DNA of 64,000 nt, taken from the NCBI GenBank assembly GCA_021464245.1, contig JADCRB010000030.1:4160367-4224366 (forward strand), read 5' to 3'. The notes beneath the pieces are model-generated. The model was not told the origin of the DNA. It saw only the letters and a list, made by a program, of their open reading frames with translations, and ran no database searches. Shown one piece after another: positions 1-64,000 of the stretch. Both the position numbers and the translations under genes were made by a program. The stretch is from Carallia brachiata (taxonomy: Eukaryota > Streptophyta > Magnoliopsida > Malpighiales > Rhizophoraceae). Within the stretch, counting starts at the first letter, position 1. The number at the start of each line of letters is the position of its first letter.

Positions 1-868
1 AAATTTTAATTTTACGCGAATTAGATTGCTGCCAACTTTATTTAATTAATTTTGTATTTATTAACTCACATTATTCCAATAAAATAGTTAATGATCTAAA
101 ATAGTATTCATCTTGTTCGAATTGCAAGAATGATCTCATGTAAAAATAAAATCATGAATGCGTTAAGGCGTTTTTTTTTTTTTTTACAAGAAATGGGCAA
201 AGGCTAGAAAATAAGAATATAATCATTATAACTCAAAACGTGGAATTAAGCTGGAAAAATTTTCAATAGATTTTTTCAATCAATTTTATTAAAACGCTTT
301 GGTAAGATGCAATAAGTTACATAACTTATCACTTACAAAATCACTAAAGAGTTTAGTTAATTGAATTTTAATTTTGAATCTTTTTTAATGATTTTACAAT
401 TCGTTAGAATGACTTCTCCCTAACAAAAAAAAAAACAAAAAAGAATAACATTAGTCAAATCAGTCTTATTTTTTTGAGCATACTATATCAATCAGTGAAG
501 GATTGGATGCCGGTGTTTATTTATTTCATAGAGTGTTTCTATAACTTAAATACTGTTAGACTTACGTGAGTTTCTTTCACATTCTATCATAATATTAATG
601 AATTTAGATTTTACAGTGCACAAAATATAACATTCATAATTATTAAAAGTGCTGATGTGAAGAATTAAACCCAAATCAATATAAAAAATATACTAAATAA
701 CTATTAATTACTATTTTAAATTATAGTTTAAAACCAATTCCATAAATGTTAAAAGACCAAAAAGCATGCGGCAGGGGAAGCAAAATTTGACATGATTCTA
801 GGACTAGCACATTTTGACCATTTTGAGGAACTTTCTTTATAATAATTAATCAAAGAAAAAAAAAAGTG
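1..868. other. AT-rich intergenic DNA upstream of TDX
   Basis: Strongly AT-rich with short A and T runs. No codon-like stretch, RNA gene or paired repeat was recognised. No exon for the Hip-type N-terminal domain expected of TDX proteins could be found here. Confidence 0.6.
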
Positions 869-1388
869 GAGTATTATATTCCAGCGAACGTGGCCTGAAT
901 GTTCGGGGCTGCTGCACGCTCCACTGAAACGCCTTTTGCCTAGTCGTGCAATTCTCAGCAAACCTATTTCTTGCTTTCTTCAAAACTTTCTTCTTCTGAG
1001 GTATGTATCTGATATAACCCACATCAAGTATGTTTCTAAATTTTTTGTTTTGCTTACAAATATTTAATTTTCTTTTCGTTGATACATTTTGTGGGTTTTT
1101 TTTTTTGATTTTTTTCCTGTTTGGTGCTCGAATTCCAACAGAGTCCGAGTGAAATAGTTGAGTCATGAACATTTCCCTTTTTTTTTTTACAGTAAATTTA
1201 TTTGGCAAATGACGTATAGAAATTGTAATGTTTCCTTGTTTGATTTTTCACTTCTTTGTCAGTTTTTCTGCTTTTGGGTGTTTGAGATACTAAGCCAAGT
1301 ATGCCCAAGAAAGATTTTGAAATATGATGGCTTAAAATGTGGCAATGACAGAAAATTTATGTGCAGGAGAGGGGTGGGTCTTATTAAC
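869..1388 (+). promoter_or_regulatory. Likely promoter end, 5' UTR exon and 5' UTR intron of TDX
   Basis: A locally GC-richer block (about 869-1000) ends in CTGAG followed by GTATGT, a good plant donor at 1001. A good acceptor (TGTGCAG) ends near 1366, just before the chosen ATG at 1389. This suggests a non-coding first exon and a 5' UTR intron of about 365 bp. GAAtgTTC at 897-904 matches the core of a heat-shock element (GAAnnTTC), with another GAA at 886-888, but the 10-bp spacing is imperfect. Splice calls are by eye. Heat regulation is an inference from one motif and the chaperone link of the family. Confidence 0.4.
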
Positions 1389-4300
1389 ATGTCTAGCTCT
1401 GGGAAACACTCTGTTGGCAAGCGACCAAGAGAAGAATATGATGAATTAATAGAGATAGACTCTGATCTTGAGTTGGATAATAGTGATGTTGTGGAGCCTG
1501 ACAATGATCCTCCGCAAGTGGTAATGGAAAGAGCCAATTTTGGGGTTAGATTCCCTGAAAAAAGATAAATTTTGCTAATATTTGTATCTCTTAATTATAG
1601 ATGGGAAACCCGATGGTTGAAGTTACTGAGGAAAATCGGGATGCTTCACTAGCAGAACAGAGGAAAGCCTTGGATGCAATATCTGAAGGTGTTGATATAT
1701 AGATGCTTGTGCAGTTAGCTTTCTGTTTGAATTTGTCTTGCTTTGTTTCTTATCAATCTCTGCCTTTTCAGGGAAGCTCGGTGAAGCGGTAGATCATTTG
1801 ACAGAAGCCATAAAGTTGAATCCAACTTCGGCAATACTGTTTGCTACTAGAGGTAATTATTTCCTGTGACTGTTAATGTTATGGTGCTATTATTCCTGTT
1901 TATTTTCTTGTCGTATGGTATTTTTGGTTGGTCTTTTGTATCTTAAAATGCTTGCTTTCAGCTGATGTTTACACAAAACTTAAGAAACCAAATGCTGCTG
2001 TACGTGATGCTAATGCTGTGTTAGAGGTTAGTTATTTGTCTCATCGGCAGGAAAATAAGTTTCAAATTAATCAGTTCTGATGCAAAAGAATCTTTATTTT
2101 ATTCGTCGTGGGCTAAAGAACTGATTTATGTGGTCTAGGTCAACCCTGATTCTGCAAAGGGATATAAAGCACGAGGAATGGCAAGGGCCATGTTGGGCCT
2201 ATGGGAAGAAGCAGCAAGTGATCTGCATGCTGCATCAAAATTAGATAATGATGAGGAGATTGGTTTGATGCTGAAAAAGGTAATTGCTTTGTTTCTTTGT
2301 ACGAGCCTTTGAAGCAATCATGATTTATTAAATATAAATGAATGCACAGGTTGAGGCTAATGTTCAAAAAATTGAAGAGCACCGTAGAAAATATGAACGT
2401 TTGCAGAGAGAGAAGGAGCTTAAGAAGGCTGAGCTTGAGAAACAACGTCGCACTGAGTCGCAAGTGAGTAATATTTTTTCAAAGGGGAAAAAGAAAAACA
2501 AAATGTCATATTTTCAAAAGTCAATAAAAAGAAGAAAAGCATCCAATTTTATTTGCAAGCCATATTTGCATTGCCTAGGATGGATTGAAATTCCTTTGAA
2601 AAAATCATGAACAATGTTTTTGGCTCAATTCAATTGACACCTTGAGTTAAGCCAAAATCTGATTTAACATATGAAGAAGTGTGAAATGGAGGAAAAAGTG
2701 TGAAATAGAGGAAATGAACTAAGACAGATGTTGTGGGAGGCAAAATTTAAAATGTTAGAACTCAGTTGGCTGGTGGCTGATAAGGTAGGCTGATTAATGT
2801 GAGTGCTGAGTAGACAAATGCTATTTTGAGAGCATGGAGTAAGGTACATTGAGTGGTGAAGAATTCATTTTAATGTGATATTGTAAAAGGATTTGAAAAG
2901 ATGTTTTGGGCCTACTTTTACCAGGTTCTGCTGTGTTGGTCTTTGTACCATAGCTGTGAAGGAGAAAGACTAGGTTGTGAGTTTGATTTGTTTTTCTTCT
3001 TCTTCCAAACTACATTTACTTTATACAATAAGTGACAGCAACCGTCTTTGTGTTTCTCATGGCATAAAGATATATTTGGCAGCTTTTCTCTTTTACGGTA
3101 GTTTTCATAAGTTAATTGGCTAGGATATGCAGACAATATATGTAAACAACCTCTGGTGCTTGAGGCTTTGGTCTTGCGTCTGAAGCCAAGCAAGGCAACC
3201 CCTGATTAAAGATGCCTGTCTTGGTGCAAGGCAAGGTGCTTAGTATACAGCTGACCTTGCTGCAATCAGCATGCAATGCTAGCATCTGAACTTTTCTTAG
3301 GTTTGCTCATTTTCTTGACAACACTAAGTTCAATACATAAGAGTGTGACCGTTCAGCAATTGTTCCTTGATGTTCGTGCTGGCTACATCCCGCCATTATT
3401 GTCATAATTCCTTTAACAACTTTCTCTAATTTCAATCTTTTACCAAATCATTATTTTAGTTTCAGCTGATTACTGTGTTCAAAGTTATTGTTTCAACTTA
3501 TTGCAGGAACAGGAAGCCTTGGCTGCTTTAAAGGAGGGTATGAACTTTTATTTATTTTCTTATCACATAGCATGTGGATGGATGCATACTGATCTAAAAG
3601 AATCATTTTTTTTTGTCGTGATCAAAAGGATTTTTTTTTTGGTTCATTGGAAATTAATGCCCACATTGTGTAATTTGAGAGCAATGGACTTCCCCTTTGC
3701 TCTTATGGCCAACCTAGCTAAGCCTGGTTTTTGATCAAAGGAATCTAAACTATGATGAAGTTACTCTAAATTGATCATTGATACATCTATCACTTTGCTG
3801 CTACAAAAATGCCAATTTTTCCCGATAATGTCCCATGGTAATATGGTATTGTGTACTGTTACTGTCTAAGCTAAACTTGTATCCTGGATGTGAAGACTTG
3901 CAATTTACATATGGATGCTGTCATTAAAGCTAGACTTTATTTTTTTTGTCAAGCATTTTGTGTTGAAATTTGACCAAGACCTGGAGGAACAGTTCTAATT
4001 GAAGTGAATCAGTGAAGTATGGCAAACAACACCTTAACAGACATTGAAATGCTTTGCAACCTGCCCCCCTGTTTATAAATCGCCTTTTTGCCTAGTTTTG
4101 GGTAGAAGTTCGTAAAGTTCAAGTAAATTTCTCTTGTGAATGGCTGGTTGATGTACCTGGTGGTTATTTGTCCCCTCTTAATCTATTGCTTTTGGTTGAA
4201 CAGCAGCCATTTTGCACTGCAAAGTACATTGATTTGTTTTTATTTTTCCTATATTTGGAGTCTTCTGAGTTGTATCTTGTTGTGAATGTTAAAAACTCAC

Positions 4301-4879
4301 ATGATGCTTTACTTATAAATAAAAAGAAGAAAATGTTCACATGGTGCCTCTTATGTGGTTTTTTTTTTTCCCTTCTTTTCTTGCATTTTTTTATTTTAAA
4401 GTTGAGAGTTGTTTATTGTGATCCTGACCATAAACTTGACTCAAACGTCAAGCAACCTGAATTTCTCTTTCCTAAAACTTTGCAGCCATGAAGTGACTTG
4501 ATCTGCAAATTACCTGCAGCTTATCTATTTTCTTCTTTTGGCTTCAATAGGGCAAGTTTTAAGCATTCACTCTGCAAGTGAGCTGGAAACCAAGATGAAT
4601 GCTGCAACAAAAACATCCCGCCTTGCTGTCTTGTATTTTACGGCAACATGGTGTGGACCCTGCCGTTTTATTGCTCCTATTTATGCAAGCTTGGCTGCTA
4701 AGTACCCAAAAGTTGTATTCTTGAAAGTTGACATAGACGAGTTGAGCAATGTGGCTTCACGCTGGGATGTCAGTGGTGTGCCTACATTTTACTTCTTAAA
4801 GAACGGCAAGGAGGTTGACGAGCTAGTGGGGGCTGATAAAAATGGCCTTGAAAGAAGAATTGAGAAACACACACGTTAA
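1389..4879 (+). CDS. TDX: TPR repeat-containing thioredoxin (TDX), short form without Hip N-domain
   Basis: Eight coding exons: 1389-1520, 1601-1688, 1772-1852, 1962-2026, 2139-2279, 2350-2463, 3507-3537 and 4551-4879. They sum to 981 nt (326 aa) and splice in frame at GT-AG sites. The product starts with an acidic linker ending in [10 protein letters not shown]. Three TPR-like helices follow at about residues 50-155 (for example [18 protein letters not shown]), then a charged coiled helix ([20 protein letters not shown]). A C-terminal thioredoxin domain has the active site WCGPC at residues 251-255 and the cis-Pro motif GVPTF. TDX proteins are cytosolic disulfide reductases and chaperones that bind Hsp70 through the TPRs. 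Arabidopsis TDX is about 380 aa and begins with a Hip dimerisation segment, which is absent here. Tail-to-tail with STR. Family call is secure; the true N terminus is less so. Confidence 0.9.
2464..3506 (+). other. Large intron of TDX
   Basis: GT-AG intron of 1043 bp between the charged helix and the short [11 protein letters not shown] exon. T-rich plant intron sequence; no embedded gene or element recognised. Confidence 0.7.
3538..4550 (+). other. Large intron of TDX before the thioredoxin exon
   Basis: GT-AG intron of 1013 bp, phase 1, which completes the glycine codon before QVLSIHS. Open frames inside it are short and T-rich with no family resemblance. Confidence 0.7.
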
Positions 4880-5799
4880 TTCTAATCTGCTGTAAGAGCC
4901 TTATCTCTAGTATTCCTTCTGTTTTCATTAAGTTCGGTGATCAAACTCTTGAATGATGCTTGACACGGAACAAGTATGTAATCAAAATTTGCCATGCTAT
5001 CGCTTGGTCAAAAAATGACCTGCTAGACCTGCATGCCATTCGATGGAATGATGTTTCATCAAATCAGGAGCAAACTGCTTATTTGCTTTTGAATGCAGCT
5101 ATTTGCGCCCTTTAATCTGTATTTCGTGTTTACAACTGTTCTTTACGCAATGTTGTATACATCATCTATTCTAAATAAATTTCTCGTTTACCACATGTAT
5201 TTTCCCAGATGATGACCTGATACAACACTTATCAAGTGTTGCATGTTGTGCGAAATTTGGAGGATGTCTGGTGGATTGTGCAATTTCCGATTAGTTCAAG
5301 ATTGAACGTTTAACCTTTGACTGTTTTCTCCCATTGAATCATTGACATGCCAGTTCTAAAAATACTGATTAGAAGTTACTGAATATTAATTTTCTCTCTA
5401 CGCTGCAATTGCTCGCCACAGCCATTTCAGAGCTTTGCTGCATCCCGCAATCTTCACACTCTTGTTCTTATTCATGTATGTTCTTAGCCAAGCATTTCCT
5501 TTAATTTTTCATTCAAATGATCTATAGTGATCCCCAGCATGAAAGCAGAGGTGGTCTTTCTACTGAGAAATTACAAGTTCGCAAATCCCATCAATGCTTA
5601 AATGCTTGCATTTATTATTCCCAATATTAGTTTAGATAGACAAAACGGGAAGAAGGTAGGAAAAATTAAATCAAACAGCGGCTATAAGCTTGATGGTATA
5701 TGAGCAATCTGATGTCCATAATCTAGAATTTTGAAACAAAGGAGGTGTTGAAAACAAATGCAAATGCAAATTGCCACATTGGAAGTAATAACCAGTTGT
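4880..5799. other. Tail-to-tail spacer between TDX and STR
   Basis: Both genes end here, so this holds the two 3' UTRs. AATAAA at 5175-5180 is a plausible poly(A) signal for TDX, about 300 bp after its stop. Nothing else recognised. Confidence 0.55.
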
Positions 5800-8579
5800 T
5801 CACTTTCTCTCGTTCTTGGAATAGAATCTAAGAACCACATAGAAGAAGAGGCGATAAAGAACTCCCCAAGCTAGCAAGATGGCAACGTCATACCAGATGT
5901 TCTCTAGGGTGATGCCCATTGAAAAGACCACATCTTCTCCAATCAGCGGGCAGTTTGGCCCTAGTTGCGTCCAGGTTTGATTGTGCAGTTTGCTGAATCG
6001 CACGTTTCCCAGCGGACCAGGAGAGAGATCAGCAGAATTGCCTGTATAGCACCTTGAGCCTTTGAACTCATTCGTCACCATTGCTTCAAATGGGTACTTG
6101 ATTGCAGAAATGTAATGGAGCCACCTCCAGTAAACTGGTATCTGGGATTGCTTTAGGAAGAAGCCACAGGTGAGGAAGAAAAGAGCAGTTGTGGCGATCA
6201 CAACCGCATAGCCTGTGATGTAGCTCGGAACCAGTGCACTGACAAGCATCACGTAAGCATTAGTAGTTATGAGTGAAGCGTAAAGGATTATCCAGAAGCG
6301 GAAGAGACTGCTTTTGATATGAAGAGCATATTTGGTAATAGCGGCAAAAGTAAAACCTTGGATGGCGAAAAATGGGAGGTAAACTATCAGTGAGGAGATG
6401 ACATAAGAGGAAGCACGGTAAGCATTGTGGGAAGTTTCCCTGATGAAGATGAATCTTTCCTGGATAAAAGTTGGGACAGCGTCGTTGGAGGAGAAGAAAA
6501 CAAGGCAGACTGAAAAAATGTAGAAGTTGAGAAGCCGGTTGATGGTTTTGAAGCTTCCCTCACCTAGGTTCTTGAAAAGAGAGGATAGAATGAGAGCCAT
6601 GACAGTCAATACAATCTCCCTGGAGAGGAATAGCTCAGGAGTGCGAACCACGTTAAGCGCTGTGCGCCACGAGAGGACTGCAACCTCGCGGATCCATGGG
6701 TTGGCATATTTAGGGCCATGAACTGGCTCGTCCAGTACTTCTTCCTCGAATTCAAAATCATCATAAGAAGGAGGAGGTGTAGAATCTGATGATTGGCTTA
6801 CAACCTCTGGGATTTTCGGATGACCTACGACATGCTGTGGTGTTGAATATCGACTTGAAGCTTGACTCCTTGCTCCAGAAACTGGCGTTTTTGCTGGTGT
6901 CCTTCCTGGAGTTCTTGCAGGTGTCCATGATGGTGCGCGGCGAGGAGTTCCTGTGACACCATGGTAGACCCAGACTGAAAAGTCTTTATAGAAGTGAGAG
7001 GCCAAACGCGGATATGCATTACTCTGCAGGTGCATTGGCGTTCTCATTGTTTTGCGTTCAAGAGAGTTGTCAAAATTCTCGTCGTCCTCTTCCTCATCCT
7101 CAATTTCATCCATTCGTCTAGAATCTGCTCTAGATGTTGGATTTCCCATGAATGAGAAAGGTTGGCTTCGTAGACTGATGGCTCGTTTCGAGTCAGGGGT
7201 CCTCGTGTAAGATGTTTGTGCTCGTGGGGTTACAGGAGTTTTTGGTGTTTTTGGTGTTTTGGGAATTGGTGTTCTTGCCAATTGATCCGGTTTGACGCCA
7301 TCACGTTGGTACAGCACTAGGGGGTCAAGTCCCACTGTGGACTCGTCATACTCTTTGATCACATCCAGGAGGTACTCAAGGTTATTTTCACCTTCAGGAA
7401 CTGGCCTTCCGAATCCAGCGAGATGTGCAGGCAAGCCAGCCGGGCTTCCCATATATACGAGCCTGCCTCTGTTCACAGATTTGATATCGTGGTAAGTGTC
7501 AAGGCTTATTAATCGGCAGCCCATGGCCGGCAAAAGGTTTACTTATGGGAGTGTAAACATTGGTTATTGGAGGATCTATCTTACCTCGCGAGGATTGTGA
7601 TGCGATCCAAGAGCATTTGAATCCTGAAAGAAGGCTGGTGGATAGTCATCAAGACAATACTCCCCCTGGGCTATGTCCTTCACTTTTTCCACCACACTGT
7701 AGGCACTTGTAGAATCAAGTCCCGTTGTTGGTTCATCAAGGAACAGCAGGGATGGCTTATGGATTATGTCAATTCCTATTGACACCCTTCTCCTTTCTCC
7801 ACCTGACACTCCTCTCCTTCCCTCATCGCCAATATATGTGTGTGCTGCACTCTGCAGTAACACGCGGGCAAATATGTAAGAGTGTGAGACAGAAAGAGAG
7901 GGAAAGATGGAGAAGGAAGTTATACCGTTAAACCAAGTTGGTCAAGGAGCTCATGAACTCTCTTTTTCTTCTCATCCCTTGATAGGGAAGGTGGAAGCCT
8001 AACTTCAGCAGCAAACATGAAAGTCTCAAAAACTGTTAACATGGGGAAGAGCTGCTCATCTTGCATCACATAAGAAGAGATCATCTTCATGTAGCTAGTA
8101 GTTACCTACAGGGCCATCAGAAAGTTATAAATCAAAGCTTGTTCTTACATATATAGGTTGATTGATTTATCTCAGATGTTTCAACATCGCATTGCTCTAA
8201 CAGACACAAGAGGTTCACGAACCGGCTTCCCATCAATCCTGACGGACCCTTCAAGGCTCCCTTGCGCAATCCGACCAGCCACAGCATCGAGAAATGTGGA
8301 TTTCCCTGCTCCACTAGGCCCCATGATGGCCATCACTTGACCTCTCATTGCCTGGCCAGAGATGTCATTGAGGAGATAAGCTTCTTTCTTGATCCACTCA
8401 CCATCCTTTTTGATCTTCTTAATAACACTGTACGATATGTTTCTGAACTCGAGGCCATGGCCCGGAATCATCTTCCTGGGCTCAAGCTGCACCACATTTT
8501 TTTTTCCTACACCCGACTTGTCCATGTCCATTAGACTCTCCAGGCTTCTGTTCGCCATCATCCGGCCTGCCTTCGTCAT
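5800..8579 (-). CDS. STR: ABCG half-transporter STR (STUNTED ARBUSCULE), frameshifted as assembled
   Basis: Four exons on the minus strand: 8579-8223, 8105-7926, 7851-7585 and 7468-5800, all with GT-AG borders. The nucleotide-binding domain comes first, with Walker [10 protein letters not shown], signature [12 protein letters not shown] and Walker [14 protein letters not shown] long linker rich in TP repeats ([22 protein letters not shown]) and acidic residues follows. The C-terminal membrane domain ends in FYSKNERK. This order and the linker match STR, which pairs with STR2 in the periarbuscular membrane and is required for arbuscule development, probably exporting lipid to the fungus. The ATG at 8579 gives [14 protein letters not shown], which lines up with known STR starts; an in-frame ATG lies upstream at 8606. 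In exon 3 the frame breaks at a five-C run (7662-7666). The conserved H-loop sequence MTIHQPS follows in another frame. Expected length is about 823-824 aa. Identity is secure; whether the break is real is open. Confidence 0.9.
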
Positions 8580-9322
8580 TGTAATCAAAACAACTTCACC
8601 AAGCACTTGTTGAAAAGGGTGTTGATCTGTTGACTTGCCCCAAATATTGGGCCACAGAGCTTAGCTAAGATCAAATGAAGTTGGCTGGAGATGTGATCTT
8701 AAAGGGATAGAACAGTAACTGGAGGAGTAGAGACAAAAAAACCATTGATAGTTAGACTCCAAGAAGGGGAATTTCCAAGGTGGTATGAGCATCTAGAACA
8801 GCCAACCAAAGCGCAGTGTTTCTCAATCTGTTGTCTTACTTCTTACATTGGTTTTGTCATTCGCTTTCATTGTTATCACCGGAAGTCAGCCTGGCTTTTG
8901 TTTCATTGTGCATCATCGCGAAGGTTTGGACTATGCTTCTATTCTTTTCTTGCAATTGTAATGCTTTCTACATTCTACAGGCAGTAGCACATCCCATCAG
9001 GGGTCCGTTGGAATTTAGAACGCAAGGCAATCAAGTGCTGCACAGCCGTAACGGTCAGTTGGGCTCTTAAAACTTTTGAGGTAATTGAATGAAATCTACT
9101 AATATAGTAGGGATGGTAATTTTGATTTTCATCATTAGTGTCTTTTAAGAGACGATCGAATGATTAAAAATTAAATTTTTATTCTAAAAATTTAAAGTTT
9201 TAATATTGAGAAAGAAGAATATGAGAATTATAAAAATTGGATAGTTATTATATTATATAATTTATAATTTAATAAGTTTTTTAATGAACAAAAAGAAATA
9301 TAATTAAATTTAAGTTAAAATT
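8580..9322. other. Upstream region of STR
   Basis: Holds the 5' UTR and promoter of STR up to the start of Mutator-like element A. I looked for the CTTC/MYCS and AW-box motifs reported for mycorrhiza-induced promoters and saw no convincing copy by eye. Confidence 0.45.
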
Positions 9323-9600
9323 TTAAATTAGTGTTTATCGTTTAGACTTTTATTCAATTATAAATACATTTTTTTTTTTGTAGAAAAATTAGTTTCAATG
9401 TTTTTAAAATAAAATAATCTTATCTTTTTGTTAACTAGCCATTAACTCTGTTAATGTATACTTGTCACGTCATCAAACTCATCTTAATAAGATGAAACGT
9501 CATTAAAATTATGCTGACGTGACATTACTAAATTTTAAAAAATTATTAAATATTTATTTTTTTTATTATTTAAAAAAATAAAGAAAAACGAAAAAAAAAA
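9323..9600 (+). repeat. Left TIR of element A
   Basis: Pairs as an inverted repeat with 11840-12116. The shared segments keep their order and spacing. The outermost boundary is uncertain by a few bases because the flanks are AT-rich. Confidence 0.65.
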
Positions 9601-9788
9601 AAATATATTTAGATTGTTGGAGTTCGCTCACCGAACTCTCTCATTCCCATTTGTAGTTCCCTCTACCAGATTCTCAATAAAAAAGCATTGGGATTTCTGA
9701 TTCAATTGTACACTTTTGTGTTGTCATTTTTTTTTTTGGTATGTGTTGTGTCAAATTATTGAGAAGCAGGTAATGGCAGTGGACGGCC

Positions 9789-9943
9789 ATGGAAGACAAG
9801 CTGGAGGAGGAGATCGCGGTGCCAGATTGGCTTGAAGTCGACGATCTGGAGGCGTTGAGGGAGCAGTGGATTCAGTGGATGAAGAGAATGGCGGAATACA
9901 GCCGTTGGATCTCCTTCGGCCACGACCGTGTCGTTGCCATTTG
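9789..9943 (+). pseudogene. Unidentified coding-like fragment inside element A
   Basis: A GC-rich stretch in an AT-rich element. One forward frame reads MEDKLEEEIAVPDWLEVDD and then LEALREQWIQWMKRMAEYS before a stop. The base composition and acidic/aromatic content look like a captured exon. I do not recognise the family. Confidence 0.4.
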
Positions 9944-10129
9944 AGATCCCTTTCGAGAAGATTCTTCTCCGCTGTTAATGCCAGCGACCGCGTCGTTTGC
10001 CATTCCAACCTCAACAATTGGCGTTGCAAGCTAACAAAAATACATACTAAATCGTTTTTTTTTTTCTTTTCTTTGTCTATTTATTAAAAAGAGTACAATT
10101 ACATGTTCAAGTGATTTTTCTCGAGTTTT

Positions 10130-10790
10130 ATCTAAAGTTTTTAGAATCGAACCGGTCATAAAATTGAAAAACTGAAAAGTTCAAGATTCAACTAGTTCGA
10201 CCGGTAAAACCGCGGTTAAATCAGTAAAACCGGTATTTAATATGAAATATATAAAAATTAAATTTTTATATAACTTATATAATTATATAAAATGTTATAT
10301 TATATAAAAATGATAATAAATATTTAAAATAAAGTATATTTTAAGAATTATATTAATATTTACATACATTAAGGATATTATTATTAGTATATTTAATAAA
10401 ATATAATTTATAAAAATTAATTGAAAAAATAATATTTATAAATAGTGATTAAATATTAATTTTTAAATTTTAAAGATTAAATTGAAAATTTTATCAATTG
10501 AGGACTAAATTAAAATTTTTAGTTAAAATTAGAGTCTTAATTATAATTTAGATAAAGTTTTGGGTCAAATTATAATTTAAAATTTTTGGTTTAAATTGAA
10601 CCAGTTCAACCGGTCCGGTTTTTTACCGGTTTTCCTGATTTTTGACCGATTTTTCCGATTTTTGACCGATTTTTTTCGGTTCGGTCCGAATTCCATTTTT
10701 AAGCTTGAACCGGACCAGACCGAGGGCTGGTTCCCTATTTTTTCGGTTGAATCGGCCGGTCCGGTCCGGTTCTTAATTCATTGATTTTAT
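10130..10790. repeat. AACCGG-rich interspersed repeat nested in element A
   Basis: Both ends are built of AACCGG/CCGGTT blocks around a very AT-rich core. The left end reads ATCGAACCGGTC and the right end CCGGTCCGGTCCGGTTCTT. Near 10630-10680 the phrase GATTTTTGACCGATTTTTcC is repeated in tandem. The left part resembles 55275-55480 and the right part resembles 57841-58025, so this is a dispersed family. The class is not certain. Confidence 0.6.
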
Positions 10791-11170
10791 CACAGGAGAA
10801 ATTACGACTAATATTTTTTTAAATGTAAAAATAATAAATATTTTTTATATTTTAAAAATATCAATTTTCGTTTTAAAAATATTAATTACAATTTTAATCG
10901 GGACAAATATACTTAAGACACCAACTTTTTTTCTATTAAAAAAGAGCTAATTAATTTACAGGTGATGCACGAGCATTGTATATATTGGCAAAGCAACACA
11001 TCGAATACCTTTTGTAAAAATTCATGCCGAAAAATGCCCATTCTTGCTCTGAGACTAATTGCCATTGGAGTTTTGTAGAACTTGCACAGTCTGTGGAAGC
11101 TCATTTTTTCAGCTTATTTTTTGCCAATTAGAGGTTTATCTTTTTTCGGCATCTGTTTTAATTTGATATG

Positions 11171-11234
11171 GCAGAGACTTCCAGGGAAATAAGTTAACTG
11201 GTCAAATCTCAGATGAAATTGACAACCGACTGTG
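11171..11234 (+). pseudogene. Captured LRR fragment resembling ERECTA-family receptor kinases
   Basis: After a splice-acceptor-like GGCAG at 11174, one frame reads DFQGNKLTGQISDEIDNR. This closely follows the ERECTA-family LRR consensus (DLQGN.L.GQIPDEIG). The retained acceptor suggests copying from genomic DNA rather than from mRNA. It is too short to function. Confidence 0.6.
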
Positions 11235-11334
11235 CTTCGTTTTTTCACTTATAATCTTCCATTCCTCGAACCGTTCATTTGCTTGCCATAAGCTTCTATT
11301 TTTATATTTGCAATAAAGGGCCTGGAAATTTCTA

Positions 11335-11510
11335 TCTTATGGGGATAGAAGAAGGAGACAGGCAACTTGGTCTGAGGGATTGACCTGACACGGTTCTTGG
11401 CATATTGGTGCAATGAGCTTATGGTGTAGTTCCATCTACAGAATCCTTGGTCTTTCAAGGCCTCCACAGTTGCAATCCTAGCTGCTGCTATCCAAGCTCC
11501 ACTTGCTCAA
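11335..11510 (-). pseudogene. Captured fragment of a wound-induced DUF3774 gene
   Basis: The minus strand reads GAWIAAARIATVEALKDQGF, then CRWNYTISSLHQYAKNRVRS. This matches the hallmark of plant wound-responsive DUF3774 proteins (AW..AAS...VEALKDQG.CRWNY..RS..Q.A...RS). The host genes encode proteins of about 90 aa. Here the start and the C-terminal serine-rich tail are missing or diverged, so it is a fragment. Confidence 0.7.
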
Positions 11511-11601
11511 CTTATTTTCACAACAGATGTACCTTTTCTCTGTTAATTTGTACTAGAGCAAACGTAAATGGACACATTTAATAAAAGAGAAGATCTTATT
11601 C

Positions 11602-11694
11602 AAGGATTTGTGCTTCAGATTGCTTTCGTGAAGTTGCCCATATGCACATACACACACACAAGGATTTGTGCTTCAGATTGCTTTCGTGAAGTTG

Positions 11695-11742
<48 letters not shown>
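11602..11742. repeat. 58-bp tandem duplication ending in a (CA)n microsatellite
   Basis: AAGGATTTGTGCTTCAGATT and what follows occurs at 11602 and again at 11660. The second copy runs into about 22 CA units (11698-11742). Likely formed by slippage between the short CA tracts at the end of each unit. Confidence 0.85.
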
Positions 11743-11744
<2 letters not shown>

Positions 11745-11839
11745 TGGCAAGTGAATGTATGAAAAAGGGAAAGGCCAAGAGTTTGACGGAATGGGAAGGA
11801 GGGTGAAAGATGAAGAGCGTAAGGGTTGAGCAGAGTCAT

Positions 11840-12116
11840 TAATCTTTTTTTTAAAATATTTTTTAAATAATAACAAAATATAAATTTTTAATAATTTTTT
11901 TTAAAAAATAAATTATGCCACGTCAACAACATTTTAATGATGTATCAGTTTAGTAATTGTGATTTGATGATGTGACGAGTACACCTCAACAAAGTTAACA
12001 ATAATTAACAGAAAGGATATGATTACTCTAATTTGTAAATATTAAGAACCAATTTTACTATAAATAAACGTTGTATCATAATCAGACAAGAGTCCAAACG
12101 TTAAACACCAATTTAA
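11840..12116 (-). repeat. Right TIR of element A
   Basis: Inverted partner of 9323-9600, including CCACGTCAACAACATTTTAA on the plus strand, which matches the complement of the left copy with scattered changes. Confidence 0.65.
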
Positions 12117-12844
12117 GGGTCCGTTTAGAGACGCTGTCAATTTTTTGTTTCTGTTTTTCATTTTCTGTTTTTTGTTTTTGCTGTTTGTTGAATTTTTGTA
12201 TTTATTACTGTCAATTTTTATTTTTTTATAAGAATAAAAAAATAGATAGAAAAAGGATAGTGAAAGAAATGATAAAAAAAGTATAAATATGAAGAGAAAA
12301 ATGGGAGCGAGAGAAAGAGAGAGAGAAAGAAAGAGGGTAGAGAGAGAATGAGTAGAGAGAATGGTAGAGAGAGAAAAATGAGAGAGAATGAGTAGAGAGA
12401 ATGACAGAAAGAGAAAGGGTAGAGAAAGAATGAGTAAATAAAATAATATAGAGAGAAAAACGAGAGAGAGAGGGTAGAGAAAGAATGAGTAGAGAAAATG
12501 ACAGAGAGAGAAACGAGAGAGAGAGTATAGAAAGAACGAGTACAGAGAATGATAAAGAGAGAAAAATGAGAGAGAGAGCGTAGAGAGAAATGAGAGAGAG
12601 AATGGTAAAGAAAGAGAAAAAAGAGAGAGAGTCTAGATAGAGAGAGAATGAGTAGAGTGAGAAAAAAAAGAAAGAGAGAGTAGAGAGATAATAGTAGAGT
12701 AAGAAAAAGGAGAGAGAATATAGGTAGACAGAGAATGGTAGAGAAAAAAAAGAGAGAGAGAAAGAGCAGAGAGAGAACAAGTAGAGAGAATGATAGAGTA
12801 AAAAAATAAAAAACTTAAACCACTCCAAACGACTCCTAAAATTT
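12117..12844. repeat. Purine-rich GAGA repeat, candidate hAT-like MITE
   Basis: Starts GGGTCCGTTTAGAGACGCTG and ends CACTCCAAACGACTCCTAAA. The reverse complement of the end (TAGGAGTCGTTTGGAGTGG) resembles the start, so short imperfect TIRs are likely. The interior is about 500 bp of AGAGA/AATGAGTAGA-type tandem repeat. No clear target duplication seen. The long serine/leucine-rich frame on its minus strand is low complexity, not a gene. Confidence 0.5.
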
Positions 12845-15800
12845 GATTTATAATCTCTATAAGTCAACTATTTGCAACTATTAAAACAAATGGTCAATTA
12901 TTTACGAAGGATTGACGAATTCTAAAAGTTATCTCATTGTGACTTGGGCTCATTAATGTCGGATTCTCTTGTTGGCTATTACTGAAATCAGTAATGCAAT
13001 GCAATGGTGGAAGCAACGAAGAAATACCAATAATAGTAACGTAGGGGAACTACAGCCATCGCGCTATCAACAATTTGGCTCCTAGTTTGCTTTCAATTCT
13101 GGCGCAGTCGGATGGAAAACTAGTATGCTTGCAATTGCTGGAGGTTTTTGATCTTTTGTGAATTAACTAAAGTAAATTAAAAAAAAAAAAGGGTAAAAGT
13201 GAAACTCGAAATTCAAAGTAAAAAAAAGATTTTCTTTTTGTTTTTTGTTCAAAGAAAACATTTATTAATTTATTATTTTTCAGTAGAGAAAAAAATTATT
13301 TATTTTTTAGTCAAGAGAAAAAATTTATTTTTTTGGATCTTATAAGAGCTGAAGTGTAGCTAATTATGAGAAGGAGGATGAGGCACCAAGTCTGAAGTTC
13401 GAACTCCAATTTTAGTGATTGAAGGAAGTATCCTTAAACCATCGCAACTATTGCTGCAATTCTGGAGAAAAAATTTATTTTACTAAACAATATATTACAA
13501 AGCATGCTTATTAAAGCCCAAGCCCAACTGGGGAAGGTCATATCACCCGGCCCAAGTGCGATAAAACAAAATCGAATCACATCATCATTTAAAAGGGATA
13601 CGAGGCTTAGGACCAAAAAACAAAATGGAGGATACGAGGCTTGCTTCAGGAGTGGTCTACAGTGGCTAGCTTGTAAATATTATTATTACTATCATGGATG
13701 ACAATGTAACTTAACAAAGCGAAACAACGTTAAAAAACGTAACAGAAAGCAAGTAAGCTGAAGCCAAGTGATCTTTCCAATCAAAGTTATATAGAGAAGA
13801 ATCTTGATGTCAAGCGGCAGAGCGTCTCAAATTTGAGTAGGCACATCCGCAAATATGATAAAATGTTAATATTAAATATGAAGTCTGTACAAAAATTATT
13901 TTCACACAAAATGTATTGTAAGTGACATTTTTAAGAGTTGTTCAATAATTAATCATTCGGTATTAAGCAGGTAAAACAATCAGATTCTCATTTATGCTTA
14001 GTTGTTTTCTGCAGAACGAGCTTGAAATTAGTCTCAGTTGTGGTGCGACGGAATCCCTTTCCCCATGTGATTTTCCAGGCTATGTAAATAACTCTTAATT
14101 CTGCAATAAGGGTCATAGTGTTGAAGCATCAGAGGTTGTAAGACTGTCTTTGAATATAGAATTGTTTCAAGTCGTGTAATAATACCACTCTTCTTAAGGC
14201 AAAATTCGTCCTCAATAGGAGGGGGCGCAACTTTTAGATTTTCTGCCATTTTTCTAGAATATGCTTTCAGAAATCATATAAATGCTTGTTTGTTGACAAT
14301 TATCAAATATGATAGGTTAGCCCAATGGTTGTCTTTAATTTTAAAGACTTCCAAGTTTCAAAACTCATAAAATGTAATTTTGATATATATTTTTTTATTT
14401 TACATTTTGAAAATATTCCAACACATAGATATACCACCAAAACCCAAAAAAAAACCACAAATCAATTGGCCAAACTCATTTCTTGCTAATCTACCAAAGC
14501 CAACAAGGCCGATAGCACCTTTCGTGCATCTGAGGACATTAATCTTCATTCTTCAACACCGAAGAACTAGAGGCCTGCACAGCTAATTAGATCAACACTT
14601 CTGATTTTCACCGCCCCATATCATTCCCTTTCTACCAAGAATCAATAGACCAATAGTCGTAAATCTCAGTTGCTCTTCTTTGGATCTCAGCTACAACCTC
14701 CAGTGGCGACGAGGCACTGAAAAGAAAAAATGAATGAAACTATAGGAGAAATGAAAAAAAAAGTGATCTATAGTATGAAAACTTATTTCTCGATCTTTTA
14801 CTAATTGATATTATTACTGATGTGATAATGAGTTGGTAATTTTAATTTTATTTTTTAAAATTAAATATTGTATAAATTTAATGTTATCCTAAATTTTAAG
14901 CGTTTAACTGTTATTCGTGAAATTTATCATTATTCAAAAAAAGAAACAAAGAAAAGTACTTGCTTTTCATATTTTCATTAAACTAAAAAGAAAGCAAACA
15001 TAATAATCAATATTCACTTGCCAAATCATTCTAAAACATATAGGACACTAATACTAAAATCAATAAAGTTAAATTAACGCAGAATTATGCTATGGCGGGT
15101 GATTATAACTCTTTTACCTTGTTCAAAAAATTTTGGGACTCTGTCCGATCTGGAGTTTTCCAATTTAGACGCTGTAATCTTCGGAATTGCTAATACTTTT
15201 TTGAGCAATTCGGAATTGCTAATACTTGCTGTCGTAACACATTTAACTTTGGCATTTTATATTGTGCAAGGGTCTTGGAACCGTCTGTGGTGACAACGCT
15301 ACGAAATATCTTTTCTTAAATTGTCTCCTTTATTTCCAGCGGTTTGTTCCTTTACACCATGGGCATGGAGAAAAATTATTTACTACTAAATGCCACATAA
15401 CAATCTCCGTATATCCGTGCCGCAACTGCCATATAACTATTAAAATACCATGCGAGAACATTGAATCAAACCTACATACTACCTTTATAAGCATGAAATT
15501 TTGAACCATCAATCGTGTGGTCTAAGTAGTGGAGGTCGTCCATTGTCAAGTTATAGTCGACGAGACTAAACTTATATTTAAAGAGTTTGCTTTTCGATAG
15601 GCGCAACGATCCCATTTTTCTTGAAAAATAAAAAGAATTAGATTTGAAGTCATCATTAGGAACCCACAAAACCCTTGACCTTGCCCAACTAGAGAACCTG
15701 ATATATATACCAAATTATAGTCTATTATCGATCGGCATGTACCAAATGGACTCTTAAAAACAAAGTCTTACCTTGTAATAAGCAAAACTATACCTTGTTT

Positions 15801-17636
15801 AAACAACCAAAGGTTCACAAGGCAGCATGTCGTATTTATTTTGTGAAGAGAAATGGGAATCAGCTGGTCAAAAACCATATTATTTAGAGTAAGGTGAAGC
15901 CGGCTAATTTCTAAAGAACATCGCCGGCGTTCCTGGAGACAGCAAATGAAATTTTTGTTGGAAATTTCCTCACGTCCTTATTGATTTGTAACAAAGTTTT
16001 CATGTCCTTATTGATAGACCAAAATTCCCTTTTTAAAATTTTTGCAATTTGGACACCTAAAAACAAAGTACATTGCGCGTTATAAATATGGAATGGAGGA
16101 CAAAGCAGAAGGCCACACAAGCTTTTCAGATGGCACTCCTAATCATAAAACAAAGGCACAAGCTAATCCGAGATATTGGCCCGGTTCAATCTTATTGTTC
16201 TCTTGATGATTGCATCAACTCTACAATTTGATTGAGCCGCGCCAATATCGCGTGCCGGTTTTTCTTTAATTTTGTTTGCCATTAATTTTCACTTTTGCAT
16301 CCAACCTTTTTGTTATTCTTTTCTCCAAAGAAAAAAAAAAAAAAAAACCCAGAATATGACCCTTGAGATCTCCAGCATCTGTTCGCTGCCAATACTATAT
16401 GAAGCTGGTATGTGCAACCCATCTGAATTATGGGATAATTAAATATTATTTTTTCTTGTTTTCTTCGGATAGAGAAATCCCTTTACATGCTCTACCCCGT
16501 TTTCGGTTCATAGTTCCCTTTGTGTGTGTGTCTGTGTGTATGTGCATACGTTGATTAAATGTTCTTTGTTTGTTCATTATTTTTGCAGCCGATTGGTTTA
16601 CAGTTCAGAATCAAAATCAGTCTTGGGATATATAAATTATAATTATGGGTGCTGAAAATTCATATTTTGAGGATAAAATGGATTAACAGGGCAACTTATC
16701 TGGTTAATTACTAATGCTTGTAATAGGGTACCTTGTACATTAGATAATTTGAATTTGTATGATGGTTTAATTGAAGATGCATTGGTAGTTTCATTTTCTT
16801 TGGTCAACTAAATTCAAATGAGACCTGATTCGATATCTTTAGGACAACTTCAGTAACATTAAGTCGAAAATCATATACAAAGCCAGTAATACCAAGAGGA
16901 GTGAGGGAAAACCGCAGTGTTTATTTATCTCTCTTTCCCTTTCTTCAGCTTTCTTGAACTTAATTATTGCTAATTTTCTTGTGATCTTGATTTGTTTTTT
17001 GAGTTATAAAGTGTGTGTATATATATATGTAGAAAAAAAACAAGTGTTAAAGTAGACACGAATATGGTGACTTGGTTGCGAATTTAGAAAACGAAAAATA
17101 GACTGAATTTAAAAGGAAACGTTGAGTGCCGCGTAGGATCTATGTGAATAAGTTCTAAATCAGCATACATGGTATAGAATCTCTTCGAATTTGAAAATTG
17201 TTCAATGAAAAAAAGTTAAGAATAATACTTGATGGCTTCACATAGATAATAATAAGTAGTTATGCATTTTTGTCTAACGATTTCTAACAGTTTTTTTTGT
17301 TATTTTATTTTTTCATGAATTTAATTATCTATCAGTTCATACCACTTTATAGTTATTTTGAAGTTATTTAAGTGAAGTTACTAAATTTTTTCTAAAAAGT
17401 AAATGACTCACTTTTATTAGGATACATGTATGTATACAATAAAATGAATCATTAGATAATATATTTATAAGAAAAAACAACAATTGAAATGTTAGATATC
17501 TTGGATAGAATCTGTACTTACTTATTCTCCTACTTTAAGAATGAGCTAGTGCTCTCAAAATAATAAAAGAAATAGGCCAAAGATTTAAAACAAAGAGTGA
17601 GTGTAGAAATAGGCCTAATATGTATAAGTTATAATA
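12845..17636. other. Gene-poor intergenic DNA
   Basis: AT-rich with many homopolymer runs. The stretch around 14150-14240 shares TTTCAAGTCGTGTAATAATA-like sequence with 39050-39130, so it contains a dispersed repeat. No gene, RNA or complete element recognised. Confidence 0.5.
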
Positions 17637-18163
17637 ATAAGATTTGGGGATATGTATAAAAAAAATCTTAAACTTTTAGATTTTTTTTTATTTAAGTTCT
17701 AAATCTTTTTGAAATTTTATTTCAGTTCTAAACCTTTTGATTTTACTCCAAATCAGTCCTTCCGTTAGTCAAACCGTTAAAAAATTACTGTTTACTAACG
17801 GAAATTTTTTTAAAAAGGTAAAATACACTATTTCAATTCACCAGTTAACAGAAATATTTTGTATAATCTTAAAAAAAATAAAATAAGAAATAAAAAAATC
17901 TAAAATCTCAACTTATATGTTACTATTTGAGAGTAAAATATAAGTATTTAATAACAAAAAAATATTTAAATAGTGTATTTTACCTTTTTAAAAAAAATTC
18001 TGTTAGTGAACAGTAATTTTTAACGGTTTGACTAACGGAAGGACTGATTTGGAGTAAAATCAAAAGGTTTAGGACTGAAATGAAATCTCAAAAAGGTTTA
18101 GGACTTAAATAAAAAAAAATCTAAAAGTTTAGGACTTTTTTAATGCATATCCCATAAGATTTG
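17637..18163. mobile_element. Fold-back MITE (Mutator-type) with 10-bp target duplication
   Basis: The element proper is 17647-18153 (507 bp). It starts GGGATATG and ends CATATCCC. Its arms, 17647-17833 and 17968-18153, are near-identical inverted copies of about 186 bp, leaving a loop of roughly 135 bp. It is flanked on both sides by ATAAGATTTG (17637-17646 and 18154-18163), a perfect 10-bp duplication. Long TIRs and a 9-10-bp duplication point to a non-autonomous Mutator relative. The transcript would form a long hairpin. Confidence 0.88.
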
Positions 18164-20512
18164 TGATGATATCATTAAGATTGGGTTCTAATCTTCAAAA
18201 GAGGATGTGATATTTATAAAAAATAGGAAAAATTATTTTTATTGTATAATTTACAGTTCAATGACTTTTTAAAAAAAAAGAAAAAAGTCTCAAATGTGCT
18301 CCACAAATTTATTTAGTATTCTCTATCTAATTCATAAATCCTTGTGGGCTAAGGGATGAGGAGCAACCATTATTTATTTCATAAATAAATCTCGTACGCT
18401 AATTAAGACTTCAATTTATATGTTCACAAGTGTGAATATTTTACAACCAAAGACTCTTAGTTAACATAAATCATGAATAGCAAACAAGAGAAACAACGAC
18501 AAAACGGCCTGCGTTGAAATTGCATGCTATTATTATTGGTCATGCATGTCATAATGTCATTCTCATAAACGTGATATGAACATTAAATATAAATCATGGC
18601 GAGCTCTATGCGGATGAGATAATGGATCACTAAGCATGACAACTCTATCTTGTTCAGACATTGAATCACTTATCATATGGTTTCATTAGGTTTGTTATTT
18701 CGACAAAGTTTTATTATAATCATTCATATGTGTTATAGGCTATGGAATATTAGAGGAAACTAAAAGATCGTTTATTTTTGTCTTCATTAAAAAAATGAAA
18801 AAAATACTTTTATTTTAATAATTAAATATCTGAGGTCCCAATAAACACGATAAAATCATTTGGTCTGGTGTCTTTGATCACGTCCTTAATTGTTTCTCGT
18901 CTTATTGTTATATCCATTGCCTTGGATTTTATAATTCTCTCGAACATTGTGGCAAAAGATTTCAGAGGTTTAGCACTATTCTAGTCGTTGAAATCAATAA
19001 TACTTTAGTTTAATTAAATTTTATTAAAAAATTGTAATTAAATTGTATAAAAAAAATTGTAACCACGACATCTTCCGGACGTCTTCAAATTAGCAGGAAG
19101 GTGTTGAGGAAGAAAAAGACTAAGATTTTATGCATTTTTAGTCTCCGGAGTTATGCGAAATCATTTTGTTAATGTAAAAAAATGACAATTTATTATCTTT
19201 CAAATTTCAGTCAAATGCATTTATGACTAAATTAAATAAGGATTTTGAATGAAGTAAAGACCCGACCATATTTGTGTCAAATATTTTTTTTAAAATTTCC
19301 TTTTTTAAAAAAAAATTTGCATAATCATATGATTATTCAAGGTTTCTAAATTATTTGTTCTTATTTTCAAATTTATGTTTATTTAATTCAATAAAAATTT
19401 GGATTTTATTTATATGTTTAAATTTATCTTCCTCCTAGATTAATTGTGATATTATTTCGTTATTATAATTTTAATTTGCACTATCAAAATATATTTTAAT
19501 TATGTTTAATTAGTTTTTGCATAATATAACAGTACTAATTATTAAAAAAATTAAATAAAAATCAATTTCTTAGTGTGATGGTCAAATCATGGATTAGGCT
19601 AGCAACACGATAATTAAGCCCCTTGCCCGGGTCCTAAATTGGTCCGAGATTAAAAACTATGCCCTACAGTTCATATAAACCAAATTAGTTTTGTCACATC
19701 TTCTAAATTTTTCATTCTATTCCAAAAAAAATTCGAATTTAAGCCGTACAAATTAAAAACTCCCATCAATAAACATTATGTGCACATATGCTTTGGAATC
19801 CAATCTACTATTTTATATTTTTAATGCTCATAAGAATTTGAGCAACATTTGGATATTTTCATTTTCCTAATATAATAATTGAACACCAAAATTTTCTATT
19901 TTTAATGCTCATAAGAATTTGAGCAACATTTGGATATTTTCATTTTCCTAATATAATAATTGAACACCAAGTTTTTGTTTTGTTTTTTTTTTTTAAAAAA
20001 AAATTTTAGGCCTCAGCCAATAGCCAGAAGGCAATCTATTTTTCTCAGGCTTTTCTTAATATTTATGGGAAAAAATTAGGGAAAATAAAAAGGAAAGATA
20101 ATATTTATAAAAAAGGTGGGACATGTATGACTGTAGTTGCATTCCCAGTTCACAGCCACCTGCTTCTTCACCTCATCCAAAGTAAAGCTCAGTTCCTCTC
20201 TTTCCCCAAGTTCTTGTTCCCTTTTGTTTGTTAATGTTTTTTTGTAATAATTGATAGCAAAAGGCAGCGCCTTTTATATACAAGTCTCTGTCTTTTTGCT
20301 TTCTTGGTGTGTATGCAAAAATTGTAATCTAAGCCTCAAGTTGAGTGAGAATAATTGCTGACACCCTCTGATTCCATGAAATTTGGTTTCCATATCTTAC
20401 ATATTATGTATCTTCTTCTTCCTTTGCTTCATGTTTTGCTTTTTGCTTTGTTTTGGTTGATATCTTATATATGCTCAGGGTTGTTCCTTACTCCTCAGAA
20501 GAGGGCAAGAAA
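18164..20512. other. Intergenic DNA and likely promoter/5' UTR of the DUF3007 gene
   Basis: AT-rich and without recognisable genes to about 20100. From there to 20512 it becomes C/T-rich, as expected for a plant 5' UTR. An 81-bp tandem duplication lies at 19816-19970. Confidence 0.5.
19816..19970. repeat. 81-bp tandem duplication
   Basis: The segment starting TATTTTTAATGCTCATAAG occurs at 19816 and again at 19897, essentially identical to GAACACCAA. The near-identity indicates a recent duplication. Confidence 0.9.
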
Positions 20513-23263
20513 ATGGCTTCTCTTTCTCATGGAAGTCCAAATTGTAAGTTTCTGTGGAAAAATGGAGCGGTTTCCTTAATGGGTATTTCAGCTCTTCCCT
20601 CCTTTCCATTGATGAATAGACCTTTTCTTGGTTGCATGAGAGGTCAGTGGCTTTTTCCCTTCTTCTATTTGGTTATTCTTTTAGTTGGTGGAATTCTTTC
20701 CGTGTGCTAATTATTTCCCAATTGTTTTGGTTATGTTGGGCACAATGAATTGTACTCCATTTAGTTATTGATGTTGTTTTAGTTTGGAATAATCTTTAGG
20801 CCGATTGATTGTCTGTGAAGTTCTTAATCCTTACCTAATGGAAGATTGATGGGCCTTATGTAGCATTCCTAAAAATCCTGTGCACTATCTGTTTTCTATC
20901 CCTCAACAATTGATTTTGATTTCATGGATGTTGTAGTTCCACCGGTTCTTGGGAGTTATTTTGTTGAGTACAAGTACAGTTAGAACGGATTTCGGCATAT
21001 AGTTTGGTACTTGGTTAAATCATTAGTACTAATGTAGTTATTTGAAGAAATCTTGTGGCCTTATCAGCCCCCAGTTATAATACAATTAAGTTTTCCTTGT
21101 TTGTTTGTTTGTTTTTTTTCCCCCCCCCACTGTTGCTACTTGACATATTCTTTACTCAATTTAAATTTTCCTTCTATTTGCTAAAAAAGGCAATAACACC
21201 TTATTCCAAGATTCACAGTTTGCATTATTCTGTTGGTAGACAGACAGTATTGACGCACACCTATCAGTAAAATTGCTTGAACATTGAGATCTATGTCTAC
21301 CCCTACTGGAGCTCTGATTAAAAACCTTGTTGGATTATTTTTGTTTAAGGTTGTTTTTTCTGAAGTTATTATCAATTCATTTACGATGACACTAAGCTGA
21401 AAAATTATTTTAACTCCATTTCTGACTTTTATGTTGCATATTTCTTTTCATTTTCATGATAAGTTTAGGCAGGCAGCTTGGAGAACATCTTATATGTTAC
21501 TTGATCAGCAATTCCTAATGCTATTTCCTTTAGCATTTTAGCCTTTTCTTCCTTTATTTCTCTTTATTGACATACTCAACTGCAGCGGTTGTGCACTTGT
21601 TTATTTCTGGAGCCCAAATGACCAATATTGCAGTCTTTGTTCCAACAGCTGGCTTAATATTTGCGTGATCCAATCCTCTCCTTTTCCCTTAAAACTCAGC
21701 TCTTTATAAGTTCCTCCCCTGCTACTTATTCCTGGTGCAAGGATTTATGATGTCTTATCAGTGTTGTCCAATCCAATCCATTAATCAAATTGTCATTATG
21801 TGTGTAAGCTAATTGTCAATTAATTTCAGGAAGAATAATTATACGAAGTTCTTTTAGAAGCAATACGATGTCTCCCTTGAGAAGAGGATTTAGCAACAGT
21901 ATGTCAAAGAAAGTGATCTCTATTATCCCCAGAAGTAGCAATTCGTCAAACTCCGGTGGGGATGATGATACCTCTGATCAAGGCAAGGCATGTGTATCTA
22001 GCGAGTTTTGAATGAACTGAGCATTATATATTTCTCACCCATTGATGTTCTATAATCATTGTCAGGGAAGTGTCTATGGTGATTTTAAGTGCTTTTACGA
22101 TTTTGTTTGTTTTCCTGACTTGGAAAAGAAGGAAGTACTTTTATCAGTCGGTTTTTTCTTCTTGTATGGCTCTTAATGCGCACCTTAAATTAATATTAAC
22201 GTCGGCACCTACTAATTTTCTCTTTCAAAAACTCATAATCGGTATTCCAATTTCACCGACCAACTTGGACACCGCTCACATAATTTGCTTGTTCCCATGG
22301 CAGACACCTTTTGGGTATACCAGGAAGGATGTTCTATTGATTGGACTTGGGGTTACTGTTCTTGGCATTGGCTTGAAAATTGGACTGGAGGTATATTGGC
22401 TTTTATTTCTTGTATCATTGCAACATTCCGTTCCCCTTTGTTCTTCTTTTTTAATGTACCTATATGAACTTTACGGGTGGAGTAAGCAATTGACATGCAG
22501 TTGAAATTACACCTCAAAAAGTTGTAAGAATGCCCTATTCCGCAATATCACCTGGCAGATTTGCCCGACTGTTTTCTTGTGATTGTTTGACGGCATGCTT
22601 TAGATGGTTTGTCATATTCCTCTTATGGTATATTGTTCACACTGCAGTTTGCTGGAGTTGATCCTTTACAAGCAGGAAATGTTGTTCAGCTGGTATTGGT
22701 CTTGGGCCTAACAGTTGGATGGATTTCAACATATATCTTTAGGGTGTCAAACAAGGAAATGACATATGCTCAGCAACTGCGTGACTATGAAAAAAAAGTC
22801 ATGGAGGTATGACATATTAGGATTTGTCTTCATGTATATTGAAATCATTTCTTCTTATTTGCCAAAACTTTACTCGTATGACATGACATTTGCCATTTAC
22901 TGAAACAGAGGTTTGCTTTTATGGTGCACTTCTTTCAACTTCTATTAGAATAGCAGCAAAATTGATATTATTGCCACTTTAGGGGAAAGACGTCTTGATA
23001 AAAATATGCAATTTCGCAGTTTATGAGTAACAACTTTCCGCCTTTGCACGTTGCATCTTCCTGCTTAAAAAATTATTTTCATTTGCTTTGCGCTTGAATA
23101 TCCAGTATCTTCTGGAACTACGTTTTTGTTACTCTGCCCTAATATGGCATTTGATCTCACTATTATTTTCCAGAAGCGGCTAGAGGGTTTAACAGAGGCA
23201 GAACTAGAAGCATTACTCGAACAAGTTGAAGAAGAGAAGAGACGACTAGCTGCTGGTGATTAA
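20513..23263 (+). CDS. Plastid DUF3007 membrane protein
   Basis: Five exons: 20513-20642, 21830-21987, 22304-22390, 22648-22806 and 23174-23263. They total 624 nt (207 aa). The second intron starts with GC (AAG|GCATGT) rather than GT. Using it joins DDTSDQGK to TPFGYTRKD in frame; a GT at the next candidate site breaks the frame. The first 90 or so residues are rich in S, R and N and poor in acids, as in a chloroplast transit peptide. Two membrane segments follow, VLLIGLGVTVLGIGLKIGL and NVVQLVLVLGLTVGWISTYI. The tail is MTYAQQLRDYEKKVMEKRLE followed by an acidic coil. The TM pair plus QQLRDYE is typical of DUF3007, a cyanobacterial and plastid family of unclear function. The start MASLSHG is chosen as the typical transit-peptide start. 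Confidence 0.85.
20643..21829 (+). other. First intron of the DUF3007 gene
   Basis: GT-AG intron of 1187 bp, T-rich, with no embedded gene or paired repeat recognised. Confidence 0.7.
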
Positions 23264-26200
23264 CTGAATCTCAATGCCATCCATCAAAGTTCTGTAAGAT
23301 GACTATCAAGGTTTCTGTGCTCATACACAAGTAGCAGTAGTTTTACATCATGTACAATATATATCAGAAAAGATAATGATGCGTACCAAGAAGGGAAAAA
23401 AAAGGATAAAATGAACGTTGCGTTGAATCCACTTAGTTTTGCCATCTGATTGTGTGACTGCAAAGTTCCAACTCTTCTCTTTTCTTCCCTCCTTAAAGAC
23501 AGAAATTTGAAATTTGCCATCTTTAACTGGTTCTCCGGTGTGTGACCAAACTTATTTTCCCATTTTGTTCACTTGTTGGTTTAGATGACATTTGTACAGC
23601 TAACTTGGGGTTGGATATCACATAACTACACAATGCTGTGGAACCTGACAAAAAGATGCATGTGGGGAACCTGATAGCCTGATGAATTCTACTTTAAAAC
23701 TAGGCAATGTACTATTTGTTGAGTAGACATGAATTCTGATTGCCCAAGTTCAAAACTTGGCCTTGTAATTTCCATCTCACTAGTGTTTAGTTGCCTAACT
23801 GGTCGCTGTTGATCTGTTCCCACGGCAACCTCTTTGCCTCTCCGTCGCTGAATCTGGTTTCTCCCAAGTCTTTCTTCCTCTTCTGTTGTCTCTTCCTCCA
23901 CGACAGCGGCAACAGTAAGGTGGCCAAAAGCGTTGACCTTGCCAGAGGGAGAGAAAGTGATGACGGCAATCTGAGCGCTGGCCCTATTAGCATACTTCTT
24001 GTGGGACGTCGTGGGTATAGATGAGAGATGGGGTTTGGTCTGGATTCGACCAGGCCTGAGCCGGAGCTCGGCCAGCCTGCCCCATAAACAAGCAAGTCTA
24101 CTGACGCTTAACCCGACTTTTAGTAGCCCAACTAGTTATCTGAACAGTTTAAATTTTAGATTGAACGATTCTTAAATTGAGTAGAAAATGTTTTGAAGAT
24201 AGAGGGAAATTGAAATCCTTGCGTTGAGATAGAGGGAAATTGAAATCCTTGCGTTGAGATAGAGGGAAATTGAAATCCTTGCGTCTATGTCCGCTGCAAT
24301 TAACCCCAATATGACTTCTTGCGTTCTTGAATACATCCATGAAGAAGGCCAAAAACAAAGGCTGGATACTCGGAAACTATTATGACATTAGTATTTAAGA
24401 TGCTTCTCGCAAAGTTTACAGAGTCAAATTGCTTTGAGCGTACTAAATAATAAGTTGGGTCATTATATTAAATTCGTGAAAAAGCATACTCTTTAAGTTC
24501 TAATAAGGGTCATTATCAATTACTCTCATATCTCATAATTATATGAGGTCTGAAATATATTTTTTTTTATCAAACATCTTGTCGAAAATTTAAATCTACG
24601 ACCTTATGATGCGAAGGAAGCATGTGCGTACCATCAGCATTCTAACGGCTATAATTTTGAATCTTAATTAGTTTGATTTTTCTTCTTAAGCTTCTTCAGT
24701 TTCATATGTCGGAAGAAACGATTAACATGCATACTTTTACTTTCAATTAGTTCTGGCAACTAACAAACAAAAAGCCCTAAATGTGAACGAACCTTGCCAG
24801 ATCAAGAAATCAAGAATTAATATATGATACATTTAAAAAAATTAAACGATAAATAAATAAAAATATATGACACAATATAAAAATTATATAATGTATTAAA
24901 TAAAATTATATAACATAATATAAAAATAAAAATAATAAAAATAAAATAATTAAAATTTTTTATTAATTAAATAACTATAAAAACTCTCTAACAGATAACC
25001 AAATAAGATTTTCTAATAAATATTTAGGGCAGAAATACTTTTTTTTTTGGCTTTTTTTTTTTTTTTGACAGCAAGTGGAAATACTTTTTAGAATAACTAC
25101 TTGGGGGGTACTACTAATCATTAGCTGTCCTTAATACTTATAGGCCTGCAACTTCAAATTTATATGTGCAAGCACAACTATCACCGCCGCAACAACCGAA
25201 ACAAAGAAAAACTTTTTGTTTATCTGGATATTTTTAGTGAAATGCATAAGGTAATATATAATTAATTTAATAATATTAAATAATTTATTTATTTTTTTAA
25301 TTTAATATATTATTTATGATTTAATGATATATATCACTGTATATTTATCGTACTTTTACAACTACTTGACTAAAAATTTTTTGTTAAAAACATAACTAGA
25401 AGAAAAATTGATGAAGTATACATGCGAAATATATATATAAAAAAAAAGGGGAATGTCAGCCTAGCTAGTAGTTAGCCTAAAAAAAGACAATGTATGCCGA
25501 TCAAAGATTCGGAATTGCAATAAGAAATTAATTCTTTCATATGTCCAATTGTTGAACTGATATTCCTCCATATATCTTGCATGTGAACGCACACACGGAG
25601 AGCCTAGGACAATTTTTGAGGACACAGCAATAATAACTGAATTGATTGTAAACAGTAATTTTTAATTGAAAGATTTAAAATTTAAATTTTATATCTCTTT
25701 TTCATCATTCCCATCATTAAATTGCTGAGTTACTGACTCAAAGAAAAAAAAAAAAACACACACACACACACAGAGGAATTCACACATAATATATAGTGAA
25801 TTTGTTTGTTTCTTCATATGGATTTCCTTCTTTCGCAATCCCAAGTAGCACAATATACAAGCATAGCTAATTTTCATGTAATAATTTAAGGGGTTGGTGA
25901 TCCGCTAAATGGAATCATATCAAAGAAGTGAGCTTGTTACCATGTCTAATCATTGGTTTGGTGTTGTCTTTAGTAATCTACTATGCATTGCCCAACTCTT
26001 CCTCCATGCCTCGCCATGTGCTCGAGCTAATAAAAAAACTTGGGAAAATTACTAAAACACTAAAAAAAAGGAAACAAATTAAACAAATATAAAGGAATCA
26101 AGTTAAGTGACCACTATGTGAAGCCTTATCTCCATGCAACGGGGGAGGAATAGAAACATCTGTAACCGGTTGGCAAATTGCCCCCTTTTGGAATCACATT

Positions 26201-26824
26201 GTTGAGTATAATATATAATTTATATCTTATGTCTCACAGAACCGATTAAATTTATAAGTAAAATGATTTCATAATATGGTATCAATTTGTTACTCTCATG
26301 TTTAATTGTGGATTAAGTATGAATTTATGATTTATTCATGCATTAAGTTTAAGTAAGCTTGACTTATTTATACTTTCATTCTGAGTGAGCTACATTTTCG
26401 TGTGAAGGAGTATAAGCATGTTGGAGTATAATATGGTCCACATTCTCGACCTTATAGTTAAAATTTGTTCAATCAAGCCATTATACTAGCAATATTATTG
26501 TAATCAAACGTTTAAGCTGATATTGTTTACCACATCATATTGTTTCATTATCATATCACAGATGATTAATTGCAGTTACAACTTGGGTTGATTTTTCACA
26601 ATTTCCAAATATAAAGGCTTCAAAATAAACAAATTCAAAGTGCAGAAATCTATATGAACAATTTTTTCAAAGTTCAGGTGCTTGAATATGTTAATGAATG
26701 GATCAAGTGTATGAAAAAACCATACACCTACAGCCTGTCTGTGATTTGCTGTGACTAGAAATACTCTGTTTTTCTCTTCTTCTTATTTATTTGTTTGTTT
26801 ATTTGGAAAACTGTAGGCGTTGGA
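23264..26824. other. Intergenic DNA between the DUF3007 and DUF4228 genes
   Basis: 3' UTR of the DUF3007 gene to about 23600, a GC-richer block of unknown origin at 23790-24090, then AT-rich DNA. The 26205-26470 stretch contains GTTGAGTATAATATA and TGTTGGAGTATAATATGG, resembling starts of Copia-type LTRs, but no complete element could be framed. Confidence 0.45.
24197..24285. repeat. Three tandem copies of a 30-bp unit
   Basis: AGATAGAGGGAAATTGAAAT plus CCTTGCGTTG occurs three times at a 30-bp period with no spacers. Being a multiple of three, it stays open on the minus strand as a 10-residue repeat (RKDFNFPLSQ). No gene context supports translation. Confidence 0.9.
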
Positions 26825-27005
26825 AGGATTTTTGTCTTATTAACTCGTCAAAATACAACGAGTTTTTATTTTTTTATAATTATATTGATACTTTCTGAAA
26901 CAACAAAATGAAGCGATAAAAATTTTTTATTTCATATTTTATTAATGTGATTGCAAAATAATGAAGACTCGTTGTATTTTGACGCATCTATTGGACAAAA
27001 ATCCT
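26825..27005. mobile_element. Short MITE upstream of the DUF4228 gene
   Basis: Starts AGGATTTTTGTC and ends GACAAAAATCCT. The 40-bp ends pair as an inverted repeat sharing CGTCAAAATACAACGAGT. Total 181 bp. It ends about 310 bp before the start of the DUF4228 gene. No target duplication could be assigned, so the superfamily is open. Confidence 0.7.
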
Positions 27006-27312
27006 CTAGATAGTATCTGTCTCCTACTTATTTTTTTTGGTTTGTGGGGTCCATAGAGTGGGTTACTGTATGGAATAGAGACAACTTAACCAACCATTGA
27101 CATGTAGGCCCACCCTTTCTGTGTCTCTCCCTCCACAACAACTACATTGGTACCTATGTTAAATTGAGAGTTCCAGACTCCCATCAACTCCTCATTACCA
27201 TCCTCCCAACTGATTAAGAATAGCCACCCTTTGGCTTTTAGTCCTCTCCGTTTCTGTCTCTCCATCAATACCTGCATGTGTGTGCCTATCCCTTTGTATA
27301 TGTGCGCATGAA

Positions 27313-27807
27313 ATGGGGAATGCAGCAACATCTTGCGCTCCTTCAATCATCTCAAATGGGGTTGTCAAGGTCCTATCTTCCAATGGAAACTTGCAGGTCT
27401 ACACGAGGCAAGTAAATGCAGCAGAGCTGATGCTAGAAAACCCGGGACAATTTGTGTGTGATGCCAGCAGTCTTCGTGTTGGCCAAAGGGTTCATGGTCT
27501 ATCAGCTGAAGAGGAGCTAGAGAGGCGTCAGCTCTACTTTCTTCTTCCCATGGAGCTGCTCTACTCCGTGCTAACCCACGAGGAGATGAACTCCCTCACT
27601 TCCAGGGCCGCCAAGGCGATGAAGCACAACAACTTCAGTAAGATTTTCCCGGTTCTTATCAGCGAAACTTTCTGCATTTTCCCGTCGGAATTCAAGACAG
27701 TGGATACTGTGGCAAGTGATCCAGAGCCCGTTGTTCGAAGGTACTCCAAACAAAGATCATGGAGGCCTGCCTTGGAGACTATTGTTGAAGCTCCGATCAG
27801 GCACTAA
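27313..27807 (+). CDS. DUF4228/PADRE domain protein
   Basis: Intronless, 164 aa. It starts MGNAATSC, an N-myristoylation-type start, with a further in-frame-independent ATG at 27308. The body has the family order: VKVLSSNGNLQVYTRQVNAA near the N terminus, then PGQFVCDASSLRVGQRVHGL, then the core YFLLPMELLYSVLTHEEM. An SRAAKAM helix follows, and the basic C terminus includes RYSKQRSWRPALETI. PADRE proteins are small plant-specific proteins induced by pathogens and abiotic stress. Many are membrane-attached by acylation, and their biochemical role is not known. The start at 27313 is preferred because MGN plus small residues is conserved. Confidence 0.87.
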   Translation: MGNAATSCAPSIISNGVVKVLSSNGNLQVYTRQVNAAELMLENPGQFVCDASSLRVGQRVHGLSAEEELERRQLYFLLPMELLYSVLTHEEMNSLTSRAAKAMKHNNFSKIFPVLISETFCIFPSEFKTVDTVASDPEPVVRRYSKQRSWRPALETIVEAPIRH

Positions 27808-28708
27808 GACAGTCTCTAGATCCTAATGAACATAGGTTTTTATCTTCATTTTTGTCCTCCTGTTGTTATCTTTTACTTTTTGTGGGGGGATTTATGCCCT
27901 GAACTAATGAACAGATTAACAAAAATGGCCTGTCAACTTCATTGTCCTAGTTCCTTGTTTTTCCCTTTTCTTTTATTTTTATTTTTATCGTCATCAAAGT
28001 TCAAACATGATGTTATTCAAAAATAAAAAATAAAAATTCAGCAACTCAGTACCCTAATACAGCGACGCCAGAATGGACTGCTCCACAACAGGATAAAAAG
28101 TAGCCCTGCACGGGAGCACTCCAGAACCTGCAGAAAACACAGTTCTGGTACATTGACATAAAGAACAATTTGAGCATCGTTCTTGTATTTCTTGGGTAAT
28201 AAAGTTTGACAATCTATGTTTGCTCTTGCGATCAGTTACCATACACATACTGTTCTGAAAACAATTTTCTATTCTATACACAGCCATGATTGGAAAATAA
28301 GAGTGAAAGCAGTAACGTTTGTCATACCATTTCAAAGGGGTAGCCCAAACAAAAGATTTTGCAGTCCCCAAAATTCTTTTGTGATAAACCCCGTGCCGAT
28401 ACAGGCACAACACCTAAGTTAACTACAAATCTAAAGTGGGTAGCTGATGGCGCCACTGTGCAACCGTTTATGTTGATAAGGGGACATCAGCAAAGTATTT
28501 TCAAGTTTCAATGCTGCCATATCATTGCTTACATAAGCTCATCTGGCAAAAATCTGTCATACTATCTATCTTTTTTTCTCTCTCAAACGAGAGGCCAATG
28601 TACACCTTACGTTTGAAAGCAAGGTCAATCTCAGAAAAGTTTTCACTGCTATTGATCATGAAAAAAAAATTCGAATCCTATCCCAAAACTAAAATGACAT
28701 GAAGCCAT
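27808..28708. other. Tail-to-tail spacer between the DUF4228 and ALP1-like genes
   Basis: 3' regions of both genes. No additional coding or RNA feature recognised. Confidence 0.5.
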
Positions 28709-30090
28709 TTACATGGTTGAGAAATCTCGGATGTAGTCATCCCACATATCACTTGCAATAGAGTCTCGCAACTGTGAACTTAATTCCAGCTGTTCTGTCT
28801 CGAAAGCCATGTCCACAGCATTGTTCGCAATCTGCATTGACTGTTCAATGTCCAACGATGGCTGCGAGTCTTCAACCAGTAGAGTGGAATCTTGTTCATA
28901 CATTTCAAAAATCATATCATCTGGCTTCTCCTTGCGGATGTAATTGTGGATTGTACACGCTGCTATAACCAATTTAATCTGTGTTTGCAATGGGTACGGA
29001 GGAGCTGATGTCAATATCGGAAAACGAGTCTTCAGAGCCCCAAATATTTGTCCAGCAGCTTTTCTCAGTATGGAGTGCCTCTGATTGAATAGGTCTCTAG
29101 CACCTTGAGGATGATATGCACCCAAAAATTCATCTGAGCCATGAGGAACTCCATCATATGGGGCTATGAATCCTGGCAAATTTGCATACTTGCTATCAAC
29201 AAGGTAGTACTTTCCTGCATCATTGAGAATTTATTCAAAAAGTGACACACAACATGGAGAGAGCAGGCAAGCACTTCAGGGGATAACACCAATAGCACAC
29301 AAGAAATTTATCCTCATGCTATAAGTTTATACCTTCAGGGACTTCCAACTTGCGTTGCCTTGTAATGGCCGACTTCAGAACTCGCAAATCTAATGCAGAG
29401 CCTTCCCAACCAGCTAGAACATAATGGAACTTCAGGTCAAATGAGAAAGCTGCCAGAACAGTTTGTGAAAGCAATCCATTCTCATCACGGAAAGGACCTT
29501 GCTCATCTACACCAACCATTACTGGAATCCGTATGCCATCAACTACTCCCACACAGTCCTAGCAAAAATGAAACTGAACTGAGATACACGCCCTAAAAAT
29601 GAATGGGAGAAAAGTGACCGTAGAGTACCTTAAAATATGGATAAAATCTAGGATCTTTTGAGATTTCTGTTGGAACATCAGATCCTGGAGCCAGAAACAA
29701 ATCTCTTCTGATTTGCATAACAGCATTCAGAACATTGTTGAAATGGCGGCTAATTGTTTCTCCTGAATAACGGAATAGCTCTTGTACAGCTCGAGTTCGC
29801 AGATTGTGGCCAATGATAAACAGGAATATGGCTAATTGCTCCTCAATCTTGATCCTATTTGTGTGGCGCAGTAAGCCTCTGGCTTGTAGAGTATCACACA
29901 ACTTATAAAATACCTGCTTGTCCATGCGAAAATTTTCTAGACAGCGGTCACTTGGACCTCTTAAAACTTCATCGACAAATTTAGTGCCATTAGCTAAACT
30001 TTGACTTAGTTCTTTTGGCATATAATTGATGGACGGTCCATCTTTGTCGTCGTCAGTGATGTCCATGGAAATGTCAATATCTGCAGTCAT
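28709..30090 (-). CDS. ALP1-like, Harbinger transposase-derived protein
   Basis: Three exons: 30090-29629, 29558-29333 and 29214-28709, totalling 1194 nt (397 aa), uninterrupted. The first exon has an acidic N terminus and the HTH-like region (RMDKQVFYKLCDTLQARGLL, then RHFNNVLNAVMQI). Exon 2 has DCVGVVDGIRIPV and GWEGSALDLRVL, which carry the two aspartates of the DDE nuclease. Exon 3 has KYYLVDSKYANLPGFIAPY, then RKAAGQIFGALKTRFPIL, where active PIF/Harbinger transposases have the catalytic Glu (E-R-x-F-G). Here that position is Gly. The C-terminal helix is acidic. An intact, spliced frame with a lost catalytic residue fits domestication, as in Arabidopsis ALP1, which binds Polycomb complexes. 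That role for this gene is an inference; HDP2- or HARBI1-like are alternatives. Confidence 0.85.
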
Positions 30091-33000
30091 TTACATGCTC
30101 CTTTAAGCACCATAATAATTGGATAACAATGATTTATCCAGTGTAGAGAAAAGAATAAAAGGGCACATCCTTAATCTAATATAAAAGAATGTGGAAAGGT
30201 AGATCAATCAGCTCAAACTATCGTCAGACAGGTAAATATACCAGTGGGAGAAGAGGGAAGGTAAAACAAGGAGGAGGCAGAAGAGGAAAATGACAACAGA
30301 GGTGCATCTATCGGAATGTAGGAACAATGCAATGGCTGGAGACATATTTTCTAAGATATACAGATAGTGCCCCTTAACTGTATTGTTTTATTGCATCTCA
30401 GAGATTTTAACTAAGAGGCATATCCCATTAACCATCGAATGACCAGAATTTTCAATCACCCGAACTAACAAATATTTGAAGGAACAGCGGAAAGCATGTC
30501 CCATATGAAACCAGTTGCCTTTATGATAGAAACAAGGTCAAATATCTGCAACACCATTGATTGTACAAGCGAAGGGTATAAAAAGAACATTTCTAATGCT
30601 CAAATTTTGGCCAATATTAAACCAGCATGACACAGTTGGGAAATTACAGACAAACAAACTGACAGCTACCAATTCTCAACTAAGGAAATGATCATTAATA
30701 TTCCGTTGAACACTCTATTGCAGCCAGTGTCCATGTCATTATTGATGATACCTGCCACATTTACCTTTTGTGCTTTGACACCCTATATCAAAACATAACA
30801 CCTACAATGTTCAAAACACTCCTGAAAACCTCACAACAAAACCCTTCGTAAGTCACAGTCATCCATAAGGTCATAAAGAAGAACCAATATCACGGAGATG
30901 ATTTTCCCACTATTATGAAAAAGGGATGCCCATTTACATGAAAAGTAAGACTATGAGAAAATGGCAAGCAATTTGATATCACATGTTTACAGCTTGCTTC
31001 GCATATTTTCTCTTATAAGAGAGTAACATGCTGCCGAGTGTAACCAAGATGCAGTGCGACATGACAACAGAGCAGAGCACGCAGCACAGTTTGCAAGGGG
31101 CCACACACTTACTGTCCCGTGCATGTGCTGCCGTGCAACCAGGGCAAAACAGGCATGCGGTAGCACATGCTCCATGTGACAGTGTGGAAGCTTACTTTTT
31201 CCAAACTATCCCAACCAATATATCTTATCAACCCAACCATTATCTATCAGCCCATTAGTCTCATCCGGCTAACTGCCATCACTATACGCGGTTACTATTA
31301 TTGCCGCACCATAAAAATCAAAAAATAAAGCTAATCCTCATCCCTATTGAACATATTTGGAAAATGCATTAATTCACGATCGCCAAATCTAAGATTCACC
31401 ACATTATAACACTCCAAATAGATTGTTCGTCGTATTCCACTTTGACACGTAGCACTTTTCACCTTTATTGCAGATACTAATTTGTATTTGGCTATCTGCA
31501 CCAGAGTAAGTCAACCTGTTGGCTCAGGTAACGTGGCAACAATTGCCTAACACCATCCAATCCCTCCCTCCAACACCCATTACATTTCAAGCTAACTTGT
31601 GTTAAGCGTTACCATTAATATTTCATGTTCTAAAATAATTTTCTTGCAATAGTTCTCATCAAAGCAAGAGATCTCCAATTCCCTATTAAGGGCATGCATT
31701 TTTTTCCTTAGTAATTCAATCATTTTTTTCCTCAATAATTTACTAATAGATTTGGTTGAAGTAAATTCAGAAATTTTCATGAATTGGCAAGATAAGTAAT
31801 TAAAATGATTATAATTGATTATAAATTGTAGAGCCAGAGGATATGCCTAGAACCAAACATAAGGTTACTCTACCCTGACCCGGATGTCAAAGATCAGAAG
31901 TGACATGGCAACCTAACTTCTGTACTGAATTGGAACAATGGGGTACACTTGAATCTCCCTAAAAACAGCAATATGACAACTCATTTCATTTGGATATCGG
32001 ATGCCTATAACATATGGCAGAAAGTGATAAATAAGGATGCTTTGTATACTAGATGCAAAGCTCACCTTGATGTCAAAGATTCAAAGTGATAGGGTAACTT
32101 ACACGTGCATGAAACTCCCTCAACATGTCACCTCTTTTTGTCTAGATAATCTATACCAATAACATCACGGAAGAAAGTAGCGATTAATGATGCTTTCTAC
32201 ACTAGACGCCAAGCACCATTAAGAATTTCCCATAACATGAACCAAACATGATCAATACAACGACAAATTATCGAATGACATCAAAATGTATTTCCTTGTC
32301 GGAGGCCAACATTCTCCGTTAAAATGAGAGAAACCAAAATATTCAACGCCTCTCCAAATATTGAAAAATGACAAGGTAATGCAAAAGACTGCGTGTGATC
32401 AACGGCCACATGATCTGCCAATTAAATCCACAAACTACACAAAGCCATCAACAGCTTCTTTGTTAGCTATAACCCAGGACCAGAACAACTAAAAACACAC
32501 AGGCAGAAAATGAAACCAACTCAAATTTGATGTGATGCTAATAAAAGCATCCGTAAAAGCAAACAGCACGCAGCAACACGCAAACCACTCAATAAACAAG
32601 AAATCACTTGACAACAACTCGCAAACTTCGCAAATTCATGCCAACAACTGCGGGCTTCCATGGTGAACACAAGGCGGCCGCTGCTCCAATAACAAATGAT
32701 TGTCTTATTTTTAACTAACAATAATAATAATCAGTGAATCATTGAACAATTTCCTTTGTACTTTATTTTTTTCTCTATTTTTTTTTTTAATCACTGCAAG
32801 CAATCGCGCTTCGAGCAAAACTCGATGAAACTCATGACATAAGCGATGCATTCACATCACAAATAAATAAATAAATAAATAAAAACTATAAATTCTGGCG
32901 TCATCTTCCCCATTCCGCCGCCAATAAACGGAAAAACTGACAGTAAAAAGCCAAAAAAAAAAAAAAAAAAAAGAGAGCGGAAAATGGAAATGGAAGCAAA

Positions 33001-33600
33001 GCAATGAAGTGAAACGCACATTCCTGAGAAACAATAAACGATAGGCGGTGGTCGGCTCCGCCGCAAGCGGCGAGAAAGCAGCAGCAGCAGGAAACCGTGT
33101 AGGGGCGTCGGATGTATCGAAGAATGCCGTTGAAAAGAAAACTTGTAAAAGCAGAGAAACGTTTCTCTTGGAGTCTGTGCGTTTGTGTGTGTGTGTGTGT
33201 GAGAGAGTGGAAGATTCCAGTGACTCTTCCCACAATCGACGACACGCGTTGTCTGGATTTTTGGCAAAGGTTTTTCCAATTTCAATTTCAATTTTTTAAT
33301 TTCTTCCCTCAATTGCTTTTTTTTTTTTTTTTTTTTTCTTTTTGCATTTGCAATTTCTGGCTCCGTCCACCAGAAAGGAAGGAAGGATGAATTGAAGTTG
33401 AGACCTGAGAGAAAGCATTTGCAAAGTGGGCCCATCGCCAAATTGCTGACAGAGATTTGACTTGGCAGAACGTTCTCCATCCGACTGCCATGTGTACTAA
33501 GGGTTTTTTAGTTTTTTAGTCAACGATACGACACCGTGTCAATTTTCAGCCCAAAGCTACTGCCGTTCCACGTTCTCCATCCGCCGTTCATTTTGCGTCC
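30091..33600. other. Upstream region of the ALP1-like gene, possibly with 5' UTR introns
   Basis: No coding exon recognised. A GC-richer segment at 33000-33490 with CT-rich minus-strand sequence and a GT/GA microsatellite (33182-33208) looks like a plant 5' UTR or core promoter on the minus strand. That would make 30091 to about 32900 a long 5' intron region. This is an inference; no cDNA evidence is available. Confidence 0.35.
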
Positions 33601-33749
33601 TTTGAAAATTCTGACTAAATTATAAGTTATTTAATAAAAATAATATTTTTTAGTTTTATAAATTTTATATTTCTTTAAATAAAAACTCAAAAATGTTGAA
33701 ATAAAAATTTTAATTCTTAACTGCTGTTCTAAGGACACCCCCTTACTCT

Positions 33750-34010
33750 CTTCTCTTGTCATCAAGACAAGAAAGAAGGTGCCCATTTACAAAAGCTTCT
33801 ATCTACACTGTGGGCCGATGTAGTGATGGGCCGATGATAGATGCTCAAAGCCGAAGGTAATTGCTGAAGCTTTTTGAAGCAGCGACGCCGTTTAGTGTTT
33901 AAAATTTGGTTGGTGGACTATTTGGGTCCAACCAAACATCAAAAGGCACTTGACTTGATCATGAGAATATGAGCCATTTATTTGACCAAAAAAACAGAAT
34001 ATGAGCCATT
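33750..34010 (+). repeat. Direct repeat, copy 1
   Basis: Shares in order with 34425-34625: AAGACAAGA, GGTGCCCATTTACAAA, TGGGCCGAT, TTTGAAGCAGCGAyGCCGT, GCACTyGACT and TACGAGCCATTTA-like sequence. The copies are diverged and differ by small indels. Confidence 0.8.
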
Positions 34011-34424
34011 TACCTTTATCCATCCAATTTTTTTGAAGATATTGTGCTAGAAAGTGAACACAATTATGACCAAAAGAGAAAGGGAACACAATTAGTCTAG
34101 TTAAATTAGATAGAAAAAAAAAAGAAGTCTGAATAAAGGGATTCAAATTCTTATGAAATATTATATGTTTGAATCTTGTTAGAATTAAGTGATAGAGTTA
34201 AATTTATAGTTCACTATCTGATGAGAGGAATACCGTAACTATCTAATGGGATTATAGACAAAATTAGACTTTGTTTCTATTTTGAATGAAAAGAGTTTCA
34301 TTTTGTTCCAGCTTGGCGTGGGCTGACATATGGGCTGCATCATTGAAATTTGAAAGCCAAGGCATCCAAGACATTTCAGCCAAGTTTTTTTCGTTCCCAG
34401 TTTCAGGCCCCAACTCCCGCCCCA

Positions 34425-34625
34425 TTCTCTTGTTAAGACAAGATAGGTGCCCATTTACAAATTATCTATCTTGGGCCGATATGGAGTTGGGCCGACAGCT
34501 CATTTGAAGCAGCGATGCCGTGTAGCGTTCAGTGGTTAAAGGACCATGTAAGCCCAATCAAATGTCACAAAGCACTCGACTCGATCTGAGAGAGGCTACG
34601 AGCCATTTACCAGTACCAAATTCTT
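34425..34625 (+). repeat. Direct repeat, copy 2
   Basis: Shorter partner of 33750-34010. The two lie about 470 bp apart in the same orientation. Origin unknown; it could be a transposon fragment or a local duplication. Confidence 0.8.
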
Positions 34626-37600
34626 CACAAGGTATGGACTCGAGGCAGTATACAAGTAAATGACTCTCACGGAACTATCACCGTATGCTGTTAAAAAAAG
34701 CAGAAAATACCACTGCACACAGTGGTTTAGTGATAAATTTTCGAATGCGTTGATGGTAAGTTTTAAGTTTGAATCTTACCAAAACATACAATAGGGATAA
34801 ACTTATGCTAGTATTGGGGTTTGTGACTGCCATAACTATTTGGACATACTGTCCCACTATAATGACATGGTGCAATGCTTATCGACGGAAATGTCGGCAG
34901 GTCACATCCGCTTTCTCATTTTAATTTATCAAAAAGAAAAATGCAGAAAATTATAATCTAGACGGCTTTCTCAATAACGTTATCTGGTTAATGTTGAATG
35001 ATGTAAAATCAGAGGTTTAACTATAAGGCTATGACTGGGTGAGGTGTACTTGGGTTGATTGCCTTTTCTTATCCCTCCACTCAAATAATGACGACGTTGT
35101 GTTTTTTATTTTTTTATTTTTTGTGGTCTTTCCACGATGTGTTTTTTAAGCAAATAAATTATGCATTAACTAAACGTTTTATATGTTGAACATTCGTAAT
35201 TAATTATTACTTTAATTAATAATATGTCTGGTAGTACCTTACATAAACAGTTGTCGGTGTATTATTTATTTATTTATTTATTTTGATCCGAATTCATTTA
35301 TTTTTTTAGCCCGCAGTTGTCTATGTATTATGATTCATGACGCATGCACTTATGTCATATCATTAAAGTCTTGAAAGAAACTTCTAATCTAAATAAAATG
35401 GAAGATCCGGAGTCTAAAGATTTGCCAATGCGCACTTACATGTTGTTTTATTTTTTTCTTGAAAATTTAGCTTATTTAGGTTCTATAAGTTCGAGTTAAA
35501 TGTGGGGAGTGGTGAAAATGGGTTCTAATATTATATAAAGATTTGTGGAAGTGTAAGATTTTATAACTTAGATGAACTATTAGAGGAAAAAAGGTAAGTA
35601 ATACTTAATGAACTTCTAGACACCTTATTTTACTCAAAATATTAAGATTAAGTTATAAATTTTTTTAATATATATATATTACTTTATTTCTTTCTTCCTT
35701 TATAATACGAAATTAATATCTCATACTCCAACAGGGAGAAATAAGCTTAATCCACCATACTAAGTAAGATTATGGACCAAACTAGAAACGCAAAATGCAT
35801 ACACTATCACCAAATTAATACAGTAATAATATTAACATTTAAGTATTCCAGTACAAAATGCAGCTTAATTAATTAGCCAAAATTTCTAATTTGATTCATA
35901 TTGTAACGAGAATTGGTTGCTCTTTTTTTTTTTTTGATTTATACGGTAGCCCTCTTCTATTCCTTTAATTCTCATGATTCATATTGATCCGAGCTCAGGA
36001 TCTATAATAACTTCTATATTAACTACATGTGAAGGTATCAACTTACTATGATACACTTACCACAACACAAAAGAAATTGCTTAATTTTAAGTACCCTAAT
36101 GGTCTTGCTTTGTGTATTTGCCTATGTTGGGCCAATGGAGAATGAGACAACCAACAAAAGAATTGTTGATTACTTGCAATTTTCTGTTATAGAAATGCAT
36201 ATTTGTAACTTTTTAAAATAAACTTAGCTACCTTTTCAACTTGCTTTCGATTTTTCCTTCCTCTTCTAGATGCCTTAGAATCTTTTCTGTTTTGCGTACG
36301 AAAAATGCATTTGAAATTTTGATTATCGCTTCACAAGTAACGATGAGAAAATTGACTCCAACTCGACGTTATAAGACTGGTATGAGGACGACAATTCTAT
36401 TAGCTTAAAGGACAAAACTTGGTATCAACTAAAAATAAACATAATGTTGTACATTTTTTATGTTTGCCACTTTTATACCGAGACAATCAAAGTTTGAGTT
36501 GAACATGAGGTCACATAATTATTATTTTATTAGACTCATTAAAAATTTAAAGAGAAAATTATCTTGTAGTTCATAGTTAAATTATGTCTTTTTAAATATT
36601 TGTTAATGTCCTGACTATTTACCGCTCCTCTCATACTATTTTGCTCGGGAAATGAAGTCGAAGGTCAACTGTATCATTCCAAGTAATAGACGTCAGAAGA
36701 ATATATTGACTATATAAATTTCTCATGTTGGTTCAACATTTATATTAAACTAGTTTGACTTGTAGCATCTTTGAATTCTTGCCGCCAGATATATCCAAGT
36801 TTTTGCTTGACCTGAGGTTTCATCACCACAAATTCTGTTTTCAAAAATTATACTTGTCTAGCATTTTTTTTTCTCCAACATTGGAAGGTTTGAAGCTTCA
36901 CGTAAATGTGCAAGTTTCATGTTTCTCCAACTTTTTCCAGCCAGTATTTTGCCTGGAAGCTCGTGGATGGCTGTTCAAGGAAGCCCGCTGTGAGCGAAGT
37001 TCCTTACTTCTTTCCTTCTTACGCCCCTCCATGTATCTCCCACAAGATTATATGAAAGGGTCAAAAGAAGGGAAAAAAAGATTCTATTTATCGACTTGGT
37101 CCAACCCAAGAGAACAAGCTTATTATTGTGATCTTATTTTATATGTTTGACGAGATGTAAACATAAAACATACACACACACACGCGCAAATGTTAAAGGC
37201 CAACATTCTAGTAAAGCTCTCATAAGTTTCCTGGAGTCCGTTAAAAAAATAAAAATAGCTTTTGAAATGAGATTTATTTCAATGAATAGTTTGATCATAA
37301 TAGACAATCTTCTTTATTTATATTAATTTCTAACCTTAAAAAATGATGATTGATGATGAGAAGATAAGTACTCAAAGGAAAAAAAGGCTTAACATAAAAA
37401 ATTTTAAACTTAAGCAGTTACTCCCCCAACAATATTTTAAACACTCTTAAAACTAAAATGCTCTCTAAAACAAGGAATAAAATTATAAAATCATGATAAA
37501 AATTACAAGATAGGGTATAGAATTGTGGAAACTAGAAAGTTCATATGTAGTTACCTTCCCTTTGACTTAGAGTTCTTTGTTTTTTTTTTTTTTTTTTTTG

Positions 37601-37831
37601 GTTTTGTTGTTGTTTGAGCGAAAGTAAAATTGTATTTCATTTAAATTATAACAAAATTATTTTTTGAGTAGAGGCATTTACCTCCACTGCCTTCAACGTG
37701 GCTTTGTCACTTGACTACCGACAACACTTTACAAAAACTTTTTTGGTCCTGTCACTAGAACAAGGGAGTCTTATTATTGGGACACAAAATGAGGATAAGG
37801 CCCGATAAAATGAAGTCATTCTATTAAAATA

Positions 37832-37906
<75 letters not shown>

Positions 37907-39148
37907 TTTTTAGATAAAAAATCTCTTAAATGTGCATAAAAGGTACCAAATTGTGGCAGTCCTCCTTCCGCATCAATTTGGTGGCTAAATTTCATTCATT
38001 TCCAAGGGCTATGAGTTGACATTGAAAGCCAACTTTGACCCTTTTGCATAGGCTACAACTAAGGGGGCAGGGATCACTGAAGGCAGTGGTCCTTGTAGGC
38101 CACAAGACAAGGATCATTCGCGCGAGTCTTATTCCTTCTTATTGGTTTTTTTTTTCAAAGTCTGCAACTGTTTTTTTTTTCCACTTCTTTTTGGGTATAA
38201 TATCTACGAGCTTATTGAAACTTCTGTAAGATGACTTATGAGGTGTTTGAGTTCACTTTTAATAATATATTTATATTTTATTTTTTAAAAAATACGAAAA
38301 TAAGTGTTTGATTAATTTTTTTGTTGTTATTTGATTTTATTTATTTCTTTATATGACATCTTAAAAATAACTAATTGAAAAGTAATTCAAAATTACTTTT
38401 GGTTATTTTTAGGTTAATTTTTAGTATTTAATATTAATAATAATTTATATACACTAAATTACTCTCATACAATATTTATACGATTTTATTATTATTTTAT
38501 TTACCACATGAATATAATTTATTAGTTGTTACTCAACTTCATCAATATTTATATAAATGCAAAATTTTTATTTTTCAATAATTCTTAAATAATTATTTTT
38601 TCACTTCAAATTTTTATTAATATTGACACTTAAAAAAATATTTCAAATATTATATTTTTTTCTATCTAGTAAACATTAATTATTTTTTAAAAAAATAAAA
38701 ATTAAAAGAGAAAACTGTCAATATTATTTATAGAATGTTTATTCTAAAAATAAAATTATAAAATATGAACATAATTTTGTTAATATAATAAATTAATGTA
38801 AATTAAATATCTAAATCAGTCATTTAATTATTTAACAGTAACAGTAAGTACAAAATTAACCAAATTCTTTATTAGTTTTTTTAACAATCAGCAACAGACA
38901 ATAACAATTAGTAATCAGCAGTTAGTAGTAACAATCAGTAGTAATAATCAATAATATTAATATCAGACAAGTATACCAAATAGACCCTTAATTGATGGTT
39001 AATCCGCACTCGTTGTCATGCAGTCGTTATCATACGTAAATCTGAAAATGAAAGAATTGCTTTAAGTCGTATAACAAACACCACTTCCTTTAAGACAAAA
39101 TTTGCCCTCACTAAATTGCAATAGAGGTATAATGTGAATTCCCTTACA
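34626..39148. other. Gene-poor, repeat-rich intergenic DNA
   Basis: 34715-34870 has tRNA-promoter-like blocks (GTGGTTTAGTGATAAA and AAGTTTGAATCTTACC), suggesting a SINE. 35480-35733 ends ATACTCCAACA followed by GGGAGAAATAAG. Reversed, this reads as an LTR start (TGTTGGAGTAT) after a polypurine tract, so it is probably a Copia LTR remnant. 38225-38995 is an AT-rich block whose ends faintly resemble hAT MITE ends. No gene is recognised. The 131-residue frame at 36755-37150 has no family resemblance. Confidence 0.4.
37834..37902. repeat. Compound (AC)n(AT)n microsatellite
   Basis: About 16 AC/CA units run directly into about 18 AT units. It is likely polymorphic and a possible cruciform-forming site. 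Confidence 0.95.
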
Positions 39149-40453
39149 TGATAAAATGAAGCACACTCGACTGCAGGTTGTAATACTGAAATCAAGCTCT
39201 CGAGAAGTTATTGTAATATCCAAAATTACTCACAAAAAGTGTATGAATTTTTCTATCTTTTCTATATTTATGTGAATGACCAATTCACATATTTACAGGG
39301 AGAATAATAAGATAGTTATTTGGCCAAGATAGTTATTTTCCCACAAAGGATTATATCTTTTTCTATGAAAGGTCGCATTTCTTTCTATGAAGAGTCATAT
39401 CTCTTTGTATGAAAGGTCGCATTTTTTTCCATATAAATTATGTTCAAGAATATGCATTTAAAGATTTACCATGTATATATATAACTATGTGCATATACAC
39501 AAAAATTTACCATGCAATTAGTCTACTATCATGAACATAATTTACTTATTCAAGGGGTACTCAGTGTATTAAAAATGCATTTATTGTGCACATTTGTTAC
39601 TACATGTGTGTAATTATTTATTATGCATGTCACACATTAACCCCAAAATATGCTTGACATTATTTACATGCAATCAACGAGACAATTCACAAGGCAGAAT
39701 AGAAAATATAACATGACATGTTCCTAGTTGCCTTAATCATCGATCCCAAAACAATTACTATAACTCTTGATTTTTCCACATATCATAGATATTCTTAATT
39801 AATGTCATCAAACAAGTAAGAAAATAAGACATACATTAATCAAGAGTAAGACTTATTTGATCATTTCACAGTTTTAGACGTTAATTCTTTAAAAATTCCA
39901 ATCACGAACCATAAATAATTTTGCAGGATAAAATGAAGCACACTCGACTGCTGGTTGTAATACTGAAATCAAGTTCTCGAGAATTTATTGTAATATCCAA
40001 AATTACTCATAAAAAGTGTATGAATTTTTTATCTTCTCTATTTATATGACTGACCATATCATATAGTTATAAGGAGATTAATTCGGTAATTATTTGGTCA
40101 AGAGATGAGTCTTTTGGGTCCAATAGACACGACTCTTTTAACGTGTCTATATGATAAAATGAAGCACACTCGACTGCTGGTTGTAATACTGAAATCAAGC
40201 CCTCAAGAATTTATTGTAATATCCAAAATTACTCACAAAAAGTGTATTAATTTTTCTATCTTCTCTATTTATGTGACTGACCATATCATATAGTTATAAG
40301 GAGATTAATTCGGTAATTATTTGGTCAAGAGATGAGTCTTTTGGGTCCAATAGACACGACTCTTTTAACGTGTCTCTTCATTAATGGACGCATCTCCATA
40401 ACCACCAAATTAATTAGGGGACACGACCTTATATATTTTGAAAATTCCCCAAC
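39149..40453 (-). repeat. Copia-type LTR remnant with repeated segments
   Basis: A segment starting GATAAAATGAAGCACACTCG occurs at 39149, 39928 and 40153. The last two form a tandem repeat with a 225-bp period. The block ends at 40453 with TTCCCCAACA followed by ATCTCCCGTC. On the minus strand this is a polypurine tract (GACGGGAGAT) followed by the LTR start TGTTGGGGAA. A TATA-like ATATATAAGG lies just inside. This is the 3' LTR of a minus-strand Copia element whose coding part is not recognisable. Confidence 0.6.
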
Positions 40454-42490
40454 AATCTCCCGTCATTTTCAAAATTTGAAAATATAACAATTTTAGCTAT
40501 TCTGATTGTCAATTGCATAAGCAGTGGTGAACTACACCTTAAAACCACTATATAGTGAAGTGCACGTTACAACAAACCTGAATAATATGGTGGACTATGC
40601 CTTGAAACCAACTATTCTTATTAATGAGTTGTAGAATCACTTCACACAATTAACCTTAGAACTACAAGTATCTCTATAATTTATGTAACACGTGTATGAT
40701 CATGGGAAAATAACATGCCTGCATGCACACCATGCCGGCAGAGAAACATGCCAATTCCAAAATCAAGGAGCCAAGATTTTAAATTGTCAATTCCAATGTT
40801 ATTGCTAGAACTAGAAATATGTTGTACATCCTTTTTTCTTTCAACATCCATTAATGTGCTGTCAATTCCCAATTTAATTTGACCGGAATTATCAAGCACC
40901 AGCTGGCTAGTTGGAATGTTGAAGTCTTATCTTGTTCTTGCCATTTCAGTCGAGATCAAATATGCGGGCTAGCTCAGGTGTGTGTTTGAGATTCCATGTA
41001 GGATGAGCTGACTTATACCACCTTTGGTTTGGTCTCTTCCACCATAATGGTACGCCGTATGCTTATCCAAATTGGTGGAAAAAAAAACTGCAGCTGCTCC
41101 TAAATTAATTAATTAAATTAAGAGGATTTCTGATTTCATCTACTTTTTTAATAAGTATATATAAAATTATTTCATAAATTTGTAATTACATAAGTTTGTG
41201 TATAACTCAGACTTTGTGGAAAGATAGACGATGTTTTCAAATGCATAATAAAACTCATTCTACCATACGGAATCTAGTATATATTTATAATCGAACGAAT
41301 GATTAATTATGCTTGTTATATAATAGTTATCATTTTATACTGAAAAATGCAATTATAAATTCGATAATTTTCAGTGAATACCATAGATTTTTCTTAAAAA
41401 TGGATTTATATAAATGCACATGCTATGTTCGATGCTTGTAATGACAGTGGACAGTGGACAAACAGATGGGCCACTGCCAGCCTTTGGAATGTCTGGGCAG
41501 CCACTTGTCAAAGCTCCATCTCTGTCATTGTTTAGCCCTTATCCAAAAAGGATAAATGTTAATTTCCTGATGAATATTCTCTCGATGATTCTCTGTAATG
41601 TAACAGGCTATAATTTATGTAATAATAATAATAAAATATAAATTATTTTTTATACATTTTATAAATATAGTTGTAAATATTTCTTATTTGTTACGTCAAG
41701 ACAAATTTCAAATTTCTTTCTCATACCATGTAAGGGCCTAACCATCCGACAAATGGCCATAGAATTCTTTGGTCAATTATTTCTGACGTATCAATTGTTG
41801 GCCCCAGATCTTGACCGCCATCACTTAAGCCATTTATTTTGCATGTTGTTCATTAATTTCTTTTGGTCATCTATTACGCATGTAGAGTAGACGGTAGATC
41901 TGATATCTACTTACTAATACAACAAGAATTTCAATCAGATAATAAGAGCATTGGCCCCGGCAAATTGGGGCATGGTCAACAAACAATGTCAACAAAGCCT
42001 TGCTGAAATAATGCACAATTGTTCGTCGTTTAGGGCAAGAAAACTGTCTCCTCAATAACTCTTGTATTCAAACAACCCTTCACTCGTTCTCTCTCAAAAG
42101 GGCAAAAATAGGAAACGATCCTTCACTCGATAACTAAGCAGGATTAGTTGGCATTATGGCATTGTTTTTTTTATTCCTCGATGGATAACGTAGGTGGACC
42201 TGAAAAAGCAGACGAATGACAGACCGGATGGTGGAATCCTCCAATTAAAAAATAATATTTCTTTCATTTTCAAAAGTGTTCTATAATTATTTTGATAAAA
42301 AAATAAAAAATTAATATTTTTAAATCCTAGTAGGGACGTGTGGAAATATGTGCATCGGCACAGATTTAAAGAGATAAGAGCCGGTTTACCCCGCCCCCGC
42401 CCTCCCAACCCCCCCGGCCAAAAAAAAAATCAAGGAAAAGAGAAGAGCCGGTACTGTCTTCCTCAATACCTTTCCTTTTGCCTTTCATAG
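40454..42490. other. Intergenic DNA left of the Tat retrotransposon
   Basis: Starts inside the probable internal region of the decayed Copia element. No reverse transcriptase, gag or host gene recognised. 42486-42490 (CATAG) directly precedes the Tat 3' LTR and would be its target duplication; the other copy lies in or beyond the gap. Confidence 0.4.
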
Positions 42491-43283
42491 TGTAAAGCGT
42501 AAATTTCGAGTCTAAAATAATTAAACTCGAAAATACAAAAATAAATTACAAATAAAAATTGTAAAAATAAAAGAAAATTTACGTGGAGTCGATCTTCGTA
42601 GATCCTCCGATTAGTGTTCCTTTTTTGACTCCGTCAAGGGCTGCACGAGCTTGATCTTGATAGAAATAATTTCCACCGCTTTTTCTTGAACTAGATAGAC
42701 TGAAACTGTATCTGATTTGGACGTTTTGACTACGTTTAGGAACCGCAAAGATCTGATTTGAGCCGATTTGACTTAATTTCACCGAGGGTCGAAGGAACTG
42801 TTCTCGGATGAGCTGCCTAGATTTTACTGAGGGCCGTATGAGGCTTAATCCAGCCGAGGATTTATAATATTTTGATATTTTAAGATCTATATTTTCACAG
42901 ATTCAGATTTGATACGATCGGAGAATATAAATCTAAAATAACTTAGAAACGGAAATAGTATTTTTTTTTTTACTTTGCACCTGAGATATCTTTCTCAAAA
43001 GAGTTAAAATATATCACAGAGTACACAATTTTTTTTTTACTATCTCTCTTCTTGTTTTACTTTTTTTTTTCCGCCTGCTTTCTCCTTTTTTTCGCTGCTC
43101 TCTGCGTCGCTTCGCTGCCTGCCTTCTTTTTCTGCCCTTTCTTTCAATTGGGGAGGCCAATTTATAGGCCTCCCCCACCTGCCTGCCACCAACCATTTGG
43201 TTGGTGGCATTAAAGGTTGGCAGCTGCCAACCTTGACTTCAAGGTTGGCGGCTGCCAACCATTTTTTTTTTTATTTGTTTACA
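42491..43283 (-). repeat. 3' LTR of the Tat element
   Basis: 793 bp with TGTAAA...TTTACA inverted ends. On the minus strand U3 begins at 43283. A TATA box (complement of TTTATA at 43161-43166) sits in GGCCTATAAATTGGCC, placing the transcript start near 43130. U3 contains an 18-bp perfect palindrome, GGTTGGCAGCTGCCAACC (43215-43232), and a near copy at 43243-43260. Confidence 0.85.
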
Positions 43284-43302
43284 AATGCCCCCACTTCAAG
43301 GG
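43284..43302 (-). other. Polypurine tract of the Tat element
   Basis: On the minus strand the sequence before the 3' LTR reads CTTGAAGTGGGGGCATT, a purine-rich tract of the type that primes plus-strand synthesis in Tat elements. Confidence 0.7.
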
Positions 43303-44172
43303 TCAGTAAGGAAGATTTTTACAGAAATGATTCAAACCGAGTCTTGAAGTCCAGTTTGAAATTTGGAAACGTCTTGATGAACATTGAATCTTGGAGTCTT
43401 CTATCTTTGAATATCTGCTGTTGTTGGATCGCAATAGGAATCCGATACGATCTTGAGAAAGTTAGCAGCCCAGCCAATATAGAAATTGAAGCCTTGGCTC
43501 CAGGTGCATTCGAGCTTCCATAGCTCGCAAAGGCTGGCAAAGGTTCTTTGAAGTTCCAAAGCTCTGGTGAGGATGATCCGGTAGGCAAAGAACTTGAACC
43601 TCCCCAAGAGGAAGGCCCAACACTTTGGAACTTCAAACCGACACACAGAGAGACTGACTGTAGTGATGATTCCAAGTCTGCTCGACGTAAGGAGAGTAGT
43701 TGGAACTTCCCCGTACATCGCCGCATCCAAAGGAAGATTAGGATGATTGCAGCGTCTCATCCCTCTGTGGTAGATGTGAACTAAGGAGAGTAGTTGGAAC
43801 TCCATGACACCGATGGCGTTAGGGATCCCTCGAGGAAGACTACTCCTTCTTTTCTTAGCTCGTGCGCCTCCAACTTCTTGATCGAAGAACTTCCTGGACA
43901 AGTAGAGACTAGCCATTTTCTTTTGAGAGAAGAAGAGCTGAGGGGTGAGTATTATTTCGGAATGCAGATATATATACATAAATAAAGATTTTTTTTTTTG
44001 AAAAGTCAAAAAGAAGGTACGCAGAATCGAGTAGGGTCATCCACGTCCCTTTCCTGCATAAGAGACAAAAGAGGCAGCGGCTGACGCGTTACGAAAGTCG
44101 TTACCGTGTGTTGCAGAAGTCGTTGCCGTGTGCTGCAGAAGTCGTTACCGTGTGCTGCAAGGTCGTTGCACC
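43303..44172 (-). other. Spacer between the homeobox gene and the 3' LTR
   Basis: Contains repeated phrases (AAGGAGAGTAGTTGGAACT near 43690 and 43782; AGTCGTTACCGTGTGCTGCA-like units at 44095-44160). A minus-strand frame of 202 residues spans 43401-44009 without recognised domains. MASLYLSRKFFDQEVGGARA inside it looks like a possible start, but the repeats make real coding doubtful. Confidence 0.4.
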
Positions 44173-44797
44173 TTATCTTGTCGGCCGTCCTAGCGGGGCC
44201 CGAGGCAACTCCAAGTCAAGCTCGACCTCGTCTGGTGGGCCGATGATGTTGACGTCGACGCTTTCCGGCTGGTTGATGCCGGAATATTCTGGAAAGAGAG
44301 GCAAAGTTTCGCCGGAATGACTCCTTTCTGCTAAAAATTCCTCCTAGACTTAAGTATCTAGGAGGGATGAACCCTTGGCTGACTCCGTAAGACCACCAGG
44401 ACCAGCATGCATGCTCCCATGGGCTACGGCTTTGATGAACATACCGTGGAGAGACCATTGCAGTGGAAGAACTCGGACCTGCTTCATTTGAGGGCGAAGC
44501 TGTACCGGTGGGATTTACTATCGGAACGACAGACTGTTCTTTGGAAAAAGCAGTTCTCAGTGCTGGTTTCTTCCTGCTTCTCCGATTCTGGAACCAATAA
44601 AACACATTTTTTCCTTCGATTGCCCCGAGCGGGCGCAATCGTGAGACAAGTTGGTAAATTTGAGATGCACTAGGAATAATACCTCCATTGTTGTGGAAGA
44701 CTTCCTCCAAAATTTGCAGTTGTGCCATGGTCGGTTGCCACCTTGTGCGGGGTGACCTTTCTTCTCCCTTGTCTTGAGGTTCTGCAACTGGTTCCAT
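44173..44797 (-). CDS. WUSCHEL-type homeobox (WOX) gene captured by the Tat element
   Basis: From the ATG at 44797 the product reads MEPVAEPQDKGEERSPRTRW. It enters a homeodomain at about residues 17-80: RWQPTMAQLQILEEVF, then HNNGGIIPSASQIYQLVSRL, then IEGKNVFYWFQNRRSRKK. IEGKNVFYWFQN is the signature third helix of WUS-clade WOX factors; RRSRKK recalls the WOX8/9/11/12 clade. This frame stays open to 44216. One base-shift away, the frame at 44343-44173 contains ETLPLFPEYSG, the WUS-box TLxLFP (44290-44307). It ends in VELDLELPRAP (LDLEL at 44206-44220), an EAR-like repressor motif. A single frameshift or a small intron must connect the halves. WOX proteins are nuclear transcription factors that maintain stem cells. 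Sense orientation and position place it inside the element. Function and expression are unknown. Confidence 0.82.
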
Positions 44798-44885
44798 CTT
44801 TCTTGTGGCAGAGGAGCAAAGGTCTTGGTATGTGGTGAAGATCGGTTGAGACTGATGCTGAGTTTCAGACTCAAACCCTCCGTCG

Positions 44886-44893
44886 CTTTTATA
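44886..44893 (-). promoter_or_regulatory. TATA box of the captured homeobox gene
   Basis: TATAAAAG on the minus strand within AAAAATATAAAAGCGACGG, about 90 bp before the ATG at 44797. This leaves room for a leader of roughly 60 nt. It suggests the cassette has its own promoter in addition to the LTR. Confidence 0.55.
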
Positions 44894-44924
44894 TTTTTGG
44901 GCCGTTCACAGTTTATACTCATGC

Positions 44925-45175
44925 GGGCCAGGAGTTGGATTGGATTTTGAACTTGGGTTTGGACTGTGTCTGGAACTTGGAATTTTTGGGTTTTGGGTTT
45001 TGGATTGGATTTGGGTCGAGTGTTTGGGCTTCTAGACTTGGACTTTTGGATTTGGGTTGAGTGTTTGGGTTTTGATTTTTGGGTTTGGGCTTGAGTTTTC
45101 TGATTTGGGCTCAAGTGTTTGGGTTTGAATTTTCGGGTTTGGATTTTCGCTTGGACTTTCAGATCGGGACTTCTG
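44925..45175 (-). repeat. Degenerate CCCAAA/TTTGGG tandem repeat upstream of the homeobox gene
   Basis: About twenty imperfect units of CCCAAAnnC on the minus strand (TTTGGGTT-like on the plus strand). It resembles degenerate telomere-type repeat but lacks the TTTAGGG register. The minus-strand frame over it (KPKTQ/KSKPK repeats) is low complexity. Confidence 0.75.

Positions 45176-45178
<3 letters not shown>

Positions 45179-45224
<46 letters not shown>
45179..45224. repeat. 46-bp poly(T) run
   Basis: Uninterrupted T, hence poly(A) on the coding strand of the element, between integrase and the CCCAAA repeat. It could mark the junction of inserted retro-copied sequence, or be slippage; the length may be an assembly estimate. 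Confidence 0.85.
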
Positions 45225-45228
<4 letters not shown>

Positions 45229-45384
45229 ATATTTACACATAATACTGTTTCAGAAATTTACCATTGATTGGGCCGATTCGGACGCCTTCTTGGTCTGACA
45301 GCATGTAAGCGTTGTGAGTGTAGGCCTCCTGCACTAAGTATGGCCCGTCCCATTTGGAAGTAAGCTTGTCACCAGGCCGATGCT

Positions 45385-46295
45385 TCATGTTGATGGGCCG
45401 TCGCACTGCAAGAACAAGGTCTCCAACTTGAAAAGATCGAGGGCGGACCCTGCGGTTGAACGTGTTGGTGAGCCGGGCTTGGTAGCATTCAAGTTGCTGT
45501 TGTGCTTCGAGCCTCCTTTCATCGAGGCTTCTAACTCATCCAGACGTAGGCGAGCCTGTGTGAGTCCTTCCAGAACAGCCATGCGCAGGGATGGAATCTG
45601 TGTTTCCAACGGCAGTATTGCTTCGACACCGTAGACAAGTGAGTATGGCGTCGCCTGTGTTGGAGTCCGGTAAGTTGTACGATACGCCCATAATGCCTCC
45701 GGAATTCTGTCATGCCAATCTCTTTTGGATTTAGAGACTACCTTCCGCAACAGGTTGCATAAGGTCTTGTTGAATGCTTCGGCCAAGCCATTTGCTGGGG
45801 CATTGTACATGGATGACTTGTACTGCTTGAACTTGAACTTCTCGCAGAGCTTGTCGATTAAGCTGTTGTAGAACTGCTTACCATTATCAGTGATGATGAA
45901 TCGAGGGACTCCATAGCGATAGATCAGCTGAGTCCGGATGAAATTGGCAACATGCTCCTTCTTTACCTCTCTAAGTGGAATGGCTTCAGCCCATTTTGAG
46001 AAGTAGTCGGTTGCTGCGAGGATGTACAGGTGACCCAGGGATGACTTTGGCAAGGGCCCCACTAAGTCGAGACCCCAAGCTTCAAAGGGCCAGGATGAGA
46101 CAGTTGGATGCAGTGGCTCCGGTGGTTGATGTATGTAATTCGCATGAAATTGACAAGCTTGACAGTTTTAGCAAACTCAATTGAATCACGTACCAGTTGG
46201 CCAGTAGTATCCCATCCTTCTGAGTTGGAAGTGCAACTTAGGCCCGATTGATGTCCGCCACAAACACCAGAATGTGNCCTGTTTTGCCTCTTCAT
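45385..46295 (-). pseudogene. Integrase of the Tat element (frameshifted)
   Basis: The main frame (46062-45385) holds the rve core: VGPLPKSS, YILAATDYFSKWAEAIPLRE, ITDNGKQFYNSL and ANGLAEAFNKTL, with the second Asp and the Glu of the DDE triad visible. The zinc-finger N terminus lies upstream in other frames (46295-46062), split by frameshifts and an ambiguous base at 46276. It integrates the cDNA copy; this copy is unlikely to be made intact. Confidence 0.88.
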
Positions 46296-46526
46296 TAGCT
46301 AGGCAGCGAAGTAGAACTCCATCAAAAGACCTTCGATACAGAGCATCCTTGAGATATATGAACGGGGCTCGGTCGTTGAATTTCTGTTTTCTTTTGACGA
46401 CGATCTTCGGGCAGGCTTCCCGTGCTGTAGGTAGTCAATGATTGGTTGCGCCAATCCTCGTCCTCCGCGAGACGTACAGATACAGCGTTGTTGGTGCTGT
46501 AGTTTCTTCATCATCCTTCTGTGGCA

Positions 46527-47399
46527 CTATCCATTTCTGACATACAGCAACAACTGTAGCCTGGATTTCTGACTTTGCAAGAGAGTGGCCAGGTTAGCCA
46601 ACGCGTCTGCCTGAGTGTTTTCTCGTCGAGGCCCATGCTCCAAGGTGATGCTTTCAAATTCATCCATTAGCTGTCGAGCACGTTGATGGTAAGGCGCAAG
46701 GTCCTCTTTCTTCACGTCATACAATCCTGTAAGTTGGTTGATGACGAGCTGGGAATCTCCATGGACTTCTATAGTTGGAATCTTCATATCGACAGCCATT
46801 TGAAGACCAATGATCAAAGCCTGGTATTCAGCAACATTATTTGAACATAACTCACCGAGAATGATAGCATATGGTAGTATTTGTCGTTGAGGAGTGACAA
46901 ACACTATGCCGGCACCAGCACCATCACGCCTTGCTGCACCATCAAAGAACATCGTCCATGGTGGCAGTGTCTCAATGTAAAAGACCTCTTCATCTGGAAG
47001 ATCATCTGTGAACTCCCAATCTGACGGAACAGGGTGATCTGCAAGGAAGTCTGCTAGAGCTTGTCCTTTGACTGCTTTTTGAGGCACGTAGACAATGTCG
47101 TAGCTTTGTAGGATTACTGCCCACTTGGCAAGTCGTCCTGACAAGATTGGTCTGGATAAGATATATTTGACAGGATCAGCTCTGGCAATGAGACGTACCG
47201 TGTGAGCTTGCATGTAGTGCCTCAGCTTGTCAATGGCAAAGAACAGTGCTAGACATGTCTTTTCAATGGGCGAATAACTCAGCTCCGGACCGTTTAGTGT
47301 TCTGCTCAAGTAGTACAGGGCAACTTCCTTTCCCTGCTCATTTTCCTGTGCAAGCAAGGCTCCCAAAGATCTTTCCTGCGCTGCAATGTAGAGAATCAA
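46527..47399 (-). pseudogene. RNase H plus second (archaeal-type) RNase H of the Tat element
   Basis: The N-terminal half is the usual RT-linked RNase H (ERSLGALLAQEN, then LAKWAVILQSYDIVYVPQKA, then ALADFLADHP). The C-terminal half is a second RNase H with acidic residues in MFFDGAARRDGAGAG, NVAEYQALIIGLQ, VHGDSQLVINQL and TQADALANLA. The dual arrangement is characteristic of Tat elements. Open for 290 residues but separated from RT by a frameshift near 47450. Confidence 0.9.
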
Positions 47400-47452
47400 C
47401 GACTTTCCTTGAATTGGAGCACCTAGGACCGGTGGATTGGAAAGGTACTTCT

Positions 47453-48229
47453 TTATGCTTCAAAGGCTTTGCTGCAAGCTTCGTCCCACTCGAAGTTGAC
47501 ATCCTTCTTCATCAACCGATGGAAAGGTTGACATCTCCCAGCTAAATTGGAGATGAAACGGCGAATGTAGGCCAGCTTTCCTTGTAGACTTCGCAGCTCG
47601 TGCAGGTTTTTAGGTTCAGGCATCTTTTGAATTGCCTCAACCTTTGACTGATCAACTTCGATTCCACGATGGCGCACCACGAACCCAAGAAACTTTCCTG
47701 ATGTGACACCGAATGCGCACTTGAGAGGGTTCATTTTGAGCTGATGCCTCCGAAGTCTTTCGAACACTGTCTTGAGATCCTCGAGGTGGTCTTTGCGCTT
47801 CTTAGTCTTTACAACTAAGTCATCAACATAACATTCTACAATCTTGTGCAGCATGTCATCAAAAATTTTTTGCATAGCACGTTGATAAGTGGCGCCAGCA
47901 TTTTTCAATCCAAACGGCATAACTTTGTAGCAGTATATACCTTTTGGGGTGCGGAATGCTGTCAACTCCTCGTCTTCTGGTGCCATTCTGATTTGGTTAT
48001 AGCCTGAAGAACCATCCATGAAGGACAATGCTTCGTGACCCGTTGTTGCATCGACTGTGATCTCCGTTATGGGCAATGGAAAGTCATCTTTCGGGCAGGC
48101 CTTGTTAAGATCTCGAAAATCAACACATACCCTCAACTGTCCATTCTTCTTTCTTACCGGGACAATGTTGGCAATCCACGTTGGGTAGGTGACCTCTCGG
48201 ATGAAGCCGGCATTGATCAGCTTGTTCAC
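47453..48229 (-). pseudogene. Reverse transcriptase of the Tat element
   Basis: RVT_1 domain with RVCVDFRDLNKACPKDDFPL, FMDGSSGYNQI, MPFGLKNAGATYQRAM and the catalytic YVDD (ECYVDDLVVKT), then FLGFVVRHRGIEVD. The frame ends just after SKAFEA, where related elements continue into KKYL, consistent with loss of one base at 47450-47453. The N-terminal RT part lies in the frame ending at 48226. Confidence 0.92.
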
Positions 48230-49320
48230 CTCCTCCTCGATTTGTGGAATGAGTTCCGGGCGGAACCGTCGTTGTGGCTGCTTGACAGAACGACACCCTT
48301 CTTTACTGCTAGACGATGCACCGCAATTTTTGGGTCAAGTCCAGGCATTTCTTTGTAACTCCATGCGAACACGTCCCTGTATTGACTTAATACCTGAACA
48401 TATTCTTGCTCTTCTTCTGCAGTAAGTAAAGCACTTACAAATGTAGGTCGAGGATCTTCCGGAGAGCCAAGATTGACCTCCTTGAGTTCATCAACAGTTG
48501 CTTGGCCACCATCTTCAAGTTCCGGGGGAGCCTCCTTCACTTCACCATCTGATGAGTCAGACTCAGCCTCCTCGCTGATTGTGACATGAAATGTGGAGCC
48601 TCTGACTTCACCTTCTTTGTTTGACTGGATAAGCCTGTCTTGTTTGGTGGTGGTGGTGATGGCACGTGCATCAGCTGCTCGGCTTCGGCTCTTTAGCGTG
48701 ATCCGCACAGGTGACTTCTCCTGATAGCCTAAGCCAGGTCGGGACTGTGATGTTTGAGAAGCGGCGCCATGTGTGGACGGCAGCGTACCCATTGTGCTCG
48801 GGTTTGAGAAGTCATAGCCCGCCTTTGCCAAAAGCTTGTATGCATTAGGATCAAATCCTTCATGTGTTCTTCTTTCTGGAAGTGAGCCGCCTTCGACTGC
48901 CCCCGTGTGTGGTTTGACGAAGCCTTTTAATGGTTTTGAAGACAAAACCGGCTCAATCTTTGGTATCGGCAGAGTGTAAGTCTCCTTCAGGTTGTGCAGC
49001 TCCTTTGTTTTGGGTTGGCTATGACCTTGCTCCTGTTTAAGATCAATACAATAAGAGAAAGGGGGTTGACCTTCTGAGCGTCGTGACTTCGGCACATAGC
49101 GTAGGACTGGAGTGGAGCTTGAAGATGCAACATCCTTACGGAGTTCAGCAGGCTGTGGCAGCTTTTCATTTGTTGGAGCCTGGGTTGGCATTGGCAGGTT
49201 CTTCGACAGCTTTTCCCTTTTTGTGGATGCCCCCAGTCCAAGTAGCTTTTGATGGAATGATCTCCGGATTGTCTGTGTCGGTGTAGAAGACTGCATCCGC
49301 CAAATATGATTCAGCATCAT
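48226..49320 (-). pseudogene. Protease-RT connector of the Tat polyprotein
   Basis: Open 364-residue frame with low domain content. It holds a spacer rich in S, T, K and E. Near the end AEEEQEYVQVLSQYRDVFAW, then SYKEMPGLDPKIAVHRLAV, is the typical entry to plant Ty3 reverse transcriptase. The frame shifts after AVKKG, before the RT core. Confidence 0.75.
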
Positions 49321-49681
49321 CGAACGGCTTTAAGTCAGCATTGACCTTTTGAACACCACCATTGTAGTACTTGAAGCACTGATGCAGGCTTGAGAGCACA
49401 ACTCCATTTCCATGAATCCACGGTCGTCCTAGCAACATCTTATATGTGGTACGTGCATCAATCACGTGAAATAGAGTGCTAGAAGTGAGATTACCGATAG
49501 TTAGCTCCAAGCGAATCATCCCAATTGCTTTCTGTCCTCCTTGATTAAAGCCATGAATCATCAAGCGGCTGTCTGATAATTCATCAATGCCGATGCCGAG
49601 CTCCTTTATGGTGGATTTTGGGATAATATTGACTGCTGAGCCATCGTCGATCAGAATACGTCGGACCTTCTGTTCTTTCAC
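49166..49681 (-). pseudogene. Aspartic protease of the Tat element
   Basis: Active-site region RRILIDDGSAVNIIP (the D-x-G/S class seen in Tat elements), then TYKMLLGRPWIHGNGVV and LHQCFKYYNGG, as in related plant proteases. It overlaps the connector frame at its C-terminal end, indicating a frame change around 49300. Confidence 0.85.
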
Positions 49682-51693
49682 ATAGCCTGATACATACAGC
49701 GGCCGATTGTGGGGTTTGGACCCCAGCAGGAGATCCTCATCTGAAAATGAGATAGCAGAGTAACATCCGACGTGATTTTGGCCGCCTGTTGCTCCGCTGA
49801 GTTAGAATCATTTGATGGCTGTGATTCAGCTGAGGTCTGGAGAGTATTGCTGACTTGATTTTGCCACACTTCTGTTGATTGCAAAGCTATAAACAGCTGA
49901 GGGTTAGCGAGAAGGGTTTGGAGAGCTTCATATACCTTCTCCGTTGTCGACTTTTTGTTGTCGAGCGGCTCCTCCTTACGGTGTGTCACTCTTCTGATGG
50001 TTTTGAAGTGATGGTGGTTGGTTTGCCGAGGTTGCCTTCCTGGTCCAGAATGATTTTATTCTGGCTTGAGCTTCATGATTAGCTCCTTCAGGACGAAACA
50101 CTTCTCGGTTGGATGACTTACTATCCGGTGATATTTGCAGAATCTCGGATCGCTGACTCGATCCTTTTCATTCGGCCGCTTGCACTCTGGGAGTTCGATC
50201 AGCTTCGCCTCCAAGAGTTGTTCAAGAATGTCGGGGACGTCTGAGTCGGGGAATGGATACTGCTTCTGCTCCAACTCTCGCAATGTCACCTTCCGCCTTT
50301 CCTGTTGTTTTGGCTGAGTTATTTGGGTCGGAGGATTTACTTTAGCTTGGCGCCCACTTTTACTGGTGCGGCTTCAACAGTCATCACTTCTTTCCTTTTC
50401 CGGAGCTGTTGGGTTTCTTAATCTCCCTTCTGCCCCCTTGCTGGTCCAACTGGATGGGAACCGTGCCTCCGGAAGTCTGGATGCTTATCTCCATATCATG
50501 TGCGCGGGTCGCCAGTTCTTCGAAAGTTCGGGGTTTGACACCCTGCAGGATGTATAACAGCTCCCAATGCATTCCCTGGATGCACATCTCACGGCAGAAG
50601 TCTCAGGCGATCTTTGCAGTCCAAGCTGAGGGCACGCCATCTGTTGATGTATTCGACAACGGGCTCTCCTTTCCTTTGTTTGGTGCTGGTAAGCTCCATC
50701 ATACTTACCGTCCTTCGAGTGCTGAAAAATCTGTTGAGGAACTCTCGTTGTAGCTGTTCCCAACTGTCGATCGATTCTGGTTCAAGATTTATGAACCAGG
50801 TGAAAGCGGTCTCCCTGAGTGAACGAACAAACTGCTTCACCAAGAGATCTCCATAAGTCCCTGCGTTGTTGCAGGTTTCAACGAAGTGGGCGATGTGCTG
50901 TTTGGGATCGCCTCGTCCGTCGAATTGTTGAAATTTGGGCGGCTGGTAGCCCAAGGGCATGTTGAGACTTTCGATCCGTCTGGTGTACGGTTTGACGTAC
51001 ATCTGTGATCCTTGGAAGGATGTAGCTTGTTGCAGTCGGATCGTATTGGCTATCATTTCCTGCAATTGTTGAACAGATAGCGAAGCTAGGGAATTTGAGG
51101 GTGGCAGCTGTGTAGAACTACCTGGTCGCTTTTCTGCAGGGAAGACGTCGGCTGGTGTGGCTTCTGGAGTGAAACCGGGTGGATATGGTTGCTCCTCGCG
51201 GATTTCGGGATCAACTTGGATCGGGGCTTTTCCTTTGAGAGCTGCATCTGTTGATCTTTTTCCTCCACGACTCTGATCAGCTGCAAAATTTTGTTCTCCA
51301 ATTCTGAAATCTTTCCTCTGTGCTGGTTGTGTTGGTCATCATGACGGCAACAGATGAGGCTCCGGGAAAGACTGGGGGAGAAAACTCTTCTGATTCTGTG
51401 GATCTCTGTGAGTGGATTTGTTGAGCAGGCTTCGTCGTGTTGCCCCCGACTTCGATCGGGGTGGGTGATCGACTCCTCCATGCGGCAAGAGAGTCAGGGG
51501 AGAGATCCTGTTGTGCGAGCTGTGGACTCTCCATTTCGATATTTTGTCGGGTTTGGACGGCAAGAAATTGTGTCCGTCCCCGGGTTTCTGGACCTGCGTA
51601 CCCAGGTAGGGTAGTTGATGCAGGCAGTGGAGCCGTTGCCTTCTTTTTGTGGCAGCTGTACTCCTTTTCGGTGCCATTTGATGTGCTGAACAC
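49678..51693 (-). pseudogene. Gag region of the Tat element (several frames)
   Basis: The core gag domain lies at 51065-50589 (YQPPKFQQFDGRGDPKQHIA, then VKQFVRSLRETAFTWFINLE, then WEQLQREFLNRFF). The C-terminal part continues in other frames at 50587-50384 and 50289-50056, with a zinc-finger-like CKYHRIVSHPTEKC. The N-terminal leader lies at 51693-51086. The frame changes indicate at least three indels. It forms the particle shell in intact relatives. Confidence 0.85.
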
Positions 51694-51852
51694 CTGTAAA
51701 ATTTTTTTTTTTCATTTTTTTTTTTTACTTTTTTTTTACTTTTTTTTACTTTTTTTTTTTACTTTTTACTTTTTTTTACTTTTTTTTTTACTTTTTTTTC
51801 GGCTCCCCTTTTACCTCTTTTTTTTTTTTAGGAACAAGAGATGGGAGGTGAA

Positions 51853-51878
51853 GATGTCCACCGAGCGTGCCAAAAATT
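51853..51878 (-). other. Primer-binding region of the Tat element
   Basis: Directly inside the 5' LTR the minus strand reads AATTTTTGGCACGCTCGGTG. TTGGCACGCxCGGTGG is the primer-site type seen next to LTRs of Tat relatives. The matching tRNA was not determined. Confidence 0.6.
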
Positions 51879-52185
51879 TGTAAAGCGTAAATTTCGAACC
51901 TANNNNNNNNNNNNNNNNNNNNNNNNNNNNNNNNNNNNNNNNNNNNNNNNNNNNNNNNNNNNNNNNNNNNNNNNNNNNNNNNNNNNNNNNNNNNNNNNNN
52001 NNNNNNNNNNNNNNNNNNNNNNNNNNNNNNNNNNNNNNNNNNNNNNNNNNNNNNNNNNNNNNNNNNNNNNNNNNNNNNNNNNNNNNNNNNNNNNNNNNNN
52101 NNNNNNNNNNNNNNNNNNNNNNNNNNNNNNNNNNNNNNNNNNNNNNNNNNNNNNNNNNNNNNNNNNNNNNNNNNNNNNNNNNNNN
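51879..52185 (-). other. Start of the 5' LTR and assembly gap
   Basis: 51879-51902 matches the 3' LTR end (TGTAAAGCGTAAATTTCGA) and then runs into Ns at 51903-52185. Sequence after the gap does not match the 3' LTR, so the rest of the 5' LTR is missing or collapsed in the gap. Gap length may be nominal. Confidence 0.85.
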
Positions 52186-52974
52186 ATTTGAACTCTGCCT
52201 TCTTCTCTGTCTTCTTTTGCACCATTTTCTTACCGTTGGTGAGTGGCAAGGAGATCCATCCGTTGGTGCCTTTAAGATTGTATAGCCATTGGTGATATGC
52301 AAAGCTAACTCTTCAAGGATCTTCCAGCCAAGCAACTTGATTTAGATGTGATTTTGTATGCTGGAAAATTTGTGTAGGATCAACGAAATGAAGACTTGTA
52401 GCTGTTGAAGACAAATCAAGGCATTCAAGATTTTCCTTCTTAGTTTGGATAGGTTTTTAGCAATAAATTCTAGATGCAACTTTGAATTTTGCAAGCTAGA
52501 AAGTTTGGCCAAACGGTGAAGATCTTGTAGCTGTTGGGAGATTGATTTCTTGGCATTCAATGAACCAAAAAAATCAATCATTTGACCGAGAGATCAATCA
52601 TCATCAATGCAATGTAATTCCACCAATCTTGTAAGCTGAAACAGTTGGAAATATCTTGGTTGCACAGCTAGGAAGACAGCCAGTCTTCATAGACAAATTT
52701 GACGTAGGATTTTTAGTATGGGTAATTGACCCGTGAATGATTCTTTTAAGAGGTCTAATGCTTGGTCTTCAACTAAGGCAATGAAGCATATAGTTGTCCA
52801 TAGGTAGCATTTTCGAGAGAATAAAATCCATCATCTTCTCTGCAAGAATTTCCAGCCAAGATATTACCATTTTGTTCCCATGATCTTTAAGCCGTTATTC
52901 ATGGACACAAGGGAACAAATCCTTTCAAAAAATTGCTGCCAGCAACTTCACTAAGTTGACAGATTTGATACTTC
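52186..52974. other. Non-coding DNA right of the gap
   Basis: No gene or known element recognised. It contains phrases repeated in varied form (CTTCCAGCCAAG / TTTCCAGCCAAG; CTTGTAGCTGTTG twice), suggesting an old repeat-derived region. Confidence 0.4.
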
Positions 52975-53510
52975 TCAGAAAATGATTCATATCTCTCTCA
53001 ATATAGCCTCAAATCATGTCTCGTTTATTGCAATTGAAAGTAGACTTAACGATCTTTCCGCCTATGTAGAAATCAGAAGCTGATTCCTCTCTAGCGGACA
53101 GCTATAGCTTCTGGAATTTGACATATCCTGTTTGGCATGATAGGCTGTACACCCTTCAGTATTTTGGCAATATCTTCATATACGTATGTTCAATTTATGT
53201 GACTCTTGTCAATTTGAAAACTAGACACAAATATCTTTCTGTCAATATAAGATTCAACAACTGATTCCTTCCCATTTGTTTGCAGTAACCTTTGAAATTG
53301 GACTGATCTCGTTTGCTTGACAGATTGAGCACCCTTCAGTTATTTAGTCATATCTTGCTGTACAGACCTCCAAAAAATTCAATTGTAGAAGCATTGGAAA
53401 CTAGACATCTTGACCTTTTGAACTGTATATAGCTCATTATCTAATTCATTTTCACGTGAACAAACAAGCCTCTGAAAATTGGTTGTACTAGATGATACTT
53501 GCATTGAATG
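52975..53510. repeat. Diverged tandem array, three units of about 170 bp
   Basis: Three successive blocks share, in order, a CATATCT/CTTCATAT phrase, CAATTkrAAAcTAGAC, nTATCTTTCnGnC, TATA and CTGATTCcT. Units start near 52985, 53165 and 53345. Such arrays are common in untranslated parts of plant LTR retrotransposons. Confidence 0.5.
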
Positions 53511-53699
53511 GAACCATTATCAATAGTTATCGCAAGCTTGCATTGCTTTCATTCCAATTTATATTTGTTTGATTAAAAACCTTTAACTGCACACTTGAAT
53601 AAACATATTAGTAACTCTCAATGTTTTGTAATCATCAAAATCGAATAATGAAACTTGAGGGTCTCAACAGGAAAAACAAATGGCCCGAGTCCCAATAAA

Positions 53700-54060
53700 A
53701 GAAGAAGAGGGGGCTCTCTTTTCCAGTCAGAAAAAGTGGCCTTACAAAGGTAAAAAGTTTACGAAATTAAAGAATGATGAAGGAGAGAAGTCAACATGGC
53801 CACAAGACATGAGTAACCAATCAGGGGGAGTTCAATCGCATCAAACTCAAGATTGGTAACGAAGTGAAGATTCAAAGAGGCGATACATCGAGTGCTACAA
53901 CTGTGGTAAGAGAGGTCATTGTGCAAGAGAGTGTTGGTTCAAGGAGCAGACAATGCAAGGGAACATCGCAACATCCAATAGAGATCAAGAGGCATGTTGT
54001 AGCAAAGATGAGTGGGACTTAGAAGCATTGTTCGTAGTGAAAAAAAATAACTAGAGACAC
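53700..54060 (+). pseudogene. Copia-type gag remnant with zinc knuckle
   Basis: The forward frame reads LFSSQKKWPYKGKKFTKLK, a stop, then RRYIECYNCGKRGHCAREC (CX2CX4HX4C at 53893-53934). EAWD-type DEWDLEALFVV follows, then further stops. The order (ALFS, basic linker, knuckle, acidic EALF) is that of Ty1/Copia gag. No pol domain follows. Confidence 0.7.
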
Positions 54061-54612
54061 TTCAAATAATGGAAGCGAGGGTTGCCACCAAGAAGAAGTT
54101 GCCTTGAACGTTGCAATAGTGGATAAAGTTGAGGATAGTCTTCTTGTGGATAGCAAGTTTCATGATGACGTTAATGGACCAGGTACAGGATGTGCATAGT
54201 CTCATATTATTAAATATAAGCTTGAACTAAATAAGTTGAAGGTAAAAATAAAAATGTTGAAAGCTACGTTGTAAGGTATTGTAAGGTAGACACAAATGAA
54301 GGTTAGAAGATTAATGAATGAAAACGATCACTTGAAAAGTTGTGATTGAGAATTTGAAACGAAAATCTCCTGGAGGAAAGGTGTATACTTTAAAAAAAAA
54401 TGAGGGACATACTTCGGAGGGAGTAATATAAAAAAGGTAATCTATAACATGAAGTAAAGATATAAATCAATAAAAATAAAGAGCTCATTAAAGAGAGTTA
54501 AAGATGGAAGATTATTGTTCCTAGTGGCGAAAGTTAAGTGCATTGTAATGGAACATTATTTAATAAGAGTCAATTCGAACAAATATGAGAATATACAGAT
54601 AAAAGGATGGGG

Positions 54613-54965
54613 CGTTGTTTCAATTATGGTAAAGATGGACATTAGGCTTGAGATTGTAAAGCTCAAAATTATAAGAGTAATGCTAAAAAACAAAGATGTA
54701 GTTACAGTTGTTGTTGATTGCTTATAAGATAAAACCCTCCTGGGCATGGTAGAAGTCAAAGCCGAAGTCTAAGTTATAATCAGGATCGTAGGTATAGTTG
54801 GTCAAGATCTTCAACCCCAACAAGAGAGCAAAAGATTGAGAATAAAGGCAGGTCACCCATTCTTGAGAGAAAGAACATATTTCAATTGAAGGATAAAAAG
54901 TATAGCTTAAGTCCTATGAACAACCGAGAAGAGAAACTTGTGTAGAGGGGAGAATTGAAGATCAA
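54613..54965 (+). pseudogene. Decayed zinc-knuckle plus RS-domain sequence, RS2Z splicing-factor-like
   Basis: One forward frame reads RCFNYGKDGH, stop, A, stop, DCKA (54613-54663). In the same frame it later reads PPGHGRSQSRSLSYNQDRR and YSWSRSSTPTREQ, ending at a stop near 54965. Plant RS2Z SR proteins have RCFNCG.DGHWARDCKA followed by an RS domain. The two knuckle stops fall on the W and R codons, and the second Cys is Tyr; all three are C-to-T or G-to-A changes. No RRM is visible upstream, so it is at most a partial copy. Confidence 0.4.
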
Positions 54966-55274
54966 CACAAGATTATCTAGAGAGTTCTAGAAAGGTTCAA
55001 AAACTTATCTAGCTTAGAATAATAATGAAGTTCTTTTGAAAATATCTAAATACAATTTAGCCACTCTTGAGACTTTGGTTGCCAACATAATCTTGTGAGA
55101 ATGTGTTAAAGTGAGGAATTTGTATATCCAGAAGATCTAAATCACCAACATTGAAAAGCTAGAAACCTCTAGCTAATTGGGTAACTGACATAATAAGGTT
55201 ATAAATAGTCATGTACCAGTGTGCTGATGAGTAAAGTAAGAAGAGCCAAATAAAGAGCTGGGGTGTGTGCAAAG

Positions 55275-55799
55275 CAAAGTTTTAAAAACTGAACTGATCA
55301 TTGAACTAGAATGCTAAGAGGTTCAAGGTTTAATTGGTATAACTGTGGTTAAACCAGTAAAATCAGTATTTAATATTAAATATATGAAAATTTTAATATC
55401 TATATATATTATGTAAAAATATTGAGTAAAATGTGAAAATATATAAAATATAAGTATTATATATATATATTATAAGATTATATTTGAAAATTTAAATTAT
55501 ATGTAATTTATAATTTAATATACGATAATATTAAAAAATTAAGTAATATAGTATAGAGGTAAATAATTAAGGACAATGTAATTTAATATAGTTTAATATA
55601 TGTTAAGATGATTAATATAATGTATTTGTAGACATAACTAAATTAATCCCTTCAATTAAGGACAAAGTATATTCTCATTTATATAGTTTTTGTTTTCATT
55701 TGTTAAAAATGAATACACTAATAAATAAATAATCTAAATTATAAATTTGCGATAAAATTAACAAAATACTTATTTTGTGAAAGTAACTAATTTATGTCA
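55275..55799. repeat. Left part of an AACCGG-family repeat
   Basis: AAGTTTTAAAAACTGAACTG, then GGTTAAACCAGTAAAATCAG and TATTTAATATTAAATATATG run parallel to 10140-10260. The core is AT-rich. The sequence is interrupted by Mutator-like element B at 55800. Confidence 0.6.
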
Positions 55800-55808
55800 A
55801 AAAATTGT

Positions 55809-55890
55809 GTGTAAATTACCTTGTACACCGTGTAAATAGGGGATAATTACGATTTACACCGTGAGTTTTTAGAAATTACTTAAAACATAC
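55809..55890 (+). repeat. Left TIR of element B
   Basis: 82 bp, inverted partner of 57436-57517, starting GTGTAAATTACC. Confidence 0.92.
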
Positions 55891-56176
55891 AAAGGCTATT
55901 GTCAGTAAGTCAAATCAAACAGAAATTGTGAAAAAACTAAAATGCCCATATATATATATTAGAATGAAAATACTAAATCACAAAATACAATCCTAACAGC
56001 CTTGTTCTCTCTTCTTTTCTTTGAAACCCTTGGTCGCTTCCTTCTTAAATCTCATTTGATGCATCATTTTTTTTGTGAATAAACTCTCCGATGTTGCTTA
56101 ACACCGGCAATGAACGGCCAGCGATCTCTAGCGGGCGACAAGGAGACTTGCGGCTGTTTCTAATTCGAATGGTGGG

Positions 56177-56383
56177 ATGAACAGCGCCGAACGGCGGCGA
56201 GAGCGTTACAACGCGACATCGATGACACTCGAGTGGAAACGACCTCGGTCGGGTTCTAGCGAGTTTTGGGGTGCGGCAAAGGTTGAGGACAGTAGATTGG
56301 CCGATGTTGTAGCGAAATCTGGTGCTTTTGACTTGAGGCGGCAACGGGAGAAGCAGATTTCGCCTGTGGATGACGGCGGCTAG
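56177..56383 (+). pseudogene. Unidentified coding-like piece in element B
   Basis: GC-rich open stretch reading MNSAERRRERYNATSMTLEW, then KRPRSGSSEFWGAAKVEDSR. It is likely another captured fragment, since its composition contrasts with the AT-rich surroundings. Family not recognised. Confidence 0.35.
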
Positions 56384-56506
56384 ACCTTTGGACTTTTTCA
56401 ATCTACGGCTTTCGCAGCAATTTTGGGCACATGGTAGTCGAAATTGGTAAGATCAGCAGCTTGCAATGCCAGTTCTGGTTTCTAGCGAATGAAACGATAG
56501 CCTCCT

Positions 56507-57000
56507 ATGGAGTGTGCGGCTGACAGCAGTGGCGCGTCTAAGGCGGCTGACTCTCTACCGATTCTCGTTGAGGAAATAATCGAGATAAGCCCTGATACTG
56601 CTGAAATAAAGAAGAGCAAGGTTGGCAAGCAAGAGAACCCAGGGAACAACAAAAAGAAAGGAGAAGGATCATCAAGGAAGAAAGTTCAGACTTTGACTTC
56701 AATCCTCTCTGCCCGAAGTAAGGTGATAGCTTCTTCTTCTTCTTTTTATAAACATTTGTTAAGAATTTTACTGTTCTGGTGTCAGTGCCACACTCATGGC
56801 TTCTAAATATGAAGAAATCTGGGCTCCTGAGGTGGTAATTAGATGATTCAAAATTGGATTTTTACTGGAACAGATAAAAAACTAGATAAGATGATGAGCT
56901 AACTATCTGGTATACTAATTTTGCAGGTCAATGACTTGATATATTTTGCCAGAGCATGTGTCCATGTTATCACAAACCAAGGTCTCATTCAATCGTGTGC
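56507..57000 (+). pseudogene. Captured B-type cyclin gene fragments with retained intron
   Basis: 56507-56722 reads LVEEIIEISPDTAEIKKSK, then GEGSSRKKVQTLTSILSARSK, ending at a donor-like AAG|GTGATAG. This is the N-terminal region of CYCB1-type cyclins. After a jump, 56793-56831 reads LMASKYEEIWAPE, part of the cyclin box (KYEEIWAPEV). A 95-bp GT-AG intron (56832-56926) follows, then VNDLIYFARACVHV. Intron retention means capture from genomic DNA. The cyclin box is incomplete, so no active cyclin is expected. Confidence 0.85.
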
Positions 57001-57002
57001 AA

Positions 57003-57365
57003 TAAGTATTGACAGAAGATGATCAAAGGGAGCAGATACATTCTCATGCCTCAAGGACATCTTGCGTTGCAGTTGAGATGGACATTGGACAACATAACTG
57101 GAAAGGCAACAATGACAAAGAAAAAAAACCTCTATCAAAGAAGATAAAAATAATGTGGGGCTGCAAGGTTGTTGTTTACGAATCTGTGGGGTCTGGAAAA
57201 TCAAGTCTTCTTAGTAGCATAATTTGTAATAGTCCTAGAATCGCTGGGGCAGGAATCAAGGTTAATGGAACCAAAGATTCCAAGAATCTGGGGGTTCACT
57301 TTTGTGTTTTGAAGTTATGGGGGTATTTCAGGAATGTTGTACCATTATTAATGACAATCTTGTAA
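57003..57365 (+). pseudogene. Captured ABCC (MRP-type) transporter NBD1 fragment
   Basis: The frame reads HASRTSCVAVEMDIGQHNW, then KPLSKKIKIMWGCKVVVYES, then VGSGKSSLLSSIICNSPRIA. Plant ABCC proteins have D.A.DIE.G...W, then KIMKG.KVAVCGSVGSGKSSLLS.ILGE.P. Walker A is kept (VGSGKSS), but the domain ends soon after GIKVNGTK. It follows the cyclin piece in the same strand, so a chimeric transcript is possible. Confidence 0.85.
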
Positions 57366-57435
57366 TTATTTTGAAGTTTTATTAACGGTCACTAACTGCA
57401 GGGTGTTATTGGATACCACATTAATTTGTTATTTG

Positions 57436-57517
57436 GTATGTTTTAAGTAATTTTTGAAAATTCACAGTATAAATCGTAATTACCCCCTATTTATACGGTG
57501 TAAAAGGCAATTTATCC
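57436..57517 (-). repeat. Right TIR of element B
   Basis: 82 bp, inverted partner of 55809-55890, ending GGCAATTTATCC on the plus strand. Confidence 0.92.
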
Positions 57518-57526
57518 AAAAATTGA

Positions 57527-58030
57527 AGTATAGAGTATATTATAATCATATGTTTTATTTTAAAGTAATGTAGGTAAAAATATTTTAATCTAAGCAAATT
57601 TGCTATATAAAAAAAAATTAATTAAAGAATGGTTTGTATTTTCCTTTTTTTTTGAGTTATTGTTCTTGAGATATAAAATTTTTAACAGGAAAAAAAAAAC
57701 ATAATACTAATATATATTTTATTGGCTATGTTATCACTAAATGGGAGTTGCTGGAATAGTGATAACCTCCTTGTTAGTTATCTTTGAGGAGAGGAGTTCG
57801 AGTCTCTTTGGGCTCAATTTTCATTTTTTACAAAATAGTCAGCATCAAACAACCGAACCAATAGAATCAAGATCGGTTCATCGGTTCACGGTTGAATCGA
57901 TTTGGTTTACTAGTTTTTAACCGGTCTTTGGACCCTCTGGTTTTAAGATGAGAATCGAATCGGACGTGAGACCGGTTTTTGGTTTTTCTAATTGAACCGG
58001 CAGTCCAGTTCGGTTCTCATCACCATAGTG
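57527..58030. repeat. Right part of the AACCGG-family repeat
   Basis: Contains AACCGAACCAATAG, TTTTTAACCGGTC, GAGACCGGTTTTTGG and TTGAACCGGCAGTCCAGTTC, as in the right end of the repeat at 10600-10790. 57739-57815 has a tRNA-B-box-like GAGTTCGAGTCTC. Together with 55275-55799 it forms one element split by Pack-MULE B. Confidence 0.55.
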
Positions 58031-58603
58031 CAGAGTTGAGAGAGAATGAGTAGTTGTATTGTGAGGAATTAGTGAAAGTGATTGTGTGGTTGTGTGGTGT
58101 GTGTCATGTAGTGTGAGGAAAATATAAAAGCAAAAATGAAGAGTGTGCATTGAGAGGGTGAAAGAAATTAAAAAGAAAATGAAGTTATTGTGTGTGATGT
58201 TTGTCTCATTATTGTGTATAAGTTAACAAAATTTTGTAATTTTTTTATGTCTTTTTACAAGTTTTATCCCTCAACTCAACATAAACATCCCAATAAAGGG
58301 CACGATAAACTACAAATGCTCTAAGAATGGAATCAAATCACGAGTCGTGCCTTTCATCGCTATTAAGGTCATCATAAAACTTTCTCGCTTCCCGATAATA
58401 GCCTATGTAACACACAAATTATATATATTAGTATCAATACCATAGATCAATGAGAACAGAGAAATAATGAAAGAAAATAATTAGTCCATAAAAAATAAAA
58501 TTGATCGTTGTGTTTACCCCTTTGGTACCAGACAATTGGCATAGAGAAGAGAGAGATAGGATCTGTAGGGGTACAAATAAACTCTGTTGGAATCACAAAA
58601 CGT
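58031..58603. other. Spacer between the AACCGG repeat and element C
   Basis: GTGTGG-type simple repeats to about 58120, then AT-rich DNA. No gene recognised. Confidence 0.5.
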
Positions 58604-58613
58604 ATTGAGTAAA

Positions 58614-58708
58614 GGGAAATTTATCCCCGCACCCTCAATCTCATTTTTACTACAAAAAAACATATCATGTTATCAATAATTACAAAAATATATACTAAGA
58701 CTAATGGC
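58614..58708 (+). repeat. Left TIR of element C
   Basis: Inverted partner of 61084-61178. Confidence 0.88.
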
Positions 58709-59559
58709 AGGGAGTCAAACAAGAAGAAATATATGAAAAGACAAAAATACCCTTATATATAAACAAAACGAGAGGGCCACTAGACTCAAACCTTTGCGGC
58801 ATCTTCGTCTTTCCTCTCAAACCTTCTCTCTAAAGAAACCACTCAAAATCGTTTACAAACCCTAAACCAACCTTCGAAGTCGCTAACAAAACCACAAATT
58901 TGACCATAAATCACTAACAAACCTCCTCCTCCTTGTTGCCGATAGTTAATTTTATGGATCATCACAAGTCTCCATTCCTGACTCAGTTCCCTTCACTGGC
59001 CACGCTGCCTCCTACAGTCGGTGCTCTTCGAGATTTTTCTTTGGAAACTTGGACTAGCTTCAAGAATTAATTCTGGAAGCGCTTCTTGGATTTTCTTCAC
59101 TGCCAATTATAATCCCCAACATCTCAATTTCCCAAAACAACGGACAAGAACAATGAAAAGGGTATCCTCTGGCGGAAATGATTGAATCTGTTTCAGAAAA
59201 TTCGTACTTTAGGCATTCTAACCTGCCTGGATCACGTTTAAGCAAATTGAAGCGTGTCGGCAGACAATGACCCAAATGATACGCGAGGAAAGAGAGAAAA
59301 TACAGATCCGCACTGTTCCACACAAGTCAATGTCGGCTAAACCCACAGAAATGTGTATATAGAGAGGGAAAAGAGCCATCAAGTATTGGGTTGTCGTCAT
59401 TAAGACAGGTAAGATACTATCAATTATTGGGTTGCCATCTAGTATTGGTGGTTGTGTTGGGTTGCCATAAAGTATTGGTAGCTAGGGAAGTTATTTCACT
59501 TGCTGCTTCCAAAATGTCCATACAGATGAGATTCGTTGTTTCCTAGATTCAGTTGGTAG

Positions 59560-59560
<1 letters not shown>

Positions 59561-59596
<36 letters not shown>

Positions 59597-59766
59597 CCTT
59601 TTAATTGGTTGACATCAACTGTGAACTGATATTTCACGAATCTTTACCCTGCTCTTGTTTTGGATGAAAAGGGCGTTGGTTTTAGAGCCCAACGGAGGAG
59701 CCGAACGTTGCACCCATACTAAAGTCAACTTTTTTTTTTTTTTTTTGCAAAAAAAAAAAAAAAAGA
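59561..59766. repeat. Poly(T) runs and a T18/A17 hairpin in element C
   Basis: T runs at about 59563-59596 and 59731-59748. The latter is followed by GC and a run of A to 59764, able to fold as a perfect hairpin. Confidence 0.85.
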
Positions 59767-59777
59767 GAGTACATCGG

Positions 59778-60180
59778 GTTATTAACAAAATGTAACTAAA
59801 TAATAAAATGTGAAATAGTAAAACTAAAGTTTAAAATTAGAAGGATGTTACCTTAAATTTTAAAATATAAATCTCACATGCTATGCACTAAATAAAAACT
59901 TTTTTGTTACCACTTACTAATAAAATGCAACTAAATTGATAAAATATAAAACAATAAGATTAAAATCTAAAATTGGATAGGAGTTTCCCTAAAACATAAA
60001 TTGTAGATTCTATACAGAATGTGTTAAATAATTTTTTTTCTCGCTTATTAATAAAATGCAACTAAATTAATAAAAAATAAAACAGTAAAAGTGAAATCTA
60101 AAACTAGATGAATGTTATTTTAAAACTTAAAGTATACATTTCATATGGTATGTTCTAAAAAAAATTTCTTCAAAAATTTT
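59778..60180. repeat. Three diverged tandem units in element C
   Basis: Units beginning near 59780, 59928 and 60048 each read ATTAAnAAAATGyAACTAAATnAT, then AAACnnTAArnnnAAATCTAAAA, then GATnnnnTTwCCnTAAAA. Unit length is about 120-148 bp. AT-rich and non-coding. Confidence 0.75.
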
Positions 60181-60279
60181 TTTTTTAAAAATAAAAATTT
60201 TTATACAAAATATCAAAATAGTTACATTTTATTGCTTCTTTTGTCATTTTTCACATTAGTTATTAAAAAAAGTTTATGT

Positions 60280-60797
60280 GGACCCCACAACTACGACTAC
60301 TATCCAGTAGCTCTTCGCGTCGGATCTGCTGCTGTCTTCGACTACCCAGTTTGATACCAAACTTTTCCGTTGTAGATAAGGTTGTAACTATAGGGCTTGA
60401 TGGAGTTTATATCGAGCAAATGATACATCCAGAAAGACATATAAGCGAGGGCAGGGCACAATCACGACTGTGTCATAGTCAATTGCTATGACAGTAAGTG
60501 ACACTAGGAAAAACGACTGAAGGTCAAGATGCAAGGTCTGAGTTGGTTGAGTATGCTCAAGCTCCATCTACACCTAAGTTGGTAGAAGAGCCAAACTCAT
60601 TCAACGTTTAGATGGGTCTAGCCTCTAAGGATCATTTAGAATTGGAAGGTCAGAATTCAACAGAATTAGTTGGGATAAAGAACAGAGAAAACACTTTTAG
60701 TAAGTCAGACTCTTATAGAGTAAATGATGCGACAAATCTGTCTTTGAGCAGTCATTTAAGTGGTGATGCTGTAAGATACTTGCCTGTTGAGATTTGA
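60280..60797 (+). pseudogene. Coding-like captured piece in element C
   Basis: The forward frame ending at 60797 reads EGQDARSELVEYAQAPSTPK, then LVEEPNSFNV, a stop, then MGLASKDHLELEGQNSTELV. AQAPSTPxLVEEPN recalls the acidic linker of plant SCC1/RAD21 cohesins. I hold that match weakly because it rests on a short stretch. At least one stop interrupts it. Confidence 0.35.
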
Positions 60798-61083
60798 AAG
60801 GCTTGCATGATTTATTTGCTAGTTGTTCTTCTGTAACGTCCTTGAACACCATTTATCATTGTATAGTCATTGTAACATGCCAAAGAATGTAAATTTCCCT
60901 TTGTAGTTTTGCAGAGTAGAAGCCTTTTATTCTGCTTTTTTTTTTTTTAGGTTGAACCAACAACGATATTCACGGAATTAGGTATTGAGGACATTTTGTA
61001 CCCTTAATGACATTTATAATGACGTTTTTGTTATCAAATCGAACGTCTACTAATAGCTCTTTAACAAAATATGTTTTCTGTAA

Positions 61084-61178
61084 CTATATATAACTTTGGT
61101 ATATTTTATGTAATTACCAATAACATGGTATATTTTTTGTAATAAGAGCAAAGTTGAAGGTGCTGGGGTAAATTTCCC
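61084..61178 (-). repeat. Right TIR of element C
   Basis: Inverted partner of 58614-58708. Confidence 0.88.
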
Positions 61179-61188
61179 ATTGAGTAAA

Positions 61189-62880
61189 TGACATAATTGA
61201 TGAACGTTACGAAATTCTTAAAATTAATAAGATACAGGAAAATTGGAGGGGAAGTTAAAGGTAAAATATTTATTATAATTGATTGTAATTAATGATTTAT
61301 CAAAATTTGCTACCTTAATTGTTGGGAGTTGCAATTTTTTGTATTTAATATTAATTATATGCATTTGCCTTTCTTATATTTTTCTCTTTTTTTTTCCTTT
61401 TTCTATATAAGAATCAAGAAATTATTGAAAAACATCTTTTTGTTATGTGGAGAAGATTGATGGGGAAATATTTTGAAAGTGGGCAAATAAAAAAAAAGAT
61501 TTTGAAAGTAAAAAGTTAAAAGGGGAATAGCTTGAAGCTGAAGGGGAAATCGATAGAGAAAACATATGAATTTAAAAAATAATGACTAATAACTAGGGAT
61601 AAAATTTAGGAATTAGGTCATTCAAATAAATTGAAGAAGCAATTAAATGACTTTAATTTAGGTAATAGACCAATTATGTAAGATTTAATGGTTTGTAATT
61701 TAATTAAATTCATTTACCATTTTTATGATTCATTTATTGTAATTTTTATTTAATGATTTAAAGCAATAATGATTTGAAATATTACAAAATTTATAGTAAT
61801 TAGTCATAATTTTAAATGTTGGCAATTTGACATTAATCATTCTTTTAATCTCATTTAAAATTATGTTTTTTAAAAAATGAAAAGTAATTAATATGAGACG
61901 TGAATTAAGGGGAAGCTTTCGTTCAACTTTCCAAACATAATATTGTTATACCTTGTTTTATTTTGCTATTCCTAATTGCTGTTGTTGTTGTTGCTGTTGC
62001 TAATTGCTGATTTTTTATTGTTGTTGCTGATAAATAAAATAAAAGTATAGTATTTGGTGTAATTAACAACAGTTATTGCTGAGCAACAATAAAATGACAA
62101 ATTTAGATATTTTATTTCTAATTTATTATAATAAATAATATTTTTACCTTTAGTTAATCTAAACTAATTTATAAAAATATATCTTGTATATTATAAATAA
62201 GAATTTATTAAATATGTGACATGAATATCAACTGCGACTTATAATAAATATAATTACTTTTACAAATATTATTTTTACTACACAAATTAATATATTTGAC
62301 AAAATAATATTATTCTTACCTTGTAGATTACCGGTTATACAACAAAAAAAAAGGTTAATTACTATTTATTAATAAAATAATATTATTTTATTATTTATTA
62401 TTTTACTGTTTATGTAAAAAAAATTTAAAAAAATATAACACGTGCATTCAACAAGCACTGCACAATGCTGATAAAGTTGATTTGGTCTCTCCTAACGCGT
62501 TGTACATGCATTTTACTGTGTGTGGTGTGCTGTTATAGCTCTCAGGTTAATTTGGTAGTTTTATTCTTTATCAACTATTGATAAAAAAAAAGTAATTTAA
62601 ATTTGTTTTTTCAATCAACTACTATTTAAAAAAAGAAAAAGCACTCCTAACAGTACAACAAAAAAATTAATTAAACATTTTTATAACTTATTTTTTAAAA
62701 ATAAACAGCAACAAAACCATTAAAAAGTAAAATCAAACACGCCCATAAAACAACAAAAGTATTATTCATGGTATCCAAACAACAAAAAGGACACCCAGAT
62801 ATCCAAAAGTTCCAATTAACAACACGTCGGAGACTTGCCAGCAACTCTATCAACTAGGTCAAACTCTATCAATTGCACTT
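61189..62880. other. AT-rich intergenic DNA with possible hAT-like MITE
   Basis: 61970-62110 is rich in GTTGTTGCT units. 62640-62755 ends AAACACGCCCATAAA, whose reverse complement (TGGGCGTGTTTGATT) resembles hAT MITE ends. A matching left end could not be fixed. No gene recognised. Confidence 0.4.
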
Positions 62881-62887
62881 AATAGTT

Positions 62888-63580
62888 GTGATTGCATATT
62901 TGCCCATTCGTCTAGTCGTGTCCATATTCCCCCATCCATGCAATGTTTTTATTACCGAAAGAGGACTATCACATGATTACAAAATTTAATAATTGTAAAT
63001 GCCTGTAATTTACGATAGAATAGATTGAATATACCACATTTTTTGTATTTATAAAAAAAATATACAACAAGTCAAAGAAAAAACATGTGATTGCATATTT
63101 GCCCATTCGTCTAGTTGTGTTCATATTCCCCCATCTCTGTAATGTTTTTATTAATGGAAGAGGACTATTACGTGATTACAAAATTTGGTGGCTGTAAATG
63201 ACTATAATATGCGACACAATAGACGAAATATACGAAATTTTTTTGTACTTACAAAAATAATTTTCGATATACAAAGAGAAGTATACGACCCATTTAAACA
63301 GTCACATACTTCTCAAATTAAAAAATTTTGGTTCTGAATGATTATTCACACGACTTCTATAATTCTTTTTAACTTATTGAATAATTTCCTTATAAGGCCT
63401 TTACCATGTCGTATATTTCGTCTGTTCACACAAGTCATATACTTCTCTTTGACATGTTATATATTTTCTTTGTAAATACAAAAAACGTTATCTATTTTAT
63501 CTATTGTGTCGTATATTGCAGTCACCAAATTTTACAGTTATAAAGTTTTTCTGTTAATGAAATTTATTTACTGTTAAAAT
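62888..63580. repeat. Compound repeat: tandem copies plus one inverted copy
   Basis: GATTGCATATTTGCCCATTC starts a unit near 62892 and again near 63089 (period about 197 bp). The reverse complement of 63470-63560 matches the later part of these units (CACAATAGAnnAAATA, AAATTTGGTGnCTG). TCGTATATTTCGTC and its inverse recur at 63410 and 63220. Probably nested fragments of one AT-rich element. Confidence 0.75.
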
Positions 63581-64000
63581 CTAGCCTTTTGAACACAAAG
63601 TTGTAGTTGTTCAAAAACTAAACAGAAGAAACATCAGCATCATTATACCACCTGACTTATGGACCAATAAGAAGGTGTTTGTTTTAGTTTTTTTTGGGGG
63701 CATTTTTTGTGGCCAGTTCCAGGAGTGTTTGGTAAATATTTTCTGAGAGTTGCTAATACATGATTTTCGGACTAAAATATCCTCATGATATTACCGTTAT
63801 AAAATATAAATATAATGTATTAAATAGTTATTTTATTATTTATATAATAATAAGCAAATATCCGTTTAATTAAATATTATAATTTTATTTTAGTTATTAA
63901 TTACAATAATTAGTAATATGTAGCAGTCAGTTAAATTTGAGTCGCCATTGAATTTTGGGCAAATAAATTGGGGGGTGGGTGGGGGGGGGGGGGGGGGGGG
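63581..64000. other. Window end with G-rich terminus
   Basis: No gene recognised. The last 30 or so bases are G runs broken by single T (from about 63970), which may be G-quadruplex-forming sequence or a contig-end artefact. Confidence 0.6.

Follow-up and report, generated by a model that had tools for sequence, protein, structure and literature searches.

A WUSCHEL-like homeobox gene carried by Tat-type LTR retrotransposons in the genome of Carallia brachiata

Results

The window analysed here, a 64,000-nucleotide stretch of Carallia brachiata DNA (GCA_021464245.1, contig JADCRB010000030.1, positions 4,160,367-4,224,366), carries on its minus strand an element in which Pfam recognises gag, protease, reverse transcriptase, RNase H and integrase in Ty3/gypsy order. 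Beyond the integrase follow a poly(A) tract, a TATA box, the ATG of a homeobox gene, a polypurine tract (PPT) and the 3' LTR. In window coordinates, and in the direction of the element, the features are:

51879..51902, minus: 3' end (24 bp) of the 5' LTR, 19 bp of which match the end of the 3' LTR exactly (E 1.4e-5)
51861..51874, minus: primer-binding-site-like stretch (PBS) adjoining the 5' LTR end, assigned from sequence and position
50589..51335, minus: gag (Pfam Retrotrans_gag, E 1.1e-11)
49166..49801, minus: aspartic protease (Asp_protease_2 / gag-asp_proteas, E 4e-4, under the curated cut-offs)
47453..48334, minus: reverse transcriptase (RVT_1, E 5e-35)
46527..47459, minus: RNase H and a second, additional RNase H (RT_RNaseH and RVT_3 within a single ORF)
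45233..46167, minus: integrase, core at 45385-46167 (rve, E 6.5e-11)
45233-45535, minus: C-terminal part of the integrase, in a separate frame (SH3_Tf2-1, E 1.4e-4, under its cut-off)
44884..44893, minus: TATA box TATAAAAGCG, about 95 nt 5' of the homeobox ATG
44216..44797, minus: homeobox ORF of 193 codons, opened by the ATG at 44797 and closed by the stop codon 44218-44216
44567..44749, minus: WUS-type homeodomain (Pfam PF00046, E 9.1e-13)
44290..44307, minus: WUS-box TLPLFP, out of the homeodomain frame in this copy
44206..44220, minus: EAR-like LDLEL motif, sharing its frame with the WUS-box
43401..43916, minus: second ORF-like stretch (MASLYLS...) downstream of the homeobox gene, its length varying among copies
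43286..43297, minus: polypurine tract GAAGTGGGGGCA, assigned from sequence and followed by the 3' LTR
42491..43283, minus: 3' LTR of 793 bp, TGTAAA...TTTACA, directly after the polypurine tract

Two RNase H domains are given as a feature unique to the Tat lineage in the sections of PMC6317226 that treat them, and by this second RNase H we assign the window element to the Tat-type Ty3/gypsy LTR retrotransposons. As its gag and pol domains fall into several frames, this copy appears to be dead. The 3' LTR is complete, whereas the 5' LTR is visible only as its last 24 bp, the remainder falling into the N gap 51903-52185. Integrase and homeobox gene are separated by a long poly(A) tract (45179-45225, minus), and gag, too, is preceded by A-rich tracts. 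The MASLYLS... stretch was considered as a second gene and dropped, since its frame varies from 11 to 223 codons across copies and has no Pfam match.

A sequence-only reading of this DNA had placed a WUSCHEL-type homeobox gene between integrase and PPT on the coding strand of the element, and here Pfam, the coordinates and the closest solved structure to the homeodomain, that of WUSCHEL itself (6ry3, E 4.9e-18), all agree. The span of 44173..44797 proposed for the gene is right as regards its ATG at 44797, but the frame that stops at 44173 is a second one, which holds TLPLFP and LDLEL, while the frame of the homeodomain (229 codons from stop to stop) ends at 44216. Because the two motifs lie in this second frame, the window gene must change frame between linker and WUS-box; it is broken after the homeodomain. 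The homeodomain itself is intact, as had been noted, in an element whose gag and pol are split. An intron between homeodomain and WUS-box was considered on account of the frame change and dropped, as sister copies read through in a single frame. In full-length copies the WUS-box stands in the homeodomain frame, as TLPLFP or as variants such as ILPLFP.

The protein combines a WOX-type homeodomain, whose loop is of WUS length, with a WUS-box and an EAR-like tail containing LxLxL, and it begins with ME as many WUS proteins do. Where the box reads TLPLFP it is of the WUS type, WOX1-3 in our alignment having TLQLFP, TLALFP or TLDLFP. Structure prediction gives a confident three-helix homeodomain, with helices within residues 24-75 and low confidence elsewhere, and a Foldseek search with the model of a sister copy having the same homeodomain as the window returned only WUS or STENOFOLIA homeodomains among its 11 matches at E<=0.001. 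By these sequence features the gene belongs to the modern clade of WOX genes, with WUS its probable source. In a tree of 42 homeodomains (62 columns), the kind of check that had been proposed, the five sequences from element copies cluster together (91/86) at the end of a long stem. As drawn they branch outside the WUS rows, and 62 columns are too few to give their place among the WOX rows. The homeodomain is identical to that of Turnera WUS at 33 of 62 residues, while two other places in the genome match Turnera WUS at 74-80% over the matched stretch. Judged by this divergence the capture is not a recent one, contrary to what the intact homeodomain had been taken to hint. The matches of two protein-database searches were WOX, WUS and homeobox proteins without a name; among those listed (72 of 72 in one search, 120 of 468 in the other) identity did not exceed 60%, and no element-borne relative was recognised. 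Scans of viral contigs with the WOX ORF and the reverse transcriptase found no relative.

We searched the genome from which the window comes (164 contigs, 337.5 Mb), each search scoring the best 138-150 of 1372-3134 candidates, so that copy numbers are lower bounds and the lists favour well-kept copies. For one host gene, Erythroxylum (74%) and Salix (71%) gave the closest of the named database matches, behind two unnamed metagenome proteins (75-76%), which is suggestive of Malpighiales. With the window ORF as query, all of the best 150 of 3134 candidates matched, at 79-100% identity, and the gene is not confined to one copy, which answers the recurrence question raised by the earlier reading. 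Seventy loci were read, comprising the 30 best matches (the window copy, L001, among them) and 40 picked from the list. A natural full-length frame of 203-214 aa, running from ATG through the C-terminal motif, is present in 44 of the 70. Among these 44 the WUS-box is TLPLFP in 18, ILPLFP in 21, ILPLFQ in four and ILPLLP in one; LDLEL is present in 41, and 41 frames have the homeodomain, a T/I-LPL-type WUS-box and LDLEL together. L008 may serve as an example of a complete copy (MEPVAEPQDKGEERSP-homeodomain-linker-SGETLPLFPEYSGSINQPESDVNIIGPPDEVELDLELHLGPR, 203 aa). One identical protein (group B, with ILPLFP) is encoded by 10 of the loci read and another by four.

With a full-length copy protein as query, 137 of the best 150 of 2306 candidates were without internal stops (13 had them), and 112 of these best 150 align without a stop across all 203 residues. 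At least 11, the query included, tie at the top score and are identical through 203 residues. A further 15 rows of equal score from the same search likewise align over all 203 residues, and the one read in two pieces is complete, with WUS-box and tail. In the group with eleven identical copies the box reads ILPLFP, a variant that may or may not be a working WUS-box. Row tallies for this search, and for those with Turnera WUS and the integrase, were counted by eye. The Turnera WUS search scored the best 138 of 1372 candidates, of which the nine strongest (two at 74-80% and seven at 56-66% identity) lie elsewhere than the element copies and are presumed to be normal WOX genes of the host. Many known element copies are among the remaining 129 rows (37-47%), of which 58 are equal in score to one decimal across WUS residues 33-138, a stretch that by itself is no proof of completeness.

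The surroundings of the gene recur with it. At 56 of the 70 loci the gene is preceded, in the same orientation, by the C-terminal end of an integrase or what is left of it, at a median of 559 nt ahead of the homeodomain. Of 40 loci checked downstream, all have sequence matching the window 3' LTR; PPT and LTR start follow the gene in 30, while the other 10 have an LTR start with altered PPT (six) or the pattern was not found (four). TATAAA occurs 94-120 nt 5' of the ATG in every one of the 66 ATG-bearing loci (of 70); of random 130-bp windows taken from the same loci, 11% contain it. With the integrase as query, all of the best 147 of 3096 candidates matched, and for 24 of them, picked by eye and including that of the window, a WOX match is listed on the same strand at a distance of 483-1233 nt downstream. 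Over the matched stretch, many copies of the integrase agree with the window's at 99-100% and have a short open frame, often of 263-314 codons; a short-frame integrase lineage seems, from these sequences, to have multiplied with broken pol.

Target site duplications (TSDs) were tested in three copies, L041, L044 and L047. L041 is an element of ~9.7 kb with GTACA on both sides and LTRs that mismatch at 8 of 588 aligned bases, and has lost the PPT region and the start of the 3' LTR. The LTRs differ at 3 of about 988 bases in L044 (~5.0 kb, TSD CAACC) and at 9 of about 1037 in L047 (~5.2 kb, TSD ATTAG). Judged on these three, the elements have TG..CA LTR ends, a PPT, a PBS and 5-bp TSDs. Their LTR pairs enclose the homeobox gene, which settles for these three copies the question of LTR enclosure that the window copy had raised; in the window copy itself the LTR pair encloses the gene as far as the assembly reaches. 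At mutation rates of 7e-9 to 1.3e-8 per site and year, the three insertions date to roughly 0.1-1 million years ago.

Seven of 40 loci (L033, L034, L043, L044, L047, L048 and L065) are short elements, in which the end of the 5' LTR or the leader after the PBS lies less than 1.5 kb from the homeobox gene. Gag and pol are absent from all seven, save for a relic of ~190 bp resembling the 3' end of the integrase in six. Seven further loci (L035, L042, L045, L046, L049, L066 and L067) retain a piece of gag and have no integrase, L054, L059 and L061 have no passing integrase match, and the other 23 have an integrase. The homeobox frame is the longest in the four short elements with listed frames, and of the eight frames scanned in L044 it alone has a Pfam match (Homeodomain, E 3.3e-9), its EAR match (E 0.025) falling under the cut-off. 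Since the short elements are without gag and almost all of pol, we infer that they are copied in trans. One homeobox gene clade (100/100) is found on two LTR types, at eight loci of type 1 and ten of type 2, and the other clade spans three; the LTR types are our own assignment. Between the group B locus L033 and L008, 14 of 62 homeodomain residues differ, the recognition helix included (NVYFWFQNRRHRETV vs NVFYWFQNRRSRKKP), and the C-terminus is nearly unchanged. The helix residues make an altered DNA target possible for group B.

NG86 gave 0.48 for comparisons between groups, with values of 0.31-0.40 for the homeodomain. A composition-aware test gave P values of 0.02-0.37 in seven comparisons of group A with group B (one pair entering twice, once per direction) and of 0.07-0.96 in four comparisons within group A. 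Across 44 copies, nonsynonymous to synonymous (N/S) counts were 61:32 for shared changes vs 70:29 for singletons, and the sole hint came from the group A homeodomain (shared 4:8 vs singletons 19:10). We make no claim of purifying selection, as the NG86 signal is weakened by the composition-aware null and the shared-vs-singleton comparison is flat. Diversity within group B is 0.004 in the ORF (dS 0.010) vs 0.05-0.11 in the flanks. As these copies were picked by WOX similarity this is not counted as proof, and divergence at silent sites of the ORF, too, is far below that of the flanks, in keeping with recent spread or exchange of modules.

Copies chosen instead by a 100% identical integrase (C47, C70 and C130) have the homeobox gene in place in all three cases, and in all three its frame is broken: by several frame changes in L074, by one between start and homeodomain in L075, where the remainder is open, and by a premature stop in L076. 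Those lineages may therefore dispense with WOX. The selection to which the intact homeodomain of the window had been thought to point accordingly fares poorly, with N/S tests weak or neutral and these three frames broken. Ten integrase rows have a frame open over at least 400 codons, and eight of these have a listed stop-free WOX match (two seen only over WUS residues 33-138); of the other two, C91 has stops in WOX and C73 has no listed WOX. The association between open integrase and open WOX frames is only suggestive because the lists favour well-kept copies. WUS-type motifs are not enriched in three LTRs or two homeobox promoters, and autoregulation through WUS sites in the LTRs was rejected on this ground.

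Discussion

We consider it very probable that a Tat element took up a WUSCHEL-like gene long ago, and that the gene has spread both in cis and in trans as what is likely a second, TATA-driven transcription unit. Under this proposal a Tat-type LTR retrotransposon would have gained a plant gene with homeodomain, WUS-box and EAR-like tail, placed in sense orientation between integrase and 3' LTR and served by its own TATA box. Full-size elements would copy the gene in cis, while the shortened ones, which keep LTRs, PBS, PPT and the homeobox gene, would need copying in trans. The anatomy of the element, the recurrence, the TSDs, the young insertions and the complete natural frames were all seen directly, and the fold is predicted to be of WUS type. 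These Tat elements carry a WUSCHEL-type gene as a widespread cargo that has multiplied recently, and the short derivatives carry hardly anything else. The suggestion of the sequence-only reading that the element had captured a regulator gene of stem-cell type and may spread it is borne out by recurrence and by the TSD-flanked copies. The protein would be expected to be made, to bind DNA as WUS does, and to recruit TOPLESS-type co-repressors through WUS-box and EAR-like tail. The step of which we are least certain is that the protein aids the element, most simply by acting in the shoot stem cells that found the germ line; this we put forward tentatively, and would sooner expect it to be wrong than right.

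If the gene were instead a host WOX gene beside the element, or one hit by a chance insertion, the window alone would fit, as its 5' LTR is hidden in the N gap. We give this practically no credence, as the same gene appears in all of the best 150 scored candidates of 3134, on many contigs and not at a single-copy host locus, with 3' LTR sequence downstream at 40 of 40 loci checked and within TSD-flanked LTR pairs in the three copies tested, and nine stronger WUS matches sit elsewhere in the genome. It is the recurrence inside TSD-flanked elements that refutes it. Another possibility is that of a passive cargo, in which the captured gene brings no benefit and complete frames persist as many copies are young; we rate this at slightly below an even chance. 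Shared and singleton changes are alike in N/S (61:32 vs 70:29 over 44 copies), the composition-aware P values run from 0.02 to 0.37 between groups A and B and from 0.07 to 0.96 within A, all three integrase-chosen copies are broken and enrichment of WUS sites is absent, all of which speaks for a passive cargo. Against this, complete three-motif frames occur in both gene groups and several subgroups, and short elements kept the homeobox gene while losing gag and pol. Moreover, the homeodomain has diverged from WUS at about half its residues yet keeps its core, along with the WUS-box and EAR-like tail, which is hard to account for without selection at some time since the capture.

It might also be that the element-borne gene is now domesticated, serving the host for instance as an extra meristem regulator, and the many complete copies could be read in this way. 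The pages of PMC11405225 on the Rosa chinensis WOX family describe a comparably odd WUS-like expansion, with 381 WOX genes, 364 of them in rose-only clades and 226 of the 381 on one chromosome, and one WOX gene of the survey is reported to act in rooting when overexpressed. In Carallia, however, the copies are scattered, the frame is polymorphic, the dated copies are young and element context follows at 40 of 40 loci checked downstream, and we regard domestication as quite improbable. Most members of the largest rose clade are reported to have TLPLFPMHGED and LELSLNSY, and the authors, in the same pages, want more evidence on the expansion (PMC11405225). Rosa and the present case are alike in having very many WUS-like proteins in a single genome, but the C-terminal sequence of the element gene differs from that of the rose proteins as these pages describe them. 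The rose expansion might be another WUS amplified by transposons.

Returning to the capture by a Tat element, several known systems invite comparison. Retand/Tat elements typically bear extra ORFs between pol and 3' LTR, according to the descriptions in PMC11963269, PMC6317226 and PMC7264820. In the account of PMC11963269 these are mostly antisense, with TRP28, Smc and few other domains, and none of the sense ORFs of this region has a known domain there. The Carallia elements resemble these in their two RNase H domains and in the spare room between pol and 3' LTR, occupied by extra genes with DNA-related domains, but differ from those that PMC11963269 describes in that the gene is in sense, comes with a TATA box of its own and can be recognised as a developmental regulator of plants. 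As with LTR retrotransposons that have transduced host genes, such as Bs1 of maize, a host gene lies in sense between the LTRs. Transduced aORFs occur in one or a few copies in the account of PMC11963269, whereas here the cargo is widespread among the elements of the family, with many complete copies, and is found also in derivatives devoid of gag-pol. The gene resembles the WUSCHEL/WOX modern clade in the WUS-length loop of its homeodomain, (E)TLPLFP in 18 of 44 copies, the LxLxL tail and the ME start. It departs from WUSCHEL in residing in a retrotransposon, in a homeodomain only about half identical, in NRRSRKK in place of NHKARERQ, in another linker, in a short tail and in ILPLFP in 21 of the 44 copies.

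The earlier reading knew of no WOX-carrying retrotransposon, and likewise our literature searches brought up no WOX-bearing LTR retrotransposon among the papers listed. The strings 'homeo', 'wuschel' and 'wox' are absent from the main text of PMC11963269, PMC7264820 and PMC11728184, as are 'homeo' and 'wuschel' from that of PMC6317226. Gene capture by LTR retrotransposons is already known and is usually described as limited to one copy or a few. The gene captured in the present case is of a type that rules plant stem cells, is widespread among the elements of the family, is complete in many copies and is kept in stripped elements. If the protein works, the spread of a mobile element would be tied to the stem cells from which the germ line arises, and manipulation of the host meristem becomes testable; if it does not, the family remains useful as a natural experiment, and a clean one, on the survival time of a captured regulator. 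Genome-wide WOX surveys may also mistake transposon genes for host genes.

Acute transforming retroviruses are defective LTR elements that swapped gag-pol for a captured host growth regulator, and the short elements have similarly traded gag-pol for a captured host regulator. They differ in belonging to a plant retrotransposon, with no envelope gene seen and spread taken as vertical. By this analogy the short elements could be a plant counterpart of such viruses, the WUS-like repressor being kept because it raises the germ-line share of insertions; we think this unlikely, though not far-fetched. The repressor would then enlarge the stem-cell pool, or alter WUS-controlled defence or silencing in shoot stem cells.

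Other features of the window

Pieces derived from a PIF/Harbinger-like transposase lie at 28709-30090 (minus), with a DDE_Tnp_4 match (E 1.3e-6) in 28709-29230; the ORF at 29593-30090 (minus), which has no Pfam match, looks like the N-terminal part of such a transposase. A large palindrome of 507 bp occupies 17647-18153 and matches its own reverse complement at 81%, and local direct repeats of ~125-225 bp, 83-98% alike, are found at 39145-40375.
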